DNA of 64,000 bases, taken from contig NZ_CP108494.1 in assembly GCF_041435435.1 (NCBI RefSeq), positions 7,226,501-7,290,500 of the forward strand. Direction: 5' to 3'. Made by a program: the position numbers and the translations under genes. The notes under the pieces are model-generated. The model saw nothing but the letters and a program-made list of their open reading frames with translations. It was not told where the DNA came from and searched no databases. The stretch is from Streptomyces sp. NBC_01241. GTDB taxonomy: Bacteria; Actinomycetota; Actinomycetes; Streptomycetales; Streptomycetaceae. The first letter of the stretch is position 1; the number at the start of each line of letters is the position of its first letter. This document shows, piece by piece, positions 1 through 64,000 of the stretch.

Positions 1-1
1 G

Positions 2-718
2 GTCGGGGCCAAGGAGGACCAGCCCTACCTCGGAGAGAAGGACCCGGCCACCGGCGTCTACTCCGGCTTCGACATCGAGATCGCCAAGATGCTGGCGGCC
101 TCGCTCGGCTTCGACCCGAAGACGATCCGCTTCCGGACCATCGCCTCCGCCAACCGCGAGACTGCACTGCAGAACGGCCAGATCGACTACTACGTCGGCA
201 CCTACACCATCAACGCCCTGCGCAAGAGGCTCGTCGGCTTCGCCGGGCCCTACTTCATGGCCGGGCAGTCGCTGCTCGTCCGCACCGACGAGCACGACAT
301 CAACGGACCGCAGGACCTGGACGGCAGGACGGTCTGCTCGGCGGCGGGTTCGACCCCGTACCAGCGCATCGCCGCCGACTACCCGAAGGCGATCCTGGTC
401 TCCTACGACACGTACTCGATCTGCGTCGACAACCTGCTCACCTACCAGGTCGACGCCGTGACCACCGATGACGCGATCCTGCTGGGCTTCGCCGCGAAGG
501 CGCCCGGGGAGATGAAGGTGGTGGGCAAGCCCTTCTCCGAGGAGCCGTACGGAATCGGTGTCCCGCGCAGCGACAACGTCTTGCGGTTCGCCCTCGACGA
601 CGCCCTGGAGGCCAACCAGAAGAACGGCAACTGGAAGAAGGCGTTCGAGGCGACACTCGGTCTGTCCGGAGCGCCCGCGCCGACCCCGCCGCCCATCGAC
701 CGCTACCCGGCGACCTGA
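2..718 (+). CDS. gluB: glutamate ABC transporter substrate-binding protein, 5' end outside window
   Basis: This is the C-terminal part of an extracellular solute-binding protein (SBP family 3) that captures glutamate or a related amino acid for an ABC importer. The open frame runs from the first bases of the window, so the start and signal peptide are missing. Visible family features are GFDIEIAKML, the DYYVGTYTIN stretch where the lobe binds ligand, and GIGVPRSD near the C terminus. It is followed 17 bp later by two polar amino acid permeases, the gluBCD order known in actinobacteria. The cognate ATPase gene (gluA) would lie upstream, outside the window. Confidence 0.9.
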   Translation, partial: VGAKEDQPYLGEKDPATGVYSGFDIEIAKMLAASLGFDPKTIRFRTIASANRETALQNGQIDYYVGTYTINALRKRLVGFAGPYFMAGQSLLVRTDEHDINGPQDLDGRTVCSAAGSTPYQRIAADYPKAILVSYDTYSICVDNLLTYQVDAVTTDDAILLGFAAKAPGEMKVVGKPFSEEPYGIGVPRSDNVLRFALDDALEANQKNGNWKKAFEATLGLSGAPAPTPPPIDRYPAT

Positions 719-735
719 GAGGGCGGGCATCGACC

Positions 736-1380
736 ATGGACGTACTCACAGAGAACTTCTCGCTCTACGGCAAGGGCTTCCTCGGCACGGTCGAGCTGAC
801 CGTCTACTCCTCGATCCTGGCCCTGCTCCTCGGCTTCGTCATGGCCTCCTGCCGGGTGGCACCCGTCGGCTCGCTCCGGGTGCTCGGCACGGTCTGGGTC
901 ACGGTGCTGCGCAACACCCCGCTGACGCTGCTCTTCTTCGCCGTCCTGCTCGGACTGCCGCGCTTCGGACTGATTCTTCCGTTCAAGGTCTTCGCGGTCC
1001 TCGCGCTCGGCTGCTACACCTCCGCGTTCATCTGTGAGGCACTGCGCTCCGGCATCAACACGGTGCCGAGGGGGCAGGGCGAGGCGGCCCGCAGCCTCGG
1101 CATGACGTTCGGTCAGACGCTGAACAGCATCGTGCTGCCACAGGCATTCCGTACGGTGATCCCGCCGATCGGGTCGACGCTGATCGCCCTCGCCAAGAAC
1201 TCGGCGATCGCCGGGGCCTTCAGCGTGACCGAGCTGCTCGGCACCTACAAGACCCTCAACGAGCTGGGCTACAGCATCATCTGGACCTTCGTCTGGATCG
1301 CCGTCGGCTACCTGATCATCACCCTGTCCATCAGTGCGCTCTTCAACGTGATGGAGAAGCGCTGGGGAGTCGCCCGATGA
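736..1380 (+). CDS. gluC: glutamate ABC transporter permease
   Basis: A 214-residue polar amino acid permease (His/Glu/Gln/Arg/opine subfamily, HisM-type) forming half of the membrane channel. Several hydrophobic segments are visible, and the EAA loop that docks the ATPase is present as RGQGEAARSLGMT around residues 113-125. The stop overlaps the start of the next permease by 4 bases (ATGA), so the two are translationally coupled. The purine-rich GAGGGCGGG before the ATG serves as ribosome binding site. Confidence 0.92.
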   Translation: MDVLTENFSLYGKGFLGTVELTVYSSILALLLGFVMASCRVAPVGSLRVLGTVWVTVLRNTPLTLLFFAVLLGLPRFGLILPFKVFAVLALGCYTSAFICEALRSGINTVPRGQGEAARSLGMTFGQTLNSIVLPQAFRTVIPPIGSTLIALAKNSAIAGAFSVTELLGTYKTLNELGYSIIWTFVWIAVGYLIITLSISALFNVMEKRWGVAR

Positions 1381-2234
1381 CCACCCGCACCGCGCTCTAC
1401 GACATCCCGGGCCCCGTCACCCGCAAGCGCCACCGCCTGTACGGGTTCGTGTCGACGGCCCTGATCCTCGCCCTGTTGGGCTGGATCGTCTATCTGCTCG
1501 TCGACACCGGACAGTTCGCCGGCGCCAAATGGACGCCCTTCGCATACAAGGGGATCCAGGAGCTGCTGCTGCGCGGACTGGGCAACACCCTCAAGGCATT
1601 CGCGCTCGCCGCGGTGTTCTCCCTCGTGCTCGGGGCGGTGCTCGCCGTCGGCCGGCTCTCCGACCACCAGGCCGTGCGCCGGCTCTCGACGCTTCTGGTC
1701 GAGTTCTTCCGGGCCATGCCCGTACTGGTGATGATCTTCTTCATCTTCGTGGCCCTGAAGGTGCAGCCCCTGCCCGCGCTGGTCACCGGCCTGACGCTCT
1801 ACAACGGCTCGGTGCTCGCCGAGGTGTTCCGCACCGGGATCAACTCGGTGGAGCGCGGCCAGCGCGAGGCCGCGTACGCCCTCGGGATGCGCAAGACGCA
1901 GGTCACCACGTTCGTACTGGCCCCGCAGGCGGTGCGCGCCATGCTGCCGACGATCATCAGCCAGCTGGTGGTCGCGTTGAAGGACACCTCGCTCGGCTAC
2001 CTGATCACCTACGAGGAATTCCTCCACGCAGGCAAGCTCATCGCGTCCAACCTCGACTACGATCTTCCCTTCATCCCCGTGGTGATGGTGATCTCGCCGA
2101 TCTACATCGGGATGTGCATGCTGCTCTCCTGGTTCGCGACCTGGGTGGCCAAGCAGGAGCGGCGCAATCCGAAGACGAAGGCCGTGGAGGTCGCACCGGC
2201 CGAACCAGGAACGCTGCTGCCGGGAGTGCAGTAG
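1377..2234 (+). CDS. gluD: glutamate ABC transporter permease
   Basis: A 285-residue second permease subunit of the same importer, longer than GluC because of an N-terminal cytoplasmic extension (TRTALYDIPGPVTRKRHR) and a charged C-terminal tail. The EAA loop reads RGQREAAYALGMRK. It overlaps gluC by ATGA and ends the operon; a strong hairpin lies 300 bp downstream. In actinobacteria GluC and GluD form the heteromeric glutamate channel. Substrate assignment is by synteny and family, not by any diagnostic residue. Confidence 0.9.
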   Translation: MTTRTALYDIPGPVTRKRHRLYGFVSTALILALLGWIVYLLVDTGQFAGAKWTPFAYKGIQELLLRGLGNTLKAFALAAVFSLVLGAVLAVGRLSDHQAVRRLSTLLVEFFRAMPVLVMIFFIFVALKVQPLPALVTGLTLYNGSVLAEVFRTGINSVERGQREAAYALGMRKTQVTTFVLAPQAVRAMLPTIISQLVVALKDTSLGYLITYEEFLHAGKLIASNLDYDLPFIPVVMVISPIYIGMCMLLSWFATWVAKQERRNPKTKAVEVAPAEPGTLLPGVQ

Positions 2235-2293
2235 CCGGGACCCGCTGCGAAGCGGCCTTTGAGGAGCAGTGCCCGTCCGGCAGCAGCCGGTGA

Positions 2294-2490
2294 TCACTTC
2301 TCGCGCGATGCGGTGGTCCCGTACGACGGGTCCGCCGAGGGCGAGGAGAAGGTCAGCTGCGAGCCGGCCGGGCTGCGCTCGGCGTCCAGCGGGTCGAGCG
2401 TGTCGATCACCAGGGCGGGCCGGCGGCCGGCCGGGACACCACGGGCGGCGGAGAACAGCTCCGGGTCCGCGGGGGAACGGCCGGGCCCGG
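2294..2490 (-). pseudogene. possible C-terminal remnant of an unknown minus-strand gene
   Basis: Reading the minus strand gives a codon-biased open stretch ending in a stop at 2296-2294, with protein-like sequence such as RRPALVIDTLDPLDAERSP and SQLTFSSPSADPSYG. No convincing start codon with a ribosome binding site precedes it, and the L,D-transpeptidase gene lies upstream on the same strand. I do not recognise the family. It may be the tail of a gene whose front has been lost, or chance openness in GC-rich DNA. Apart from this and the hairpin at 2537-2580, I see nothing in the 2235-2619 gap. Confidence 0.3.
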
Positions 2491-2536
2491 CGTCCGTCCG
2501 CGGAAGGTATAGGGGGCGTTACTGACCAGCGTGCCG

Positions 2537-2580
2537 AGAGCGGCCCTTCGTCGTGGAGATGTACGGCGGAGGGCCGCTCT
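2537..2580. terminator. bidirectional hairpin terminator
   Basis: Perfect 11-bp stem, AGAGCGGCCCT against AGGGCCGCTCT, with a 22-base loop. It sits between the 3' ends of the converging gluBCD operon and the L,D-transpeptidase gene, so it could stop both. There is only a short T run. Confidence 0.7.
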
Positions 2581-2619
2581 TCTGCGGCGGTTGCCGCCGG
2601 CGCGACGGGGGTCAGCGGG

Positions 2620-3834
2620 TCACTTCAGTGCGCTCTTCGCCTGCCAGTCGAACCAGGCCACGTTCCACGCCCCGTACCCGTTGCCCTCCGCGACCGTGCC
2701 CTTGGCATCGGCGCCGGTGATCTCGAACGGGTCGCCGACCCGCACCTGCTGGTACAGCGCGCCGGCGTTGACGTCGCTCATGCCGACACAGCCCGAACTG
2801 TGGTTGGCCACCCCGAAGTAGGCGGCGTTCCACGGCGCCGCGTGGGCGTACATCCCCGACCAGGTCAGCCGCATCGACGAGTCGACCATCTTGTCGTAGG
2901 CGTCGCCGAGACCGACCGTCTCGGAGCGCATGTTGATCGTGCCCTCCTTGGCCATCAGCGCGGCCGTGCCGCGCCAGGACGCCTTCTCGCCGCCCGGGGT
3001 GCCGGCGGACATGGGCACGTCCATGACGGTCTTCCCGTCCCGCTTCAGCGCCAGCCGGTGACGGTCGAGGTCGACCTTCACCACCTGGTTGGTGCCGATG
3101 GTGAAGGTGGTCCGGTAGTCGCGGACGAACCAGCCGCCGGACGGGCCGGAGTCGATGCCGTTGAGGTCGGCGTCGAGCGTGACCTTCGTACCGGACTTCC
3201 AGTACTCCTTGGGGCGCCAGTCGACGCGGTCCCTGCCGGAGTAGTCCTGCAGCCAGCCCCAGGAGCCCTCGGTGTTGTTCGAGGTGGAGACCTTCAGGGC
3301 CTTCTCGACCGCGGCCCGGTCCTTCACCGGGTTGTCGAAGACGATCGACAAGGGCTGGGCGATGCCGACCGTGGTGTTCTTGCCGGGCGCCAGTGTCAGC
3401 TTGTTGACCTTGTCGGCCCCGGCGGTGGTGAAGCGGGCCTTGTCGCTGCCGCCCTCGGTGTCCTTCGCCTCGACGCCGTACGTGGTGCCGGGTGCGGCGG
3501 GCCGGTCCGACGTCCAGGTCCTGCCGTCGGCGGATATTCGGCCGGTGAGCGCGTCCCCCTCGGCTGCGCTCACCGTGACCGCCTTCAGCTTTCCGGCACC
3601 GAGGGTCACCTTCACCGGCTTCCCGGGGGTGGCACGGGTGCCCTGGAGGTTCACCGAGATCTTGGTGTCGTGCGCCGGTGCGACCCCGGCCGCCCCCTTG
3701 TCCGAGCCCGACGCCGAGGCGCCGGAACAGGCGGTGAGCGTGGCGCCGAGCACCGCGGTACCGGCGATCAGGGTGAGCCGGACCGGGCGGACGAGCGGGG
3801 CGGTACGGCGTATGCGCCGAGGTGCGGAGAACAA
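2620..3834 (-). CDS. L,D-transpeptidase lipoprotein (Ig-like plus YkuD domain)
   Basis: This enzyme would make 3-3 (L,D) peptidoglycan crosslinks outside the membrane. The chosen start is TTG at 3834, because GGAGG lies 8 bases upstream and the reading from there gives a short basic N terminus, a hydrophobic segment and a lipobox (LTAC) near residue 30, predicting a lipid-anchored exported protein of 404 residues. Ig-like regions fill roughly residues 50-240. The C-terminal YkuD domain carries HSSGCVGMSD, with catalytic Cys349. Family members are often beta-lactam-insensitive crosslinkers. The gene converges on gluD and is divergent from the FemX-like gene, and with MurJ it forms a small cell-wall neighbourhood. 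Confidence 0.9.
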   Translation of the reverse strand: MFSAPRRIRRTAPLVRPVRLTLIAGTAVLGATLTACSGASASGSDKGAAGVAPAHDTKISVNLQGTRATPGKPVKVTLGAGKLKAVTVSAAEGDALTGRISADGRTWTSDRPAAPGTTYGVEAKDTEGGSDKARFTTAGADKVNKLTLAPGKNTTVGIAQPLSIVFDNPVKDRAAVEKALKVSTSNNTEGSWGWLQDYSGRDRVDWRPKEYWKSGTKVTLDADLNGIDSGPSGGWFVRDYRTTFTIGTNQVVKVDLDRHRLALKRDGKTVMDVPMSAGTPGGEKASWRGTAALMAKEGTINMRSETVGLGDAYDKMVDSSMRLTWSGMYAHAAPWNAAYFGVANHSSGCVGMSDVNAGALYQQVRVGDPFEITGADAKGTVAEGNGYGAWNVAWFDWQAKSALK

Positions 3835-4058
3835 CGGAAATACCTCCAAGGCCTTGCTTCTCACCAGTGGAGAGGCATGCACCCGACGACAGGTTCCACA
3901 AATCAACCAAAAGCCGGGAAATCCTCTGTGTGACATGGGTCGCAGCGCAACGGTCATCATTCGGTCACATGCGCCGCTCGGCTTCGTCATGGACCGCCGT
4001 GAGCATCCCGTGCAGCCCTCGGAACCGACAGCGGGGCGGACCAGGGAGGGCCACGAAC

Positions 4059-5218
4059 ATGTCAGCGCTGCGCGCGACCGGAGACCGCGGCCATGACCAC
4101 GAGCTGCGGATACGCGGCCTGACCGCCGTCGAGCACCGGGCCTTCGTCTCCACCCGTGCGGACGCGAGCTTTCTGCAATATCCGTCCTGGGCCCCGGTGA
4201 AGGACCAATGGGCCTCCGAAATGGTCGGCCGGCACGGCGACTCCGGCGAACTGACCGGAGCCGCGCCGGTGCTCTGCCGGCAATTCCCCGGTACCCACAA
4301 GTACTTCGCGTATCTGCCACGAGGTCCGGTCGCCGACTGGGCCGATCCCGGCCTCGACCGGTGGCTGCGGCCGCCCGTGGCGCACCTGCGCAAGTCCGGA
4401 GCCTTCGCCGTACGGATCGGCCCCTCACCGGCGCACCGCCGCTGGGACACCGTCCGTCTCAAAGCCGCCACCGGCCCCGGCCGCAAGGTCGGCGACGTAC
4501 TCGCGACCGAGGTGGATCCGCTCGGTACGGCCGTCGCCGATCGGCTCCGGACCCGCGGCCGGCGCCGTTGCGGCGGCGACGGGGGAGAGGACGCCGACGC
4601 GCAGCCGCGCTACGTCTTCCAAGTGCCGCTCGCCGGACGGACCCCCGACGAGCTATGGTCGGGGCTCAACCAGGAGTGGCGCCGCAATGTCCGCAGAAGG
4701 CCGGGGTGCGGATCGTCATCGGCGGCGCGGCCGAACTCCCTGAATTCCACCTTCTGCTGCGGATCACCGAGGAGCGCGACGGCTTCCGGCTCGGCCGCTC
4801 CCTCGCCTATTTCCAGCAGCAGTACGCCGTACTCAACGCCGAGCACCCCGGCCGGATGAGGCTCTACCTCGCCGTCCACCAGGGCGAGATCCTGGCCGCC
4901 CACACCGTGATCAGCACCGGTCGGCGGGTCTGGTACCGGACCGGTGCCTCCGCCGACCACCGGCGCGAGGTCCGGCCCAGCAATGCGCTGCAGTGGAAGA
5001 TGATGCTCGACGCCCATGGGCTCGGTGCCGATATGCACGACATGCGCGGGGTAACCTCCACCCTTGACCCCGACGACCGCCCCTTCGGGTTGCTGCGCTG
5101 GAAGCTCGGCACAGGTGGTCAGGTCATCGAGACCCTCGGAGAGTGGGAGACATCGGTGGGCGGAGCCGCCAACAACACCTTGTACCGGGCATTCCAGGTA
5201 TATCTGGCCCGCCGATGA
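4059..5218 (+). pseudogene. FemX-type peptidoglycan aminoacyltransferase, frameshifted
   Basis: The gene encodes a FemA/FemX-like (Fem/BacC) enzyme that would add amino acids to the lipid II interpeptide bridge using aminoacyl-tRNA. It starts at ATG 4059 with AGGGAGGG 8 bases upstream. The N-terminal half (HELRIRGLTAVEHRAF to LNQEWRRNVR) is in one frame; after position 4694-4697 the homology continues in another frame (KAGVRIVIGGAAELPEFH to YRAFQVYLARR). Family members normally read RNxRKAEKAGV here, so a deletion of 7 bases (AAGGCCG) would explain the break. The two halves together make about 386 residues, near full family length. The stop overlaps the start of the MurJ-like gene (ATGA). It could be a true pseudogene or a sequencing error. 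Confidence 0.8.
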
Positions 5219-6879
5219 CGGCCACCGAGGAGACCCCCGCGAAGGCCGCAGGGCGCACGTCCGGCTCGGTGCTGCGCAGCGGCGCGGTCATGGCGTCCGG
5301 CTCCATCGTCTCCCGGGCGACCGGCTTCGTACGCTCGGCCGTCGTCGTCGCCGCGCTCGGCACCGGACTCCAGGCGGACGGGTACACCGTCGCCAACACC
5401 GTGCCCAACATCCTCTACACGCTGCTCATCGGCGGTGGGCTCAACGCCGTCTTCGTCCCGGAACTCGTACGGGCCGCCAGGAACCACGCCGACGGCGGAG
5501 CCGCGTACACCGACCGGCTGCTCACCCTCTGCACGATCGGGCTCCTCGCCCTCACCGCGATCACGGTCGTCGGCGCACCGTGGATCGTCTCGGTCTACGC
5601 CCCCGACTACCACGGCGCACAGGCCGAACTCACCATCGCCCTGGCCCGCTACTGTCTGCCGCAGATCCTCTTCTACGGACTGTTCACGCTGCTCGGCCAA
5701 GTGCTCAACGCCCGCGACCGGTTCGGCGCGATGATGTGGACCCCCGTCCTCAACAACGTGGTGATCATCGCGGTGTTCGGGATCTATCTGGCCGTCGCGG
5801 CAGGCTCCGACGGGACGTTGACCCCGGCGCAGGCCCAGTGGCTCGGCTGGGGGACCACCGCCGGGATCGCCGTGCAGACCCTTGCCCTGGTGCCCGCACT
5901 GCGCGCCGCGAAGTTCCGCTGGCGGCCGCGGTTCGACTGGCGGGGCAGCGGACTCACCCGGCCGCTGCGCGCGGCCGGCTGGCTCGTCATGCTCGTGCTG
6001 ACCAACCAGATCGCCTACTGGGTGGTCACCCGGCTCTCCACCGCCACCGGTCAGCACGCCGTCGAACAGCATGTGCCGGGCGGTGTGGGCTACACCGCGT
6101 ACAGCTACGCCTATCAGCTGTGGGTGGTGCCGCACGGCATCGTGACCGTCTCGCTCGTCACCGCGCTGATGCCCCGGATGAGCCGGGCGGCGGCCGACGA
6201 CGACCTGGCGGGGGTGCGACGCGATGTCTCGTACGCCCTGCGTACCTCGGCCGCGGTCGTGGTGCCCGCGGTGGCCGTGCTGTTCGCGCTGGCACCGTGG
6301 GTGATCGGGGCCGTGTACGGATACGGGCGCACGGGCGGCGCGGACATCACGGTGATGGCGGGGATGATGATGGCGTTCGCGCCCGGACTGATCGCCTACT
6401 CCGGGCAGTACGTGCTCTCCCGCGCGTTCTACGCGATGAGCGACACCCGCACCCCGTTCCTCCTCAACCTGGTGATTGCCGCGCTCAACGCCGGGCTCTG
6501 CGTCGCCGCGTATCTGCTGCTGCCGGTCCGCTGGGCCGTGACGGGGATGGCCGGGGCGTACTCCGTAGCGCTGTTCGTGGGCTTCGGCGTCACCGCGTAC
6601 GTGCTGCACCGCAGGATCTCCGGCAGCGGCGCCGCCCGGCCCGCACTGCTGCGGTCGCCCGGCTTGTGGGCGCAGGTCCGGCTGGTGGTGGCGAGTGTGC
6701 CCGCCGGGCTGCTGGGGTACCTGGCCGCCCGCGCCTGCTCCGGGTACGGGGACTTCGCAGCGGTGGGGGCGGGGGCCGTCGTCCTCCTGCTCACGGTGGC
6801 GCTGCTGGCCCGGCCGCTCCGGCTGCGGGAGATCAGCGCCGTGATCGCGGCGGGCCGGGGGCGGCTGCGGCGGGCGTGA
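5215..6879 (+). CDS. murJ: MurJ/MviN-family lipid II flippase
   Basis: A 554-residue multispanning membrane protein of the MOP superfamily, the MurJ type that flips lipid II across the membrane. About 14 hydrophobic segments can be followed, and the N-terminal signature GSIVSRATGFVRSAVVVAALG matches the family. The start ATG overlaps the stop of the FemX-like gene (ATGA), implying coupled translation, although that partner is frameshifted. Streptomyces usually carry a core murJ elsewhere near the replication origin, so this may be a paralog dedicated to a modified lipid II. Flippase assignment is by family. Confidence 0.88.
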   Translation: MTATEETPAKAAGRTSGSVLRSGAVMASGSIVSRATGFVRSAVVVAALGTGLQADGYTVANTVPNILYTLLIGGGLNAVFVPELVRAARNHADGGAAYTDRLLTLCTIGLLALTAITVVGAPWIVSVYAPDYHGAQAELTIALARYCLPQILFYGLFTLLGQVLNARDRFGAMMWTPVLNNVVIIAVFGIYLAVAAGSDGTLTPAQAQWLGWGTTAGIAVQTLALVPALRAAKFRWRPRFDWRGSGLTRPLRAAGWLVMLVLTNQIAYWVVTRLSTATGQHAVEQHVPGGVGYTAYSYAYQLWVVPHGIVTVSLVTALMPRMSRAAADDDLAGVRRDVSYALRTSAAVVVPAVAVLFALAPWVIGAVYGYGRTGGADITVMAGMMMAFAPGLIAYSGQYVLSRAFYAMSDTRTPFLLNLVIAALNAGLCVAAYLLLPVRWAVTGMAGAYSVALFVGFGVTAYVLHRRISGSGAARPALLRSPGLWAQVRLVVASVPAGLLGYLAARACSGYGDFAAVGAGAVVLLLTVALLARPLRLREISAVIAAGRGRLRRA

Positions 6880-6945
6880 GCCGGCCGGCCCCAGGGCCCG
6901 CTCACCGGTTCGAATCCATTCCTTGATCGCTGGGATACTGCTGCC

Positions 6946-7664
6946 ATGCCTCGCGTGTTGCTGATCGAAGACGACCCGTCCGTACGCGAAGGGGTCGAGC
7001 TGGGCCTGCGACGGCGCGGGCACGAGCTGCGGGGCGTCGAGACCGGTGAGGAGGGGCTGGCCGCGCTGGGCGAGTTCCGGCCCGATCTGGTGCTGCTCGA
7101 TCTGATGCTCCCCGGAGTGAACGGGTGCAGATCTGCCGCCGCATACGGGAGACCAGCCAGCTGCCGATCATCATGCTCACCGCGCGCGGCGACGACTTCG
7201 ACGTGGTCGTCGGGCTGGAGGCCGGCGCCGACGACTACATCGTCAAGCCCGCCCGTACCGAAGTGATCGAGGCCAGGATCCGGGCCGTCCTGCGCAGGCT
7301 CGCCGAGCCCGCGGGGCGCACCGTCGCACGGGCGTTTGCCCTGCCGGTGGAAGGCGACTCCTCGGGTCCGGGGCACGTGTGGCGTGGCTCCGACAAGGCG
7401 GTCGCCATGCTCTTCGGCGGGCCCACCCAGGCCGAGGCCGAGGCGGGCCTCCGTACCGAACTTCCGCACATTCGAGCCGTGTTGAGGCTGGCTCTGTGGC
7501 CGGACGGTGTGTCGGTCCGGGTGAACACCGCCGTCACGGAACTCTCCGAGGTCGCCCGGCAGCAGCTGATCTGCACGGCCGCGCAGGCCCGCACCACGGA
7601 CCGGAGAGCGGCGGTGAAGGTGACCGGCACCGACGGTGTCATCGGGCCGGCCCACTCCGTCTGA
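6946..7664 (+). pseudogene. truncated, frameshifted OmpR-type response regulator joined to foreign tail
   Basis: The first part (MPRVLLIEDDPSVREGVELG, LVLLDLMLPG) is a receiver domain with its phospho-acceptor Asp. At the GGG run near 7123-7125 one base is missing; the receiver then continues in the next frame as VQICRRIRETSQLPIIMLTARG and GADDYIVKPA, which carries the conserved Lys. After RAVLRRLAEPAGRT the expected winged-helix output domain is absent. Instead about 110 residues follow (VWRGSDKAVAMLFGG, ALWPDGVSVRVNTAVTELSE) that I do not recognise. The junction near 7320 suggests a deletion fused the receiver to the end of another gene. No cognate kinase gene is next to it. Confidence 0.75.
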
Positions 7665-7706
7665 CGAACGTCCGGCCCCGTGGCATGTTTCGTGGGGGTG
7701 CGGGGA

Positions 7707-8450
7707 TCAGCCCGTCGCCCGGTGCGAGTTGCGCGGTGCCGGTACGGGGGTCTGCGCGGACCGTGTCACATCGGCGACGAGTTCCACCACATCGGGTCCG
7801 TATGCCTGCGAGTTGACCACCTTCAGCAGCAGGCAGAAGGTGCTGTTGCCGTGCTTGCGGGACAGCTTCTCGTAGTTGCGGGCCAGATATCGGGAGGCCG
7901 CCTGGTTGGTGATCGCCCGCTGTCCACAGAACAGGAAGACCGGACGGGCATCCTGACTGACCGTCAATCTTGCCAGCAGCACGTATTCGGCGAGGCCCTT
8001 CTCCGCCCGGTAGCGTTCCGAACCGATCTGGAAGGCGCCCCGGTCCGGACCGGGCTCCGGATCGGTGTTGATCCGCACACCGGGCAGCAGGGAATGCAGA
8101 TGGGCGGCCATCCGCCGGTTGGAGCCCGGTCCGCCGACACAGAATTCGGTGCGCTCGCCGAAGCCCTGCTGCGCGATGTCGTGGGACAGGATCTGCGCGT
8201 GTGCCGAACAGTCCTTGATCAGCGCCGAGAGCTCGAGGAGGGCGAAGACGTCGTACCGATGGACGGCGCCGTCGCCGCCTGCGTCGCGGTTGACGACGAG
8301 CAGGCACTCGGAATTGTCCGGCAATCCGAAGAACGCCTGCTTGCGGCGGAGCTTGCGGCGCCAGAGGTAGGTGCGGGCGATCCAGCCCAGCGCGGCGCTG
8401 ATGCCGGCGGCTATCACGCCCAGCACGATGTTGCGTACGTCGTCAGTCAT
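7707..8450 (-). CDS. membrane-anchored protein of unknown function
   Basis: A 247-residue protein with one N-terminal transmembrane segment (NIVLGVIAAGISAALGWIA) followed by a basic stretch (RRKLRRKQ), which suggests the remaining ~215 residues face the cytoplasm. The soluble part contains ECLLVVNRDAGGDGAVHRYDVF, GGPGSNRRMAAHL and ARPVFLFCGQRAITNQAA; the GGP.SN element recalls nucleotide- or ligand-binding loops but I cannot name the fold. It resembles conserved hypothetical proteins common in Streptomyces. It is transcribed away from the ggt gene with about 100 bp between starts. Function unknown. Confidence 0.75.
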   Translation of the reverse strand: MTDDVRNIVLGVIAAGISAALGWIARTYLWRRKLRRKQAFFGLPDNSECLLVVNRDAGGDGAVHRYDVFALLELSALIKDCSAHAQILSHDIAQQGFGERTEFCVGGPGSNRRMAAHLHSLLPGVRINTDPEPGPDRGAFQIGSERYRAEKGLAEYVLLARLTVSQDARPVFLFCGQRAITNQAASRYLARNYEKLSRKHGNSTFCLLLKVVNSQAYGPDVVELVADVTRSAQTPVPAPRNSHRATG

Positions 8451-8558
8451 GGGCGGGCATGTTAGCGGGCGAGATCGGCCCCGGGTTCACGAGTGGTCCT
8501 GACGGGGCGGGGCGTGCGGCGTTACCCTGCGGCGGACAATCCTTCACTGGAGGTGCGC

Positions 8559-10367
8559 ATGCGACGTCCCGTCGCGCGGTATGTGTCGTTGCCGGTCGTT
8601 CTCGCAGCTGTCGTCACGATGGGGGCGGCGGCCCCGTCCTCGTCCGCACCACCGTCCCAGCCACCGCCCAAGTCGCCGGTGGCGGTGGGGTACGGAGGGG
8701 CGGTCTCCAGCGTAGACGCGGATGCGTCGGCCGCCGGCATCGAGGTGCTCCGCAAGGGCGGCAACGCGGTGGACGCGGCGGTGGCGACCGCGGCGGCGCT
8801 CGGCGTGACCGAGCCCTACTCCTCGGGTCTCGGGGGTGGCGGCTATTTCGTCCACTACGACGCCAGGACGCACACCGTGGAAACGATCGACGGCCGCGAG
8901 ACCGCACCGCGCAGTGCGGACTCCTCGCTGTTCCTGGAGAACGGCAAGCCGCTCGCCTTCGACGACGCCGTCACCAGCGGACTCGGCGTGGGCACCCCCG
9001 GTACCCCGGCCACCTGGGCGACCGCGCTCGACGCCTGGGGCAGCAAATCGCTGCGGCAGGTGCTGAAACCGGCCGAACGGCTCGCCAAGGACGGCTTCGT
9101 CGTCGACAGCACGTTCCGCTCGCAGACCGAGGGCAATCAGGCCAGGTTCGCCGACTTCCCGGCGAGCCGGAAGCTCTTCCTGCCGGGCGGCCAACTGCCC
9201 GTGGTCGGCTCGGTGTTCAAGAACCCCGATCTGGCGCGTACGTACGAACAGGTCGGCCGCGAGGGCATCGACGTGCTGTACAAGGGCGAGTTGGCCGACG
9301 ATGTCGTGCGGACCGTACGCAACCCGCCAGTGGACCCGAAGGCCGGCCGGGTCGTACGGCCCGGCGACCTCACGGCCAAGGACCTGCGGTCCTACCGGGT
9401 GCTGCGGCAGGCGCCGACGAAGGTCGGCTACCGCGGCCTCGACGTGTACGGCATGGCGCCGTCCTCGTCCGGCGGCACGAGCGTCGGTGAGGCGCTCAAC
9501 ATCCTTGAGTCCACCGACCTTTCGAAGCTGAGCGAGGCGCAGTACCTGCACCGCTACATCGAGGCGAGCCGGATAGCGTTCGCGGACCGCGGGCGGTGGG
9601 TCGGCGACCCGGCGTTCGAGGACGTACCGACGCGGGGGCTGCTCAGCCAGCGGTTCGCCGACTCGCGGGAGTGCCTGATCAAGGACGACGCGGTGCTGAC
9701 GAGCCCGCTGGCGCCGGGAGATCCCAGCCACCCGGCCGACTGCGGGACCGGTGGCACGGCCGTCCCGACGACGTACGAGGGGGAGAACACCACCCATCTG
9801 ACGACCGCCGACAAGTGGGGCAACGTCGTCGCGTACACCCTCACGATCGAGCAGACGGGCGGCAGCGGCATCACCGTGCCGGGGCGCGGCTATCTGCTCA
9901 ACAACGAGCTGACGGACTTCTCGTTCGCGCCCGCCAACCCGGCGGTCCACGACCCGAACCTGCCCGGTCCGGGCAAGCGTCCGCGCTCGTCCATCTCGCC
10001 GACGATCGTGCTGAAGCACGGCGAGCCGGTGCTGGCCCTCGGGTCGCCGGGCGGTGCCACGATCATCACGACCGTACTGCAGTCGCTCATCGGCACGGTC
10101 GACCGCAGGCTGCCCCTGGTCGACGCCATCGCGGCGCCGCGCGCCAGCCAGCGCAACTCGGCGACCACGGAACTCGAACCGGGACTGTGGAACAGCCCGG
10201 TGCGGGCACAACTGGAGTCGCTGGGGCATGCCTTCAAGCTGAACCCGGAGATCGGTGCGGCGACGGGGGTGCAGCGGCTGCCGGACGGACGGTGGCTGGC
10301 GGCCGCCGAGAAGGTGCGCCGGGGCGGGGGCTCCGCGATGGTCGTGAAGCCGAGCGACCGTCCCTGA
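8559..10367 (+). CDS. ggt: secreted gamma-glutamyltransferase
   Basis: A 602-residue Ntn-hydrolase precursor that cleaves glutathione and other gamma-glutamyl compounds outside the cell. The start is ATG 8559, with GGAGG just upstream, giving a signal peptide (basic N terminus, LPVVLAAVVTMGAAA). The large-subunit motif GGNAVDAAVATAAALGV is near residue 67. The autoprocessing site is NTTH with the catalytic Thr at about residue 411, followed by the family's WGNVVAYTLTIEQ and LNNELTDFSF. GSPGG (oxyanion region) is also present. Length matches bacterial GGTs. It appears monocistronic. Confidence 0.93.
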   Translation: MRRPVARYVSLPVVLAAVVTMGAAAPSSSAPPSQPPPKSPVAVGYGGAVSSVDADASAAGIEVLRKGGNAVDAAVATAAALGVTEPYSSGLGGGGYFVHYDARTHTVETIDGRETAPRSADSSLFLENGKPLAFDDAVTSGLGVGTPGTPATWATALDAWGSKSLRQVLKPAERLAKDGFVVDSTFRSQTEGNQARFADFPASRKLFLPGGQLPVVGSVFKNPDLARTYEQVGREGIDVLYKGELADDVVRTVRNPPVDPKAGRVVRPGDLTAKDLRSYRVLRQAPTKVGYRGLDVYGMAPSSSGGTSVGEALNILESTDLSKLSEAQYLHRYIEASRIAFADRGRWVGDPAFEDVPTRGLLSQRFADSRECLIKDDAVLTSPLAPGDPSHPADCGTGGTAVPTTYEGENTTHLTTADKWGNVVAYTLTIEQTGGSGITVPGRGYLLNNELTDFSFAPANPAVHDPNLPGPGKRPRSSISPTIVLKHGEPVLALGSPGGATIITTVLQSLIGTVDRRLPLVDAIAAPRASQRNSATTELEPGLWNSPVRAQLESLGHAFKLNPEIGAATGVQRLPDGRWLAAAEKVRRGGGSAMVVKPSDRP

Positions 10368-10403
10368 TGCTCGGAACAACTAGGCGTGCGGGAGCCGGGG
10401 TGA

Positions 10404-11171
10404 TCACAGCGCGGTCAGGATCCGCGGACCGTCGTCGGTGATCGCCACCGTGTGCTCGGCGTGCGCGGCCCGGCTGCCGTCGGACGTGCGCAGTGTCCAG
10501 CCGTCCCGGTCCGGATGGAACGCGTCGTTGCCGCTGCCGATCAGCATCGGCTCGATCGCCAGCACCATTCCGTGCCGCAACGGCATGCCGCGACCCGGCC
10601 GCCCCTCGTTGGGGACGGCCGGGTCCTCGTGCATCGACCGGCCTACGCCGTGGCCGCCGAACCCCTCCGGAATGCCGTAACCGGCCCGGCGGCACACCGT
10701 GCCGATCGCATGCGCGATGTCACCGATCCGATTCCCGACGACCGCCGCCGCGATTCCCGCCTCCAGCGCCGCGAACGCCGTGTCGATCAGCCGGGTGTCC
10801 GCCGGCCGGGCGCGCCCGACGGTGAAACTGATCGCCGAATCGCCCGCCCAGCCGCCGAGCGTCGCGCCCGCGTCGATGCTCACCAGGTCGCCGTCGCGCA
10901 GCCGCTGGTCGGTGGGGATGCCGTGCACGATCGCGTCATTGACCGATGCGCAGATCACGGCGGGGAACGGAGTGGGGGCGAAATGCGGCCGGTAGTTCAG
11001 GAACGGCGACCCGGCGCCCGCCTCGCGGAGAACCTCACGGGCCACCTCGTCGAGTTCGCGCAACGAGACGCCGACTGCCGCCGCTTCCCGTACGGCCGTC
11101 AGCAACTGCGCCACGATCCGGCCGGTCTCGCGCATCGCTTCGATGGATGTGTCTGTCTTGAGTTGCACCAT
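10404..11171 (-). CDS. map: type I methionine aminopeptidase (second copy type)
   Basis: A 255-residue M24 metallopeptidase that removes N-terminal methionine. The five metal ligands are visible: Asp in SIDAGA, Asp in GWAGDSAI, His in GGHGVG, Glu in AIEPML and Glu in AEHTVAI. Length is standard for a type I enzyme without an SH3-binding extension. It is divergent from a small XRE regulator with only 41 bp between start codons, a pairing seen in many Streptomyces for the non-ribosomal-cluster map paralog. The shared inverted repeat at 11182-11200 suggests the regulator controls it. Confidence 0.93.
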   Translation of the reverse strand: MVQLKTDTSIEAMRETGRIVAQLLTAVREAAAVGVSLRELDEVAREVLREAGAGSPFLNYRPHFAPTPFPAVICASVNDAIVHGIPTDQRLRDGDLVSIDAGATLGGWAGDSAISFTVGRARPADTRLIDTAFAALEAGIAAAVVGNRIGDIAHAIGTVCRRAGYGIPEGFGGHGVGRSMHEDPAVPNEGRPGRGMPLRHGMVLAIEPMLIGSGNDAFHPDRDGWTLRTSDGSRAAHAEHTVAITDDGPRILTAL

Positions 11172-11181
11172 GCCAATTACT

Positions 11182-11200
11182 ATACCGGTCTGGGCGGTAT
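11182..11200. promoter_or_regulatory. palindromic operator between map and XRE gene
   Basis: Inverted repeat ATACCG-N7-CGGTAT in the 41-bp gap between the divergent map and XRE start codons. It is the only AT-rich stretch nearby and would overlap both promoters, as expected for an autoregulating XRE repressor. Confidence 0.55.
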
Positions 11201-11212
11201 TAGAATGACGGC

Positions 11213-11482
11213 ATGGTACGAACGCCCCTCACCCCGGAAGAGCGCCGCCGCGGCGAACGGCTCGGAGCGCTGCTCCGCGAGGCGCGCGGCGGGCGCAGCA
11301 TGGTCGAGATCGCGGCGAGCGCCGGAATCTCCGCCGAGACGCTCCGCAAGATCGAGACGGGCCGGGCCCCGACCCCCGCGTTCTTCACCGTCGCGGCGCT
11401 GGCCGGGGCGCTCGGACTCTCGATGGACGAACTGCTCACGCGCTGCGCCCCGGAGCCGGATGCGGTGCCGCTGGCCGGGTAG
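11213..11482 (+). CDS. XRE-family helix-turn-helix regulator
   Basis: An 89-residue DNA-binding protein consisting almost wholly of an XRE/Cro-type HTH: MVEIAASAGISAETLRKIETGRAP spans helices 2-4, followed by FFTVAALAGALGLSMDELL. There is no extra ligand or peptidase domain. It is divergent from map, with a palindrome between them, so autoregulation and control of map is the natural reading. The small size and the lone HTH make antitoxin function conceivable, but no toxin gene is adjacent. Confidence 0.85.
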   Translation: MVRTPLTPEERRRGERLGALLREARGGRSMVEIAASAGISAETLRKIETGRAPTPAFFTVAALAGALGLSMDELLTRCAPEPDAVPLAG

Positions 11483-11558
11483 GGGCGCGTGTTCCGCGCG
11501 GAGGCCGGGGCGACCGCCCCGGGTTCAGTGTGGGCCTGCGCGACCGACCGCCGCGGGC

Positions 11559-12203
11559 TCAGTCGGCGACGGCAAGCTGGATCCGCCGGTGGCGCGGGTT
11601 GTCGATCTCGTCCAGCAGCGCGACCGCCAGATCGGGATGCGAGATGTGCCCGGTGCCGTCGAGCAGGGTGCCCTGTGCGCTCCGATAGGTGCCGGTGCGC
11701 GGCCCGGCCGCGTCCAGGTCCATCGGCGGTACCACCATGAGCCAGTCGAGCTGGCCGCCCGCCGAGACGAGCGTGTCGAACTCGGCGGCGTGCCCCTGCG
11801 AGAAGACCCGGTACGGCTCCGGGAAGTCCGGCGCGTCCATCACCCGTACACCCGGTGCGGTCTCCAGCGTCGAGGCGATCCCGAGCGTCACCAGGCGCCG
11901 CACCCCAGCCGCCTCCAGACCCGCGACGAGGGCCTTCGCCGCAGCGACGAAGAACTCCTCGGACGGGACGTCCAGGCGCGCAGACGCGTTGATCGCGGCG
12001 TCGTGCCCGGCCGCGACGGCGGCCACCGAGCCGGGATCGGTGGCGTCGCCGGGTACGATGTCGACCCCCGCGCCGGCCAGGCCCGGGTGACGGTCCGGGT
12101 CGCGGACGACGGCGGTCACGGTGTGCGCGCGGCGGACGGCCTCGGCCACCGCGGCCCGCCCGACCTGGCCGCCCGCACCGAAGACGACGATCCTGCTGCT
12201 CAT
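11559..12203 (-). CDS. NAD(P)-binding oxidoreductase (NmrA/SDR-a type)
   Basis: A 214-residue atypical short-chain dehydrogenase. The N terminus has the dinucleotide-binding signature VFGAGGQVGRAAV and a basic residue set at the end of strand 2 (VVRDPDRHPG) favouring NADPH. A short middle (ARLDVPSEEFFVAAAKALV) and a C-terminal GHISHPDLAVALLDEID segment match the NAD(P)H-binding family. It is divergent from an HxlR regulator, a standard arrangement where the regulator controls the reductase in response to quinone, aldehyde or oxidative stress. The substrate cannot be read from the sequence. Confidence 0.87.
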   Translation of the reverse strand: MSSRIVVFGAGGQVGRAAVAEAVRRAHTVTAVVRDPDRHPGLAGAGVDIVPGDATDPGSVAAVAAGHDAAINASARLDVPSEEFFVAAAKALVAGLEAAGVRRLVTLGIASTLETAPGVRVMDAPDFPEPYRVFSQGHAAEFDTLVSAGGQLDWLMVVPPMDLDAAGPRTGTYRSAQGTLLDGTGHISHPDLAVALLDEIDNPRHRRIQLAVAD

Positions 12204-12296
12204 GGGAACTCCCCGCTCTCGTACGGCATCTGCCGCAATGAACGGTAGGACGGGACCCCCTGGTTACTGCAAAGGTACTGGGCTAATTTCGGAAGG

Positions 12297-12692
12297 ATGA
12301 GAGAGCCGTTGCCCGCCGACATGTTCGCCGACCCCGGCTGTCTGAGCCGCATCCAGCCGTTCCGGTTCGCCGGCAAGTGGTCCGCCATGGTGCTGCGCTG
12401 TCTGGCCGGCGGGCCGCGCCGCTTCGGCGAGTTGCGGGTGCCGATGCACTTCGTGACCCCGAAGGTCCTCACGGAGACGCTGCGGGCCCTGGAGCGCGAT
12501 GGCCTCCTCACCCGTACCGTCCATGACGAACGGCCGCCACGGGTGGAGTACGAACTGACCCCGCTCGGCCGCTCGCTCCTCGGCCCGCTCGACACCGCCT
12601 GCGACTGGACCCGGCAGCACCTGCCCGAACTGCTCCGGGCCCGCGAGGAGTACCGGCCCGACCGACCCGCTACCGCCCGTGAAGAGGCGTAG
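12297..12692 (+). CDS. HxlR-family transcriptional regulator
   Basis: A 131-residue winged-helix regulator. It has the family layout: an N-terminal Cys (DPGCLSRI), KWSAMVLRCLAGGPRRFGEL, TPKVLTETLRALERDGLLTR as the recognition helix region, and the wing VEYELTPLGRSL. The single N-terminal Cys is typical of thiol-sensing members. It is transcribed divergently from the oxidoreductase, with 93 bp between starts, where its operator would lie. Confidence 0.88.
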   Translation: MREPLPADMFADPGCLSRIQPFRFAGKWSAMVLRCLAGGPRRFGELRVPMHFVTPKVLTETLRALERDGLLTRTVHDERPPRVEYELTPLGRSLLGPLDTACDWTRQHLPELLRAREEYRPDRPATAREEA

Positions 12693-12738
12693 GGGCTCCG
12701 TTCGGGTCGGCGGGCTCCGAGGCGCGGCCGTGCACCGC

Positions 12739-13150
12739 TCAGGGCACTCCCGCACCGTCGCTCCGCTCGCTCCGGCCGGCCCGCGCTCCGTCCTGGTCCT
12801 GAGGCGGCGGGTAGAACCGCCGGGCCCAGCGCCGGAACGGGTCGATCGGACCGTCACCGGGCGCGAGCCGGGGCGGCTGCTGGTACTGCTTGTGGTTCCG
12901 GACCGGAAAGTCGGCGGCGGTGAATTCGCAACTCGACCGGAAGATGGCGCCATTCAGCAGCCGGGCGGCGGTTCGGCTCAACACCCGTGCGAGCGGGGCC
13001 GGCATCCGGGCCGGTTCCGCGAACGCGACGCGGCTGCGCCGTATCCCGTCCGAACGCACGTGCCGTCGGGGCCGAACGCGAAGCAGTGGAAGGGGCAGAG
13101 ATCGTCTCCGTCGGCCTTCGCCGGACTGCCAGGGCAGGCGGCCGGCCCAC
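12739..13150 (-). pseudogene. decayed Rieske oxygenase alpha-subunit remnant
   Basis: On the minus strand, around 13130-13070, one frame reads DDLCPFHCFAFGPDGTC, the CPFH half of a Rieske [2Fe-2S] site. After a frame change the sequence continues through RMPAPLARVLSRTAARLL and ends with DFPVRNHKQYQQPPRL and GDGPIDPFRRWARRFYPP, which resembles the C terminus of KshA-like ring-hydroxylating oxygenases (DGP...RRW...FY). The first cysteine-histidine pair and the mononuclear iron domain are missing, so several hundred codons have been lost. The gene it came from probably oxidised a steroid or aromatic substrate; that is inference from family only. Confidence 0.5.
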
Positions 13151-13179
13151 CGGCCTCGACGCGAACTGCACGTACGTCC

Positions 13180-14448
13180 CTACCGGGCCTGCTGCTCGTA
13201 TCCCACGAGACGGACGCAGACGGCGAGTCCCTCGATCGCCTGCTCCAGCTCCGCGAGTCCCGGGTAGCTGGGCGCGATCCGGATGACCGCGTCGCGCGGG
13301 TCGTCGCCGTACGGGTGGGTCGCGCCGGCCGGGGTCAGCACGATGCCCGCCTCGCCGGCACGGCGGACGACCTCCGCGGCGCAGCCGTCCGGCACTTCGA
13401 GGGTCACGAAGTAGCCGCCCCGGGGGGAGGTCCAGGTCGCCAGCCCGGTCCCGCCGAGCTCGGCCTCCAGGATCCGGGCCACCGCCTCGAACTTGGGCTG
13501 CAGCAGGGCGCGCTGGCGCTCCATGTGGGCCCGCACCCCGTCGGCGTCCCGCAGGAACAGCACGTGCCGGAGCTGGTTGACCTTGTCGGGGCCTATCGAC
13601 CGCTTGGCGTTGTTGCCGAGCAGCCACTGCACGTTCGCGGGCGACGAGCCGAAGAACGCGACACCGGCCCCCGCCGCGGTGATCTTCGAGGTGGAGCCGA
13701 ACACGAAGGCCCGGTCCGGATTCCCGGCCCCGGCGCAGGCGGCGAGCAGGTCGGCGATCTCGACGGGCTCGTCGGTGAGGTGGTGAGCGGCGTAGGCGTT
13801 GTCCCAGAAGATCCGGAAGTCGGGTGCTGCGGTGCTCATCGTGGCGAGCCGCGCCACGGTCGCGTCGCTGTAGCAGACGCCGTCCGGGTTGCTGTACTTC
13901 GGTACGCACCAGATGCCCTTGATCGCCGGGTCCTCGGCGACGAGCCGCTCCACGGTCTCCATGTCCGGGCCCTCGGGAGTCATCGGCACCGGGATCATGT
14001 CGATCCCGAACCGCTCGCAGAGCGCGAAGTGCCGGTCGTAACCGGGCACCGGACACAGGAACGCGATCCGCTCCTGCTCCACCCAGCGCGACGTGGCGCC
14101 CGGCACCACGCTCAGCAGTGCGTGCACCAGGCAGTCGTGCATCAGCTCAAGGCTGGAGTTCCCGGCCGCGAGCAGCTGCCCGACCGGCACCTGGAGCACC
14201 CCGGCGAATATCTCCCGGAGCTCCGGCAGCCCCTGCAGCCCGCCGTAGTTGCGTATGTCCGTTCCGTCGGCGGCGGTGTGCCGTCCACCGGGCAGGCTCA
14301 GCAGCTCCTCGGAGAGGTCGAGCTGCTGCGGTGCCGGCTTGCCCCTGGTGAGGTCGAGCGAGAGCCCGAGTCCCGCGAGGTCCCGGTAGTCCTGACGGGC
14401 CCGCTCGAGGCGCCCGGTCAGGGTGTCGGGGCTCAGCTCGGTGGTCAT
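13180..14448 (-). CDS. aspartate aminotransferase-like PLP enzyme (type Ic)
   Basis: A 422-residue fold-type I aminotransferase. The start is ATG 14448, preceded by GAGAGG. Family markers of the type Ic aspartate aminotransferases (Asp_aminotransf, Pfam PF12897 type) include LDLTRGKPAPQQLDLSEELL at the N terminus, WDNAYAAHHL, and the Schiff-base lysine in GSTSKITAAGAG (Lys255), with a C-terminal IRIAPSYP carrying the carboxylate-binding Arg. It would interconvert aspartate and oxaloacetate or act on related amino acids. It is divergent from the ureidopropionase gene and probably independent of it, although the operator array lies between them. Confidence 0.88.
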   Translation of the reverse strand: MTTELSPDTLTGRLERARQDYRDLAGLGLSLDLTRGKPAPQQLDLSEELLSLPGGRHTAADGTDIRNYGGLQGLPELREIFAGVLQVPVGQLLAAGNSSLELMHDCLVHALLSVVPGATSRWVEQERIAFLCPVPGYDRHFALCERFGIDMIPVPMTPEGPDMETVERLVAEDPAIKGIWCVPKYSNPDGVCYSDATVARLATMSTAAPDFRIFWDNAYAAHHLTDEPVEIADLLAACAGAGNPDRAFVFGSTSKITAAGAGVAFFGSSPANVQWLLGNNAKRSIGPDKVNQLRHVLFLRDADGVRAHMERQRALLQPKFEAVARILEAELGGTGLATWTSPRGGYFVTLEVPDGCAAEVVRRAGEAGIVLTPAGATHPYGDDPRDAVIRIAPSYPGLAELEQAIEGLAVCVRLVGYEQQAR

Positions 14449-14648
14449 GGTGGTTCCTCTCACAGGTGCCGTGCAGACGGGGTGGTGCCTGCCGAGAATA
14501 CAAACCGGCGCGCGGGACCGGTCCGGGAGCAGGTCACCGTGCGGCCTCGGGCGGCGCGCGCATGTGGACCGCACGGGTGTGAAACATGATCGACTCCGCC
14601 GGTTCACGGCGATGGTCTTGCCCCGCTGTGTGACGGGGCTTACGTTCT

Positions 14649-14688
14649 CCTCTACGCACGTGTCTACGGGCGTAGAAACGCGTAGAGG
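14649..14688. promoter_or_regulatory. nested palindromic operator upstream of the pyrimidine operon
   Basis: Four half-sites in order: TCTACG at 14651 and 14663, CGTAGA at 14671 and 14681. The inner pair forms TCTACG-GG-CGTAGA; the outer pair forms CCTCTACGC...GCGTAGAGG. It ends about 30 bp before the ureidopropionase start. The same motif recurs before hydA (17166-17203), so one regulator probably controls both. Confidence 0.65.
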
Positions 14689-14718
14689 CTCTCTGACGCC
14701 GCGTCGAAGGAGCAGCTC

Positions 14719-15561
14719 ATGTCCCAAGTCGTACGCGCCGCACTCGTCCAGGCGACCTGGACCGGCGACACCGAATCCATGATCGCCAAGCACGAGGAGC
14801 ATGCGCGCGAGGCCGCCCGCCGGGGCGCGAAGATCATCGGCTTCCAGGAGGTGTTCAACGCCCCCTACTTCTGCCAGGTACAGGAACCCGAGCACTACCG
14901 CTGGGCCGAGGCCGTCCCGGACGGGCCCACCGTCCGGCGGATGCAGGAACTCGCCCGCGAGACCGGCATGGTGATCGTCGTGCCGGTCTTCGAGATCGAG
15001 CAGTCCGGCTTCTACTACAACACCGCCGCCGTCATCGATGCCGACGGCTCCTATCTCGGCAAGTACCGCAAGCACCACATTCCCCAGGTCAAGGGCTTCT
15101 GGGAGAAGTACTACTTCAAGCCCGGGAACGTCGGCTGGCCGGTCTTCGACACCGCCGTCGGCAAAGTCGGCGTCTACATCTGCTATGACCGGCACTTTCC
15201 GGAGGGATGGCGTCAACTCGGGCTCAATGGAGCCCAGTTGGTGTACAACCCGTCTGCCACCTCGCGCGGCCTGTCCAGCTACCTCTGGCAGCTGGAACAG
15301 CCCGCTTCCGCCGTCGCCAACGAGTACTTCGTCGCCGCGATCAACCGCGTCGGCCAGGAGGAGTACGGCGACAACGACTTCTACGGAACCAGCTACTTCG
15401 TCGACCCGCGCGGCCAGTTCGTCGGCGAGGTCGCCAGCGACAAGGAAGAGGAACTAGTCGTCCGCGACCTCGACTTCGGCCTCATCGACGAGGTCCGTCA
15501 GCAGTGGGCGTTCTACCGGGACCGCCGGCCCGACGCGTACGAAGGACTGGTGGAGCCGTGA
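14719..15561 (+). CDS. beta-ureidopropionase / N-carbamoyl hydrolase (nitrilase superfamily)
   Basis: A 280-residue carbon-nitrogen hydrolase. The catalytic triad is visible: Glu44 (GFQEVFNAPYFCQ), Lys118 (KYRKHHIPQ) and Cys155 (GVYICYDRHFPEG). The motif set is that of N-carbamoyl-beta-alanine amidohydrolases, which release beta-alanine, CO2 and ammonia in the last step of reductive pyrimidine degradation. An AGGAG-type site precedes the ATG. It overlaps the following aminotransferase by GTGA, and its promoter region carries the TCTACG operator array. Context with hydA and an NCS1 transporter supports the pyrimidine role over agmatine or N-carbamoylputrescine. Confidence 0.88.
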   Translation: MSQVVRAALVQATWTGDTESMIAKHEEHAREAARRGAKIIGFQEVFNAPYFCQVQEPEHYRWAEAVPDGPTVRRMQELARETGMVIVVPVFEIEQSGFYYNTAAVIDADGSYLGKYRKHHIPQVKGFWEKYYFKPGNVGWPVFDTAVGKVGVYICYDRHFPEGWRQLGLNGAQLVYNPSATSRGLSSYLWQLEQPASAVANEYFVAAINRVGQEEYGDNDFYGTSYFVDPRGQFVGEVASDKEEELVVRDLDFGLIDEVRQQWAFYRDRRPDAYEGLVEP

Positions 15562-16841
15562 GCAGCCTGCACGAACGCCATCTGGCCGTCAGCCCCAACT
15601 GGCTGGCGCTCTACTACAAACACCCGCTGGAGATCACCCACGGCGAGGGCCGCCACGTCTGGGACGCCGACGGCAGGCGCTACCTGGACTTCTTCGGCGG
15701 CATCCTCACCACCATGACCGCGCACGCACTGCCCGAGGTGACCAAGGCGGTCAGCGAGCAGGCCGGGCGGATCATCCACTCCTCCACGCTCTACCTCAAC
15801 CGGCCGATGGTCGAGCTGGCCGAACGCATCGCCACGCTCTCCGGCATTCCGGACGCCCGGGTCTTCTTCACCACCTCCGGCACCGAGGCCAACGACACGG
15901 CCCTGCTCCTCGCCACCGCGTACCGCAGGTCCAACCAGATCCTCGCGATGCGCAACAGCTACCACGGCAGATCCTTCTCCGCGGTCTCCATCACCGGCAA
16001 CAACGCGTGGTCGCCCACGAGTCTGTCGCCGCTGCAGACGCTGTACGTGCACGGCGGCGTCCGCACCCGGGGACCGTACGCGCACCTCGGCGACACCGAC
16101 TTCATTGCGGCCTGCGTCGCCGATCTGGAGGACCTGCTCGGCCACATCCGCGAGCCCGCCGCCCTGATCGCGGAACCCATCCAGGGCGTCGGCGGGTTCA
16201 CCTCACCGCCCGACGGTCTGTACGCGGCCTTCCGCCGGGTCCTCGACCGCCATGGCATCCTGTGGATCTCCGACGAGGTGCAGACCGGCTGGGGCCGCTC
16301 CGGGGAACACTTCTGGGGCTGGCAGGCACACGGCGAGAACGGGCCGCCGGACATCCTCACCTTCGCCAAGGGCATCGGCAACGGCATGTCGATCGGCGGT
16401 GTCGTGGCCCGCGCCGACGTCATGAACTGCCTCGACGCCAACTCCATTTCGACCTTCGGCGGCTCCCCGGTCACCATGGCGGCCGGCCTCGCCAACCTCT
16501 CGTACCTCCTCGAACACGATCTGCAGGGCAACGCCCGGCGCGTCGGCGGGCTGCTGACCGAGCGGCTGCGTGCGGTCGGCGCGGCTTCCGCGTGTGTGCG
16601 GGAGGTGCGCGGCCGGGGCCTGATGATCGGCATCGAGCTGGTGAAGCCCGGCACCGACGAGGCGGACCCGCAGGCGGCCGCCGCCGTGCTCGAAGCGGCC
16701 CGGGAGGGCGGCCTGCTCATCGGGAAGGGCGGCGGTCACAACACCAGCGTGCTGCGGATCGCGCCACCGCTCTCCCTGACCATCCCGGAGGCGGAGGAGG
16801 GCGCGGCGATCCTGGCCGAGGCCCTGCGGTCGGTGGGATGA
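15558..16841 (+). CDS. class III omega-aminotransferase (AGXT2-like)
   Basis: A 427-residue PLP enzyme starting at GTG 15558, which overlaps the previous stop. Class III features are TTSGTEANDTALLLATAYR, ISDEVQTGWGR for the cofactor Asp, and TFAKGIGNGMSIGG with the Schiff-base Lys271. AGXT2-type enzymes use glyoxylate or pyruvate as acceptor, and here the likely donor is beta-alanine (or beta-aminoisobutyrate) produced by the preceding enzyme. A 20-bp perfect hairpin 190 bp downstream ends this two-gene operon. Confidence 0.87.
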   Translation: MSSLHERHLAVSPNWLALYYKHPLEITHGEGRHVWDADGRRYLDFFGGILTTMTAHALPEVTKAVSEQAGRIIHSSTLYLNRPMVELAERIATLSGIPDARVFFTTSGTEANDTALLLATAYRRSNQILAMRNSYHGRSFSAVSITGNNAWSPTSLSPLQTLYVHGGVRTRGPYAHLGDTDFIAACVADLEDLLGHIREPAALIAEPIQGVGGFTSPPDGLYAAFRRVLDRHGILWISDEVQTGWGRSGEHFWGWQAHGENGPPDILTFAKGIGNGMSIGGVVARADVMNCLDANSISTFGGSPVTMAAGLANLSYLLEHDLQGNARRVGGLLTERLRAVGAASACVREVRGRGLMIGIELVKPGTDEADPQAAAAVLEAAREGGLLIGKGGGHNTSVLRIAPPLSLTIPEAEEGAAILAEALRSVG

Positions 16842-17028
16842 GAAGCGCCGGCTGAGCGACGGAGGTGCGGGCGACGGAGGTGTGGGCGACGGCCGGTGTA
16901 CGTGACTGTGCCGCCCGCCGCCGTCGCGTTCCCCGTGCTCACCCCCGCACGAGCCGCGCCCGTACCGGAGGCGACCCTCGCCGAGTGACCCGTACGAGGT
17001 CCGGTGCTCCCGGACGGTACGTATACGC

Positions 17029-17073
17029 CGCGTCGCGGCGCCGTTCCCCGCCCGGGAACGGCGCCGCGACGCG
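17029..17073. terminator. strong perfect hairpin terminator
   Basis: A 20-bp perfect stem from 17029-17048 to 17054-17073 with a 5-base loop (CGCCC). It lies downstream of the ureidopropionase-aminotransferase operon and upstream of hydA, separating the two transcription units. Confidence 0.8.
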
Positions 17074-17165
17074 TCGTGCTGTGGGCCGGTGGAGTGCCGG
17101 ACGGGGGGAACCGAAACGTCTTCAGCGGTTAGCCGCAGCGGTATTGCCACAGTGGGTAGCTCACT

Positions 17166-17203
17166 TCTACGTTCTTCACACGCACTTCGTCTACGTGCGT
17201 AGA
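17166..17203. promoter_or_regulatory. operator upstream of hydA
   Basis: Perfect palindrome GTCTACG-TG-CGTAGAC (17189-17204) with an extra TCTACG half-site 24 bp upstream at 17166. It shares sequence and spacing logic with the array before the ureidopropionase gene. No such site precedes the complete hydA copy at 17892. Confidence 0.62.
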
Positions 17204-17231
17204 CCCGTTCCGCCACCGTGAGGAGGGGTAC

Positions 17232-17696
17232 ATGACCCGCACCGTCATCCACGGTGGCCTCGTCATCACCGCGTCCGACGAAATGCATGCCGACGTACTC
17301 ATCGAGGGCGGTCGCATCGCCGCCCTCGCGGCAGCCGACACCGACGCGGCCGAGAGCTGGAGCGCCGACCGGCGGATCGACGCCACCGGCAAATACGTCA
17401 TCCCGGGCGGTGTCGACGCGCATACGCACATGGAGATGCCGTTCGGCGGCACCTACGCCTCCGACACCTTCGAGACCGGTACGCGGGCCGCGGCCCGGGG
17501 CGGCACCACCACGATCGTCGACTTCGCCATCCAGTCCGTGGGCCACGCGGTCCGCGAAGGGCTCGACGCCTGGTACGCGAAGGCCGACGGCAACTGCGCC
17601 ATCGACTACGCCTTCCACATGATCCTTTCCGACGTGAACGAGTCCTCGCTCAAGGAGAGGACCTTCTCGTATCGGAGGGAGTCACCTCCTTCAAGG
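17232..17696 (+). pseudogene. hydA: dihydropyrimidinase, 5' half of an interrupted gene
   Basis: The N-terminal 155 codons of a hydantoinase/dihydropyrimidinase: VIPGGVDAHTHMEMPFGG holds the first metal-binding HxH and SDVNESSLKE precedes the carboxylated-lysine region. A single T is missing at 17658-17659 (GAGAGG for GAGATGG); with it restored the frame runs on to GVTSFK. The homology stops at TTCAAGG (17690-17696). The remaining part lies 12 kb away at 29768, beginning with the same codon. The coding style is high-GC like the operon, unlike the complete copy that follows. The gene would have turned dihydrouracil into N-carbamoyl-beta-alanine. Confidence 0.9.
17690..17696 (+). repeat. left 7-bp junction repeat TTCAAGG of insert 1
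   Basis: TTCAAGG is the last sequence shared with native hydA before foreign DNA; the same heptamer occurs at the right junction (29768-29774). The insert sequence after it (GGTTTCATTGG) also partly resembles the native continuation (GTGTTCATGG). Confidence 0.6.
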
Positions 17697-17891
17697 GTTT
17701 CATTGGCTCGGGTGACCAGGAATGTTCAGTACTCGTAGGCATCTGACCTGCAGGGACGCGGAGATCTCGAACGGCCGGCGGGGCGGAGTCGCCTATCTGT
17801 CCCGCCGGTAGATCCTCATCGGGGCGCACCGGGCGGGCAAGAACGGTTCAAGAGCGAACGCCGTTGATCCGACGCGAATGGAGCAGAAGCT

Positions 17892-19283
17892 ATGGCACGC
17901 ACTCTCATCACGGGCGGACTGGTGATCACGGCCTCCGACGAGTTGCACGTCGATGTGCTCGTCGACGGCAGCCGCGTCGTGGCCATGGCCACCCATGACA
18001 GTCATGGGTGGACGGCCGACCATGTCATCGACGCTGCCGGGAAGTACGTGATTCCGGGTGGGGTCGATGGTCACACGCATATGGAGATGCCGTTCGGTGG
18101 CACGTTCGCTTCCGATACTTTCGAGACCGGTACCCGGGCTGCGGCGTGGGGCGGCACGACAACCATCATCGACTTTGCGATCCAGTCCAAGGGCGGGTCC
18201 CTAAGTGAAGGGCTCGATGCCTGGCATGAAAAGGCGAATGGAAAGTGTGCGATCGACTACGCGTTCCACATGATTATGTCCGATGTGAACGAGTCCTCGC
18301 TCAGAGAGATGGACGGGCTCGTCTCGGCCGGCGTCACATCATTCAAACTTTTCACCGCGTACCCGGGGGTCTTCCTCTCTGACGATGGTCAGATCCTTCG
18401 AGCCATGCAGCGCGCCGGCTCGAACGGTGGGCTGGTAATGACGCATGCGGAGAACGGTCTCGCGATCGACGTGCTCGTAGAGCAGGCGCTGGCACGTGGT
18501 GAGAGGGACCCGCGTTATCACGGCGAAGTCCGAAAGGCGCTCCTTGAAGCGGAGGCGACGCACCGGGTGATCAAGCTCAGCCAAGTTGCGGGTTCTCCCC
18601 TCTACGTGGTGCATGTGTCAGCTCAGGAGGCCGTTGCTGAATTGGCGAGAGCTCGGGACGAGGGGCTACCTGTGTTCGGCGAGACGTGTCCGCAGTACCT
18701 CTTCCTGTCGACCGACAACCTCGCTGAGCCTGAATTCGAAGGCGCGAAGTACGTTTGCTCCACGCCGCTGCGCCCGAAGGAGCACCAGGAAGCTTTGTGG
18801 CGTGGGTTGCGGACGAATGATCTGCAGGTGGTGTCCACGGACCATTGCCCGTTTTGCTTTAAGGGGCAGAAGGAGATGGGGCGGGGAGACTTCTCGAAGA
18901 TCCCGAATGGCATGCCGGGTGTCGAGAACCGCATGGATCTGTTGCACCAGGCCGTTGTTGACGGGCATATCAGCCGACGTCGCTGGATCGAGATTGCCTG
19001 TGCTGCGCCTGCTCGTATGTTTGGCCTGTATCCGAAGAAGGGCACGATCGCTCCGGGAGCGGACGCCGACATCGTCATCTACGACCCGACTGCCGAGCAG
19101 ATCATTTCCGCAGAGACGCATCACATGAATGTCGACTACTCGGCTTACGAGGGCAAGCGTGTAATGGGGCGGGTTGAGACCGTGCTGTCGCGCGGGGTTC
19201 CAGTGATCGACAACCGTGCGTACGTGGGGAAGGCCGGGCACGGATCCTACTTGCCGCGAGGTATTTGCCAGTACACGAACTGA
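17892..19283 (+). CDS. hydA: dihydropyrimidinase, complete second copy
   Basis: A 463-residue cyclic amidohydrolase converting 5,6-dihydropyrimidines to N-carbamoyl-beta-amino acids. All expected ligands are present: His61 and His63 (GHTHMEMPFGG), the carboxylated Lys152 (TSFKLF), His185 (THAENG), a His in VVHVSA, and the Asp in STDHCPF. The sequence differs clearly from the interrupted native copy, and codon choice has many T- or A-ending codons (for example GATGGTCAGATCCTTCGA), unlike its neighbours, indicating a different origin. It can supply the function lost by the split gene. It lacks the TCTACG operator, so its regulation probably differs. Confidence 0.93.
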   Translation: MARTLITGGLVITASDELHVDVLVDGSRVVAMATHDSHGWTADHVIDAAGKYVIPGGVDGHTHMEMPFGGTFASDTFETGTRAAAWGGTTTIIDFAIQSKGGSLSEGLDAWHEKANGKCAIDYAFHMIMSDVNESSLREMDGLVSAGVTSFKLFTAYPGVFLSDDGQILRAMQRAGSNGGLVMTHAENGLAIDVLVEQALARGERDPRYHGEVRKALLEAEATHRVIKLSQVAGSPLYVVHVSAQEAVAELARARDEGLPVFGETCPQYLFLSTDNLAEPEFEGAKYVCSTPLRPKEHQEALWRGLRTNDLQVVSTDHCPFCFKGQKEMGRGDFSKIPNGMPGVENRMDLLHQAVVDGHISRRRWIEIACAAPARMFGLYPKKGTIAPGADADIVIYDPTAEQIISAETHHMNVDYSAYEGKRVMGRVETVLSRGVPVIDNRAYVGKAGHGSYLPRGICQYTN

Positions 19284-19289
19284 ATCGGC

Positions 19290-19678
19290 AGGGTCCGGTG
19301 ATCGCTGGTCCTCCATCCCGCCCCGGTATGCCTGATGGATGGTCCCCCCGTTCGCGGGCACCCGCCGCATGTTGTTGGGCACGGGCGATAGTCGAGTCCA
19401 CCGGGACGTCCCAGGTGATCAGTCCCTCGGCGTCGGCCTGGGCCTGCAGTTGCTCGAATATGCGATGTCGGGTGCCGTCCCGCTGCCAACGCCGGAACAG
19501 GCCGCAGACCGTCTCCCGCGGGCCGTACCGCTCGGGCACGTCCCGCCAGGGAGCGCCAGCGTATGCCGTCTATCAACTGTCGCTCGGTGTGCACCGGTGG
19601 CCGTCCAGGCTTCCTTCCGATCGGGAGCAGTGGCTCCGGCTTCGCCCACTGCGCATTCGTCAGATCGCGCCTCCCCAT
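19290..19678 (-). mobile_element. IS5-family transposase remnant
   Basis: On the minus strand from ATG 19678 the N terminus of an IS5-type transposase reads MGRRDLTNAQW, GRKPGRPPVHTERQLIDGIRWR. About 11 bases are then missing and the frame changes to PWRDVPERYGPRETVCGLFRRWQ, DGTRHRIFEQLQAQADAEG, DVPVDSTIARAQQHAAG. The DDE core beyond the first Asp region is gone. It lies immediately behind the foreign hydA and facing it. Confidence 0.8.
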
Positions 19679-19710
19679 GAAGTGGATCTCGACACGTCGA
19701 GATCCACTTC
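19679..19710. repeat. 32-bp near-perfect palindrome abutting the transposase start
   Basis: GAAGTGGATCTCGAC and its reverse complement separated by 2 bases, starting one base beyond the ATG of the IS5 remnant. It may be an IS end structure or a hairpin that blocks read-through translation of the transposase. Confidence 0.7.
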
Positions 19711-19755
19711 TGAAACGCATCTCAGTTCGGTGGGGAGGAGGGAGCGAGGCGGACT

Positions 19756-20967
19756 TCATGTCCAGAGCTGTTCGCCGAGAGTCCCGGCGGGTGCGGTGCC
19801 GGGCAGGACGTAGGCCACGGCCGAGGCCCGGTGTTGGAGGAAGGGGGTGAGGGCGTCGCGGGCGGCCAGACGGTCCTGGACGCGGGTGAACCGGGCAGGG
19901 TCGCGCATGAAGGCGCAGAAGAGAAGGCCGCGGTCGGTCGGGCCGTCGTCGTAGCTGTAGCTGCGGCGGAGCATACGTGCGCCGCCGTCGAAGCGGGGGC
20001 TGGCAAGACGCACGTGGGCGGTGGCCGGGATGACGTAGGAACCGTCGGGGTTCTTGGCGTAGATGTCCGGCTCGTCATGCTCGGCGGTGCCGCTGAGGGG
20101 GACGCCGTCGCGGGCGCGGCGGCCGATCACCCGGTCGTGCTCGCCCTCGGGGAGGGCCGCGAAGCCGGTGACGTCCATGCGGATCCTGCGGTAGACCAGA
20201 ACGGTGCCGTTCTGGTGGGCTCCGGGTGGGCCCCAGACCCACTGCTCGGCCGCCGCGTGATCGGGGTTGGCGATGCCGTCCTTGGAGCCGAACAGGTTGC
20301 GAGGGGTGGTGCCCGGGGTCGTGGGGGGCAGGAAGCCGGACTGGGTCCAGCGTGGTACGGCGCCGGCGGCGTGCGCGGCCGTGTCGACGAGTTCGGCAAC
20401 GATGGTGAGCGTCCAGCGGTCGGCTGCGCACAGTTGGACCAAAAGATCGCCGTTGCTGCGGTGCGGGTCGAGACGGTCGCCGGGGAAGGACGGCAACTCA
20501 CCGAAGGAAGCGGGGACGTTGAGGCCGAGTCGGGCGGCGAGGGCGGGGCCGATGCCGACCAGGGAGGTGAGCCGGGTTGTGCCGCCGCTCTGGAGTCGCG
20601 GATCCGGCGGGGCGTCGGAGGCCGCGGCGGCGAGCGTGCGGGTCAGCGCGCCGAGGACGCCTCGCAGGGTCTTCCGGTCGGTGGCGGCGGAGGCCTTCGG
20701 GAGGTCGAAGGAGAGCAGGTGCGTCACCGGTTGCTGGGGCGCCGTGACGCCCGCCTGCCGGGCGCCGTGGAAGAGGATCGCGGTCTCGGCCGAGGGGGCG
20801 CCGGTGGTGGCACGGCCGGCTGTCCGATCGTCCCTCACCAGTTCGTCGGCCGCCGCGCCGATCCCGGCGGCGAGCACCGCCCCGCCGGCGAGCAGTGCTC
20901 GACGCCGCCCGAAACGGGTTGCCGCGGGTCGGGATGAATCCTGCGCATTTCCCTGTTCGGTGGGCAT
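19756..20967 (-). CDS. Tat-exported DyP-type peroxidase
   Basis: A 403-residue dye-decolorising peroxidase. The N terminus has a twin-arginine signal (FGRRRALLAGGAVLAAG), so the haem protein is exported folded. Family hallmarks are the GxxDG motif as GSKDGIANP with the distal catalytic Asp, the haem-ligand His region in IPATAHVRLASP, and the distal Arg in RRSYSYDDG. Length fits class A/B DyPs of Streptomyces. No partner copper or iron-transport (EfeUOB) genes are adjacent. Only 30 bp separates its start from the divergent beta-helix gene, leaving little room for two promoters. Its 3' end abuts the IS5 remnant. Confidence 0.9.
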   Translation of the reverse strand: MPTEQGNAQDSSRPAATRFGRRRALLAGGAVLAAGIGAAADELVRDDRTAGRATTGAPSAETAILFHGARQAGVTAPQQPVTHLLSFDLPKASAATDRKTLRGVLGALTRTLAAAASDAPPDPRLQSGGTTRLTSLVGIGPALAARLGLNVPASFGELPSFPGDRLDPHRSNGDLLVQLCAADRWTLTIVAELVDTAAHAAGAVPRWTQSGFLPPTTPGTTPRNLFGSKDGIANPDHAAAEQWVWGPPGAHQNGTVLVYRRIRMDVTGFAALPEGEHDRVIGRRARDGVPLSGTAEHDEPDIYAKNPDGSYVIPATAHVRLASPRFDGGARMLRRSYSYDDGPTDRGLLFCAFMRDPARFTRVQDRLAARDALTPFLQHRASAVAYVLPGTAPAGTLGEQLWT

Positions 20968-20997
20968 ACGCCTATTGGAGACGATAAAACAACTGCC

Positions 20998-22362
20998 ATG
21001 CAAATCCTGTCTGCAGAAGGCATGTTGGCACGTACGGCGGTTTCGGTGGCGGTGTTCCGGGCGGCGCTGCGTCTGTCGGTGCTGGTTGTCTCGGCCGCCA
21101 TGGCGGCCACCGGGTGCTCCGGTACGGGGTCGACGTCCGCCGATGCGCGGCATCCGGCAGGGAGCGTGTTGCGCGTTCCGCAGGACTTCCGCTCGGTGCA
21201 GCAGGCGGTGGACGTCGCTCGTGAGGGTGAGACGGTGCTGGTCGGCCCGGGCGTGTACCGGGAGAGCGTGCGCGTCACCAAGTCCCGCGTGGTGCTGCGC
21301 GGAACGGACCGCAACGCGGTGGTCTTCGACGGCGGTGTGCGGCTGGCCAACGGCATCACCGTGACCGGCGCCGGCTCGGTGGTCGAGAACCTCACCGTGC
21401 ACGGCTACCTCGCCAACGGTGTGCTGTTCACCGGTGTCACCGACGAGCGGTTGCAGCAGCGCGGCGCCGGCGGCTCCGCCTACGACCCGCTGGACACCAC
21501 CCGCTTCCCTGCCGTCCAGGGCTTCCGCGCGACCCGGGTGACGGCGTACAACAACGGCCTGTACGGCATCTACGCCTTTGACGCGCGCGACGGGGTGATC
21601 GAGGACTCCTACGCCTCCGGGCACGCCGACTCCGGCATCTACGTCGGCCAGTGCAAGCCCTGCGACACCGTCGTCCGCGGCAACACCGTGGAGCGCAACG
21701 CGGTCGGCATCGAACTGACCAATGCCTCGGACGGCCTGTCGGTGCTGGGCAACCGCGTCGCCCACAACCGGGTCGGTGTCACGGTCAACTCCAATGATCT
21801 GGAGGCCCTCGCCCCGCAGCACGGCGCGGTGATCGCGGGCAACGTGGTCGCCGACAACAACGCCGCCGACACGCCCGAGCAGGCGGACGGAGGCTTCGGC
21901 ATCGGCATCGGCATCGGCGGTGGCACCGGGAACCGCGTCCAGCGCAATCTGGTCCGGGGCAACCGGGCGGCCGGGGTGGTCGTCACCGACCCGGCGGGGC
22001 ATCCGGCGAGCGGCAATCGCGTCGAGGGCAACCGCGCCACTGGCAACGGCACCGACCTCGTGCTGGCCTCGGCCGATCCCAGCAACTGTTTCGCGGACAA
22101 CCGTCCCGCCATCCAGAGCCCGGACGGCCTGGAGGGCCGCGCGGGCTGCGGCACCCGTCGGGGCGCGCTGCCCAGCGGCCGGACGGCGGTGGTGCAGGCG
22201 CCGCCCGGCGTCCCGTTCAGCCAGGTGCCGGCCCCGCCCGCCCAGCCGTCCATGCCGGACCCAACGGCCCCGGGCAGCCCGGCGACCAACCTGCCGGGGG
22301 CCGTCGACGCGGCCGCGTACCCGCTCCCGAAGGAGGCGGACGCCGTGCCGCGCTCGCGCTGA
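20998..22362 (+). CDS. right-handed beta-helix repeat lipoprotein
   Basis: A 454-residue exported protein. A hydrophobic leader ending in MAATGCSG gives a probable lipobox Cys. Residues roughly 60-360 are parallel beta-helix coils: the first is SVQQAVDVAREGETVLVGPG, and later ones contain repeated GNTVERNAVGIELTNASDG-type units, as in NosD/pectate-lyase-like proteins. The C terminus is Pro/Ala-rich and disordered. It may bind or cleave a polysaccharide, but no catalytic set is obvious. ATG 20998 is assumed; ATG 21022 with AGAAGG directly before it is an alternative. Confidence 0.85.
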   Translation: MQILSAEGMLARTAVSVAVFRAALRLSVLVVSAAMAATGCSGTGSTSADARHPAGSVLRVPQDFRSVQQAVDVAREGETVLVGPGVYRESVRVTKSRVVLRGTDRNAVVFDGGVRLANGITVTGAGSVVENLTVHGYLANGVLFTGVTDERLQQRGAGGSAYDPLDTTRFPAVQGFRATRVTAYNNGLYGIYAFDARDGVIEDSYASGHADSGIYVGQCKPCDTVVRGNTVERNAVGIELTNASDGLSVLGNRVAHNRVGVTVNSNDLEALAPQHGAVIAGNVVADNNAADTPEQADGGFGIGIGIGGGTGNRVQRNLVRGNRAAGVVVTDPAGHPASGNRVEGNRATGNGTDLVLASADPSNCFADNRPAIQSPDGLEGRAGCGTRRGALPSGRTAVVQAPPGVPFSQVPAPPAQPSMPDPTAPGSPATNLPGAVDAAAYPLPKEADAVPRSR

Positions 22363-22469
22363 GCACGGTGCTCCGGTGGACTCGGCCCCCGTTCACCATG
22401 ACGCCCTGGAGGGTGAGTTGAGGAGGGTCGTCGGCAATCGCGGAAGCCGGGGCGCATGGCACGGAGATG

Positions 22470-23300
22470 TCAACCGGTGCCCCAGGGCGTCCCGGGGAGC
22501 TTCGCGCGGCCGTCGCGTCCGGAGAACTCCACGGTGGTCGGGGTCCCCAGGCCCGATATCCGCATCGTCACCCGCCGCAGGCCGCCGTCGCCGTCGATCC
22601 AGTACGTCAGCGGCGACCGTCCGCCGTCGGGCCCCGCACTGGGCGTGGCGCCCTGGGCGCGCGGCCCGGCGAACCGGTCGTAGTTGCGGTCGTCGATGCG
22701 ATCACGCTCCAGCCAGCGAGCCCCGGACTGTGCGAGCAACAGCGGGTTGTCGGGGCGGTCCGCACCGAGCTCGATCAGCAACTGGAGCCCGGCGTCCAGG
22801 GGATCGGTCGTGTAGGAGCGCGCGGACCAGCCCGAGCGCGGGATGTGCTCGGCCTGCTGCCAGGGCGGGCTGTTGTCGCCCTCCGGTGCGGGGGCGAGGC
22901 CGAGGCCGCCGGTGTCCCAGACGATCAGGCCGTGGTCGAGCTGCCCAGCGACGGGCCCGGCAGATCCGGAGACCTCGGTGGAACCGGTGACCTGGTAACT
23001 CCCCACGGCCCGATGGGTTCGGTAGTCCACGACCCCCCTGACCCGCACCACCACTCCGCCGCCCTCGGTGGCGGTGAGGGTCACCGCCACGGGACTGGCC
23101 TGGTACAGATTCAGCCGCGACAGCGCCAACCTGGACGCCTCCTCCGTCGTCACCGGCCGCTCCGTGGCGGTGTCGTCGGAGAAGGTCCGGTAGGCGGCCA
23201 GGCCGCCCGCTGCGACACCGCACGCCGTGATCGCGATCAGTGTTCTCAACCAGAGGGCCCGACGCGGCGTACGGCCGTCGGTCTTTCTCTTCCGAGCCAT
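22470..23300 (-). CDS. membrane-anchored protein of unknown function
   Basis: A 276-residue protein with a basic N terminus (MARKRKTDGRTPRR), one transmembrane segment (LIAITACGVAAGGLAAY) and an extracytoplasmic domain. The soluble part has alternating strand-like sequence (VAVTLTATEGGGVVVRVRG, YWIDGDGGLRRVTMRISG) that recalls LppX/LprAFG-like or anti-sigma output folds, but I cannot assign it. It follows the LAXTG surface protein on the same strand with 117 bp between, so they may be cotranscribed. Confidence 0.75.
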   Translation of the reverse strand: MARKRKTDGRTPRRALWLRTLIAITACGVAAGGLAAYRTFSDDTATERPVTTEEASRLALSRLNLYQASPVAVTLTATEGGGVVVRVRGVVDYRTHRAVGSYQVTGSTEVSGSAGPVAGQLDHGLIVWDTGGLGLAPAPEGDNSPPWQQAEHIPRSGWSARSYTTDPLDAGLQLLIELGADRPDNPLLLAQSGARWLERDRIDDRNYDRFAGPRAQGATPSAGPDGGRSPLTYWIDGDGGLRRVTMRISGLGTPTTVEFSGRDGRAKLPGTPWGTG

Positions 23301-23417
23301 GCGGTCGCCTTCTCTCGTCGGTCGGTCACACAGGAGGGCGGGTTCGCGAACCGCTGGTCCGCGAACCCGCCCAGTCCGGCCCAGTGGGTCACCGGTGCCG
23401 GTCGCCCCGCTTCGGGG

Positions 23418-26231
<2,814 letters not shown>

Positions 26232-26493
26232 CCCCTGCTCTCAGCGTTCAGAAGGGCCTGATGCCCTGCTCGTGAGGGAGTACGTAGAGATGCGGAGAAC
26301 CGCCTTGCCAGCGATCTTAGAAGGGTTTTAGGCAAGATCGTGGCGGAATGGCGAACTCGTCCTCCGCCAAACGCTCGCGTAACGGCCTCTGAGTTTGCTC
26401 TGTCGGGGATCTTGGTGTTTCCCGGTGCGCGAGCGTGATCGGCGGGCATGCTCGTGGCTGTTTCGTTGACCGATACAGCTGCCGCGGTGTCCG

Positions 26494-26784
26494 TTGTCGC
26501 TCCGTCCCCGTTCGGGTGAGCGGGTCCCGTCTCTGACCGCGCAGATCGCACGGGCGAGCAATCCGGCCGGTACGACGGCGATGTGGGTCAGAGACCGGAT
26601 GGACGGGCTGTGGTGCGACGAGGACTTCGCGGGCTGGTACCCGCGCGACGGGCGTCCCGGACTCTCGCCCGCCCAACTGGCCACCGTCTGCGTGCTGCAG
26701 TTCCTGCTCGGCCTGCCGGACCGGCAGGCAGCGGAGGCGGTCCGCTGCCGGGTTGAGGTTGTGAAGGCGTACACCAAGCCATGA
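26494..26784 (+). mobile_element. IS1182-family transposase N-terminal remnant
   Basis: The reading TAQIARASNPAGTTAMWVRD, LSPAQLATVCVLQFLLGLP and DRQAAEAVRCRV matches the start of IS1182-type transposases, where the next residues should be DWKYALGL. Instead the frame leaves the family at VEVVKAYTKP and stops. The catalytic domain is absent. It marks a rearrangement point inside insert 1. Confidence 0.82.
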
Positions 26785-26948
26785 GCGCCAGCGCCCACCG
26801 CCACAGCCTCGCCCTCGGCCCTCCCCCGCCTTCGGCTCACAGAAGGCACGCATCATCCACACGCTGGCCGCACAAGTGACGGAATGACAAGATCACGTGG
26901 CACGGTGCCCGAAGGCGCCGTCACTCCGTCCTCCAGGGAGTTCCCCAC

Positions 26949-27833
26949 GTGATGAAGAAGATATGGCCGGTCGTCCTTGGCGCCCTGCTCCTCCTCGGCG
27001 TCGCCGCACCGCCCAGCCAGGCCGCCGAGCCAAAGAACCTCCAGGTCATGTCGTGGAACATGTGCGGAAGCCAACGCGACTCCTGGGGCTGCGCGGGTAC
27101 TGGCACCCCCGACCAGAAGACGGACGTGGTCACCTATCACGTGCAGCACGACTACGTGCAGGCCGTTTTGCTGCAGGAGATCTGCGAGGACGACCTCACC
27201 CTGCTCATGGGCAAACTCGGCTCCGGGTGGAGCAAGAGCTTCGCGCCGTACCAGTGGGGCCAGGAGGGCGTGAAGTGGAACAGTCGGTGCGGCAACGACG
27301 GGGCAGGCAACCGCGCCGACCGCATCGGCACTGCCATCGTGATCAAGGCGGGCATGAAGGACGCGAAGCAGTACCCGATCACGGAACCCTGGATCGGGCA
27401 GCAGCAGCCCTTCCACTGCGCCACGGCGACCTACTGGGACGTCACTCTCTGCGCGGTCCACAACTCCCTGCGCGAGGCCAACCCGGAGCACCCCGACTGG
27501 GACTACCGCGACGACCAGCTGAAGGACATCCAGAACGTCGTCACGCAGTTCCCCCGCGTGGTCTTCGGCGGGGACTTCAACTCCCTGCCCCCGGACTGGC
27601 CGGGCAACACCACCGCCTGGATCTGGCCGGCCGACCTGTACTCCAAGGGCCCCGGCACCCCGGGCTTCCAGGAGTGCGACCAGCAGAACGCGGCACGTAC
27701 CGGTCGCGCCACCCACGACGGCGGCTGGAAACTCGACTACCTCTTCAGCAGCGAACCGCGCCGCTGGTGCGGGCTGGGCGACAGCGCCTACTCGGACCAT
27801 CACGTGCTCATCGAGAGCGTGGCCGTGCAGTGA
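26949..27833 (+). CDS. secreted endonuclease/exonuclease/phosphatase-family protein
   Basis: A 294-residue EEP-superfamily protein with a signal peptide (VVLGALLLLGVAAPPSQA). The DNase I-like core is visible: LQVMSWNMCG, the metal-binding Glu in VLLQEICED, the VFGGDFNSLP strand with its catalytic Asp-Asn pair, and the terminal SDHH. Members include secreted nucleases, CdtB-like toxins and sphingomyelinases; the substrate here is unknown. GTG 26949 lies 8 bases after GGGAG; ATG 26952 is an alternative start. A 15-bp perfect hairpin follows the stop. Confidence 0.88.
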   Translation: MMKKIWPVVLGALLLLGVAAPPSQAAEPKNLQVMSWNMCGSQRDSWGCAGTGTPDQKTDVVTYHVQHDYVQAVLLQEICEDDLTLLMGKLGSGWSKSFAPYQWGQEGVKWNSRCGNDGAGNRADRIGTAIVIKAGMKDAKQYPITEPWIGQQQPFHCATATYWDVTLCAVHNSLREANPEHPDWDYRDDQLKDIQNVVTQFPRVVFGGDFNSLPPDWPGNTTAWIWPADLYSKGPGTPGFQECDQQNAARTGRATHDGGWKLDYLFSSEPRRWCGLGDSAYSDHHVLIESVAVQ

Positions 27834-27838
27834 TCGCG

Positions 27839-27873
27839 CCCGGTGGGCCCCTGGTGCACAGGGGCCCACCGGG
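27839..27873. terminator. perfect hairpin terminator after EEP gene
   Basis: 15-bp perfect stem, CCCGGTGGGCCCCTG with its complement, and a 5-base loop, starting 5 bases after the stop codon. Confidence 0.85.
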
Positions 27874-28214
27874 GCCTCGACCGTGCCCCCCTGGCCTTCT
27901 TCACGCCTCACGCGAGAGGCTGCCGACTGCCGCTCTCCTGTATACCAAGGAGCGGCTGGACGCCTCCGAACCCAAATCAGCCGGCTGTTCACCGCGGGCG
28001 CGGCCGGCACTGCACCGTGCTGCTGGTCTTGCTGGCCGGGCCGATGAAGGCCCGCCTGTCGTTCGCCGGGTGCACGCTCGGGACACTGGTCGTCCACGGC
28101 TCCCTGCCACCGAGGTCAGCCTGGCCGGGATGGTCTGGAGCTCAGCCGTGGCTTCCTGCTGCATATCTCGGCGTAGCGTGGGGCCCGGTTGTCTCTGGCC
28201 TTGGTCTTTCAGCT
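27874..28214. other. gap with no recognised gene
   Basis: I see no gene, RNA or repeat between the two terminator hairpins. Short open frames on both strands lack start signals and protein-like composition. Confidence 0.5.
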
Positions 28215-28246
28215 ACGGGTCCGCCGCCTTGTGGCGGCGGACCCGT
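28215..28246. terminator. hairpin terminator of the hypothetical gene at 28254-28769
   Basis: 14-bp perfect stem (ACGGGTCCGCCGCC and complement) with loop TTGT, 7 bases past the stop of the minus-strand gene. Confidence 0.8.
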
Positions 28247-28253
28247 TGTTCTT

Positions 28254-28769
28254 CTAGAGCCGGCGCCATTCGTCACCGACCTGGTCGGTCTGGCGGATGA
28301 TCTGTTCTTCGTCCGCGGGAGCGGGCCACACCTGAAGCAGGTACACCTCGACCGGGTCGTCGTCCGGGCCGAGACCGTCCTTGGCGCGTCCCTCGTCGCG
28401 GCCCCGGGCGTGGACACGCACGCGGTAGCTTCCCGGTCCGTTGGGGGCAAGGTCGGGCAGGTCCTCGGCTTCGCCGTCCTCCCAGGAGGTGACAAGAGCC
28501 GAGCCGGTGGTGGAGATGAACGACGTCTCCACCATCTCGTCCCAGTCACCGTCGTGGAGCGGTGGCTCGGACGGGTGCGTGGTGACGGTGACCTCGGCCG
28601 GTCCGACGGTCAGTCCGGTCAGGATGCCGGCCCCGTCCTCCTCGACGGCGATCAGCCCGTTGCCGGCGTCCGCGAGGTCCGGTGCCTGGTCGGTACCGAG
28701 GTCCGGGTCGACGATGTAGAACCGACGGGCATACACCCATACACGGGTGGTCCCGCGTTCCTCCGGCAT
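28254..28769 (-). CDS. hypothetical protein
   Basis: A 171-residue soluble acidic protein with a good ribosome binding site (GAGGAGA about 8 bases before the ATG). It opens with VWVYARRFYIVDPD and contains MVETSFISTTGSALVTSWE and YRVRVHARGRDEGRAKDG. The alternation of strands suggests a beta-rich fold, and RVRVHARGRD...YLLQVWPAP resembles conserved Streptomyces hypotheticals of contact-dependent or immunity type, but I cannot name a family. It is followed by a clear terminator and preceded on the same strand by an ISAzo13 remnant. Confidence 0.75.
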   Translation of the reverse strand: MPEERGTTRVWVYARRFYIVDPDLGTDQAPDLADAGNGLIAVEEDGAGILTGLTVGPAEVTVTTHPSEPPLHDGDWDEMVETSFISTTGSALVTSWEDGEAEDLPDLAPNGPGSYRVRVHARGRDEGRAKDGLGPDDDPVEVYLLQVWPAPADEEQIIRQTDQVGDEWRRL

Positions 28770-28787
28770 ACCGGTGTCTCCTCGGCG

Positions 28788-29345
28788 TCAGGAGATGGCG
28801 ATCCAGAAGGCGTCGCCGTTGAGGATCCTATTGTCCTTGTACGCCTTGAGCAGGTACGTGGATCCACCGGCGGTGCTGTTCTGCTTCTCGTTGATCATCC
28901 TGCGGCTGAAGACACCCGTCGCTCCGCCTTCCTCGGTCGACGCGCAGGGGGACTCGTCGCAGCTCTTGCCCGTCGGGCTCCACTGCGAAGTTCCGGGCAG
29001 AAAATGACAGACCGTCACCTCAAGGTCGGTCGCGTGCGCGAAGTCGGCCAGCACCTTCCTCCAGGCGCGGACCCGGTAGCCGTTGGGGCCGCCGGCGTCA
29101 GCGGTGATCAGCGGCCGGGTCGCGCCGGGGTAGTGGTGCCGCCCCTCACCGTGCCACCAGCGGCGCAGGGTGGCGACCGCGAACGCGGCGGTATCCCCGT
29201 CACAGCCCACCGACACCCAGCCGGCATCGGCATGCAGGTCGTAGATCCCGTACGGGACCGCCTTCTGCGCATCCTTCTCAGGAAATTCGTGCGCACGCAC
29301 CTGCACTGGCTGCCCGGCGCGGTGCCACTCGGTCCCCTCCGCCAC
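28788..29345 (-). pseudogene. ISAzo13 transposase fragment fused to the tail of another protein
   Basis: Residues 5-125 read as the catalytic core of an ISAzo13-type transposase: AVPYGIYDLHADAGWVSVG, RRWWHGEGRHHYPGA, LITADAGGPNGYRVRAWRK, VTVCHFLPGTSQW. The normal continuation (KW..IEHRLFS) is replaced after GTSQW by about 60 unrelated residues (SCDESPCASTEEGGATGVFS, YLLKAYKDNRILNGDAFWIA). The front of the transposase is also missing. The unrelated tail looks like the C terminus of a separate protein whose front has been overwritten. Confidence 0.78.
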
Positions 29346-29767
29346 ACCCGGATCCTACGACCCCAACCACCCCATCAAATCGAGGAGTTATTGATCGACG
29401 GCTCCCTGGTGTAGAGGACCTCTTCCCAAGGCCCAAAAAGCAGTCCAGGATTGTCCCTCCGCGACTCGCGTTCGAGGCGTCGTTGCACAAGGTTCGGCAC
29501 GGCCTGATGTGGAAGGATCTCCCGCAGCACGTCGCCCAAGGGCAGCGCCCCCAGGGCCTCTACCCGTGCGCTTGAGTACCTGAACACCGGAGTTTGGGAG
29601 AGGGCGGTATGCGCACTGGGCGTCTACGACGGCACCCCGGTTCCACCTTCGTACGGGCTGCCGGACCCCCACATCACCGGAACCTTCGATCCGCGCCTCA
29701 GCGGTCCCGCGAGACGCGAGGCAGTCGGCGAGGACCTCACTACGCGGGAGGGTGCACCCCACCACGT
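29346..29767. other. right margin of insert 1 with another transposase scrap
   Basis: On the plus strand around 29461-29530 the reading RLAFEASLHKVRHGLMWKDL resembles the N-terminal 'H+.R.G..W+DLP' segment of IS5-type transposases. From about 29600 to 29760 a frame reads GVYDGTPVPPSYGLPDPHIT, which looks coding but is not recognised. Neither has an intact gene around it. The DNA joins the hydA 3' half at 29768. Confidence 0.4.
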
Positions 29768-29774
29768 TTCAAGG
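29768..29774 (+). repeat. right 7-bp junction repeat TTCAAGG of insert 1
   Basis: Identical to the heptamer at 17690-17696; native hydA homology resumes from here (Phe-Lys-Val-Phe-Met). Confidence 0.6.
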
Positions 29775-30274
29775 TGTTCATGGCGTGCCCCGATGTCTTC
29801 TACAGCGACGACGGCCGGATCCTGCGCGCCATGCAACGGGCCTCCCACAACGGCGGCCTGATTACGCGGCATGCGGAGAACGGCATCGCCAAGCGGCGAC
29901 TGATGCCCGGCGCGGAGAGCCGGATGGATCTTCTCCATCAGGCGGTCGTGGACGGTCACATCTCGCGCCGCCGCTGGATCGAGATCGCCTGCGCCTCCCC
30001 GGCCCGGATGTTCGGCCTCTACCCGAAGAAGGGCACCATCGCCCCGGACGCCGACGCCGACATCGTCATCTACGACCCGGCGGCCGAACAGACCATTTCC
30101 GCCGAGACTCCTCACATGAACGTCGACGACTCGGCGTACGAAGGCAAGCGGGTCACCGGCCAGGTCGACACCGTGGTCTCGCGTGGTGAAGCCGTCGTCG
30201 ACGGACGGAAGTTCACCGGTCGAGCCGGTCACGGCATGTACACCCCGCGCGCCACCTGCCAGTACCTGGACTAG
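29768..30274 (+). pseudogene. hydA: dihydropyrimidinase, 3' half with internal deletion
   Basis: The reading resumes exactly where the 5' half stopped: FKVFMACPDVFYSDDGRILR, then RHAENGIA. It then jumps to LMPGAESRMDLLHQAVVDGH, skipping about 150 residues that include the VHVSA His and the STDHCPF Asp. The skipped length keeps the frame. The C terminus (KKGTIAPDADADIVIYDPAA to GMYTPRATCQYLD) is complete and high-GC, matching the operon style. The open frame reaches upstream into insert DNA, but that is not hydA. It ends 10 bp before the F420 oxidoreductase gene. Confidence 0.88.
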
Positions 30275-30284
30275 GAGCACCGTC

Positions 30285-31286
30285 ATGGAATTCGGACTTG
30301 TCCTCCAGACCGACCCGCCCGCCTCGGCCGTCGTCGGCCTGATGCGCCGCGCCGAACGCAACGGCTTCCGCCACGGCTGGACCTTCGACTCGGCGGTGCT
30401 CTGGCAGGAGCCGTTCGTCATCTACAGCCAGATCCTCGAACACACCGAACACCTCGTCGTCGGCCCCATGGTCACCAACCCGTCCACCCGCACCTGGGAG
30501 GTCACCGCCTCCACCTTCGCCACCCTCAACGACATGTTCGGCAACCGCACCGTCTGCGGCATCGGCCGGGGCGACTCGGCGATGCGCGTCGCCGGACGCA
30601 AACCCAACACCCTGGCCCGCCTCGGCGAGGCCATCGACGTCATCCGCGACCTCGCCGAGGGGCGGGAGGCGACCGTCGACGGGCAGCCGGTCCAGATCCC
30701 CTGGGTGAAGAACGGCAGACTGCCGGTCTGGATGGCCGCGTACGGCCCGAAGGCGCTCGCCCTCGCCGGACAGAAGGCCGACGGCTTCATCCTCCAGCTC
30801 GCCGACCCGTTCCTCACCGAGTGGATGATCAAGGCCGTACGGGACGCGGCGGTACAGGCGGGCCGCGACCCGGACTCCGTGACCATCTGCGTTGCCGCCC
30901 CCGCCTATGTGAGCGACGACCTCGACCACGCCCGCGAGCAGTGCCGCTGGTTCGGCGGCATGGTCGGCAACCATGTCGCGGACCTGGTCTCCCGGTACGG
31001 CGAGCACTCCGGACTCGTCCCCGAGGCCCTGACCGCGTACATCGCCGGACGGTCCGGCTACGACTACAGCCACCACGGCCGGGCCGGAAACCCCGACACG
31101 GCCTTCGTGCCGGACGAGATCGTCGACCGGTTCTGCCTGCTGGGCCCCGCCGAGGCACACATCGAGAAGCTCCGGGCGCTGCGCGAACTGGGCGTCGACC
31201 AGTTCGCCGTCTACAACATGCACGACGCGCGCGAGGCGACGATCGATGCCTACGGCTCGCAGATCATTCCCGCGCTGACGACGTGA
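30285..31286 (+). CDS. F420-dependent LLM-class oxidoreductase (TIGR03842-type)
   Basis: A 333-residue luciferase-like monooxygenase-fold protein starting at ATG 30285 with AGGAG 8 bases upstream. Landmarks are MEFGLVLQTDPPASAVVGLM, DSAVLWQEPFVIYSQIL, MVTNPSTRTWEVTASTFATL and IGRGDSAM, matching the LLM family that often sits beside dihydropyrimidinase in actinobacteria. Context suggests it acts on a pyrimidine or hydantoin intermediate with F420 as hydride carrier; the reaction is not established by sequence. It lies between the broken hydA and the broken NCS1 transporter and is itself intact, marking it as part of the original operon. Confidence 0.9.
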   Translation: MEFGLVLQTDPPASAVVGLMRRAERNGFRHGWTFDSAVLWQEPFVIYSQILEHTEHLVVGPMVTNPSTRTWEVTASTFATLNDMFGNRTVCGIGRGDSAMRVAGRKPNTLARLGEAIDVIRDLAEGREATVDGQPVQIPWVKNGRLPVWMAAYGPKALALAGQKADGFILQLADPFLTEWMIKAVRDAAVQAGRDPDSVTICVAAPAYVSDDLDHAREQCRWFGGMVGNHVADLVSRYGEHSGLVPEALTAYIAGRSGYDYSHHGRAGNPDTAFVPDEIVDRFCLLGPAEAHIEKLRALRELGVDQFAVYNMHDAREATIDAYGSQIIPALTT

Positions 31287-31389
31287 CAGCCTGACCGCCA
31301 GGCCTGTCCGTCCCGCGGTTGTCCTCACCCCACGCACCCCCACGCACCGCCCCGCACGGCACCGCTCCCATGCGAAGGGGCCAGCCGCC

Positions 31390-31580
31390 ATGACATCGAC
31401 CGTCCCACCCACACCACCCCTGCCACCCGTCCCACCGCAGGACGGGATATCCGACGCGTCGGGCCGCATCGAACTCGCCCCCGGCGTCGTCCCCACCGAC
31501 AACCGTTTCGTCAACGAGGACCTGCTGCCCGTCCCGCTGGAGCGGCGCCGCTGGACGACGTACAACTTCGCCGCGCTCTG
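31390..31580 (+). pseudogene. NCS1 nucleobase transporter, 5' end of an interrupted gene
   Basis: The first 63 codons of an NCS1-family permease: SGRIELAPGVVPTDNRFVNE, LLPVPLERRRWTTYNFAAL. Homology stops in the first membrane segment at CTCTG (31576-31580). The exact continuation, LWVGMAHNIPSW, is found at 46843, 15 kb away. Beyond 31580 the frame stays open for about 45 codons of unrelated sequence. The native gene would have imported uracil, hydantoin or allantoin for the pyrimidine operon. Confidence 0.87.
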
Positions 31581-31872
31581 TATCGCGCAAGAGAAAACAC
31601 GAACATGGGCGCGGGGCGCTGACCTGCGGGTTCGTGGGGGTGCTCGTCAGGCGGGAGGTGCAGGGTCCGGTTCATCCGGGTTCGACCTGTTGCCGTGTGC
31701 TGCTGCTGTTGCGTCTGGCTGAGCCGGTGCCTGCGGCCTTGGCTCCTTTTCCGCGAGCAGCACCAGGGGCTGACTGTCGTCCCGCTCCGTCGTACGACCC
31801 CGAGGGCCCGGTGTCGAGCTCTCGGGGAGGTCACGTTCCCCCGCACGAGACTCCGCGAACCGAGGTGGCTTC

Positions 31873-33420
31873 ATGTCCTCCAGCGCACCGTCGATACCCG
31901 AGACGTCCACGATCCAGCAGACCTATCCCGATGGCCGCGTCGCCCTCGCCGAGGGGGTCGTCCTGGACGACGCCCGGTTCGCCAACGACGACCTGGCGCC
32001 GGTGCCCGTCGAGAGGCGTACGTGGAGTGTTTACAACTATTTGAGTCTTTGGGTGGGAATGGCTCATAACATCCCGTCCTGGACCCTGGCCTCCGGTCTG
32101 GTCGCGCTCGGCATGGACTGGAAGCAGGCGGTCCTCACCATCGCGCTGGCCAACCTCATCGTGCTGGTGCCGATGCTGCTCACGGGGCATGCGGGGACGA
32201 AGTACGGGATTCCGTTCCCGGTGTTCGCGCGGGCGTCATTCGGGATGCGGGGTGCGAATCTGCCGGCGCTGATTCGGGCGGCGGTGGCGTGTGCCTGGTT
32301 CGGTATCCAGACCTGGATCGGCGGCGAGGGGATCTTCCTGCTGGCCGGGAAGCTCTTCGGCAGCGGTTGGCAGACCGCTGGTCAGGTCGCCGGGCAGCCG
32401 TGGACACTGTGGCTGTCGTTCGGTCTGTTCTGGGCGCTGGAGATCGCGGTGATCGCGCGGGGCATGGAGACCCTGCGGCGGTTCGAGAACTGGGCCGCGC
32501 CGTTCGTGATCGTGGGCGCGCTGGCGTTGCTGGTGTGGATCGCGGTGAAGGCGGGTGGGTTCGGTCCGTTGCTGTCGCAGCCGTCGGTGCTGGGGTGGGG
32601 AAGCGGTTTCTGGAAGGTGTTCTTCCCGGCCCTGATGGGCATGATCGGGTTCTGGTCCACGCTGTCGCTCAACATTCCGGACTTCACCCGTTTCGGCGGC
32701 AGCCAGCGCGCCCAGATGCGTGGTCAGGCCCTGGGTCTGCCCACCACCATGACGCTGTTCGCGCTGCTCTCGGTGCTGGTCACCTCGGGCTCGCAGGCGG
32801 TCTACGGCGTCCCGATCTGGGACCCGATCGCGCTCGCCGCGAAGATGGACAGCGTCGCGGGCACCCTCTTCGCCCTGCTTGTGGTCCTGGTCGCCACCCT
32901 GTCGGTGAACATCGCGGCCAACGTCGTCAGCCCGGCCTACGACCTCGCCAACCTGGTCCCACGCTTCATCAACTTCCGTACCGGCGCGCTGATCACGGGC
33001 GTGGTGGGGATCGCCATCATGCCGTGGAAGCTGATCGCCAACCCGCACGTCTACATCTTCACCTGGCTGGGCTTCGTCGGCGGCCTGCTCGGCACCGTCG
33101 CGGGCATCCTGATCGCCGACTACTGGATCGTCCGCCGCACCCAACTCGCCCTGGACGAGCTGTACAGCCCTGCCGGCCGCTACTGGTACACGGGTGGCTG
33201 GAACCTGCGCGCTGTCCTGGCCCTCCTCGTCGGCGGCGTCCTCGCCATCGGCGGCTCCTACTCCACTATCGACGCCAAGGGCACCGCACAGGGCCCCTTC
33301 CCCACCGACGGTCTCATCCCCGTCCTCAAACCCCTCGCCGACTACGGCTGGGCCGTCGGCCTCGCCTCCTCCCTCCTCCTCTACACCCTCCTCAACCTTG
33401 GCGAACGCACCAGGCGCTGA
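31873..33420 (+). CDS. NCS1-family nucleobase:cation symporter, complete copy
   Basis: A 515-residue permease with about 12 membrane segments. Family landmarks are LWVGMAHNIPSWTLASGL, AVACAWFGIQTWIGGEG, FENWAAPFVIVGALALLVW, LNIPDFTRFG and NVVSPAYDLANLVPR. It takes up uracil, hydantoins, allantoin or a related base with a cation. It closely resembles the interrupted native protein over the shared region but differs at many positions, with less biased codons in the first third (TATTTGAGTCTTTGGGTGGG). The 292 bp before it hold nothing I recognise. A 17-bp hairpin follows. Confidence 0.93.
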   Translation: MSSSAPSIPETSTIQQTYPDGRVALAEGVVLDDARFANDDLAPVPVERRTWSVYNYLSLWVGMAHNIPSWTLASGLVALGMDWKQAVLTIALANLIVLVPMLLTGHAGTKYGIPFPVFARASFGMRGANLPALIRAAVACAWFGIQTWIGGEGIFLLAGKLFGSGWQTAGQVAGQPWTLWLSFGLFWALEIAVIARGMETLRRFENWAAPFVIVGALALLVWIAVKAGGFGPLLSQPSVLGWGSGFWKVFFPALMGMIGFWSTLSLNIPDFTRFGGSQRAQMRGQALGLPTTMTLFALLSVLVTSGSQAVYGVPIWDPIALAAKMDSVAGTLFALLVVLVATLSVNIAANVVSPAYDLANLVPRFINFRTGALITGVVGIAIMPWKLIANPHVYIFTWLGFVGGLLGTVAGILIADYWIVRRTQLALDELYSPAGRYWYTGGWNLRAVLALLVGGVLAIGGSYSTIDAKGTAQGPFPTDGLIPVLKPLADYGWAVGLASSLLLYTLLNLGERTRR

Positions 33421-33440
33421 GAGCCCGAAACCCCGCGGCC

Positions 33441-33477
33441 GCCCCCGCCTCGCGGCGCCTCGCCGCGAGGCGGGGGC
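33441..33477. terminator. perfect hairpin after NCS1 copy
   Basis: 17-bp perfect stem GCCCCCGCCTCGCGGCG with its complement and a 3-base loop, 20 bases after the stop codon. Confidence 0.85.
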
Positions 33478-33675
33478 GTGCACGCCATCCGCAGGGCGAA
33501 GACGCCAGACCTCCTGTGAGCCGGCCTTGCTGCTGTGACGCCGGGGTAGGAAGCCTGTATCCAGCGTACGGCCCGACTCGTCTCCGCCACCTGCGGCTTT
33601 GCCTTGGAAAGAGCCGCTGACCTGCGTCGGAGGTCCTCACCGATCTTTCGGGGGCTTGCCCCGCCAGGTAGCGAA

Positions 33676-33725
33676 AAGTCCCTCGGAAGTCCCTCAGACA
33701 GCGCTGGAAGTCCCTGAAAAGTCCC
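33676..33725 (+). repeat. four helically phased AAGTCCC boxes
   Basis: Copies start at 33676, 33687, 33708 and 33719, so the spacings are 11, 21 and 11 bp, placing all on one face of the helix. Copies 2 and 3 extend to GGAAGTCCCT; copies 1 and 4 to GAAAAGTCCC. They could be protein-binding boxes of a promoter or recombinase arm sites. Confidence 0.65.
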
Positions 33726-33824
33726 AGGAGCGGAGGGGCGGAAGACGTCTCCGGGCTGGTTTGGATCCCATGGGACAGGCCGCTGTTTCTCCAGGCTCGC
33801 GGCTCTGTAACTGCCGTGGGCATG

Positions 33825-33873
33825 GTGGACTCGTAATGTGTAGGTCTCGGGCTCGAATCCCGAGGTGGTTCCA
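33825..33873 (+). other. tRNA 3'-half-like sequence (Thr-CGU type), degenerate
   Basis: GTGGA-CTCGTAA looks like an anticodon arm with anticodon CGU, and CTCGGG-CTCGAAT-CCCGAG is a perfect T-arm, followed by GGTGGTTCCA. The 3' side of the anticodon stem (TGTGT) does not pair and I find no D-arm or 5' acceptor upstream. It may be a tRNA fragment left by an element that used a tRNA gene as attachment site. Confidence 0.35.
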
Positions 33874-33900
33874 TGGGAAACCGCAGGTTAGGCCTCGCTT

Positions 33901-33935
33901 GCCAACTGCCAACTGCCAACTGCCAACTGCCAACT
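33901..33935 (+). repeat. five tandem copies of GCCAACT
   Basis: Five exact 7-bp units, followed by a partial sixth (GCCGA). Seven bases is not a multiple of three and no gene covers it. Confidence 0.9.
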
Positions 33936-34112
33936 GCCGACGTTGACCGCGTCCGGAGGCGGGCTCAGTTCTTGGCGGGCGGGGCAGGGAGGGCTTCGGC
34001 GGCGTAGGGGCGAGACCGAGCAGGCCGGGCCAGCGGGGCGACCTGACGAGAGAGACGGTCTTTTCCATGGCTTTCGATCACCTCGGTCGGTCTTAGAATC
34101 AGACACTCCCTC

Positions 34113-34665
34113 CTCGGGGTGCTGGCGATGAGCAGCGAGTACGGCACGGGGGCCATCCGCGCCCCCCTGACAGCGGTGCCGGGCCGCGCCCGCGTCCTCG
34201 CCGCCAAGGCCGCTGTCGTCGCCGGGCCGTCCTGGCGGCCGGCTCACTCGCGACCCTCGGCTCACTGCTCGCTGGCCGCCGCCTCCTCCCCGGCAACGGC
34301 TTCAGTGCTGGGTCGCTCTCCCTCGCCGAAGCCCGACGCTGCGCGCCACCGCGGGCACAGTGCTCTACATCGCCCTGCTCGCCCTGGGGGTGGCGGCGCT
34401 CGTACGGGACATGGCGGGGGCGATCACGGCCGTACTCGGCCAGTTCTACGCCTCTCCCGTCGTCACGATGATGGTCGTCGACGAGCAGTGGTGGGAGCAC
34501 CTCCAGGAGCTGGCCCCCGCCTCGGCGGGACTGGCCGTCCAGGCCACGCGGAACCTGGACGCCCTGCCGATCGGCCCCTGGCCGGGCCCTCTGTGTCCTG
34601 CGGCCGCCTGGGCGGCGGCGGCGCCGCTGGCGGGCGCGGCGGTCTTCAGGCTGCGCGACGCGTGA
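34113..34665 (+). pseudogene. ABC-2-type transporter permease remnant
   Basis: Three frames join into one membrane protein fragment: MSSEYGTGAIRAPLTAVPGR, RVLAAKAAVVAG; then VLAAGSLATLGSLLAGRRLL; then LRATAGTVLYIALLALGVAA and TRNLDALPIGPWPGP. The EYxTGxIR start and the order of membrane helices match the C-terminal two thirds of Streptomyces ABC-2 permeases. At least two frameshifts (near 34225 and 34345) and loss of the N terminus make it inactive. No ATPase gene accompanies it. Confidence 0.75.
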
Positions 34666-34764
34666 CCTGACAGGCGCGTCGACCGTGCTGCACGCCGTCA
34701 CGAGCCCCGTTAGTATCACCAAGTGACCCGCGTTGCGGGCTAGTTCGAACGGGGGGCCAGGAAG

Positions 34765-36060
34765 ATGGTCACGGTTTTATTCGTACACGGTACGGGCGTA
34801 CGAGAGCCGTCCTACACCCAGGCGCTGGAGGGGATACGGAACGGCCTGGCCCGCGTCCGCCCCGACGTACGTGTCGAACCCTGCGACTGGGGCTCCTCAC
34901 TCGGCTCGTACCTGAGGGCGGGCGGCGTATCGATACCCGGATACCCGGAGTACCTGGCAACGGCCGAGGAGGCAGGAGCCGAAACAGCGGAATACGGGGT
35001 GGTGGCAGCCGGGCCGTACCCGCTGCCCTCCGACGGCTTCGAGGGCGGCAGCGAAACGGACGAGGACCGGCTGCGCTGGGCGATGCTGTACGCCGACCCG
35101 TTCGCCGAGCTCGGCGTCTACGCCATGTCGGGGAAGCCGTCCGGTTCCGGGGCCCCCGCCCTCTTCACCCCGGGCGTGATCTCCAGTGGCGACCAGCTCC
35201 TGGGAGTGCTGTCCCGGTTGGGGGCGTCCGACGCGGTGCGTGACGCGTGGCGGGCCTTCGTGTCCAGCCCCTCAGTAACCGAGGGGGTCGCCGCCCTGCT
35301 GGCCGCCCAGGAATTGCGCCAGGCCGTCGTTGCCGCGCCCGCCGAGGGCGACGCCCTTCCCCGGCTGGCTGCCCGTGCTCTGACCGCCTGGGCGATGGCG
35401 CAGTCGCCCAGGGAGGCCGGCACGTTTCCGGTCCCGGAGCGGGGCGATCTCGTGGACCTTCTCACGAACGAACTCGGTGGCGACGCCAAGGGACTGAACG
35501 ACGTCCTGGTCTCCGCCCTCGGATACTCGGCACGGCTCTTCGAGCGTTCGTTCGGCTCTCGGGTGCTGGTGGCCCGGCGAGCCCGGCTCAGCAATCGCTC
35601 GGTGGGCTTCTTCGGTGACGTACTCAGCTATCTGACACGTGGTCAGGCAGTACGTGACCACGTGGCCGACACGATTCGGGCCCTTCCCGACCGGGGGCCC
35701 GTGGTCCTGCTCGGGCACAGCCTGGGCGGGATCATCGCTTTCGACCTGCTGGCGACCCAGGCCTCGAACCCTGTCGCGGACATGCTGGTGACAGTAGGTT
35801 CGCAAGCGCCGCTGCTGTACGAACTGGACGCGCTGCCGTCCCTTCCCTACGGCACCGGACTGCCCGGCGCGTTCCCCCGCTGGCTCAACGTCCATGACCG
35901 CCGCGACCTGCTTTCCTACGTCGCAGCCGAGGCCTTCGGAAATGACCCGCGCATCACCGATGTGGCGGTGGACAACCGCCAGCCGGTATCCGCGGCCCAC
36001 AGCTCGTATTGGGCCAACGCGCATCTCTACCGGGTCCTGGCCGATGCACTTCCCGGCTGA
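34765..36060 (+). CDS. alpha/beta hydrolase, probable effector of the VMAP system
   Basis: A 431-residue serine hydrolase. The oxyanion-type start VTVLFVHGTGVREPSYTQAL and the nucleophile elbow VVLLGHSLGG (Ser319) are clear; the catalytic His probably lies in VSAAHSSYW near the end, with an Asp in VHDRRDLL. It resembles PGAP1/lipase-like proteins, which occur as cytoplasmic effectors in bacterial conflict systems and could attack lipids or thioesters. AGGAAG precedes the ATG. The VMAP gene follows after 68 bp containing a small hairpin. The effector role is inferred from its place in the cluster. Confidence 0.8.
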   Translation: MVTVLFVHGTGVREPSYTQALEGIRNGLARVRPDVRVEPCDWGSSLGSYLRAGGVSIPGYPEYLATAEEAGAETAEYGVVAAGPYPLPSDGFEGGSETDEDRLRWAMLYADPFAELGVYAMSGKPSGSGAPALFTPGVISSGDQLLGVLSRLGASDAVRDAWRAFVSSPSVTEGVAALLAAQELRQAVVAAPAEGDALPRLAARALTAWAMAQSPREAGTFPVPERGDLVDLLTNELGGDAKGLNDVLVSALGYSARLFERSFGSRVLVARRARLSNRSVGFFGDVLSYLTRGQAVRDHVADTIRALPDRGPVVLLGHSLGGIIAFDLLATQASNPVADMLVTVGSQAPLLYELDALPSLPYGTGLPGAFPRWLNVHDRRDLLSYVAAEAFGNDPRITDVAVDNRQPVSAAHSSYWANAHLYRVLADALPG

Positions 36061-36063
36061 TCG

Positions 36064-36086
36064 GGGAGCCCTTACCCTGGGCTCCC
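36064..36086 (+). terminator. small intercistronic hairpin
   Basis: GGGAGCCC and GGGCTCCC, 8 bp with a 7-base loop, between the hydrolase and VMAP genes. It may attenuate rather than end transcription. Confidence 0.5.
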
Positions 36087-36128
36087 ACCTCGATTCGAAC
36101 ACACGTCACGGTGCAAGAGAGGACGCGC

Positions 36129-37730
36129 GTGGCCACGGGAGGATTCGATGCCGTACAACACCGGGTCCTGCGTGCGGTGATCAAAGCGCTGGAGGACCCG
36201 GCGGGACGGCTCATCAACGACAGCAGCCGGGACCTGTGGCGTCAGATGATCCACCAGCACATTCCTGGCCTGACGCCTGCGAGCTTCACCGTGACACGTC
36301 AGGAATTCGTCAGCATCGTGTACAGCTGCGCCACGTTGGACGACGGTATGGACCTCCTGGTGGAGGCCACGTGCCTGGTCACGCCCGCGCTGGAGCCGGC
36401 GCTGCTCCTCCTGCTGTCGCAGTGGAAGGCGCGGCTGGCGTTCCCGGGGCCCGACTGGGAGCCACTGCGCCGTGTGCTGGATGTTCCGGTGGCCGATTTT
36501 GACGCCCTGGTGGACCGGGCCACCGACGGTCTGGCACGCCTGCCCGAGAACTGCGCCACGCCCTGGGAGGCATTTCTCCATCTTGCCGACCACAACGGGC
36601 GCCCCGGCGAGCTGATGCCCGCCATGGCCTTCCTGGAACACCTGTCACTCTGTCCCGAAGTGGCCTCGGGAGTAGGCGAGTTACGTACGTGGAACGACCA
36701 CTTTGCCGAGCTGTGGAACATGTCGGCGCCGCTGGCCGAACTGCGGGCCGGCCTCAGGGACGGCACCGACCACCGGATCGCCGGTTCCCCTGACGTCCCG
36801 CACGCCGGTCGCGGTGGCCCGGCCAGGCCGCTGATCAGGATCTACGTCAAGGTGGAGCCGGACCGTACGCCCCACAGCGGAGCGGGCAGGCGGCGGATGG
36901 GCAGGGCACAGCGCTACTACGTCTCCGCCTGTGTCAGATATCCGGATTCGAACGCACTCCAACGAGATCCTCACACCGAGCCGCTGGAATCAGTGACCAG
37001 ATCTCAACTACCCTACGAGATAGCAAAGTTACTCACTCACATGACGCAGTTGAGCCACTCCCGCGCGGACAACGCCGCCTTGGAGATCTTTCTTCCGGCG
37101 GAGCTGCTCACCGAGCCCGTGGAGTGGTGGGACCGTGATCCCTCGCTGGGCTTTCCCAACGCTTTGCTGAGCCGATACCGGGAGATCATGCTGCACAGCC
37201 TGGAGCGCGTACAGCGTCCCACCTTCCACAACGCGTGGCGCGCCCGCTGGGCGCACTGGCGGACCGGCGGCGGCCAGGGCCAGATGTACGAATGCGCTCC
37301 CGAGGGGCTGACGGACGCCGAGCACCTGGCCCTGCTGGACGCGAAGATCGGGCGGGACGACGACGTGGTCGGCATGGTGCTCAGCAGGCCGCCGCACCGC
37401 GAGAGCGAATTGGGCCTGCGCGAGCTGAGTCTCGCCCTGGACCTCGGAGTGCCCATAGTCGTCTACCACCGGGCGGATCCCGCGTCAGCGGTGTTCCGGA
37501 GCATTATTCGTGAAAGCTTGGCCAATGAGGGGCTGGCACACCTTCCCGAAAGTGCGCAACAGTGGAAGTCCGACGTTGCCGTCCGTGCCACGGTCGCAGA
37601 CGAGTCAAGTGCTGTTCGGGAGCAAGACGTTGACGCGATCCGTTCGATGAGCATGATCTGGGACGACCCCGAGCATCTTCTTGAGGGCGGGCAGAACGCT
37701 CCCGCCACCTTTGTAGGGGGGACCGAGTGA
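36129..37730 (+). CDS. VMAP protein (vWA-MoxR-associated protein) with EAD-like N terminus
   Basis: A 533-residue protein starting at GTG 36129, with GAGAGGA upstream. The first ~90 residues are a small helical domain (VLRAVIKALEDPAGRLINDS, SRDLWRQMIHQHIPGL) like the effector-associated domains that pair conflict proteins. From about residue 235 to the end is a VMAP-C domain: RPLIRIYVKVEPD, ALEIFLPAELLTEPVEWWD, RYREIMLHSLERVQRPTFHN and HWRTGG. VMAP proteins act with MoxR ATPases and vWA proteins in ternary NTP-dependent conflict systems, and both partners follow directly. Its stop overlaps the MoxR start (GTGA). Confidence 0.82.
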   Translation: MATGGFDAVQHRVLRAVIKALEDPAGRLINDSSRDLWRQMIHQHIPGLTPASFTVTRQEFVSIVYSCATLDDGMDLLVEATCLVTPALEPALLLLLSQWKARLAFPGPDWEPLRRVLDVPVADFDALVDRATDGLARLPENCATPWEAFLHLADHNGRPGELMPAMAFLEHLSLCPEVASGVGELRTWNDHFAELWNMSAPLAELRAGLRDGTDHRIAGSPDVPHAGRGGPARPLIRIYVKVEPDRTPHSGAGRRRMGRAQRYYVSACVRYPDSNALQRDPHTEPLESVTRSQLPYEIAKLLTHMTQLSHSRADNAALEIFLPAELLTEPVEWWDRDPSLGFPNALLSRYREIMLHSLERVQRPTFHNAWRARWAHWRTGGGQGQMYECAPEGLTDAEHLALLDAKIGRDDDVVGMVLSRPPHRESELGLRELSLALDLGVPIVVYHRADPASAVFRSIIRESLANEGLAHLPESAQQWKSDVAVRATVADESSAVREQDVDAIRSMSMIWDDPEHLLEGGQNAPATFVGGTE

Positions 37731-38770
37731 ACGCGGCGGACAACAACGACGGCCGGCTCTACCGGGGCACCGGAGACCCATTACCGGACGAGGCGTACGA
37801 GAAACGCACCTGGCCCAAGGGGCCGCCCTGGCGCACCTTCCGCAGCACGGCGACCATGCCTCAGCCACCGGACGACGACGAGGCCGACCGCCGGCTCGGT
37901 CCGCCCGGGCGTCGGCGCGTCCCTCGCGCCGAGGAGCTTCGCCTGGTCAACGCCGCGCTCCTGCTCCGCAGGCCCCTGTTGGTCACCGGCCGGCCAGGAG
38001 TGGGAAAATCGGGCCTCGCCTACCGGATCGCCCGGGAGCTGCGGCTCGGACGTGTGTTGCACTGGCCCGTCACCAGCCGGACGACGCTGACCTCCGGTCT
38101 GTACGAGTACGACGCCATCGGACGCGCGCAGGCCACCCAGGACGCCGCCGAAAGCACCGGACGGCCCAGCATCGGCAACTACGTCCAGCTGGGGCCGCTG
38201 GGCACGGGAATGCTCCCCTACCGGCTGCCGCGAGTGGTCCTCATCGACGAGATCGACAAGTGCGACGCCGATCTGCCCAATGACCTTCTGACCCTGTTCG
38301 AGGACGCCTGGTTCGAAGTACCACCCCTTGTACGGGTGAAGCAGACGGAATCAACGACCACCGTCCATACGGCTGATCCCGGCCACAGCGCGGTGGTCGA
38401 AAACGGAGTGGTCAGGGCTCACGTCTTCCCCGTCGTCGTCATGACCTCGAATGGTGAACGCGAGTTCCCCGAAGCGTTTATGCGGCGCTGTCTGCGGCTC
38501 AACATTCCGGACCCCGACGCGGAGACATTGGGAGACCTCGTCTCCGGACATTTCGGAGATCTCCTCGGCGACAGCCAGGACGCGCTGATCCGTGATTTTC
38601 TCCGACGGAGCTCCCGGATGGGCGGGCTGGCCGCCGATCAGCTGCTGAATGCCGCGCATTTGGCGACATCGGGCCTCTACCAGCGGGACGGAAGCGACGC
38701 CAACGAGTGGCAATCGGTCCTCGCCGCTATTTGGCACCCGCTGGGCGGTGAAGGGGCGGATTCGGGGTGA
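37727..38770 (+). CDS. MoxR-type AAA+ ATPase
   Basis: A 347-residue AAA+ protein. Walker A is GRPGVGKSGLAYRIA (residue ~87), Walker B VVLIDEIDKCDADLPNDLL (~170), sensor 1 VVMTSNGEREFPEAFMRRC with an arginine finger. The order and the helix-2-insert-like extension of MoxR proteins are present. It would remodel or load the vWA-like protein encoded next. It overlaps both neighbours by 4 bases (GTGA at each end), so VMAP, MoxR and the NB-ARC/TPR gene are one translational unit. Confidence 0.87.
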   Translation: MNAADNNDGRLYRGTGDPLPDEAYEKRTWPKGPPWRTFRSTATMPQPPDDDEADRRLGPPGRRRVPRAEELRLVNAALLLRRPLLVTGRPGVGKSGLAYRIARELRLGRVLHWPVTSRTTLTSGLYEYDAIGRAQATQDAAESTGRPSIGNYVQLGPLGTGMLPYRLPRVVLIDEIDKCDADLPNDLLTLFEDAWFEVPPLVRVKQTESTTTVHTADPGHSAVVENGVVRAHVFPVVVMTSNGEREFPEAFMRRCLRLNIPDPDAETLGDLVSGHFGDLLGDSQDALIRDFLRRSSRMGGLAADQLLNAAHLATSGLYQRDGSDANEWQSVLAAIWHPLGGEGADSG

Positions 38771-41700
38771 TCGGGGAATCTTCGAGGGCCGGAGGCACTG
38801 GTGCGCAGCACCGCCGCGACGGTCCGATGAGCCCGCCTGACGGCGGACCGCTGCCTCTCACCGGTCTGTACCCATGGGAAGTGGCCGACTCGTTATGGCT
38901 GGCGGCGAACCATCCTGGGTTGGCCACCGACGAGGACCTGGCGGACACCGGTCGTGAGGACGCCGAGCCATCGGAGCCTGCGCCCGCGCAGCAGGACGAC
39001 GACCGGGTGACCGAGCCGGAGCAGCCGGATCGGGACGAGGAGCCGCAGCCGGAACAGCAGCGGCCTCCGGGGCCCGAACCGCTGCCGCCTTCCGCACGGG
39101 ACGACGGACCGCCACCCGTCGCCGGGCCGGGTACGAGGCACACCCTCGCGCCGACGGCCGAACTGCCCGCGGCCTCGCAGCTGCGGACCGCCGTCGGCCC
39201 CGGCGCAGGTGACCGCCCCCCGCGCGACCGTCTGAGCCTCGGTCGTGCGCTGCGTCCGCTGCGCTCCTTCGTCGCCTCCGCCCACTCCGACGTCCTGGAC
39301 GAGTCGGCGACGGCGGAACGGATCGCAGTCGCCCCGCATCTGCCACCGGTGCTCACGCCCGAGCCGGAGCGGCAACGGAGCGCGGTCCTGGTGGTCGACA
39401 GTGCCCCGCACATGACCATGTGGCGGCCGGCAGTGAAGCACTTCCGGACGATGCTGAGCCGGTACGGCGGGATGCGCGACGTGAAGATGATGACGCTCGA
39501 CACCGCTGATGCCGCGCGTGCGCTGCTGCGCGGCCACGGGCAGGCGTCGCACCCGCAGCCGCCGCGCGGCCTCGTCGACCCGACGGCGCGGCAGATCGTT
39601 TTCCTGGTGACGGACGGGGTCGCGCCCGCCTGGCGTTCCGGGGCCGCGCAGCGACTGGCCGCCCTCTGGGGGAGGTTCCAGCCCGTGGTGGTGCTCCAGC
39701 TGCTGCCACAGCGCCTGTGGCCCAGCACAGGACTCTTTCCCGTACGGGTGAGACTCCGTGCCCAAGGGCCCTGGTCGGTCAATGCGCAGGTGCACTGGGA
39801 GCCCGCCGAGCCGCTTGCCGCATCGCTCCCGCGCGATCCCTCCGATCAGGTCGTCCTCGTCCCGGTGCTGGAACTGGGCGCCGAGTGGCTCGGTCCGTGG
39901 GCCCGGTTCGTCGCGGGAACCACGCCGCGCTGGGCGGATATGGCGGCGATCCTCACCAGTACCCGGCCGCTGCCGTCTCCCGCGCCGTCACCCGTTCAGG
40001 GGCTGACCGCCGCCGAATTGGTTGCGCGGTTCCGCACCAGGGCTTCGGCGGAGGCGTTCGCGCTGGCCACGCGCCTGGCTGCGGTACAGCTGGACCTGGA
40101 AACCATGTCCGAGGTGAAGCGGCAGGTCATGCCGCGCGCCTCGCGAGCGCATCTGGCAGAGCTGCTGATCAGCCCATTGGTCGATCCGCTGCCCGGGTGT
40201 GACGGGGAATCCTACGTATTCGTTGACGGTGCCCGCGAGGAATTACTCGCTGCAGGCAGCAGAACGGCCACTGCAAGAGCACTGAAAAAGGCGGCAGAGT
40301 TTTTGGCCCCGCGCAATGAAGCGGCGCGTGAGTTCCTCGGCTACTTACATGGTTCCAAAGAGTCGCCGCATAGTGAGGAAGCGCTCACGACAGTCGAGTC
40401 GACCACGGAGAACCTTCGCTTCCGGCAGGCCGAACATGCGGCGCTGCAGGCGATTTCCGGAAACCATCTCCACCGCGCCCGGCGTCTTGGCGAGCACATC
40501 GGGGCCGGCCCGCCGACCACTGCGAACACGCCCGGATCCGAGGCCCGGCGCAACGCTTCGCGGCCTTCTCCCGATGAGACACTCCCCGACGACACCGACA
40601 GTACGATCCCCACCCCTGGAGGCCCACAAGTGAGTACGGTCCGCCCCTCGGTAGAGAGCCCGGCCCCGGCACCCCCGGCCGGAGGCGGTGCACGACCGCC
40701 CATGCCCGCCGTCTGGGGCAACATGCCGCCGAGGAACCTCGTATTCACCGGACGCGAAGAATTGCTGATCAACCTGGAACGCGGTCTGCAGGACGGCCCC
40801 ACCGCGGTGCTCCCGCATGCACTGCACGGAATGGGCGGTGTCGGGAAGTCGCAACTCGCACTCGAATACGTATACCGGCACGCCGCCGAATACGAAGTGG
40901 TCTGCTGGATCCCGGCAGAACGGCCCACACAAATTCAGCAGGCGTTTGTCGAACTGGCCCGACGACTCCACCTTCCGGTGAGCAGTGAGGCGATTACCGC
41001 AGTGCCGGCCGTCCTGGAGGCGCTGCGCATCGGAAGCCCGTACGGTAAATGGCTTCTGGTGTTCGATAATGCCGAAAGTCCGGCGGCGGTGCAGGAATAC
41101 TTCCCGAGCGCGCCTGCGGGCGGACCGGTAGGCTCCGTAATCGTGACATCGCGTAATCCCCAGTGGAACACCTTGGCCCACCCGTTGGAAGTCGATGTGT
41201 TCGAGCGGGAAGAAAGCATCCAGCTGCTCCGGCGGCGCAACCCCGATCTGTCCACCGAGGACGCGGACATGCTCGCCGAGGTCCTCGGCGACCTGCCGCT
41301 CGCGGTGGAGCAGGCATCGGCGTGGCGCGCCGAGACCGGCATGCCTCCGGCTGAATATCTGAGGGTGTTCGAAGAAAAGAGCGCTGAGCTGATGGCTGTG
41401 TCCCCGCCGACTCAGTACGAGAAGACCGTCGCCACCGCGTGGAACGTCTCCCTCGACCACGTCGAAGGGAAGAACGCCGGGGCCATCCAACTCCTGGAAC
41501 TCTGCGCCTATTTCGCGCCGGAACCAGTCTCCAGGCAGTTCTTCACCAACGCGGTTTCCGAGCCGATCGCCCCGGAGCTGGACCGGATCTTCACCGACCC
41601 GATCCGGCTCAGCCGGGCCATCCGCGAGATCAGCCGCTACTCCCTGGCGAAGATCGACCACCGTACCAACTCGATCCAGATGCACCGGCTGGTCCAGGCG

Positions 41701-43194
41701 GTGCTCGAAGCGCGCATGGCGGAGGAGCAACGCCGTACATTCCGGCACGGGGCGCACCTGCTCCTCGCGGCGAACGCCCCCAGCGACCCGCGTGCCCCGC
41801 AGAACTGGACGCGTTTCGGTGAGCTCTACCCGCATGTCATCGCCTCCCAGGCGTCGCTTTCGCCCAACCGCAATGTGCGCCAGATGGTCTACAACGTCGC
41901 GGAATACCTCTTCTACTGGGGCGATCACGAGGCGGCGTTGGACTTCTCCAGCGAGACGTACGAGAACTGGTGCCGGCTCTTCGGCGAGGACGACCAGCAG
42001 ACGTTGATCCTGGGTCGGCATGTGCGTTACATCATGTGGACGATGGGCCGCTATCCGCAGGCCGCGGCCCTGGGGGAGCGCATGCTCGCCACGCTGGAGG
42101 AGGCCGGCCCGGATCTCGAGGAGGAGTACCTGCGCGTCAAGGGCCAGGTGTCCGGTGACCGCAGAGCGCGCGGGGACTTCCGAGGCGCGCTGGAGTTCGA
42201 CGAGGAGGTCTACGCGCGGGCCGTCAGGTCGTACGGCGACGAGGATCCCGAGACCCTGCTCCATGCCCACAACCTCGCGGTGACCCGGCGCGGCAACGGC
42301 CTCTTCCGCGAAGCGCGGGACCTGGACGAGGCGAGCTGGCGCACCAAGGTGCAGATGTTCGGCGCGGACGCGCCCACCACTCTCAACTCGGAGGTCTCAC
42401 TTACCCTGGACAAGCAGGAACTCGGGGAGTACGCCGCGTCGGAGAAGGCCTGCGAGGACGCGGTCGACACTTTCCGCGGTACGTTCGGCGACCTCCACCC
42501 GTCCGCACTGCGGGCGGTGGCGAGGCTCGGGGTGGCGCAGCGCAAGGCGGGCCATCACGAGGCTGCACAGGCCAGCACGGAGATGGCCCGGACCGCGCTC
42601 ATCGACCGGTACGGCGAGCGCAGCCCCGACGGCCTGCAGGCTTCGCTCAACCTCTCCATCGACCTGCGGCAGAACGGGAAGCTCCAGGAGGCTCTGAAGC
42701 TGGGGGAGCGAACCCGGGCGTTGTACGCGGAGGTATTCGGCAAGGACCATCCGCACACCGCCGCGGCCGATGCCAATCTCGCCGTCACGCTGCGGCTGCT
42801 CGACCGGGTGGACGAGGCGCGGAAGTTGAACGAGTCGGCACTGACCCGTTTCCGGGCACCACTCGGCGACGCACACCCGCACACATTGATCTGCGCGATC
42901 AACCTGGCCAACGATCTCTTCGCCCAGGGAGATGCTGCCGCGGCTCTGGAACTCGACCGGAAGACGACGGCAGCGCTGATCGAGAAGTTCGGCGAATCCC
43001 ACCCCACTGTGCTCGTGCTGCGTGGCAATACCGCGTCGGACCTGAGGGCGCTGGGCCGTACCGGGGAGGCGGAGGAACTGCACCGGAGTGCTGTGGACGC
43101 GATCAACGAGCAGTTGGGACCGGATCACCGGGCCAGTGCTGACACGCTGGCCTGGCGCCGGGCCAATTGCGACGTCGACCCCATGCCGATCTAA
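38767..43194 (+). CDS. SAV_2336/vWA-like, NB-ARC and TPR multidomain protein (FxsT-like)
   Basis: A 1475-residue signalling NTPase. The N terminus (LYPWEVADSLWLAANHPG) matches the SAV_2336-type start, followed by a Pro/Glu-rich linker. Residues ~200-345 look like a vWA-type fold (RSAVLVVDSAPHMTMWRPAV, RQIVFLVTDGVAPAW). Residues ~655-900 are NB-ARC: GMGGVGKSQLALEY, KWLLVFDNAE, SVIVTSRNPQW, LGDLPLAVEQA. A winged helix follows, and from ~1000 to the end there are about ten 42-residue TPRs (for example DHPHTAAADANLAVTLRLLD). This is the layout of STAND sensors and of proteins named FxsT in FxSxx-COOH peptide systems. It starts at GTG, coupled to moxR; ATG 38827 is an alternative. Confidence 0.88.
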   Translation: MIGESSRAGGTGAQHRRDGPMSPPDGGPLPLTGLYPWEVADSLWLAANHPGLATDEDLADTGREDAEPSEPAPAQQDDDRVTEPEQPDRDEEPQPEQQRPPGPEPLPPSARDDGPPPVAGPGTRHTLAPTAELPAASQLRTAVGPGAGDRPPRDRLSLGRALRPLRSFVASAHSDVLDESATAERIAVAPHLPPVLTPEPERQRSAVLVVDSAPHMTMWRPAVKHFRTMLSRYGGMRDVKMMTLDTADAARALLRGHGQASHPQPPRGLVDPTARQIVFLVTDGVAPAWRSGAAQRLAALWGRFQPVVVLQLLPQRLWPSTGLFPVRVRLRAQGPWSVNAQVHWEPAEPLAASLPRDPSDQVVLVPVLELGAEWLGPWARFVAGTTPRWADMAAILTSTRPLPSPAPSPVQGLTAAELVARFRTRASAEAFALATRLAAVQLDLETMSEVKRQVMPRASRAHLAELLISPLVDPLPGCDGESYVFVDGAREELLAAGSRTATARALKKAAEFLAPRNEAAREFLGYLHGSKESPHSEEALTTVESTTENLRFRQAEHAALQAISGNHLHRARRLGEHIGAGPPTTANTPGSEARRNASRPSPDETLPDDTDSTIPTPGGPQVSTVRPSVESPAPAPPAGGGARPPMPAVWGNMPPRNLVFTGREELLINLERGLQDGPTAVLPHALHGMGGVGKSQLALEYVYRHAAEYEVVCWIPAERPTQIQQAFVELARRLHLPVSSEAITAVPAVLEALRIGSPYGKWLLVFDNAESPAAVQEYFPSAPAGGPVGSVIVTSRNPQWNTLAHPLEVDVFEREESIQLLRRRNPDLSTEDADMLAEVLGDLPLAVEQASAWRAETGMPPAEYLRVFEEKSAELMAVSPPTQYEKTVATAWNVSLDHVEGKNAGAIQLLELCAYFAPEPVSRQFFTNAVSEPIAPELDRIFTDPIRLSRAIREISRYSLAKIDHRTNSIQMHRLVQAVLEARMAEEQRRTFRHGAHLLLAANAPSDPRAPQNWTRFGELYPHVIASQASLSPNRNVRQMVYNVAEYLFYWGDHEAALDFSSETYENWCRLFGEDDQQTLILGRHVRYIMWTMGRYPQAAALGERMLATLEEAGPDLEEEYLRVKGQVSGDRRARGDFRGALEFDEEVYARAVRSYGDEDPETLLHAHNLAVTRRGNGLFREARDLDEASWRTKVQMFGADAPTTLNSEVSLTLDKQELGEYAASEKACEDAVDTFRGTFGDLHPSALRAVARLGVAQRKAGHHEAAQASTEMARTALIDRYGERSPDGLQASLNLSIDLRQNGKLQEALKLGERTRALYAEVFGKDHPHTAAADANLAVTLRLLDRVDEARKLNESALTRFRAPLGDAHPHTLICAINLANDLFAQGDAAAALELDRKTTAALIEKFGESHPTVLVLRGNTASDLRALGRTGEAEELHRSAVDAINEQLGPDHRASADTLAWRRANCDVDPMPI

Positions 43195-45080
43195 CAGATG
43201 CCGGGCGGACCGGCATCGCCCTGGCCGAGCCAACTGGCCAGGACGATCGGGTCCGGCGTCCGCTGTGACATCCGCCGGGCGGCACCGTGAACGCCCGCGA
43301 CCATTTCAGGCACCGCCGTCAGGGCCTTGACGGCCTCCGGAGCACGGCCGGCGTCCGCCAGGGCCAGCCCCAGACCCGTCCATGCCCCGGGGCCGGCGGA
43401 TGCGCTCTGGATGTCCTGTGAGTAGAGGCGCCGCGCAGCGGCGAACTCGGCGCAGGCCCAGAGGACATCGGCCGGCCCGGCCCCGGCGACCCCGAGCACG
43501 TGGTCACCCTGGCTGCCGCGCATTTTGTCGAGTGCCGCCGGGTCGGCGAGGCCGACGCGCACCAGCATGGCGCGGGCATCGAGGTGCCGCGCCCCGGATT
43601 CCCGGATCTCCGGGTGCGGACGCGGTGGCAGCGCGGGCGGTTGCTTCCGGCCCGCACACCAGGCGGCCGCCAGTCGCCCCACGTCGTCCGGATGAGGCCG
43701 CACATGGGCCAGCCTCCACGTCGCCCGGTGATCGGCGGCCATCCGGCGGGCCATCGTCACCTCGGGGCCTTCACCGGTCCGGTCGTGCAGCCGGACGACG
43801 GCCCCGAGCAGGTCCTGTAAGGCGTCACGTCCCAGCGCGGTCAGCGCGGGGTCGGTGGCCAGGTCCGGCAAGACGTCGGCCAGCTGGCCGAGCCACAGGG
43901 CACTTTCGAAGCGGGCGAGGCTGCTGACGTGTCCGGTGAGCTGCACGGCGCAAGCACCCCAGAACCGCGCTACCGCCGTGAAGGCGTAGGCGCCCTGCAG
44001 CATTCCCCCGAGCGGTCGGGGGTCATCGCGCCAGGGAGCGTAGTAGAGCCGCTGCGCCGCGCCCGGGGGAGCCGGCTCGTGGAGCGGGTACAGGTGCATC
44101 AGCGCGCTGAGCTTGCTGTGCTGGAGTTCGTGCACCAGCGTGGCCGCGCAGAGGGGCGCCGTATCCGGCATGGACGATGCCAGTCCGCCGACGCCGTGCC
44201 CGCTGCTGACGCTGCGTACCCGGAACCGTTCGTGGGCCGGCATCGGCTGGAGGGAGCGCAGCAACCCGGCGGCCGCGTCGGCCGTCGGCGGATCCATGGT
44301 GGTCAACAGCCCGTACGCGTCCTGCAGCAGTCTGCTCCAGGAGTCGTACGCGCTCTGCGTCAACCGCTTGGCTGCACCGTCCGGCGGCGGGGCGAGCCGG
44401 TGGTGGCCGAGGTCGTCCAGCGTGATCCGGCGGGAAGCGCCTGCGCCGAGAGCCGCCCGACGCTGGGGCAGCCAGCCACGCGCCGGGTGCTCCGGGCCGG
44501 AGGACAGACGCAGATGTCCGTATGCGCCGATGAGGGTGAGCCGGCCGCACACCGATCGGACCTCTGCCACGGTCCAGGTGTTCCGCTGCCGGTGCACCGA
44601 GGGCAGCCGAGCCAGTCCCATCGTGGGCAGCCAGACACTCTCCTGGAGGGCAGGGACGGGAAAGCTGAAGGTGAGGCCCGCCCGTGCCGCGGCCACGGCG
44701 GCCAGGGTGTGCAGATGTCCTGCCTCTGCCCACAAAGGGGTCTCGGCACGGCGGGCGGAGCGCAGCCGGGTCAACAGCCGGGTCAGCCACAGCCCGGTTT
44801 CCGGAAGGAGGAGCAATTCCTCTACCGCTGCCGGATTCTGGCGCTGTGCCGCGGCGAGCAGGTCCCAGGCCCGCTGGGCGGCAGGGAGCCGGCCGGTCAC
44901 CCCGGCCAGAGGGCTGAGAGCATCCATCAGCAGATCGAACAACAGCAGGCGGTGGCTGTACTCGGCTCGCGACAGCGCAGCGAGCGTGGCGGGACTGCCG
45001 TCGCCGCACGCGAGTTCACGGAATTGCTGGGGTGTCAGTGAATGCCGCGACTCCGCTTCGTGCAGTGAGTCAGGGCGCAT
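43191..45080 (-). CDS. HExxH-motif peptide-modifying enzyme (peptide beta-hydroxylase type)
   Basis: A 629-residue protein whose core contains ATLVHELQHSKLSALMHL, the HExxH motif (His317) of the mod_HExxH family, now annotated as alpha-ketoglutarate-dependent peptide beta-hydroxylases that modify RiPP precursors. A preceding segment (FRVRSVSSGHGVGGLASSMP) and a following Trp/Tyr-rich part also fit that family; the C-terminal third is helical and repeat-like. ATG 45080 is preferred (AGAGG 6 bases upstream); GTG 45101 is in frame. Its stop overlaps that of the converging TPR gene by 4 bases. A 59-codon peptide gene sits 46 bp upstream on the same strand. No radical SAM gene is nearby. Confidence 0.82.
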   Translation of the reverse strand: MRPDSLHEAESRHSLTPQQFRELACGDGSPATLAALSRAEYSHRLLLFDLLMDALSPLAGVTGRLPAAQRAWDLLAAAQRQNPAAVEELLLLPETGLWLTRLLTRLRSARRAETPLWAEAGHLHTLAAVAAARAGLTFSFPVPALQESVWLPTMGLARLPSVHRQRNTWTVAEVRSVCGRLTLIGAYGHLRLSSGPEHPARGWLPQRRAALGAGASRRITLDDLGHHRLAPPPDGAAKRLTQSAYDSWSRLLQDAYGLLTTMDPPTADAAAGLLRSLQPMPAHERFRVRSVSSGHGVGGLASSMPDTAPLCAATLVHELQHSKLSALMHLYPLHEPAPPGAAQRLYYAPWRDDPRPLGGMLQGAYAFTAVARFWGACAVQLTGHVSSLARFESALWLGQLADVLPDLATDPALTALGRDALQDLLGAVVRLHDRTGEGPEVTMARRMAADHRATWRLAHVRPHPDDVGRLAAAWCAGRKQPPALPPRPHPEIRESGARHLDARAMLVRVGLADPAALDKMRGSQGDHVLGVAGAGPADVLWACAEFAAARRLYSQDIQSASAGPGAWTGLGLALADAGRAPEAVKALTAVPEMVAGVHGAARRMSQRTPDPIVLASWLGQGDAGPPGIC

Positions 45081-45126
45081 ACGCTCCCTCTGCCTTGGCA
45101 CCGGATCGGGACGGACCGGGGGGATG

Positions 45127-45306
45127 TCAGTCGGTCCAGCTGTTCTCCCCGCCGGGGGACAGGCTTCTGGCCGACCGCCCGACTTCCTCCAGCAGCCGCT
45201 TCTTGGCGGCCGCTCTGTCGTCGCTCGATCGAGCGCGCAACGCCTCCAGGGACGTGCCAGTGAGATCAGGCAGATCCGATATGGCGGCGCTTTTCGGTTT
45301 TACCAC
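45127..45306 (-). CDS. candidate RiPP precursor peptide
   Basis: A 59-residue open frame from GTG 45306 to a stop at 45127, with GGAGG 10 bases upstream. It begins VVKPKSAAISDLPDLTGTSL, continues with EALRARSSDDRAAAKKRLLE and ends SLSPGGENSWTD. DLPDL.G.SLEALR resembles the leader region of FxSxx-COOH-type precursors, and a Gly-Gly pair precedes the last residues ENSWTD, where Asn, Ser, Trp, Thr and Asp are plausible modification sites. The strict FxSxx ending is absent. It lies between a caspase-like gene and the HExxH enzyme gene on one strand, as expected for substrate and enzyme. This assignment is inference. Confidence 0.6.
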   Translation of the reverse strand: MVKPKSAAISDLPDLTGTSLEALRARSSDDRAAAKKRLLEEVGRSARSLSPGGENSWTD

Positions 45307-45446
45307 TGCCGTGAGACCTCCCCCGAGTCAGTGCGATGCGATGTTCGATCCGCACTTACATGATGTCCTATGCATGCGCTGCTGGAAACATGCTCAACCG
45401 GTCAGCCTGCGCCATCACAGGCTTGAAGTGGCTGAATCGCGAAGCG

Positions 45447-46514
45447 TCAATTCGCGTCGAGATGAGGCGGAGTAAACCACTCCGGATAACTCCGGAAGAC
45501 CTCCAGGAGGTCGTCGAGCGCAGTCGTACCAGGATCAACCAGGGACACCGCCGACCACAAGTGCGTCAATCCGTCACCAAATGTCAGACAGGTTTCGACG
45601 AGATCCAGGATCTCCAGGAGCATTACCCCTGATCTGGCGACACTTCCCGCTATCTCATCAGGAAGCAAGCCAATGACCTGGCTACGCGACTCCGGCTGCC
45701 GCATCACCCCCACCGCGGCCAGTGCGTCGCGCAGACGACGTTTGTCGGACAGATCGAGTCTCCGCCCCGGAATCTTCCGCCTCACGGCGGTCCGCCCGGC
45801 CTCCCCGTCCCCTTCGAACCAGAGAGAGGTGGTAGTCCCGAACCGGCTGCGCAGCGCTTCGGCCAGTGGCCGGGGGGACCGCCGCCAGTCGGGGTGCTCG
45901 CGCAGCATCCGCAGAGCCTCGGCACTGAACACACCCGAGCGCATTCCATTGCGCGTCGCCTCACCGGGACCACAGGCGAACAGCACGTACTGATCGGCCT
46001 GCTGACGTGGAGTCGAACGCGGTATGGGGTCGGGCCGCAGGGCCCCAGCCGTCGTCGCCGGGTCAGCGTACGTCTGGCAGGCGTCGAACAGCCAGAGCTG
46101 ACGCGGATGTCCCGGTGCGCCGTCCGACCGGTACATAGCAAGCACCGCTTCGACGTCCAGACCACGCAGATCCCGGTGGACCGCATCCGCAAAAAGCAGT
46201 CGGCGGCTGCGATCGGCGTCGATGAGGCCATGCCCGGACCAGGCGACGAACAGCCAGTCAGTCCGCTCGTCCGCCAGCTCCCGGGTCAGCACCTGGTGCA
46301 CGGTGTTCCGGTCGGCCGGGCGGTACGGCAGACCGAAGCCGTCGGCGAGTTCGCGGTTGCGCTCGAGTGGAGAGAGCAACAGGGTCAGCGACTCGTCCCT
46401 CACTCCGAGCTCCCGCAGCCAGCGCGCGTACCCCAGCGCGTCGTGCACCGGCCCGTCGAGGTTCCAGACCGACCCCGCCTCGTAAGACTCCACCCCGACC
46501 ACGAGCGCCCGCAT
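45447..46514 (-). CDS. caspase-family (C14) protease with C-terminal effector-associated domain
   Basis: A 355-residue protein. The N-terminal ~240 residues are a caspase-like peptidase: MRALVVGVESYEAG, the catalytic His in FVAWSGHG (His95) and the catalytic Cys in LWLFDACQTY (Cys146). The last ~100 residues are helical (SDKRRLRDALAAVGVMRQPE, LLEILDLVETCLTFGDGLTH), resembling the effector-associated domains by which caspases are recruited to VMAP and NB-ARC hubs. A short open frame upstream ends in TAG directly before the ATG (ATGTAGATG), so coupling is possible. It heads an operon with the precursor-like peptide and the HExxH enzyme. Confidence 0.85.
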   Translation of the reverse strand: MRALVVGVESYEAGSVWNLDGPVHDALGYARWLRELGVRDESLTLLLSPLERNRELADGFGLPYRPADRNTVHQVLTRELADERTDWLFVAWSGHGLIDADRSRRLLFADAVHRDLRGLDVEAVLAMYRSDGAPGHPRQLWLFDACQTYADPATTAGALRPDPIPRSTPRQQADQYVLFACGPGEATRNGMRSGVFSAEALRMLREHPDWRRSPRPLAEALRSRFGTTTSLWFEGDGEAGRTAVRRKIPGRRLDLSDKRRLRDALAAVGVMRQPESRSQVIGLLPDEIAGSVARSGVMLLEILDLVETCLTFGDGLTHLWSAVSLVDPGTTALDDLLEVFRSYPEWFTPPHLDAN

Positions 46515-46689
46515 CTACATCTCCCGTCGCCTTATCCACAGCCATTGTGGGCCAACAGCAGGCCCCGGGGCGGCAGTCGGGACTCGGTCCGCGCAGTACG
46601 CGTCCCGCGCCGGGAGCTCGCCCGCCGTGAGGAAGGTGGTGACCCGGTGGCCGCCGCAGGCGTTGCCGTCGCCGAGGTCGTCATCCAGC

Positions 46690-46786
46690 CGAGGCCGCTC
46701 GATCGACGTCCGGGGCACGGCGGCTCCACGAAGTCCCACTCGACATAGGTCAGTTCATGGCGGCGTATCACCCGATCATGATCCAC
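46690..46786 (-). mobile_element. IS5-type transposase N-terminal scrap
   Basis: From 46786 the minus strand reads MDHDRV, IRRHELTYVEWDFVEPPCP, the standard start of IS5-like transposases (RRHELTdaEWefv.PllP), then the frame is lost. It sits about 60 bp from the right junction of insert 2. The rest of 46515-46842 shows nothing I can name. Confidence 0.65.
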
Positions 46787-46842
46787 CAGCCGAGATCACA
46801 TTGACGACAGACTCCAGCGGTGGTCAGGTGGCGGACTCAGTC

Positions 46843-48231
46843 CTGTGGGTCGGCATGGCCCACAACATCCCGTCCTGGCTGCTCGCCTCCGGCCTTGTGG
46901 CGCTCGGCATGGACTGGAAACAGGCCGTCCTCACCATCGCGCTCGCCAACCTGATCGTGCTCGGCCCGATGCTCCTCACCGGGCACGCCGGACCCAAGTA
47001 CGGCATCCCCTTCCCCGTTCTGGCCCGCGCCTCCTTCGGGCTGCGCGGCGCCAACCTGCCCGCGCTGATCCGGGCCGCGGTGGCCTGCGCATGGTTCGGC
47101 ATCCAGACCTGGATCGGCGGCGTCGGCATCTTCACCCTGCTCGGGAAGATCTTCGGCGGCTGGGCGAAGGCGGCCGAGATCGGCGGGCAGCCGTGGACGC
47201 TCTGGCTCTGCTTCATTCTCTTCTGGGCGCTCGAACTCGCCATCATCTACCGGGGGATGGACGCCCTGCGCCGGTTCGAGAACTGGGCGGCCCCGTTCGT
47301 CATCGTCGGCGCCGTGGTGCTGCTGGTCTGGGTCGCCGTCAAGGCCGGCGGCTTCGGCCCGCTGCTCGACCAGCCCTCGAAGCTCGGCTGGGGCAAGGAG
47401 TTCTGGCCGGTCTTCTTCCCCTCCCTGATGGGCATGATCGCCTTCTGGGCCACGCTCTCCCTCAACATCCCCGACTTCACCCGCTTCGGAGCCGGCCAAC
47501 GTGCCCAGATCCGGGGCCAGTTGTTCGGCCTTCCCACCACGATGACGCTCTTCGCCCTGCTCTCCGTCCTGGTCACCTCCGGCTCGCAGGCCGTGTACGG
47601 GGAGGCGATCTGGGACCCGGTCCAACTCGTCGCCCGGACCGACAACGTCTTCGGGCTGCTCTACGCCCTGGTCACGGTGCTGGTCGCGACGGTCTCCGTG
47701 AACATCGCGGCGAACGTCGTGTCACCCGCGTACGACCTGGCGAACCTCGCCCCCAAGCTCATCAATTTCCGTACGGGCGCCCTGATCACGGGTGTCGTCG
47801 GCGTGCTCATCATGCCGTGGAAGCTCACCGAGACCCCCGAGTTGTACATCTTCACCTGGCTCGGCCTGGTCGGCGGACTGCTCGGTACGGTCGCGGGCAT
47901 CCTGATTGCCGACTACTGGATCGTCCGCCGCACCGTGCTCGACCTGGCGGACCTCTACCGCCCCGGCGGCCGCTACTGGTACGCCAACGGCTGGAACTGG
48001 CGGGCGGTTGTCGCGTTCGCCGTCGGCGGAGTCCTGGCGATCGGCGGCTCCCACTCGGCCCCCGGCGCCGGCCCGTTCCCGGCCGACGGCCTGATCCCGT
48101 TCCTGAAGCCGCTCGCGGACTACGGCTGGGCGGTCGGACTGGCCTCGTCGCTGGTGTTGTACGCGGTGCTGAGCGGGCGCTCCGTCTCCGGCGTCACAGC
48201 GGCGCGGTCCGACGGGTCAGCAGCGCGTTGA
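46843..48231 (+). pseudogene. NCS1 nucleobase transporter, 3' part of the interrupted gene
   Basis: Starting at LWVGMAHNIPSWLLASGL this is the rest of the native transporter, about 462 residues, with FENWAAPFVIVGAVVLLVW, LNIPDFTRFGAGQR and NVVSPAYDLANLAPK. Only the N-terminal 62 residues, left at 31390, are missing. The frame is intact and extends upstream into unrelated sequence (start possible at 46627), so a shortened protein could be made, but the normal promoter and cytoplasmic N terminus are gone. Codon use is strongly G/C-ending, as in the original operon. The 3' end overlaps the next convergent gene by 38 bp. Confidence 0.87.
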
Positions 48232-48970
48232 TGTCGTACGTCTGATCCGGCGGCGGCGTGGCCGTGGGCACCGGCTTGTCGAAGGCCGAGAGGCCCACGA
48301 CCGCGTTCGCCCCGCCGCCCCGGACCGTGATCCTCAGCGGGTACGGCTTGCCGGTGGCCGCGACGTACACCGTCTGCGTCCTGCCGTCCCTGAGCCTGGT
48401 CACCGGCACCACGGGAGCCCCGTCGAGCGTGGTCCTGCGGCCCTTGTTCAGCGTGCCCCGGCCGTTGTCCGCGTGATCGCCGACCAGCTTCCGGAAGGTG
48501 TTCAGATCGCATGCGTGCGTCACGCCGCCCAGCCTCGGATCGGTGGCCGAGGCCTTCATGTAGCGCCCGTTGAGGATCGCGGCGAAGGCCGCGCCGCCGT
48601 CCGGCACCTGGCTCTTCCAGAAGGCCGCGTCCGGCTTGACCCAGACGTCGTTGCCGCGCTTCACGACCCGGACCGATCCCTGGCTGCTGCCGAGGTCCAC
48701 CGAACCGGTGCAGTCGCCGTTCCGGTCGAGGGTGAGATCCAGGGCCGTCGAGGGGCTGCCCCTGCCGAGTGTGCCGCGCGTGCTGACGTGCAAGGAGTGG
48801 GCGCTCAGGAGCGCGTCGCGCGAGCGGTCGGCGATCTGCTGGGCGGAGAGCTTGTCGATGCCGTTGTCCGCCCGGGCCACACCGCCGCCTATGACACCGC
48901 CGCTCGTGAGCCCCAGCACGAGGACCGCCGCCCAGGCGGCCTGGCGTGTGCCGATGAGTTGGCCGGTCAC
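48194..48970 (-). CDS. secreted protein with LppX-like beta fold (unknown function)
   Basis: A 258-residue exported protein starting at GTG 48970 (GGGAGG upstream). The signal peptide is QAAWAAVLVLGLTSGGVIGGGVARA with no lipobox. The mature part has DKLSAQQIADRSRDALLSAH, then strand-rich sequence (TLDRNGDCTGSVDLGSSQGS, VRVVKRGNDVWVKPD) and a late YPLRITVRGGG, the pattern of LppX/LprG-like or LolA-like half-barrels in actinobacteria. It may carry a lipid or sense envelope state; not certain. The stop lies inside the end of the NCS1 remnant. Confidence 0.78.
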   Translation of the reverse strand: MTGQLIGTRQAAWAAVLVLGLTSGGVIGGGVARADNGIDKLSAQQIADRSRDALLSAHSLHVSTRGTLGRGSPSTALDLTLDRNGDCTGSVDLGSSQGSVRVVKRGNDVWVKPDAAFWKSQVPDGGAAFAAILNGRYMKASATDPRLGGVTHACDLNTFRKLVGDHADNGRGTLNKGRRTTLDGAPVVPVTRLRDGRTQTVYVAATGKPYPLRITVRGGGANAVVGLSAFDKPVPTATPPPDQTYDINALLTRRTAPL

Positions 48971-49178
48971 GGCGCCTCCCTCGAAGGGCCCGTCGGGCCT
49001 GTTCAGGTGTGCGATCCGATCCTTTTGAGCGTACGCCGGGCAGGTGCGGGTCGCGCGACGGCGAATCACCCGCCGAGCGTATACACACGGTGATGTTTTG
49101 CCTCGTTTTGTGTCATGGGTGGCGGGGGACGGTTGCCGACGCACCGAGTTCGTCACCGACGAGGAGGCACAGGAAGAC

Positions 49179-49532
49179 ATGAAGCTGTCGATGGGGAGCG
49201 TGTCCAGGACTGTGCTCCGTGGCGTCGTCGTCGCAGGGGCGGCCACGGCGCTCGCGGTACCCGCGACCGTGGCCACCGCCGTGACACCCGGAGCGACGCC
49301 GCCCGGTCTGTCCTGCGAGACCGGAAAGCACGAGATCGACGACTACACGGGCTACGCGCTGTGCCGCAACGACGGAAGCACGGCCCGGACCTTCTGGGTG
49401 CATCTGGTCTGCGGCTGGTCCCCGGACGTGGACGGTGAACACGTCACTCTCAATCCGGGGCAGTCCGGTCAGTCCACCGCGCACTGTGCGGGTCTCGGGA
49501 CCGGGATCGGCGAGATCAGCGTCCAGCCGTAG
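49179..49532 (+). CDS. small secreted Cys-containing protein
   Basis: A 117-residue protein from ATG 49179 (AGGAAG just upstream), with a signal peptide (TVLRGVVVAGAATALAVPAT). The mature ~80 residues contain four Cys in LSCETGKHEI, GYALCRND, VHLVCGWSPD and AHCAGLG, probably two disulfides, plus a Trp-rich core (ARTFWVHLVCGW). It resembles small secreted proteins that Streptomyces make during development. Function unknown. It is divergent from the gene ending at 48194. Confidence 0.75.
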   Translation: MKLSMGSVSRTVLRGVVVAGAATALAVPATVATAVTPGATPPGLSCETGKHEIDDYTGYALCRNDGSTARTFWVHLVCGWSPDVDGEHVTLNPGQSGQSTAHCAGLGTGIGEISVQP

Positions 49533-49705
49533 GCGGTGGGCGGTGGAGGGGCGGGTGGTGTCCTCCTCCGCTCGACCCTCTCTGCGCTCAGCCTTCCTCC
49601 GAACGGTTGAGCGGACCGCCCATGACTCGTTACCCTCCGGTAAGTTCGTTCGGGCGTATAGGTGCGGGCGTGCGCACCTGCCGAGGCGAGGAAGGCGGGC
49701 AGCCC

Positions 49706-51181
49706 ATGTCCTCTACGGAAGCCGTCGACATCACCGAACCGGCCGGCCCGACCGGACTGGCCGACAGCGCACGGGAGCTGGCCGAAGGCCGTACTACCTC
49801 GACCGAGCAGGTGGCCGAGGCCCTGCGCCGCATCGAGGCGAGCCAGGGCACCCTGAATGCCTTCCGGCACCTGCGCACCGAGGCCGCGCTCGCCGAGGCC
49901 GCCGAGGCCGACCGCAGGCTCGCCGCGGGGGAGCGGCTGCCCCTGCTCGGCGTGCCGGTCGCCGTCAAGGACGACACCGATGTCCTCGGCATGCCGACCT
50001 ACTTCGGCTGCGACGGCGATCTGCCCGCCGCCACCGCCGACAGCGAGGCCGTACGCAGGCTGCGGGCCGCCGGGGCCGTGATCGTCGGGAAGACCAACTC
50101 CTGCGAGCTGGGTCAGTGGCCGTTCACCGAGGGCCCCGCCTTCGGCGCCACCCGCAACCCCTGGAACACCGGACACACCCCGGGCGGCTCGTCCGGCGGG
50201 TCCGCGGCCGCCGTCGCCGCCGGGCTCGTACCCGCCGCGCTCGGTTCGGACGGCGCCGGGTCCGTACGGATCCCGGCGGCCTGGACCCATCTCGTCGGCA
50301 TCAAACCGCAGCGCGGCCGGATCTCCGTCCATCCGCAGAGCGACGCCTTCCAGGGCCTGACCGTCAACGGACCGCTGGCCAGGACCGTCGCCGACGCCGC
50401 CCTGCTGCTCGACGCCGTCGCCGGCCCCCACCCCGACGACCCGCACCGCCCGCCCCCCGTCGCGGCCTCGGCCGCCGCCCGCCGCGATCCGGGCAGACTG
50501 CGCATCGCCCTCGCCTGGCGCCCCCCGCTCACCCTCACCGGCTCCGCACCCCACCCCGAAGTGCGGCGCGCCGTCACCGCACTGGCCGAGGCCCTCGCCC
50601 GCCTGGGCCATGACGTCGAGGAGGCCAGGCCCCGCTACGGGCTGATCGGCCTCGGCTTCGTCCCCCGCGCCACCGCCGGGATCGCCGAACTCGCCGCCCG
50701 CCACCCCGACCCCGCCCTCCTCGACCCGCGCACCCGCAGCGCCCTGCGCACCGGCACGCGGCTCGGCGGCCGGGTGGTGCGCGCGGCCAGGGAGCGGGAG
50801 GTCCGCCAGCACCGCAGGATCGGCGCGTTCTTCCGTACCTCCCGGGCCGGCGCCGGCTACGACGTGCTGCTCACCCCCACGACCGCCCTGCCACCGCCCC
50901 CGATCGGCCGGTTCGACGGACTGAGCGCCTGGCGCACCGATGTGGCGATGACCGAGGCCTGCCCGTACGCCTGGCCCTGGAACGTGCTGGGCTGGCCCGG
51001 CATCAACGTACCGGCCGGGTTCACCGCCGACGGGCTGCCCGTCGGCGCCCAGCTGCTCGGCCCCTCCCGCAGCGAGGAACGGCTGATCTCCCTCGCCGCC
51101 CAGCTGGAGGCCGACCGCCGCTGGTACGAGCACCGGCCGCCCGTCCAGGGTCTCTTGGTCAGCCCGGGCGACGGGCGCTGA
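49706..51181 (+). CDS. amidase signature-family hydrolase
   Basis: A 491-residue AS-family amidase. The Ser-cisSer-Lys machinery is visible: Lys in LGVPVAVKDDTDVLG, the Gly/Ser loop HTPGGSSGGSAAAVAAG with the cis-Ser, and the nucleophile region LGSDGAGSVRIPAA. ATG 49706 is chosen because the family core begins soon after. The protein may hydrolyse aryl or fatty amides; the substrate is not readable. The last 23 bp overlap the 3' end of the convergent methyltransferase gene. Confidence 0.9.
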   Translation: MSSTEAVDITEPAGPTGLADSARELAEGRTTSTEQVAEALRRIEASQGTLNAFRHLRTEAALAEAAEADRRLAAGERLPLLGVPVAVKDDTDVLGMPTYFGCDGDLPAATADSEAVRRLRAAGAVIVGKTNSCELGQWPFTEGPAFGATRNPWNTGHTPGGSSGGSAAAVAAGLVPAALGSDGAGSVRIPAAWTHLVGIKPQRGRISVHPQSDAFQGLTVNGPLARTVADAALLLDAVAGPHPDDPHRPPPVAASAAARRDPGRLRIALAWRPPLTLTGSAPHPEVRRAVTALAEALARLGHDVEEARPRYGLIGLGFVPRATAGIAELAARHPDPALLDPRTRSALRTGTRLGGRVVRAAREREVRQHRRIGAFFRTSRAGAGYDVLLTPTTALPPPPIGRFDGLSAWRTDVAMTEACPYAWPWNVLGWPGINVPAGFTADGLPVGAQLLGPSRSEERLISLAAQLEADRRWYEHRPPVQGLLVSPGDGR

Positions 51182-51968
51182 CCACCCACACCCCCGCCCG
51201 CAGCAGCACACCGTCCGGGGTCTCGTGCGACAGCAGCACCTCCGTCATCGCGGCCCGGGTCTCCGCGGAGACGGCCGGCCCCGGCGTCCGGGACACGAAG
51301 AACTCCACCACGTCCGCCGCGTCCCGGCCCCAGCGGGTGGCCGCGTCCACGGCGACCGCGGAGATCTCCGTGAACCCGGCCGCGCCCAGCACGTCGTGGA
51401 GGCGCTCCGGATCGGAGAGGGAGGCCATCGCCGTCGCCACCGCGCTCTCCGAGGTGTGGTCCCGGCCCAGCAGCGAGGCCAGCAGGCCCAGCACCTTGCT
51501 CTCCCCGCTGTCGGCCCGCGGGGGCTGCGGGCAGATGAAGGCCAGTCTGCCGCCGGGCCGCAGCGCGCCGGCGATATGCGTGAAGGCGGCGATGTGGTCC
51601 GCGAAGAACATCACACCGCCCCGGCTGATCGCCACGTCGTAGCCGCCCGGCTCGAACGGATGCGTCTGCGCGTCCCCCGACTCGTAGGAAACGGACGGGT
51701 ATTGCGCTGCCGGGGTGAGGGACCGGGCCCGCTCCAGGAGCGGCGCCGAGATGTCCACGCCGGTGACCCGTCCCCGCGGCGCGCGCCGCGCGGCCGTCCG
51801 GGTCGTGTGGCCGCTGCCGCAGCCGATGTCGAGAACCCGGTCGGCCGCAGCGATCGCCGCAGCGTCGAACAGTGGCGCGTCGAACCCCGCCAGCATGGCG
51901 TTGTAGCGGTCCGGATGGTCGGCCCAGTGCCGGCCGATCGGCCCGTTCCAGGTGTCGGTGGCGGTCAT
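51159..51968 (-). CDS. SAM-dependent class I methyltransferase
   Basis: A 269-residue methyltransferase with motif I VLDIGCGSGHTT, an acidic residue after strand 2 (VTGVDIS) and motif II/III GGYDVAISRGGVMFF, ALRPGGRLAFICPQ. The N terminus (WNGPIGRHWADHPDRYNAML) is typical of small-molecule methyltransferases that read 'W....G..W....'. It overlaps the AhpD-like gene upstream by ATGA, so the two are coupled. The substrate is unknown. Confidence 0.88.
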   Translation of the reverse strand: MTATDTWNGPIGRHWADHPDRYNAMLAGFDAPLFDAAAIAAADRVLDIGCGSGHTTRTAARRAPRGRVTGVDISAPLLERARSLTPAAQYPSVSYESGDAQTHPFEPGGYDVAISRGGVMFFADHIAAFTHIAGALRPGGRLAFICPQPPRADSGESKVLGLLASLLGRDHTSESAVATAMASLSDPERLHDVLGAAGFTEISAVAVDAATRWGRDAADVVEFFVSRTPGPAVSAETRAAMTEVLLSHETPDGVLLRAGVWVVSARRPG

Positions 51969-52948
51969 GCGTGCTCCTTCGTCGTGGTGGTGAGGACGGC
52001 CTCGACGCGCTCGACGGCGCAGATCGCACCGAACGCGATCAGATGGACCAGGCAGTGGTCGGTGCGCGGCGGTACCCGCCAGGCGGCCACGTCGTCATCG
52101 GTGATCCGGTACGGCGCACGGGCCGCGAGCAGCGCCAGCCGGGCGCCCGGCAGCGCGTCCCGGTCCGGCAGCCGCGCGCCGTGCAGCGGCAGGGGAGTCA
52201 CACCGTCCCAGGCCGCCACCGACTCCCGTACGAGAGTGAGTTCCTCGTCGCTCAGCAGTCCCGCGCCGAGCCGTGCCGCCGTACGCAGCGCGCCGAACGC
52301 CGTACCGATCGCCGTGCCCGCCGCCCACCGCGGTGGCTCGCCCTCCGTTTCGAGCAGCGCCAGACTCTCCCCGGGCGTCAGCTCACGGCGCACGGTGCCG
52401 GCCAGGGAACGGCCCGCCACGGTCCGTACGAGGCGGTACTTCTGCGCGCCGCCGGGCAGCGCGTTCTCGGTCAGCAGCGACGACACGATCCGGTTGATGA
52501 AGTGGAAGGCGAGCGCCGTCCCGATGTGCTCGGCGGCCTGCTCGGCCGGGAACGGCCGCGCGGTGCTCATGTCCTGCCCCCAGGCGAGCAGTTGACGGTG
52601 CCAGGGGTCCTTCGGTTGTTCGCCGCGCGCGAGCGTCTCGGCCAGCCGGTGGTCGCCGGTGGCGTGCAGCAGCATGATGTGCGCGTCCACGCAGAACGGA
52701 CAGCGGTTGGCGAGGGAGACCCCGGCGGCCACCACCTCCTTGTCCGTGCGCGGCGCCCGCCCGGCCAGCAGGGACTCCCGCAGCACGGCCCAGGTACCGG
52801 CCAGCAGGGGTGGCGCGGCGGACAGGACGACGAAGACCCGGGCACGGTCGATGCCGAAATCGGTGCCCAGTTGGGCGTACACGTCGGCGACCGTGCCGGT
52901 CGCCGACTTCGGAGGTACGGGTGAGGTGTAACGGAAAGGTCCGGTCAT
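51965..52948 (-). CDS. AhpD/CMD-like carboxymuconolactone decarboxylase-family protein
   Basis: A 327-residue protein with the AhpD redox motif NRCPFCVDAHIMLLHATGD (CxxC...H) at about residue 83 in an all-helical domain, followed by an extra C-terminal half not found in standard AhpD. The CxxC/His pair suggests thiol-peroxidase partner activity. It is first in a two-gene operon with the methyltransferase. The promoter probably lies in the 160-bp gap before the divergent histidine kinase, which also holds a palindrome. Confidence 0.82.
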   Translation of the reverse strand: MTGPFRYTSPVPPKSATGTVADVYAQLGTDFGIDRARVFVVLSAAPPLLAGTWAVLRESLLAGRAPRTDKEVVAAGVSLANRCPFCVDAHIMLLHATGDHRLAETLARGEQPKDPWHRQLLAWGQDMSTARPFPAEQAAEHIGTALAFHFINRIVSSLLTENALPGGAQKYRLVRTVAGRSLAGTVRRELTPGESLALLETEGEPPRWAAGTAIGTAFGALRTAARLGAGLLSDEELTLVRESVAAWDGVTPLPLHGARLPDRDALPGARLALLAARAPYRITDDDVAAWRVPPRTDHCLVHLIAFGAICAVERVEAVLTTTTKEHA

Positions 52949-53034
52949 GGCGAAGATGCTCGCCCGCCCACCCGCCCCAGGTCGTCGTACCCCCGGAGAC
53001 AGTCGCGGCTGATCCCGCGCGATCCACCGACGCC

Positions 53035-53060
53035 GTGACTACTCCCCCCGGAGTAGTCAC
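53035..53060. promoter_or_regulatory. perfect palindrome upstream of the two-component operon
   Basis: GTGACTACTCC-CCCC-GGAGTAGTCAC, an 11-bp inverted repeat with a 4-base centre, about 50 bp before the kinase start and 87 bp from the divergent AhpD-like gene. It is a likely operator for the NarL-type regulator encoded downstream. Confidence 0.55.
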
Positions 53061-53107
53061 GCACCCGTCCCCGGGGGTGATGCCGCCACGGCCGTACGGA
53101 AGCTAGG

Positions 53108-54265
53108 GTGCCGCACATGCGGGGGGACAAGAAGGACACCGATCGGCGGACTCGCCTGCTGGACACGGCACTTGCCGTCGTCATCGCCGTGGCGGTCACC
53201 GCCGCGGCCGTCGTCGCCTCGGCGCCCGACGTCCTCGACCTGCTGCTCGTCGCGGCCGGCGCACTCGTACTCGCCGGGCACCGCGTCGCCCCGCGCGCGG
53301 TCCTCGCCGTCACCACGCTCTGCATGCTCGGCTACGTGGTTCACGCGCACCCGGGAAGCTGGGCGGCGTTTCCCGTACTGGCCGCCGTGCACGCCGCCGC
53401 CCGCGGCGGACACCGCGCCTGGGGCGTCGCCGCGGGCGCCCTCTTCCTCGCCGGTTACTTCACGGTTCTCGCCATCGGCGCACCGGGCATTCGGGAGACC
53501 GTCGAACGGTCCCTGCTGCTGCTCGGCTGGTTCCTCTGCGCGGGCGTCACCGGACTGATCGACAAGAACTGGCAGGCGTATCTGCGCCAGACCGAACAGC
53601 GGGCTCTGGACGCCGAACGCAGCCGGGACGAGGCCGCGCTGCGCCGGGCGGGGGAGGAGCGGCTGCGGATCGCCCGTGAGCTGCACGACTCGCTCACCCA
53701 CTCCATCTCGATCGTCAAGCTCCAGGCGGGAGTCGCCGTGCACCTCGCCCGTAAACGGGGCACCGGGGTGGAGCCCGCGCTGCTCGCCATCCAGGAGGCG
53801 AGCGGCGAGGCGATGCGCGAACTGCGGGCGACGCTGGAAGTGCTCCGGACCGATGTCGTCGAACCCGGCACCGGCCTCGACCGCATCGACGAGCTGGCCG
53901 AGCGGGCCCGCACCGCGGGCATCGTGCTCGACGTCACGGTCAGCGGCGACGAACGTCCTCTGCCTCCGGCCGTCGACCGGGCCGCGTACCGCATCGTGCA
54001 GGAGGCCCTCACCAATGTCGCCCGGCACGCCGGCCGCGCCACCACGACCGTCCGCCTCACCTACACCGAACGGGCCCTGACCGTGCGCGTCGACGACCAG
54101 GGACCCCGCACCGCGCATGACACCGTCACCGCGGGCACCGGACTCACCGGCATGCGTGAACGCGTCACGGCACTCGGCGGCGTCCTCGAAGCCGCCCCCC
54201 GGCCGGCCGGCGGCTTCTCCGTGTGCGCGGAGCTCCCCCTCCAGACCACCGGAACCCTCGGATGA
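53108..54265 (+). CDS. NarL-type sensor histidine kinase
   Basis: A 385-residue kinase of the HisKA_3 class. Four or five N-terminal membrane segments (to about residue 155) lack a large outside loop, suggesting membrane or intramembrane sensing. The dimerisation helix carries ERLRIARELHDSLTHSIS with the phospho-acceptor His; the HATPase part has VQEALTNVARHA (N box) and GTGLTGMRERV (G box). GTG 53108 and ATG 53117 are both possible starts. It overlaps the response regulator by ATGA. Confidence 0.92.
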   Translation: MPHMRGDKKDTDRRTRLLDTALAVVIAVAVTAAAVVASAPDVLDLLLVAAGALVLAGHRVAPRAVLAVTTLCMLGYVVHAHPGSWAAFPVLAAVHAAARGGHRAWGVAAGALFLAGYFTVLAIGAPGIRETVERSLLLLGWFLCAGVTGLIDKNWQAYLRQTEQRALDAERSRDEAALRRAGEERLRIARELHDSLTHSISIVKLQAGVAVHLARKRGTGVEPALLAIQEASGEAMRELRATLEVLRTDVVEPGTGLDRIDELAERARTAGIVLDVTVSGDERPLPPAVDRAAYRIVQEALTNVARHAGRATTTVRLTYTERALTVRVDDQGPRTAHDTVTAGTGLTGMRERVTALGGVLEAAPRPAGGFSVCAELPLQTTGTLG

Positions 54266-54951
54266 CCGAATCGGACGCGCCGCCGGTCCGGGTGCTGATC
54301 GTCGACGACCAGGCGCTGATGCGGGCTGGATTCCGGGCGCTGCTCGACGCGGAGGACGGCATCGAGGTGATCGGCGAGGCCGCCGACGGCCGCCACGGCC
54401 TGGAGCTCGCCCGGCTGCACACCCCGGACGTCGCCCTCGTCGACGTACAGATGCCGGTGATGGGTGGCATCGAGACCACCCGCGAGATCGCCGCCGACCC
54501 CCGGCTGGCCGCCGTCCACGTCGTGATCCTCACCAATTACGGCCTCGACGAGTACGTCTTCGACGCGCTGCGCGCCGGAGCCGCCGGGTTCCTCCTGAAG
54601 GACACCGAACCGGCCGAGCTCCTCCGTGCGATCCGCGTAGCGGCCGGCGGTGACGCGCTGCTCTCGCCCGCCATCACCCGCCGGTTGATCGGCGAATTCG
54701 TCGCGAGACCACCCGACCGGACCACCGCCCCCGGTTTCGAGAACCTCACCCGCCGGGAACGCGAAGTCAGCGCACTGGCGGCCCGCGGTCTCACCAACGA
54801 GGAGATCGCCGCACACATGGTGATCAGCCCGTTCACCGCGAAGACCCACATCAGCCGCGCCATGACGAAGCTGGGCGCCCGCGACCGGGCGCAGCTCGTC
54901 GTCTTCGCGTACGAATCGGGCCTCGTCACACCCCGCGAACCCCGCCCCTGA
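54262..54951 (+). CDS. NarL/LuxR-family response regulator
   Basis: A 229-residue regulator. The receiver has VLIVDDQALMRAGF, the phospho-acceptor Asp in VALVDVQMPVMGG and the Lys in FLLKDTEP. The C-terminal LuxR HTH reads LTRREREVSALAARGLTNEE and SPFTAKTHISRAMTKLGARD. It is translationally coupled to the kinase and is the presumed binder of the palindrome at 53035-53060. No ABC exporter gene follows, unlike many such pairs, so the target genes are unclear. Confidence 0.92.
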   Translation: MTESDAPPVRVLIVDDQALMRAGFRALLDAEDGIEVIGEAADGRHGLELARLHTPDVALVDVQMPVMGGIETTREIAADPRLAAVHVVILTNYGLDEYVFDALRAGAAGFLLKDTEPAELLRAIRVAAGGDALLSPAITRRLIGEFVARPPDRTTAPGFENLTRREREVSALAARGLTNEEIAAHMVISPFTAKTHISRAMTKLGARDRAQLVVFAYESGLVTPREPRP

Positions 54952-55046
54952 CCCCGCATCGCGGCAGCCCGGCCCCCGAACCACGGCCGCGGACGTTCGC
55001 ACCCGGGCGCCGTAGGCAGGATCATGGAACCGAACGGAGTGGATGG

Positions 55047-57569
55047 GTGGTGACCAGTATGGCGTCCGCAGGCCCGCAGTCGGCGCCCGGAGCCGAACCG
55101 TCGCAGCCCAGCAGCCCTCAGCACTCCTTCGACGCGGCGAACGACGCGACCGCGGTGGTCGCCGGGACCGGAACGGTCATCGGCTGGACGCACAGCGCGC
55201 AGGAACTGCTCGGCTACGGCGCGGCGGAGGTGGTCGGGCGCCCCGCCGGCTTCCTCCTCGCCATGCCCGGGGATCCGGCACGGGTGGCGGGCATCGCCGA
55301 ACGCTGCCGCACGGGCGTGGGATGGAGCGGTGTCGCCACCGTGCGGCGGCGCGACGGGCAGCGGATCGAAGTGGATCTGCGGGTCTCGGCCGCGTTCCAC
55401 CTGGACGGCAACGAGTGCTTCCTGGTCTCCGGGCGTGAACGGAGGCCGGAGTGGGCCGTCGGGCAGTCCGTGGTCGACGCCTTCCTGACCAGCTCACCGA
55501 TCGGGATCGCGGTGCTGGACCCGCAGCTGCGCTACGTCTGGCTGAACGACACCCTGGAACGCATCGGCGGCGTCCCGCGGGCACAGAGGGTGGGCCGCGG
55601 ACTGGCCGAAGTGCTCCCGGGAATGGCGGCCGACGCCCTGGAGACCCAGATGCGGCGGGTGCTGGACACCGGGGTCCCCGTCATCGACTACGAGTACAGG
55701 GGCTGGAGCTGGGCCGATCCGCACCGGGAGCGCGCCTACTCCACGTCGTTCTTCCCCCTGGTCGAAGGCGATGGCACCGTCACCGGCCTCTGCTACATGG
55801 TCCTGGACGTCACCGACCGGTGGAAGGCTCAGCAGCGCCTGGCCCTGGCCAATGACGCCGGAGCGAGCATCGGCTCCACCCTGGACGTGCTGCGCACCGC
55901 TCAGGAGCTGGCCGACTTCGCGGTGCCGCGGTTCGCCGACTTCGTCGTCGTCGACCTTTTGGAGCCGGTCGCCAGCCCGGAGGAGCCCGGCCGGTGGCCT
56001 CTCGGCCCGTGGCCTGCCGGTACATGGCCTGCCGGCGCGCCGGCCCGGCCGATGCTGCGCCGCGCGGGAATGAGTTCGGTCCGGGAGGGCTGCCCGGAGG
56101 CGATCCACCGGGTCGGGGACCTGGTGGACTCCGTTCCCCCGTCCCACGACGTCCGGTTCCTCAGAGAGGGCGAACCCCTCCTGGTCCCGGTCCTCGACTC
56201 CGTCAGGCGGCTGTGGGACGTCGAGCAGCCCGCCAGGGCGGCGACCATCCGCGAGTTCGGTTTCCACTCACTCATCGCCGTACCCATGCGGGCCCGGGAC
56301 ACGATGCTCGGCCTGACCACCTTCATACGATCGGTGAACCTGGTCCCTTTCGAACCCGACGACGTCCTGCCGGCCCGCGAAGTGGTGGCACGGGCGGCGG
56401 TGTGCGTGGACAACGCCCGCCGCTACACCCGCGAGCACGCCGCGGCGCTGACCCTCCAGCGCAGTCTGCTCCCGCACACACTGCCCGGAGGGATGGCCCT
56501 GGACGTGGCGTCCTCGTACCTCCCGGCGGACGCCAAGGACGGAGTCGGGGGCGACTGGTTCGATGTGATCCCGCTGTCCGGCGCCCGGGTCGCCCTGGTC
56601 GTCGGCGATGTCGTCGGCCACGGCATCAGCGCCGCCGCGACCATGGGCAGGCTCCGCACCGCCGTGCACACCCTCGCCGACATGGACCTTCCCCCCGACG
56701 AACTGCTGGCCCACCTCGACGACCTCGTCCTCCGGCTGGGCGACGAGGAACCCGACGGCGAGGCGAGCGGCACGACCGTGCTCGGCGCCACCTGCCTGTA
56801 CGCGGTCTACGACCCGGTCACCCAGCTCTGCACGATGGCCCGCGCCGGCCATCCGCCCCCCGTCGTCGTCTTCCCGGACGGGCGTGTCAGCTTTCCCGAA
56901 CTGCCCGCAGGGCCCCCGCTCGGCCTGGGCGGGATGCCCTTCGAGACGGCGGAGCTCACGCTGCCGGAAGGCAGCCTGATCGGCCTCTACACCAACGGCC
57001 TCATCGAAGGCAGGGACCGGGACGTCGATCTCGGCATGACTCGCCTCGGCGCCGCCCTGTCGCAGTGCGGACTCTCCCTCGACGCACTGTGCGCGACGGT
57101 CGTCGACCAGCTGCTCCCCGTACCGCAGCCCGACGACGTCGCCCTGCTGCTCGCCCGTACGCACGAGCTGAGCGCCGACCACGTCGTCTCCTGGGAGGTG
57201 CCCTCCGACCCGGCCGCCGTCGCGGGCGTCCGGACCCGCACGGCACGCGTGCTGAGGACCTGGGGCCTGGAGGAGCTGGAGATGACGACCGAGCTGATCG
57301 TCAGCGAACTGGTCACCAACGCGGTGCGCTACGCCGTCGGCCCGATCAGGCTGCGGCTGCTGCGCCAGTCCGTCCTGATCTGCGAGGTCTCCGACGCCAG
57401 CAGCACCTCTCCCCGGCTGCGGCACGCCAGGACGACCGACGAGGGCGGTCGCGGCCTCTTCCTCGTCGCCCAGCTGACCCGCCGCTGGGGCACCCGCTAC
57501 ACACCCGAAGGCAAGATCATCTGGACCGAGCAGGAACTTCCGGGGACGATGACGCGACGACCCCTATGA
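55047..57569 (+). CDS. SpoIIE/RsbU-type phosphatase with PAS, GAF and anti-sigma kinase domains
   Basis: An 840-residue soluble regulator starting at GTG 55047 (GGAG 7 bases upstream). Order: PAS 1 (~20-125, ELLGYGAAEVVGRPAGFLL), PAS 2 (~145-270, SPIGIAVLDPQLRYVWLND), GAF (~280-460), SpoIIE-type PP2C (~475-690: GVGGDWFDVIPLSGARVALV, VGDVVGHGISAAATM), and a C-terminal HATPase_c of RsbW type (~710-835: ELIVSELVTNAVRYA, GRGLFLVAQLTRRWG). Such proteins dephosphorylate anti-anti-sigma factors and can also phosphorylate them, linking signals to sigma-factor release in Streptomyces. The substrate is not encoded nearby. Confidence 0.92.
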   Translation: MVTSMASAGPQSAPGAEPSQPSSPQHSFDAANDATAVVAGTGTVIGWTHSAQELLGYGAAEVVGRPAGFLLAMPGDPARVAGIAERCRTGVGWSGVATVRRRDGQRIEVDLRVSAAFHLDGNECFLVSGRERRPEWAVGQSVVDAFLTSSPIGIAVLDPQLRYVWLNDTLERIGGVPRAQRVGRGLAEVLPGMAADALETQMRRVLDTGVPVIDYEYRGWSWADPHRERAYSTSFFPLVEGDGTVTGLCYMVLDVTDRWKAQQRLALANDAGASIGSTLDVLRTAQELADFAVPRFADFVVVDLLEPVASPEEPGRWPLGPWPAGTWPAGAPARPMLRRAGMSSVREGCPEAIHRVGDLVDSVPPSHDVRFLREGEPLLVPVLDSVRRLWDVEQPARAATIREFGFHSLIAVPMRARDTMLGLTTFIRSVNLVPFEPDDVLPAREVVARAAVCVDNARRYTREHAAALTLQRSLLPHTLPGGMALDVASSYLPADAKDGVGGDWFDVIPLSGARVALVVGDVVGHGISAAATMGRLRTAVHTLADMDLPPDELLAHLDDLVLRLGDEEPDGEASGTTVLGATCLYAVYDPVTQLCTMARAGHPPPVVVFPDGRVSFPELPAGPPLGLGGMPFETAELTLPEGSLIGLYTNGLIEGRDRDVDLGMTRLGAALSQCGLSLDALCATVVDQLLPVPQPDDVALLLARTHELSADHVVSWEVPSDPAAVAGVRTRTARVLRTWGLEELEMTTELIVSELVTNAVRYAVGPIRLRLLRQSVLICEVSDASSTSPRLRHARTTDEGGRGLFLVAQLTRRWGTRYTPEGKIIWTEQELPGTMTRRPL

Positions 57570-57611
57570 CCCTCCCGATGGGCCGTCCGCAGCCAGGAAT
57601 CCGGCGCTCGG

Positions 57612-58667
57612 TCACGGCACCCGGGCTGTCCACTCCGCGGTGCCGAACTTCGTACGTACGAGGTCCTCGGCCCGGGCCATCTCCTTGTCCGTCACCTTGC
57701 CCTGCGTGAGGCCGTGCCGGGTGCGGAAGGATTCGATCATCCGCTCGATGACGGCCTCGCGCGCCAGCCCGGTCTGACGGCGCAACGGATCGACGCGCTT
57801 CTTCGCGCTCTTGGTGCCCTTGTCGGAGAGCTTCTCCTTGCCGATGCGGAGCACCTCCAGCATCTTGTCGGCGTCGATGTCGTACGACATCGTCACGTGG
57901 TGCAGAACGGCACCCTCCCCGCCGACCACGCGCTTCTGAGCCGCTCCCGCGATCTTCCCCGCGTCCGTGGCGATGTCGTTGAGCGGCTGGTACCAGGCCT
58001 TGATGCCCATGTCGGCGAGGGCACCGAGCACCCAGTCGTCGAGATAGGCGTAGCTGTCGGCGAACGAGAGGCCCGAGACGAGCGAGTCCGGGACGGAGAG
58101 CGAGTACGTGATGGTGTTGCCGGGCTCCACGAACATGGCCCCACCACCGGATATGCGGCGGACGACGTTGATGCCGTGGCGCTGCGCACCTGCCGGGTCG
58201 ACCTCGTTGCGCAACGACTGGAAACTGCCGATGATCACGGCGGGGGAGGCCCACTCCCACACCCGGAGCGTCGGCGGACGCCGGCCCGCGGCGACCTCGG
58301 CGGTGATGACCTCGTCGAGGGCCATGTGGAGCGCGGGGGACTGCGGGGCCTCGTGGATGAGCTGCCAGTCGTAGTCGCTCCACTCGGTGGCGTGCGCGAG
58401 GGCCCGGCGCACGGCGACGGCGACGCCCTCGGAGCTGAGGCCGAGCATCACGGTCGAGGCGGGGAGAGCCGCGTCGATCCGGGCGGCGAGAGCGGCGGTG
58501 CCGGTGTGGGCCGGGGCACCTTCCAGCGCCGCGTCGATCGCGAGAATCGCCTCGTCGGGCTCCAGGAAGAAGTCCCCGGCCACCCGTACGTTGCGCAACG
58601 CCCCGCCCTCGACGTCCAGATCGACGACGACGAGCTTGCCGCCCGGGACCTTGTACTCACCGTGCAC
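57612..58667 (-). CDS. lipoate-protein ligase A family protein
   Basis: A 351-residue protein of the BPL/LplA/LipB superfamily. An N-terminal ~85-residue domain (KLVVVDLDVEGGALRNVRVA) precedes the catalytic domain with ALHMALDEVI, VIIGSFQSLRNEVD, VVRRISGGGAMFVEPGN (the RR.SGGG lipoyl-AMP motif) and a lysine in DAGKIAGAAQKRV. ATG 58673 has GGAGG only one base upstream, while GTG 58667 is 7 bases away, so I chose GTG. It would attach lipoate or octanoate to 2-oxo acid dehydrogenases or GcvH. Downstream lies the SpoIIE gene, convergent. Confidence 0.85.
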   Translation of the reverse strand: MHGEYKVPGGKLVVVDLDVEGGALRNVRVAGDFFLEPDEAILAIDAALEGAPAHTGTAALAARIDAALPASTVMLGLSSEGVAVAVRRALAHATEWSDYDWQLIHEAPQSPALHMALDEVITAEVAAGRRPPTLRVWEWASPAVIIGSFQSLRNEVDPAGAQRHGINVVRRISGGGAMFVEPGNTITYSLSVPDSLVSGLSFADSYAYLDDWVLGALADMGIKAWYQPLNDIATDAGKIAGAAQKRVVGGEGAVLHHVTMSYDIDADKMLEVLRIGKEKLSDKGTKSAKKRVDPLRRQTGLAREAVIERMIESFRTRHGLTQGKVTDKEMARAEDLVRTKFGTAEWTARVP

Positions 58668-58761
58668 AGCCATGCCTCCAGATCCACCGGATTCCTTTAC
58701 GAATCGGCACCGATCAGGCACAACGCCCCTGCCGCGCGATTTAATCCGCTGTTCCCATGGG

Positions 58762-58843
58762 GCCTCGCGTGCCTCCGGGCCTCGCGTGCCTCCGGGTCCC
58801 GCGTGCCTCCGGGTCCCGCGCGGCCCGGGTCCCGCGCGGCCCG
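58762..58843. repeat. tandem 17-bp repeats in the lipoate ligase upstream region
   Basis: Two exact units of GCCTCGCGTGCCTCCGG, a third GTCCCGCGTGCCTCCGG, then two shorter 15-16-bp variants built on GTCCCGCGCGGCCCGG. It lies about 95 bp upstream of the lipoate ligase start and could vary in copy number. Confidence 0.85.
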
Positions 58844-59003
58844 AAGGAGCGCCACCGTCGAACCAGGCGGACTTGTAGGCGCCGCTCACGGGAACCTGGA
58901 GTGTGCGCGGCGTGGTGTTCGGGAAGCTGGACGGCCCGCGCCGCCGAGGGCGGCTGACGCCCTCGCGCCGGGGGGCGAGTTGGACGTGTCCCTCATCGAC
59001 AGG

Positions 59004-59051
59004 ACGGTCCGGGGCCGTGCGGTGGGTGGACACCACGCGGCCCCGGACCGT
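59004..59051. terminator. hairpin terminator downstream of etfA
   Basis: ACGGTCCGGGGCCG and its complement, a 14-bp perfect stem with a 20-base loop, ending 28 bp beyond the etfA stop. Confidence 0.75.
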
Positions 59052-59078
59052 TTGGGACGCTGTTTCGAGGGGGGTGGG

Positions 59079-60041
59079 TCAGCCCTTGCGGGTCTTGACC
59101 TCTTCGGTGAGCTGGGGCACGACCTGGAAGAGGTCGCCGACGACTCCGTAGTCGACGAGGTCGAAGATCGGGGCCTCGGCGTCCTTGTTGATCGCGACGA
59201 TCGTCTTGGACGTCTGCATGCCCGCCCGGTGCTGGATCGCCCCGGAGATACCGGACGCGATGTACAGCTGCGGCGAGACGGACTTGCCGGTCTGGCCGAC
59301 CTGGTTGGAGTGCGGGTACCAGCCCGCGTCCACCGCCGCCCGCGACGCACCGACCGCCGCACCGAGCGAGTCCGCCAGCGCCTCGATGACCGCGAAGTTC
59401 TCGGCGCCGTTGACACCCCGCCCACCCGAGACGACGATCGCGGCCTCGGTCAGCTCCGGACGCCCCGTCGACTCACGCGCAGCACGGGAAACGACCCGGG
59501 TGCCGGTGGCCTGCCCGGAGAACGACACCACCAGCTCCTGGACCGCACCCGCGGCCGGAGCGGCCTCCACGGCGGCGGAGTTCGGCTTGACCGTGATCAC
59601 CGGAACACCCTTCGACACCCGGGACCTGGTCGTGAACGACGCGGCGAACGCGGACTGCGTGGCGACCGGACCCTGCTCACCGGCCTCCAGATCCACCGCG
59701 TCCGTGATGATCCCCGAACCGATCCGGACCGCGAGACGCGCCGCGATCTCCTTGCCCTCCGCGGACGAGGGAACCAGCACCGCGACCGGCGAGACCGCCT
59801 CGACCGCCGCCTGCAGCGCATCGACCTTCGGCACCACCAGATACTCACCGAACTCCGGCGCGTCAGCCGTCAGGACCCGCACCGCACCATGCTCGGCCAG
59901 CACCCCGGCCGTGCCCGCGGCACCCGCACCCAACGCGAGCGCGACCGGCTCACCGACACGACGCGCCAGCGTCAGCAGCTCCAGCGTGGGCTTGCGGACA
60001 GCACCATCCACGTGATCGACAAAAACGAGAACTTCAGCCAT
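59079..60041 (-). CDS. etfA: electron transfer flavoprotein alpha subunit
   Basis: A 320-residue ETF alpha chain that carries FAD and shuttles electrons from acyl-CoA dehydrogenases to the quinone pool. The N-terminal domain (VLVFVDHVDGAVRKPTLELL) is followed by the FAD domain: VVSGGRGVNGAENFAVIEAL, GASRAAVDAGWYPHSNQVGQ, TGKSVSPQLYIASGISGAIQ, QTSKTIVAINKDAEAPIFD. It follows etfB after 163 bp and ends at a strong hairpin. Confidence 0.95.
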   Translation of the reverse strand: MAEVLVFVDHVDGAVRKPTLELLTLARRVGEPVALALGAGAAGTAGVLAEHGAVRVLTADAPEFGEYLVVPKVDALQAAVEAVSPVAVLVPSSAEGKEIAARLAVRIGSGIITDAVDLEAGEQGPVATQSAFAASFTTRSRVSKGVPVITVKPNSAAVEAAPAAGAVQELVVSFSGQATGTRVVSRAARESTGRPELTEAAIVVSGGRGVNGAENFAVIEALADSLGAAVGASRAAVDAGWYPHSNQVGQTGKSVSPQLYIASGISGAIQHRAGMQTSKTIVAINKDAEAPIFDLVDYGVVGDLFQVVPQLTEEVKTRKG

Positions 60042-60204
60042 GAGACTTCAATCTCCTGCGAGTTGCGAAGAAAAACGAGAACAGGAACACAGGGACGACA
60101 CCAGCACCAGCACCGGCACCGGCACCGGCACCGGGACGGGGGCCGCCGCAGTCAGGACCGGGCCGCAGCCGAGACCGCAGTCAGGACCGGGGCCTGGTCC
60201 GGGG
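60042..60204. repeat. repeat-rich spacer between etfB and etfA
   Basis: Contains about six CACCGG/CACCAG hexamers in a row (60102-60135) and two copies of CCGCAGTCAGGACCGGG (60146 and 60175). No gene. Spacers of this kind between etf genes are simple-sequence expansions. Confidence 0.7.
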
Positions 60205-60990
60205 TCAGATGAACTTCTGACCCGCCAGGAACTCGGCCAGCTGCTTGCCGCCCTCGCCCTCGTCCTTGACGATCGTGCCCGCCGTACGGGCCGGACGCGC
60301 CGCCGCCGCATCGACCACGGTCCACGCACCCGCCAGACCGACCTCGTCCGCCTCGATCCCCAGATCCTCCAGATCCCAGGACTCCACCGGCTTCTTCTTC
60401 GCCGCCATGATCCCCTTGAACGAGGGATACCGCGCCTCACCCGACTGGTCCGTCACCGACACCACCGCCGGAAGCGAAGCCTCCAACCGCTCCGACGCCG
60501 TGTCACCGTCACGCCGGCCCCGCACGACCCCGTCCGCCACCGACACCTCCGACAGCAACGTCACCTGCGGAACACCCAGACGCTCCGCCAGCAGCGCCGG
60601 AACCACACCCATCGTCCCGTCCGTCGACGCCATACCAGCGATCACCAGGTCGAAACCGGCCTTCTCGACCGCCTTCGCCAGCACCAGCGACGTACCCATG
60701 ACATCCGTGCCGTGCAGACCGTCGTCCTCGACATGAACAGCCTTGTCCGCACCCATCGACAACGCCTTGCGCAACGCGTCCTTCGCATCCTCCGGACCCA
60801 CCGTCAACACAGTGATCTCCGCACCGTCCGCCGCATCCGCGATCTGCAGCGCCTGCTCCACCGCGTACTCGTCGAGCTCCGACAGCAGACCGTCGACATC
60901 CTCACGATCCAGAGTCAGGTCATCGGCGAAATGCCGGTCCCCCGTGGCGTCGGGCACGTACTTCACACAGACAACGATCCTCAAGCTCAC
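60205..60990 (-). CDS. etfB: electron transfer flavoprotein beta subunit
   Basis: A 261-residue ETF beta chain starting at GTG 60990 (AGGAGAG 6 bases upstream). It shows RIVVCVKYVPDATGDRHF, VDGLLSELDEYAVEQALQIA, the AMP-binding region GFDLVIAGMASTDGTMG and the dehydrogenase-recognition loop with VPQVTLLSEV. It pairs with EtfA. The promoter region contains GGCACT-C-AGTACC, an imperfect form of the TetR operator, so the neighbouring regulator may control etfBA. Confidence 0.95.
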   Translation of the reverse strand: MSLRIVVCVKYVPDATGDRHFADDLTLDREDVDGLLSELDEYAVEQALQIADAADGAEITVLTVGPEDAKDALRKALSMGADKAVHVEDDGLHGTDVMGTSLVLAKAVEKAGFDLVIAGMASTDGTMGVVPALLAERLGVPQVTLLSEVSVADGVVRGRRDGDTASERLEASLPAVVSVTDQSGEARYPSFKGIMAAKKKPVESWDLEDLGIEADEVGLAGAWTVVDAAAARPARTAGTIVKDEGEGGKQLAEFLAGQKFI

Positions 60991-61033
60991 GCCGGCTCTC
61001 CTACCTGGGTATGGTCCGTACGGACGACGATAT

Positions 61034-61046
61034 GGCACTCAGTACC
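61034..61046. promoter_or_regulatory. imperfect TetR operator before etfB/tetR
   Basis: GGCACTCAGTACC, one mismatch from the palindrome GGCACT-C-AGTGCC, with another AGTGCC half-site at 61063-61068. It lies between the divergent etfB and tetR genes. Confidence 0.55.
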
Positions 61047-61099
61047 CTCTGTAAAGGAACCTAGTGCCAGAAGGGGCCTTCCGGTGCTACGTTCCCCGC

Positions 61100-61801
61100 A
61101 TGACTGACGCAAGCAAACCGGCGAAGAAGGCCCCCATGCGGGAGGTGCTCGCCCAGGCTGCCTTCCAGCTCTTCCTGGAGCGGGGCTTCGAGCAGACCAC
61201 GGTGGACGACATCGTGGCGCGGGCCGGGGTCGGGCGCCGGTCGTTCTTCCGGTACTTCCCGTCCAAGGAGGACGCGGTCTTCCCGGATCACGAACGCTGT
61301 CTCGCCGACATGACCGCCTTCCTGGCGACGGTCGGTGACGCGGAGCCGGTCGACGCGGTGTGCGACGCGGCCCGGCTCGTCCTGCGGATGTACTCCGCCA
61401 ACCCCGAATTCTCCGTCCAGCGCTACCGGCTCACCCGGGAGGTGCCCGGACTGCGCACCTACGAACTGTCCGTCGTGCGCCGCTACGAGCAGACGCTGGC
61501 CGGCTATCTCCGGGACCGGTACGGCGCGTCGGGGGACGGTGCGTTGCGGGCCGAGGTGATTGCCGCGTCCGTCGTCGCCGCGCACAACAACGGGCTGCGG
61601 ACCTGGCTGCGTTCGGGCGGTGACGGGGACGCGGAGGCCGCGGTGGATCACACCCTCGGGCTGGTGCGCCAGGTGTGGGGGAGCGCGGCGGCCGGGGGCG
61701 CGCCCTCGCCCGACGACGACGTGGTCGTCATGGTCGCGGCGAAGGGCGCTCCGATGTGGCGCGTCGTGCAGCAGATCGAGTCGGCCCTGGGCCAGGGCTG
61801 A
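61100..61801 (+). CDS. TetR-family transcriptional regulator
   Basis: A 233-residue TetR protein. The HTH reads QAAFQLFLERGFEQTTVDDI, VARAGVGRRSFFRYFPSKED. The ligand domain is helical with RYRLTREVPGLRTYELSVVRRYEQ. It is flanked by copies of GGCACT-C-AGTGCC on both sides, the best candidates for its operator. No Shine-Dalgarno sequence is obvious before ATG 61100, so it may be leaderless or start at GTG 61064. Linked to etfBA and a DUF35 gene, it probably responds to an acyl-CoA or similar metabolite; that is inference. Confidence 0.9.
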   Translation: MTDASKPAKKAPMREVLAQAAFQLFLERGFEQTTVDDIVARAGVGRRSFFRYFPSKEDAVFPDHERCLADMTAFLATVGDAEPVDAVCDAARLVLRMYSANPEFSVQRYRLTREVPGLRTYELSVVRRYEQTLAGYLRDRYGASGDGALRAEVIAASVVAAHNNGLRTWLRSGGDGDAEAAVDHTLGLVRQVWGSAAAGGAPSPDDDVVVMVAAKGAPMWRVVQQIESALGQG

Positions 61802-61822
61802 CACCTGACCGTACGATCATCT

Positions 61823-61858
61823 GGCACTCAGTGCCTTTACCTTTCGGCACTCAGTGTC
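61823..61858. promoter_or_regulatory. two tandem TetR operators before the DUF35 gene
   Basis: GGCACTCAGTGCC (perfect) at 61823 and GGCACTCAGTGTC at 61846, 23 bp apart, so on about the same helix face. They precede the DUF35 gene by 64 bp. Confidence 0.65.
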
Positions 61859-61921
61859 CTATGGTGCGGACGCGCCGACGTGCAGGTGCGGCGTGTCCGA
61901 GGCGAGCGCAGGGGGTCGCAC

Positions 61922-62305
61922 ATGTCCCAGTCATCAAGTGGCACCGTGCAGACGGTGCATGAGGAAGCCGGCCTGCACTACCACCGGTGCCGCTGGTGCG
62001 GCACCGCCTCCTTCCGGAGGCTGCTGTGTCCGGTGTGCGCATCGAGTGATCTGAAACCCGAACACAGCGCCGGGCTGGGCGTCGTGGTGAGGTCCGGGGT
62101 CGTGCACCGCTACACGGAAACGGCGCGCAACGAGTCCCTCGTCCGGCTCCCCGAGGGCTTCGTGTTCCGCTGCCGCGTCGTCGGCGCCGCGCCGCACCTG
62201 GTGTCGCCCGGTGCCCGGGTCCGCCCGGTCGCCGGTGGTGATCCGGATGCGGGCGAGGTGGTCTTCGAGCTCTGCGAACCACCCGCGCGCGACGAGTGGT
62301 TCTGA
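61922..62305 (+). CDS. DUF35-type zinc ribbon/OB-fold protein
   Basis: A 127-residue protein with an N-terminal zinc ribbon (YHRCRWCGTASFRRLLCPVC, four Cys) and an OB-fold (GVVVRSGVVHRYTETARNES, LPEGFVFRCRVVGAAP). DUF35 proteins are CoA-binding partners of thiolases and acyl-CoA dehydrogenases, where they channel acyl-CoA substrates. No thiolase is next to it in this window. Its upstream region has two copies of the TetR palindrome, so repression by the adjacent regulator is likely. RBS GGGGG is poorly defined. Confidence 0.8.
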   Translation: MSQSSSGTVQTVHEEAGLHYHRCRWCGTASFRRLLCPVCASSDLKPEHSAGLGVVVRSGVVHRYTETARNESLVRLPEGFVFRCRVVGAAPHLVSPGARVRPVAGGDPDAGEVVFELCEPPARDEWF

Positions 62306-62417
62306 TCGTTCTCGTGGTTCTTTCCGGCCCCGGCCGTCATGGGTCCGCCCTTCGCGTAGATGAAGTAAACGGCGCGGCCCGGGAGCCGACATCGTCCTTC
62401 GACGTCCACACATTTGG

Positions 62418-63692
62418 TCAGCGATGCCGTGGGCAATCGCCCGGCGTATACGGGGGAACAGCCCCGAGCCGGTCGACGGCCGCTGCTGTCAGTGCGGTGA
62501 TCGCCGGGGGCAGGGCCGTGCGGATGTCCGGGGCGAAATGGGGGGAATGGTTGGGCGGGAGGAGTGCGGGGGAGACGGCCCACTGCTTTGGGCTCGCGGT
62601 CCCGAACATCCAGTAGACCAGGGGGATTCCGGCCTCACCGTGCACGGCGAGGCCCGCATCGCCGTAGAGGGGGAAGTCCTCGGCCGCCATCGACGGCGGC
62701 CAGGTGCCGACCCGTTGCGGGCCGTAGAGGGCGGTGTGAACGTTGCGGATCGCCCGGGTCGTGGCGGGGTCGCCCCACAGCGCGGGTGAGCGGGACACCG
62801 TCGTGAGGTCCGGTTCGCGCGGGCAGGCCGCGGCGCCGCACTCGGCCCGTACGATCCGCTCCACCGCCGCCAGGGCACGGTTCAGGGACTCGTCGGTGAG
62901 CGCCCGCAGACCGATGCCGAGTTCGGCCGTGTCCGGGACCACGTTCACCGCCGTGCCCGCCCGCACGGTGCCGACGGTCAGGGTGACCTGTTCGGCGGGA
63001 GCGCTCTCGCGGGAGACGACGGTCTGGAGACGGCTGATCACGGCCGCCGCCGTCACCACGGGGTCCACGGTGAGGTGGGGGGTGGCGGCGTGGCCGCCCC
63101 GGCCGTGCAGTACGACGCTCAGGGCCGCGCTCGCCGCGGCGACCGGGCCGTGGCCGCTGCCGTGCGCGACCATTCCCGCGGGCAGCGGTGCCGTGTGCTG
63201 GGCCAGGACGACGTCCGGTCTGCCGAAGCGCGCGTACAGGCCGTCGTCCAGCATCGCGCGGGCTCCCGTCAGGGTCTCCTCGGCCGGCTGGCCGAGGACG
63301 ACGAGGGTGCCGCGCCAGTGCGCGGTGGTGCGGGCCAGCAGGTCCGCCGTGCCGGCCGCGGCGGCCAGGTGCAGGTCGTGGCCGCAGGCGTGCATGGCGC
63401 CGTTGTCGCTCGCGTACGGGAGGCCGGTGACCTCCTCCAGGGGCAGGGCGTCCAACTCGGCGCGCACGTACACGCGCGGGCCCTCGCCGTTGCGGAGTTC
63501 ACCGACCACACCATGGCCTCCGATGCCGCGGGTCACCTCGCAGCCGAGGGCGGCGAGCCGGTCGGCGAACAGTGCCGCCGTACGGCGCTCCTCGCCGGAG
63601 AGCTCCGGGTTGCGGTGGACGTCCAGGTAGAGGGTGAGAGCCGGGCGGACCACCTCGTCGGCGCGGGCGAGAGTGGGGTGGGTCTGGGGCAT
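62418..63692 (-). CDS. M20-family amidohydrolase (hippurate/indole-acetyl-amino acid hydrolase type)
   Basis: A 424-residue metal-dependent peptidase. Metal-binding features are ACGHDLHLAAAAGTADLL with the first His/Asp, AEETLTGARAMLDDGL with the Glu pair, and HTAPLPAGMVAHGSG. The dimerisation domain has GRGGHAATPHLTVDPVVTAA and the late SMAAEDFPLY carries the conserved AEDF. The start is ATG 63692 with GGAG 8 bases upstream. It removes acyl groups from N-acyl amino acids. It is divergent from the thiopeptide-type precursor gene. Confidence 0.92.
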   Translation of the reverse strand: MPQTHPTLARADEVVRPALTLYLDVHRNPELSGEERRTAALFADRLAALGCEVTRGIGGHGVVGELRNGEGPRVYVRAELDALPLEEVTGLPYASDNGAMHACGHDLHLAAAAGTADLLARTTAHWRGTLVVLGQPAEETLTGARAMLDDGLYARFGRPDVVLAQHTAPLPAGMVAHGSGHGPVAAASAALSVVLHGRGGHAATPHLTVDPVVTAAAVISRLQTVVSRESAPAEQVTLTVGTVRAGTAVNVVPDTAELGIGLRALTDESLNRALAAVERIVRAECGAAACPREPDLTTVSRSPALWGDPATTRAIRNVHTALYGPQRVGTWPPSMAAEDFPLYGDAGLAVHGEAGIPLVYWMFGTASPKQWAVSPALLPPNHSPHFAPDIRTALPPAITALTAAAVDRLGAVPPYTPGDCPRHR

Positions 63693-63862
63693 ATCGGGGC
63701 TCCTCGGCGGATGTGTGCGGCCGTTGCTGTCGGGTGCTGGCGCGGCGTGCCAGCGATGTGTGTGCGGGAGGCATGCCGAACGGTGAGCGGTGGCCGGTGG
63801 AATGAGTGGCACACACCGGTAGCCGGCGAGCCCGGCCCGGGCCCCGATCAGGAGGAGACACC

Positions 63863-64000
63863 ATGAACAAGGACCTGAGCACCCTCGCCGACGAGATCCT
63901 CGAGCTCGAGGCCGAGACCTTCGAGATCTCCGACTACTCGGACGCCAGCGAGGTCGTGCTGGCCGGTTCCACCAGCTGCAGCTCGACCTCGACCTGCAGC
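63863..64000 (+). CDS. thiopeptide-type (thiazolyl peptide) precursor, 3' end outside window
   Basis: The last 46 codons of the window begin at ATG 63863 with GGAGGAG 7 bases upstream. The acidic leader (LADEILELEAETFEISDYSD) is followed by EVVLAG and a core of Ser, Thr and Cys (STSCSSTSTCS...) that runs off the edge. The leader 'FEISDYxD' and the Ser/Thr/Cys-only core are characteristic of thiopeptide precursors (TIGR03892 type) such as those of the thiostrepton and berninamycin groups. Azoles would come from Cys and dehydroamino acids from Ser/Thr. The modification enzymes should lie beyond 64000. Confidence 0.85.
   Translation, partial: MNKDLSTLADEILELEAETFEISDYSDASEVVLAGSTSCSSTSTCS

What the first reader, a model, noticed from the sequence alone, without database searches (positions are those of the whole stretch)
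63863..64000. Thiopeptide precursor at the right edge with a core of only Ser, Thr and Cys so far
The leader ends EVVLAG and the visible core is STSCSSTSTCS, a Ser/Thr-heavy pattern with few Cys. I do not recognise it as a known thiopeptide core; more Ser/Thr than Cys predicts many dehydroamino acids, as in berninamycin-like compounds.
Basis: partly seen in the sequence, partly recalled or inferred. Interest (0 to 1): 0.75.

Follow-up and report, generated by a model that had tools for sequence, protein, structure and literature searches.

The report
Remnant of an azole-peptide gene cluster
The gene at the window's edge encodes a real small-peptide precursor whose working part is made almost only of serine, threonine and cysteine; other Streptomyces carry it inside a complete cluster that should make a linear (not ring-shaped) modified peptide, but in this strain most of that cluster has been lost.

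Summary
Observation confirmed. Read past the edge, the precursor is MNKDLSTLADEILELEAETFEISDYSDASEVVLAG|STSCSSTSTCSSTTSTTSCTA (56 aa): apart from the last Ala the core is only Ser/Thr/Cys. It passes both NCBIfam "thiazolylpeptide-type bacteriocin" cut-offs; 33 of 198 other genomes sampled from its genus hold a relative.

The thiopeptide reading is only partly right. In 9 of 9 relatives examined the cluster encodes two YcaO cyclodehydratases (fused to leader-binding domains where tested), a SagB dehydrogenase, split LanB, an M50 protease and an ABC-2 exporter. Its single PF14028 protein looks like the glutamate-elimination type, not the pyridine synthase. The expected product is a linear azole plus dehydroamino-acid peptide (goadsporin-like in logic).

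In the window's own genome the locus is a remnant: YcaO and ABC ATPase genes are frame-broken, the M50 gene is cut and joined to DNA upstream of a hisN-like gene, and SagB, both LanB parts and the first cyclodehydratase are gone. The only PF04738/PF14028 genes lie about 540 kb away, in a second cluster with its own Ser/Cys/Thr-only core.

Among 41 distinct genes all 6 variable core positions stay within Ser/Thr/Cys and admit Cys; a ring/dehydration code is possible, untested.

The parts
63863..64000 (+). Precursor peptide gene (continues past the window to G000:C1:7290533): leader residues 1-35 ending VVLAG, core residues 36-56 STSCSSTSTCSSTTSTTSCTA (cleavage site assumed). The other genes of the remnant lie beyond the window and are listed in the full report.
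63850..63855 (+). AGGAGG ribosome-binding site 7 bases before the ATG (read from the sequence)
62418..63692 (-). M20-family amidohydrolase/peptidase (424 aa), divergent from the precursor; present beside 7 of 8 relative clusters where that flank was held

Best explanation
The gene is the intact precursor of a decayed copy of a cluster widespread in Streptomyces and found in other Actinomycetes. In intact clusters the leader (LExxTF motif, 20 of 20 rows of A1) is expected to be bound by the TIGR03882 domains of two fused cyclodehydratases; their YcaO domains turn some Cys/Ser/Thr of the core into azolines; the SagB dehydrogenase oxidises them to azoles; the split LanB (glutamylation protein PF04738, then elimination protein PF14028) turns some Ser/Thr into dehydroamino acids; an M50 and/or M20 peptidase removes the leader and an ABC-2 transporter exports the product. 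With no pyridine synthase the product should be linear. Shown here: gene content, order, conservation, loss in this genome. Inferred from families: every catalytic step, the order of steps, the linear product. In this strain the locus cannot make it alone: SagB, LanB and the first cyclodehydratase are missing and the remaining YcaO is frame-broken.
For: Intact relatives: in 9 of 9 other genomes whose surroundings I fetched, two YcaO genes, SagB, PF04738, PF14028, M50, ABC ATPase and permease lie with the precursor (in one, L060/L061, YcaO and PF14028 genes fall into broken frames). Of 18 genomes searched for PF14028 all 17 others have one 3.5-12.1 kb from the precursor (distances worked out by me); in the window's genome the only one is 540 kb away. 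Elimination rather than pyridine synthase: NF045556 scores like those of the elimination partners (49-96 bits) and far below those of pyridine synthases; an H-x-x-NNR motif near the C-terminus in 9 of 9 cluster proteins, HLxxNR in 4 of 4 partners, neither in 4 of 4 pyridine synthases. Decay: YcaO in two frames, ABC ATPase in two frames, M50 cut at L002 about 9337-9345; among 392 genomes of the genus only G000 shows the junction in a printed match (the list was cut). One PF04738 and one PF14028 gene in the genome, both in another cluster.
Against: No product, transcript or enzyme activity was tested. The tree does not group the cluster PF14028 proteins with the elimination partners: partners and pyridine synthases lie together on the far side of a branch with support 1.000 (unrooted), so the elimination role rests on the model scores, the motif and the absence of a second PF14028 gene. 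By score the LanB glutamylation protein is nearer TbtB of the thiopeptide thiomuracin (6ec7, 150.9 bits; the name TbtB for that entry is recalled) than the goadsporin protein 9jhq (52.6 bits), so goadsporin is a likeness in gene logic, not shown close kinship. Frame breaks could be sequencing errors, although the second cluster of the same assembly has 6 of 6 genes aligned in one frame each.
Confidence: 0.85

Rival explanations
1. A true thiopeptide precursor: the single PF14028 protein does both jobs, or a diverged enzyme closes a macrocycle between two dehydroalanines of the core.
For: Precursor passes TIGR03892 and NF033400; the PF14028 protein's only significant solved-structure match by sequence is the pyridine synthase TbtD, 42 bits; LanB-N nearest to a thiopeptide-type LanB structure; tree does not place the cluster proteins with the elimination partners.
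Against: PF14028 protein scores 96 bits on the pyridine-synthase model against a cut-off of 325 and four positives at 389-470; own genome has no match over the cut-off.
Confidence: 0.05
2. The orphan precursor is still matured in this strain, in trans, by the second cluster about 530 kb away (own precursor core SSSSCSCSSCCSCSTSSCCSCSSSTS), whose leader shares the LExxTFEI motif.
For: Second cluster holds ThiF-like/leader-binding protein, fused YcaO, SagB, both LanB parts, M50 and ABC genes; both precursors carry L-E-S/A-x-T-F-E-I; the window precursor's reading frame and core are intact.
Against: Its six matched enzymes are only 34-43% identical to those of the intact L048 cluster; leaders otherwise differ; the second precursor reaches E 1e-4 on no NCBIfam model while the first passes two; no expression data.
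Confidence: 0.2
3. The frame breaks are assembly errors and the cluster is functional.
For: Another single-contig relative (L060/L061) also shows broken frames in the same cluster.
Against: Frame errors cannot explain the missing SagB, LanB-N, LanB-C, first YcaO and M50 N-terminus; the second cluster in the same assembly is unbroken.
Confidence: 0.05

Closest known systems
Goadsporin (god cluster, Streptomyces sp. TP-A0584)
   Same: Fused cyclodehydratase, SagB-type dehydrogenase, split LanB dehydratase, no [4+2] enzyme (passages of PMC4603692 and PMC5303826); precursor of 30-residue leader and 19-residue core.
   Different: Two YcaO cyclodehydratases instead of one; ABC-2 permease/ATPase plus M50 protease instead of an ABC transporter with N-terminal peptidase; core almost wholly Ser/Thr/Cys; LanB-N scores far lower against 9jhq, named a goadsporin biosynthetic protein, than against 6ec7. 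GodH-type acetyltransferase not looked for.
Coryneazolisins (predicted only; Cox et al. 2015, PMC4603692 section 26 read)
   Same: Two YcaO proteins, LanB-like dehydratases, no [4+2] enzyme, core of long Cys/Ser/Thr runs; a subset of clusters is called possibly inactive.
   Different: There one YcaO is discrete and one fused, here both fused; their core has an Ile between two Cys/Ser/Thr runs; Corynebacterium, not Streptomyces. Sequences were not compared here.
Spongiicolazolicins (Streptomyces sp. CWH03)
   Same: Linear azole peptides of Streptomyces, named with goadsporin as having azoles and dehydroamino acids (PMC10676384 part 1; passages of PMC8838263).
Thiopeptides (thiomuracin and others)
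   Same: Precursor profile, YcaO, SagB, split LanB whose best structural match is a thiopeptide-type one.
   Different: No protein passing the pyridine-synthase model.
Dehydrazoles (carnazolamide, PMC10676384, parts 1-3 of 7 read)
   Same: Azoles plus dehydroalanine before azoles.
   Different: Use a LanM-type DUF4135 dehydratase and a nitrile-hydratase-like leader; example from a Chryseobacterium.

Membership tests
Thiopeptide | Pyridine synthase ([4+2] cycloaddition enzyme) | tested here: not met
   NF045556 96 bits (L048 protein), 115 (second cluster), cut-off 325; four proteins over it 389-470; own genome 0 over cut-off
Thiopeptide | Thiopeptide-type precursor | tested here: met
   TIGR03892 48.0 bits, NF033400 40.0 bits, both over cut-off
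Thiopeptide | Macrocyclic product with six-membered nitrogen heterocycle | not testable with these tools
   no chemistry available
Goadsporin-like linear azole + dehydroamino-acid peptide | Fused C-YcaO cyclodehydratase | tested here: met
   TIGR03882 + TIGR03604 on one protein in L048 and L064; at the window's locus present but split in two frames
Goadsporin-like linear azole + dehydroamino-acid peptide | SagB dehydrogenase and split LanB, no [4+2] enzyme, in the cluster | tested here: met
   SagB and split LanB in 9 of 9 fetched relative clusters, one PF14028 gene each near the precursor; NOT met at the window's own locus
Goadsporin-like linear azole + dehydroamino-acid peptide | ABC transporter with N-terminal peptidase (GodB type) | tested here: not met
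   ATPase of L048 hits only ATPase models; only that relative was scanned
Goadsporin-like linear azole + dehydroamino-acid peptide | GodH-type acetyltransferase | not tested
   no search made
Coryneazolisin | One discrete and one fused YcaO | tested here: not met
   both YcaO proteins carry TIGR03882 and TIGR03604 (tested on L048 for one and L064 for the other)
Dehydrazole | DUF4135 LanM-type dehydratase | tested here: not met
   dehydratase of L048 is PF04738 + PF14028; none of its 6 scanned proteins hits DUF4135
Lanthipeptide | LanC cyclase | tested here: inconclusive
   none among the 6 L048 proteins scanned; whole genome not searched for it

The most novel reading that the evidence does not exclude
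A genus-wide peptide with a positional chemical code: core positions that accept Cys (1, 2, 4, 10, 14, 19, 20) are the azole sites and the 13 invariant never-Cys Ser/Thr positions include the dehydration sites, giving a linear chain in which nearly every residue is modified; and in this strain the stranded precursor is still processed in trans by the second Ser/Cys/Thr-core cluster. Against it: a Nocardiopsis core of the same length has Cys at 9, 13 and 16, positions that never hold Cys in the 41 genes, so the code cannot reach that far unless the cores align differently.
Probability: 0.12. Interest if true: 0.65.

Novelty: new variant of a known kind. Interest (0 to 1): 0.42.

Why it matters
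About one in six genomes sampled from the genus carries a relative of this precursor, most with an almost unchanged Ser/Thr/Cys core, yet the five core strings tried are in none of the open-access papers searched, and the family name in NCBI's models likely points to the wrong product class. Such conservation suggests a shared role rather than a varied weapon (inference). The natural Cys/Ser/Thr swaps make the question of how YcaO and LanB divide Ser/Thr between them, said to be unknown in PMC10676384, testable on natural variants. The window's strain itself holds only a remnant.

Tried and rejected
Thiopeptide reading: set aside on the pyridine-synthase test. Prophage as the cause of the truncation: rejected; the prophage-like element (about 56 kb, about C1:7295589-7351585) sits inside the hisN-like gene about 745 bp beyond the M50 break. 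Plasmid search with the precursor: no match. dN/dS on the core (0.76, leader 0.17) was not used: switches between TCN and AGC serine codons count as amino-acid changes although Ser is kept. Two matches (G065, G100) reach 40-47 bases across the junction; aligned here they are gapped extensions, and the M50 side alone finds nothing in them. tRNA search on L002: none. Structure prediction and fold search were not used. Paper searches for the core strings (0 papers), spongiicolazolicin, coryneazolisin, thiazolylpeptide-type bacteriocin and term combinations: no listing or passage that I saw describes this core; most listed papers were not opened, and subscription journals and supplements were not searched.

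Full report
OBSERVATION. The window is G000:C1:7226501-7290500 of an 8.98-Mb, 3-contig genome. The held genome gives the part cut off by the window edge: 56 residues, MNKDLSTLADEILELEAETFEISDYSDASEVVLAG / STSCSSTSTCSSTTSTTSCTA, stop at C1:7290533. AGGAGG precedes the ATG by 7 bases. It passes two NCBIfam precursor models. A Ser/Thr/Cys-only run of 20 residues is far outside the background of the window, where the next longest in six frames is 9.

GENES BEYOND THE WINDOW (L002 coordinates; add 59000 for extrapolated window coordinates). Hairpin 5062-5089; YcaO gene 5118-7063 minus strand, split between two frames near 5927-5930; ABC-2 permease 7063-7797 minus; ABC ATPase 7878-8782 minus, frame break near 7964-7967, after residue 278 of the 327-residue L048 protein; C-terminal part of an M50 protease 8860-9339 minus; hisN-like gene 9424-10170 plus.

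RELATIVES. With profile A1 18 of 394 genomes of the class match, its own included, in 5 of 137 genera; A1 contains sequences from several of these genomes, including the own genome's second precursor, so their E-values are not independent.

THE INTACT CLUSTER. I fetched surroundings in 9 other genomes (L048/L063, L047/L064, L060/L061, L062, L065/L066, L067, L068, L069, L071). In all 9: YcaO, SagB, LanB-N (PF04738), LanB-C (PF14028), M50, ABC ATPase, permease, second YcaO, precursor(s), found by tblastn with the L048 proteins; in L067 the precursors lie between permease and YcaO. An M20 peptidase flanks 7 of the 8 where that side was held (not in L067; in L062 that side was not fetched). Family assignments rest on L048 and, for the other YcaO, on L064. 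Of 18 genomes searched for PF14028 (12 of the 21 loci, 5 of the 33 other genomes, and G000), the 17 others have one within 3.5-12.1 kb of the precursor (distances are my arithmetic; about 12 kb in two, G092 and G200, whose precursor therefore lies further from the enzymes; in G171 the gene is in two pieces).

ELIMINATION OR PYRIDINE SYNTHASE. The genomes of L053 and L054 also carry other clusters with two adjacent PF14028 genes (L078-L081), which served as yardsticks. Their second proteins score 389, 470, 436 and 431 bits on NF045556 (cut-off 325); their first proteins 91, 96, 93 and 49; the L048 protein 96 and the second cluster's protein 115 (the other cluster proteins were not scored). In the tree the four pyridine synthases form one group (support 1.000). 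The 9 cluster proteins and T210c (the PF14028 protein near the L054 precursor) lie together at the other end, but the elimination partners lie on the pyridine-synthase side of the dividing branch, so the unrooted tree says 'not within the pyridine synthases' and no more. The cluster proteins (9 of 9) and T210c keep H-x-x-NNR, the four partners HLxxNR, the four pyridine synthases neither. The reading of that histidine and arginine as elimination residues is recalled, not from a call.

THE WINDOW'S OWN LOCUS. The YcaO gene lies in two frames that meet near C1:7291424-7291427; the ABC ATPase alignment breaks between two frames near its C-terminus; the permease aligns in one. The M50 gene keeps only residues 214-371 of 374. 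Sequence to L002 about 9336 matches intact clusters (86% in G053); from about 9345 it matches DNA before and in a hisN-like gene of other genomes (91% in G075), beginning in the last codons of a gene that reads like a gamma-glutamyltransferase (by eye). Among 392 genomes searched only G000 shows one match across both parts in the printed list, which was cut; two matches that reach 40-47 bases across were checked and do not contain the M50 side. SagB and LanB-N searches find only a copy at C1:7826533-7830534, 45% and 42% identical; there is one PF14028 and one PF04738 gene in the genome, and the YcaO matches are the two halves here, one full one and one weak one in the second cluster. So the precursor is stranded. 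Two broken genes of three left (the cut M50 apart), against 6 of 6 genes unbroken in the second cluster, favour real decay over sequencing error; error is not excluded, and a relative (L060/L061) has broken frames too.

THE CORE. Among 41 distinct DNA sequences of equal alignable length (18 distinct peptides after trimming the N-terminus; shorter or divergent precursors such as those of L049, L050, L052-L054, L059 and L069 were left out of this count), positions 1, 2, 4, 10, 14 and 20 vary, always within Ser/Thr/Cys, and Cys occurs at each; position 19 is always Cys, 21 always Ala, and the other 13 never vary and are never Cys. Of single-base replacement changes (stops counted) possible in the core's first 20 codons 37 of 134 would stay in Ser/Thr/Cys. 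Both serine codon families occur at positions 3, 5, 6, 8, 11, 12, 15, 18 and 20. The sequences are related, so this is no count of independent events. Since Cys can be cyclised but not dehydrated by LanB, Cys-tolerant positions are the likely azole sites (inference). Against a general code: the Nocardiopsis core of the same length, TTSTSSTSCTSSCCSCTSCAS, has Cys at 9, 13, 14, 16 and 19. In goadsporin the glutamylating enzyme needed azoles made first (PMC5303826, passages).

LITERATURE. Cox et al. (PMC4603692; abstract, sections 12, 17, 26 and passages of others) describe goadsporin and predicted coryneazolisins as azole peptides with LanB-like dehydratases and no [4+2] enzyme. PMC10676384 (abstract and parts 1-3 of 7) describes dehydrazoles and names goadsporin and spongiicolazolicins as known azole plus dehydro peptides. 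PMC8838263 and PMC5303826 were seen in passages. The five core strings are in 0 papers of the library.

VERDICT. A genuine precursor in a remnant of a widespread branch of RiPPs, undescribed in what I could search, that should be linear azole/dehydroamino-acid peptides; very likely not a thiopeptide; product, activity and trans maturation untested.

Noticed in passing
G000:C1:7821533-7833803 (L059:3033-15303): Second RiPP cluster in the same genome: ThiF-like/leader-binding protein, precursor MSVELKDELSVLESATFEIEEMTDESVELAWSSSSCSCSSCCSCSTSSCCSCSSSTS with a core of only Ser, Cys and Thr, fused YcaO, SagB, both LanB parts, M50, ABC ATPase; the precursor reaches E 1e-4 on no NCBIfam model.
   Followed up: partly
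G000:C1 about 7295589-7351585 (L002:10089 to L070:6085): A prophage-like element of about 56 kb and about 55% GC (phage-like frames by eye, no family search) sits inside a hisN-like gene, whose 3' part lies on the far side.
   Followed up: partly
L050, L052, L053, L054: Two or three precursors per cluster in Nocardioides, Catellatospora, Nocardiopsis and Virgisporangium, with diverging Ser/Thr/Cys-rich cores.
   Followed up: no
L048:14058-15182, L059:13170-14240: M50 proteases of the clusters match NF041824 (daptide intramembrane metalloprotease, 92 and 108 bits, cut-off 300), suggesting a related protease in several RiPP classes.
   Followed up: no
L060:10213-16259 (G171): A relative with the same core as the window (Thr at position 20) has its YcaO and PF14028 genes in broken or overlapping frames; decay or sequencing error.
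   Followed up: no
L002:5062-5089 (just beyond the window): Strong 12-bp hairpin between the convergent precursor and YcaO genes, terminator-like.
   Followed up: no
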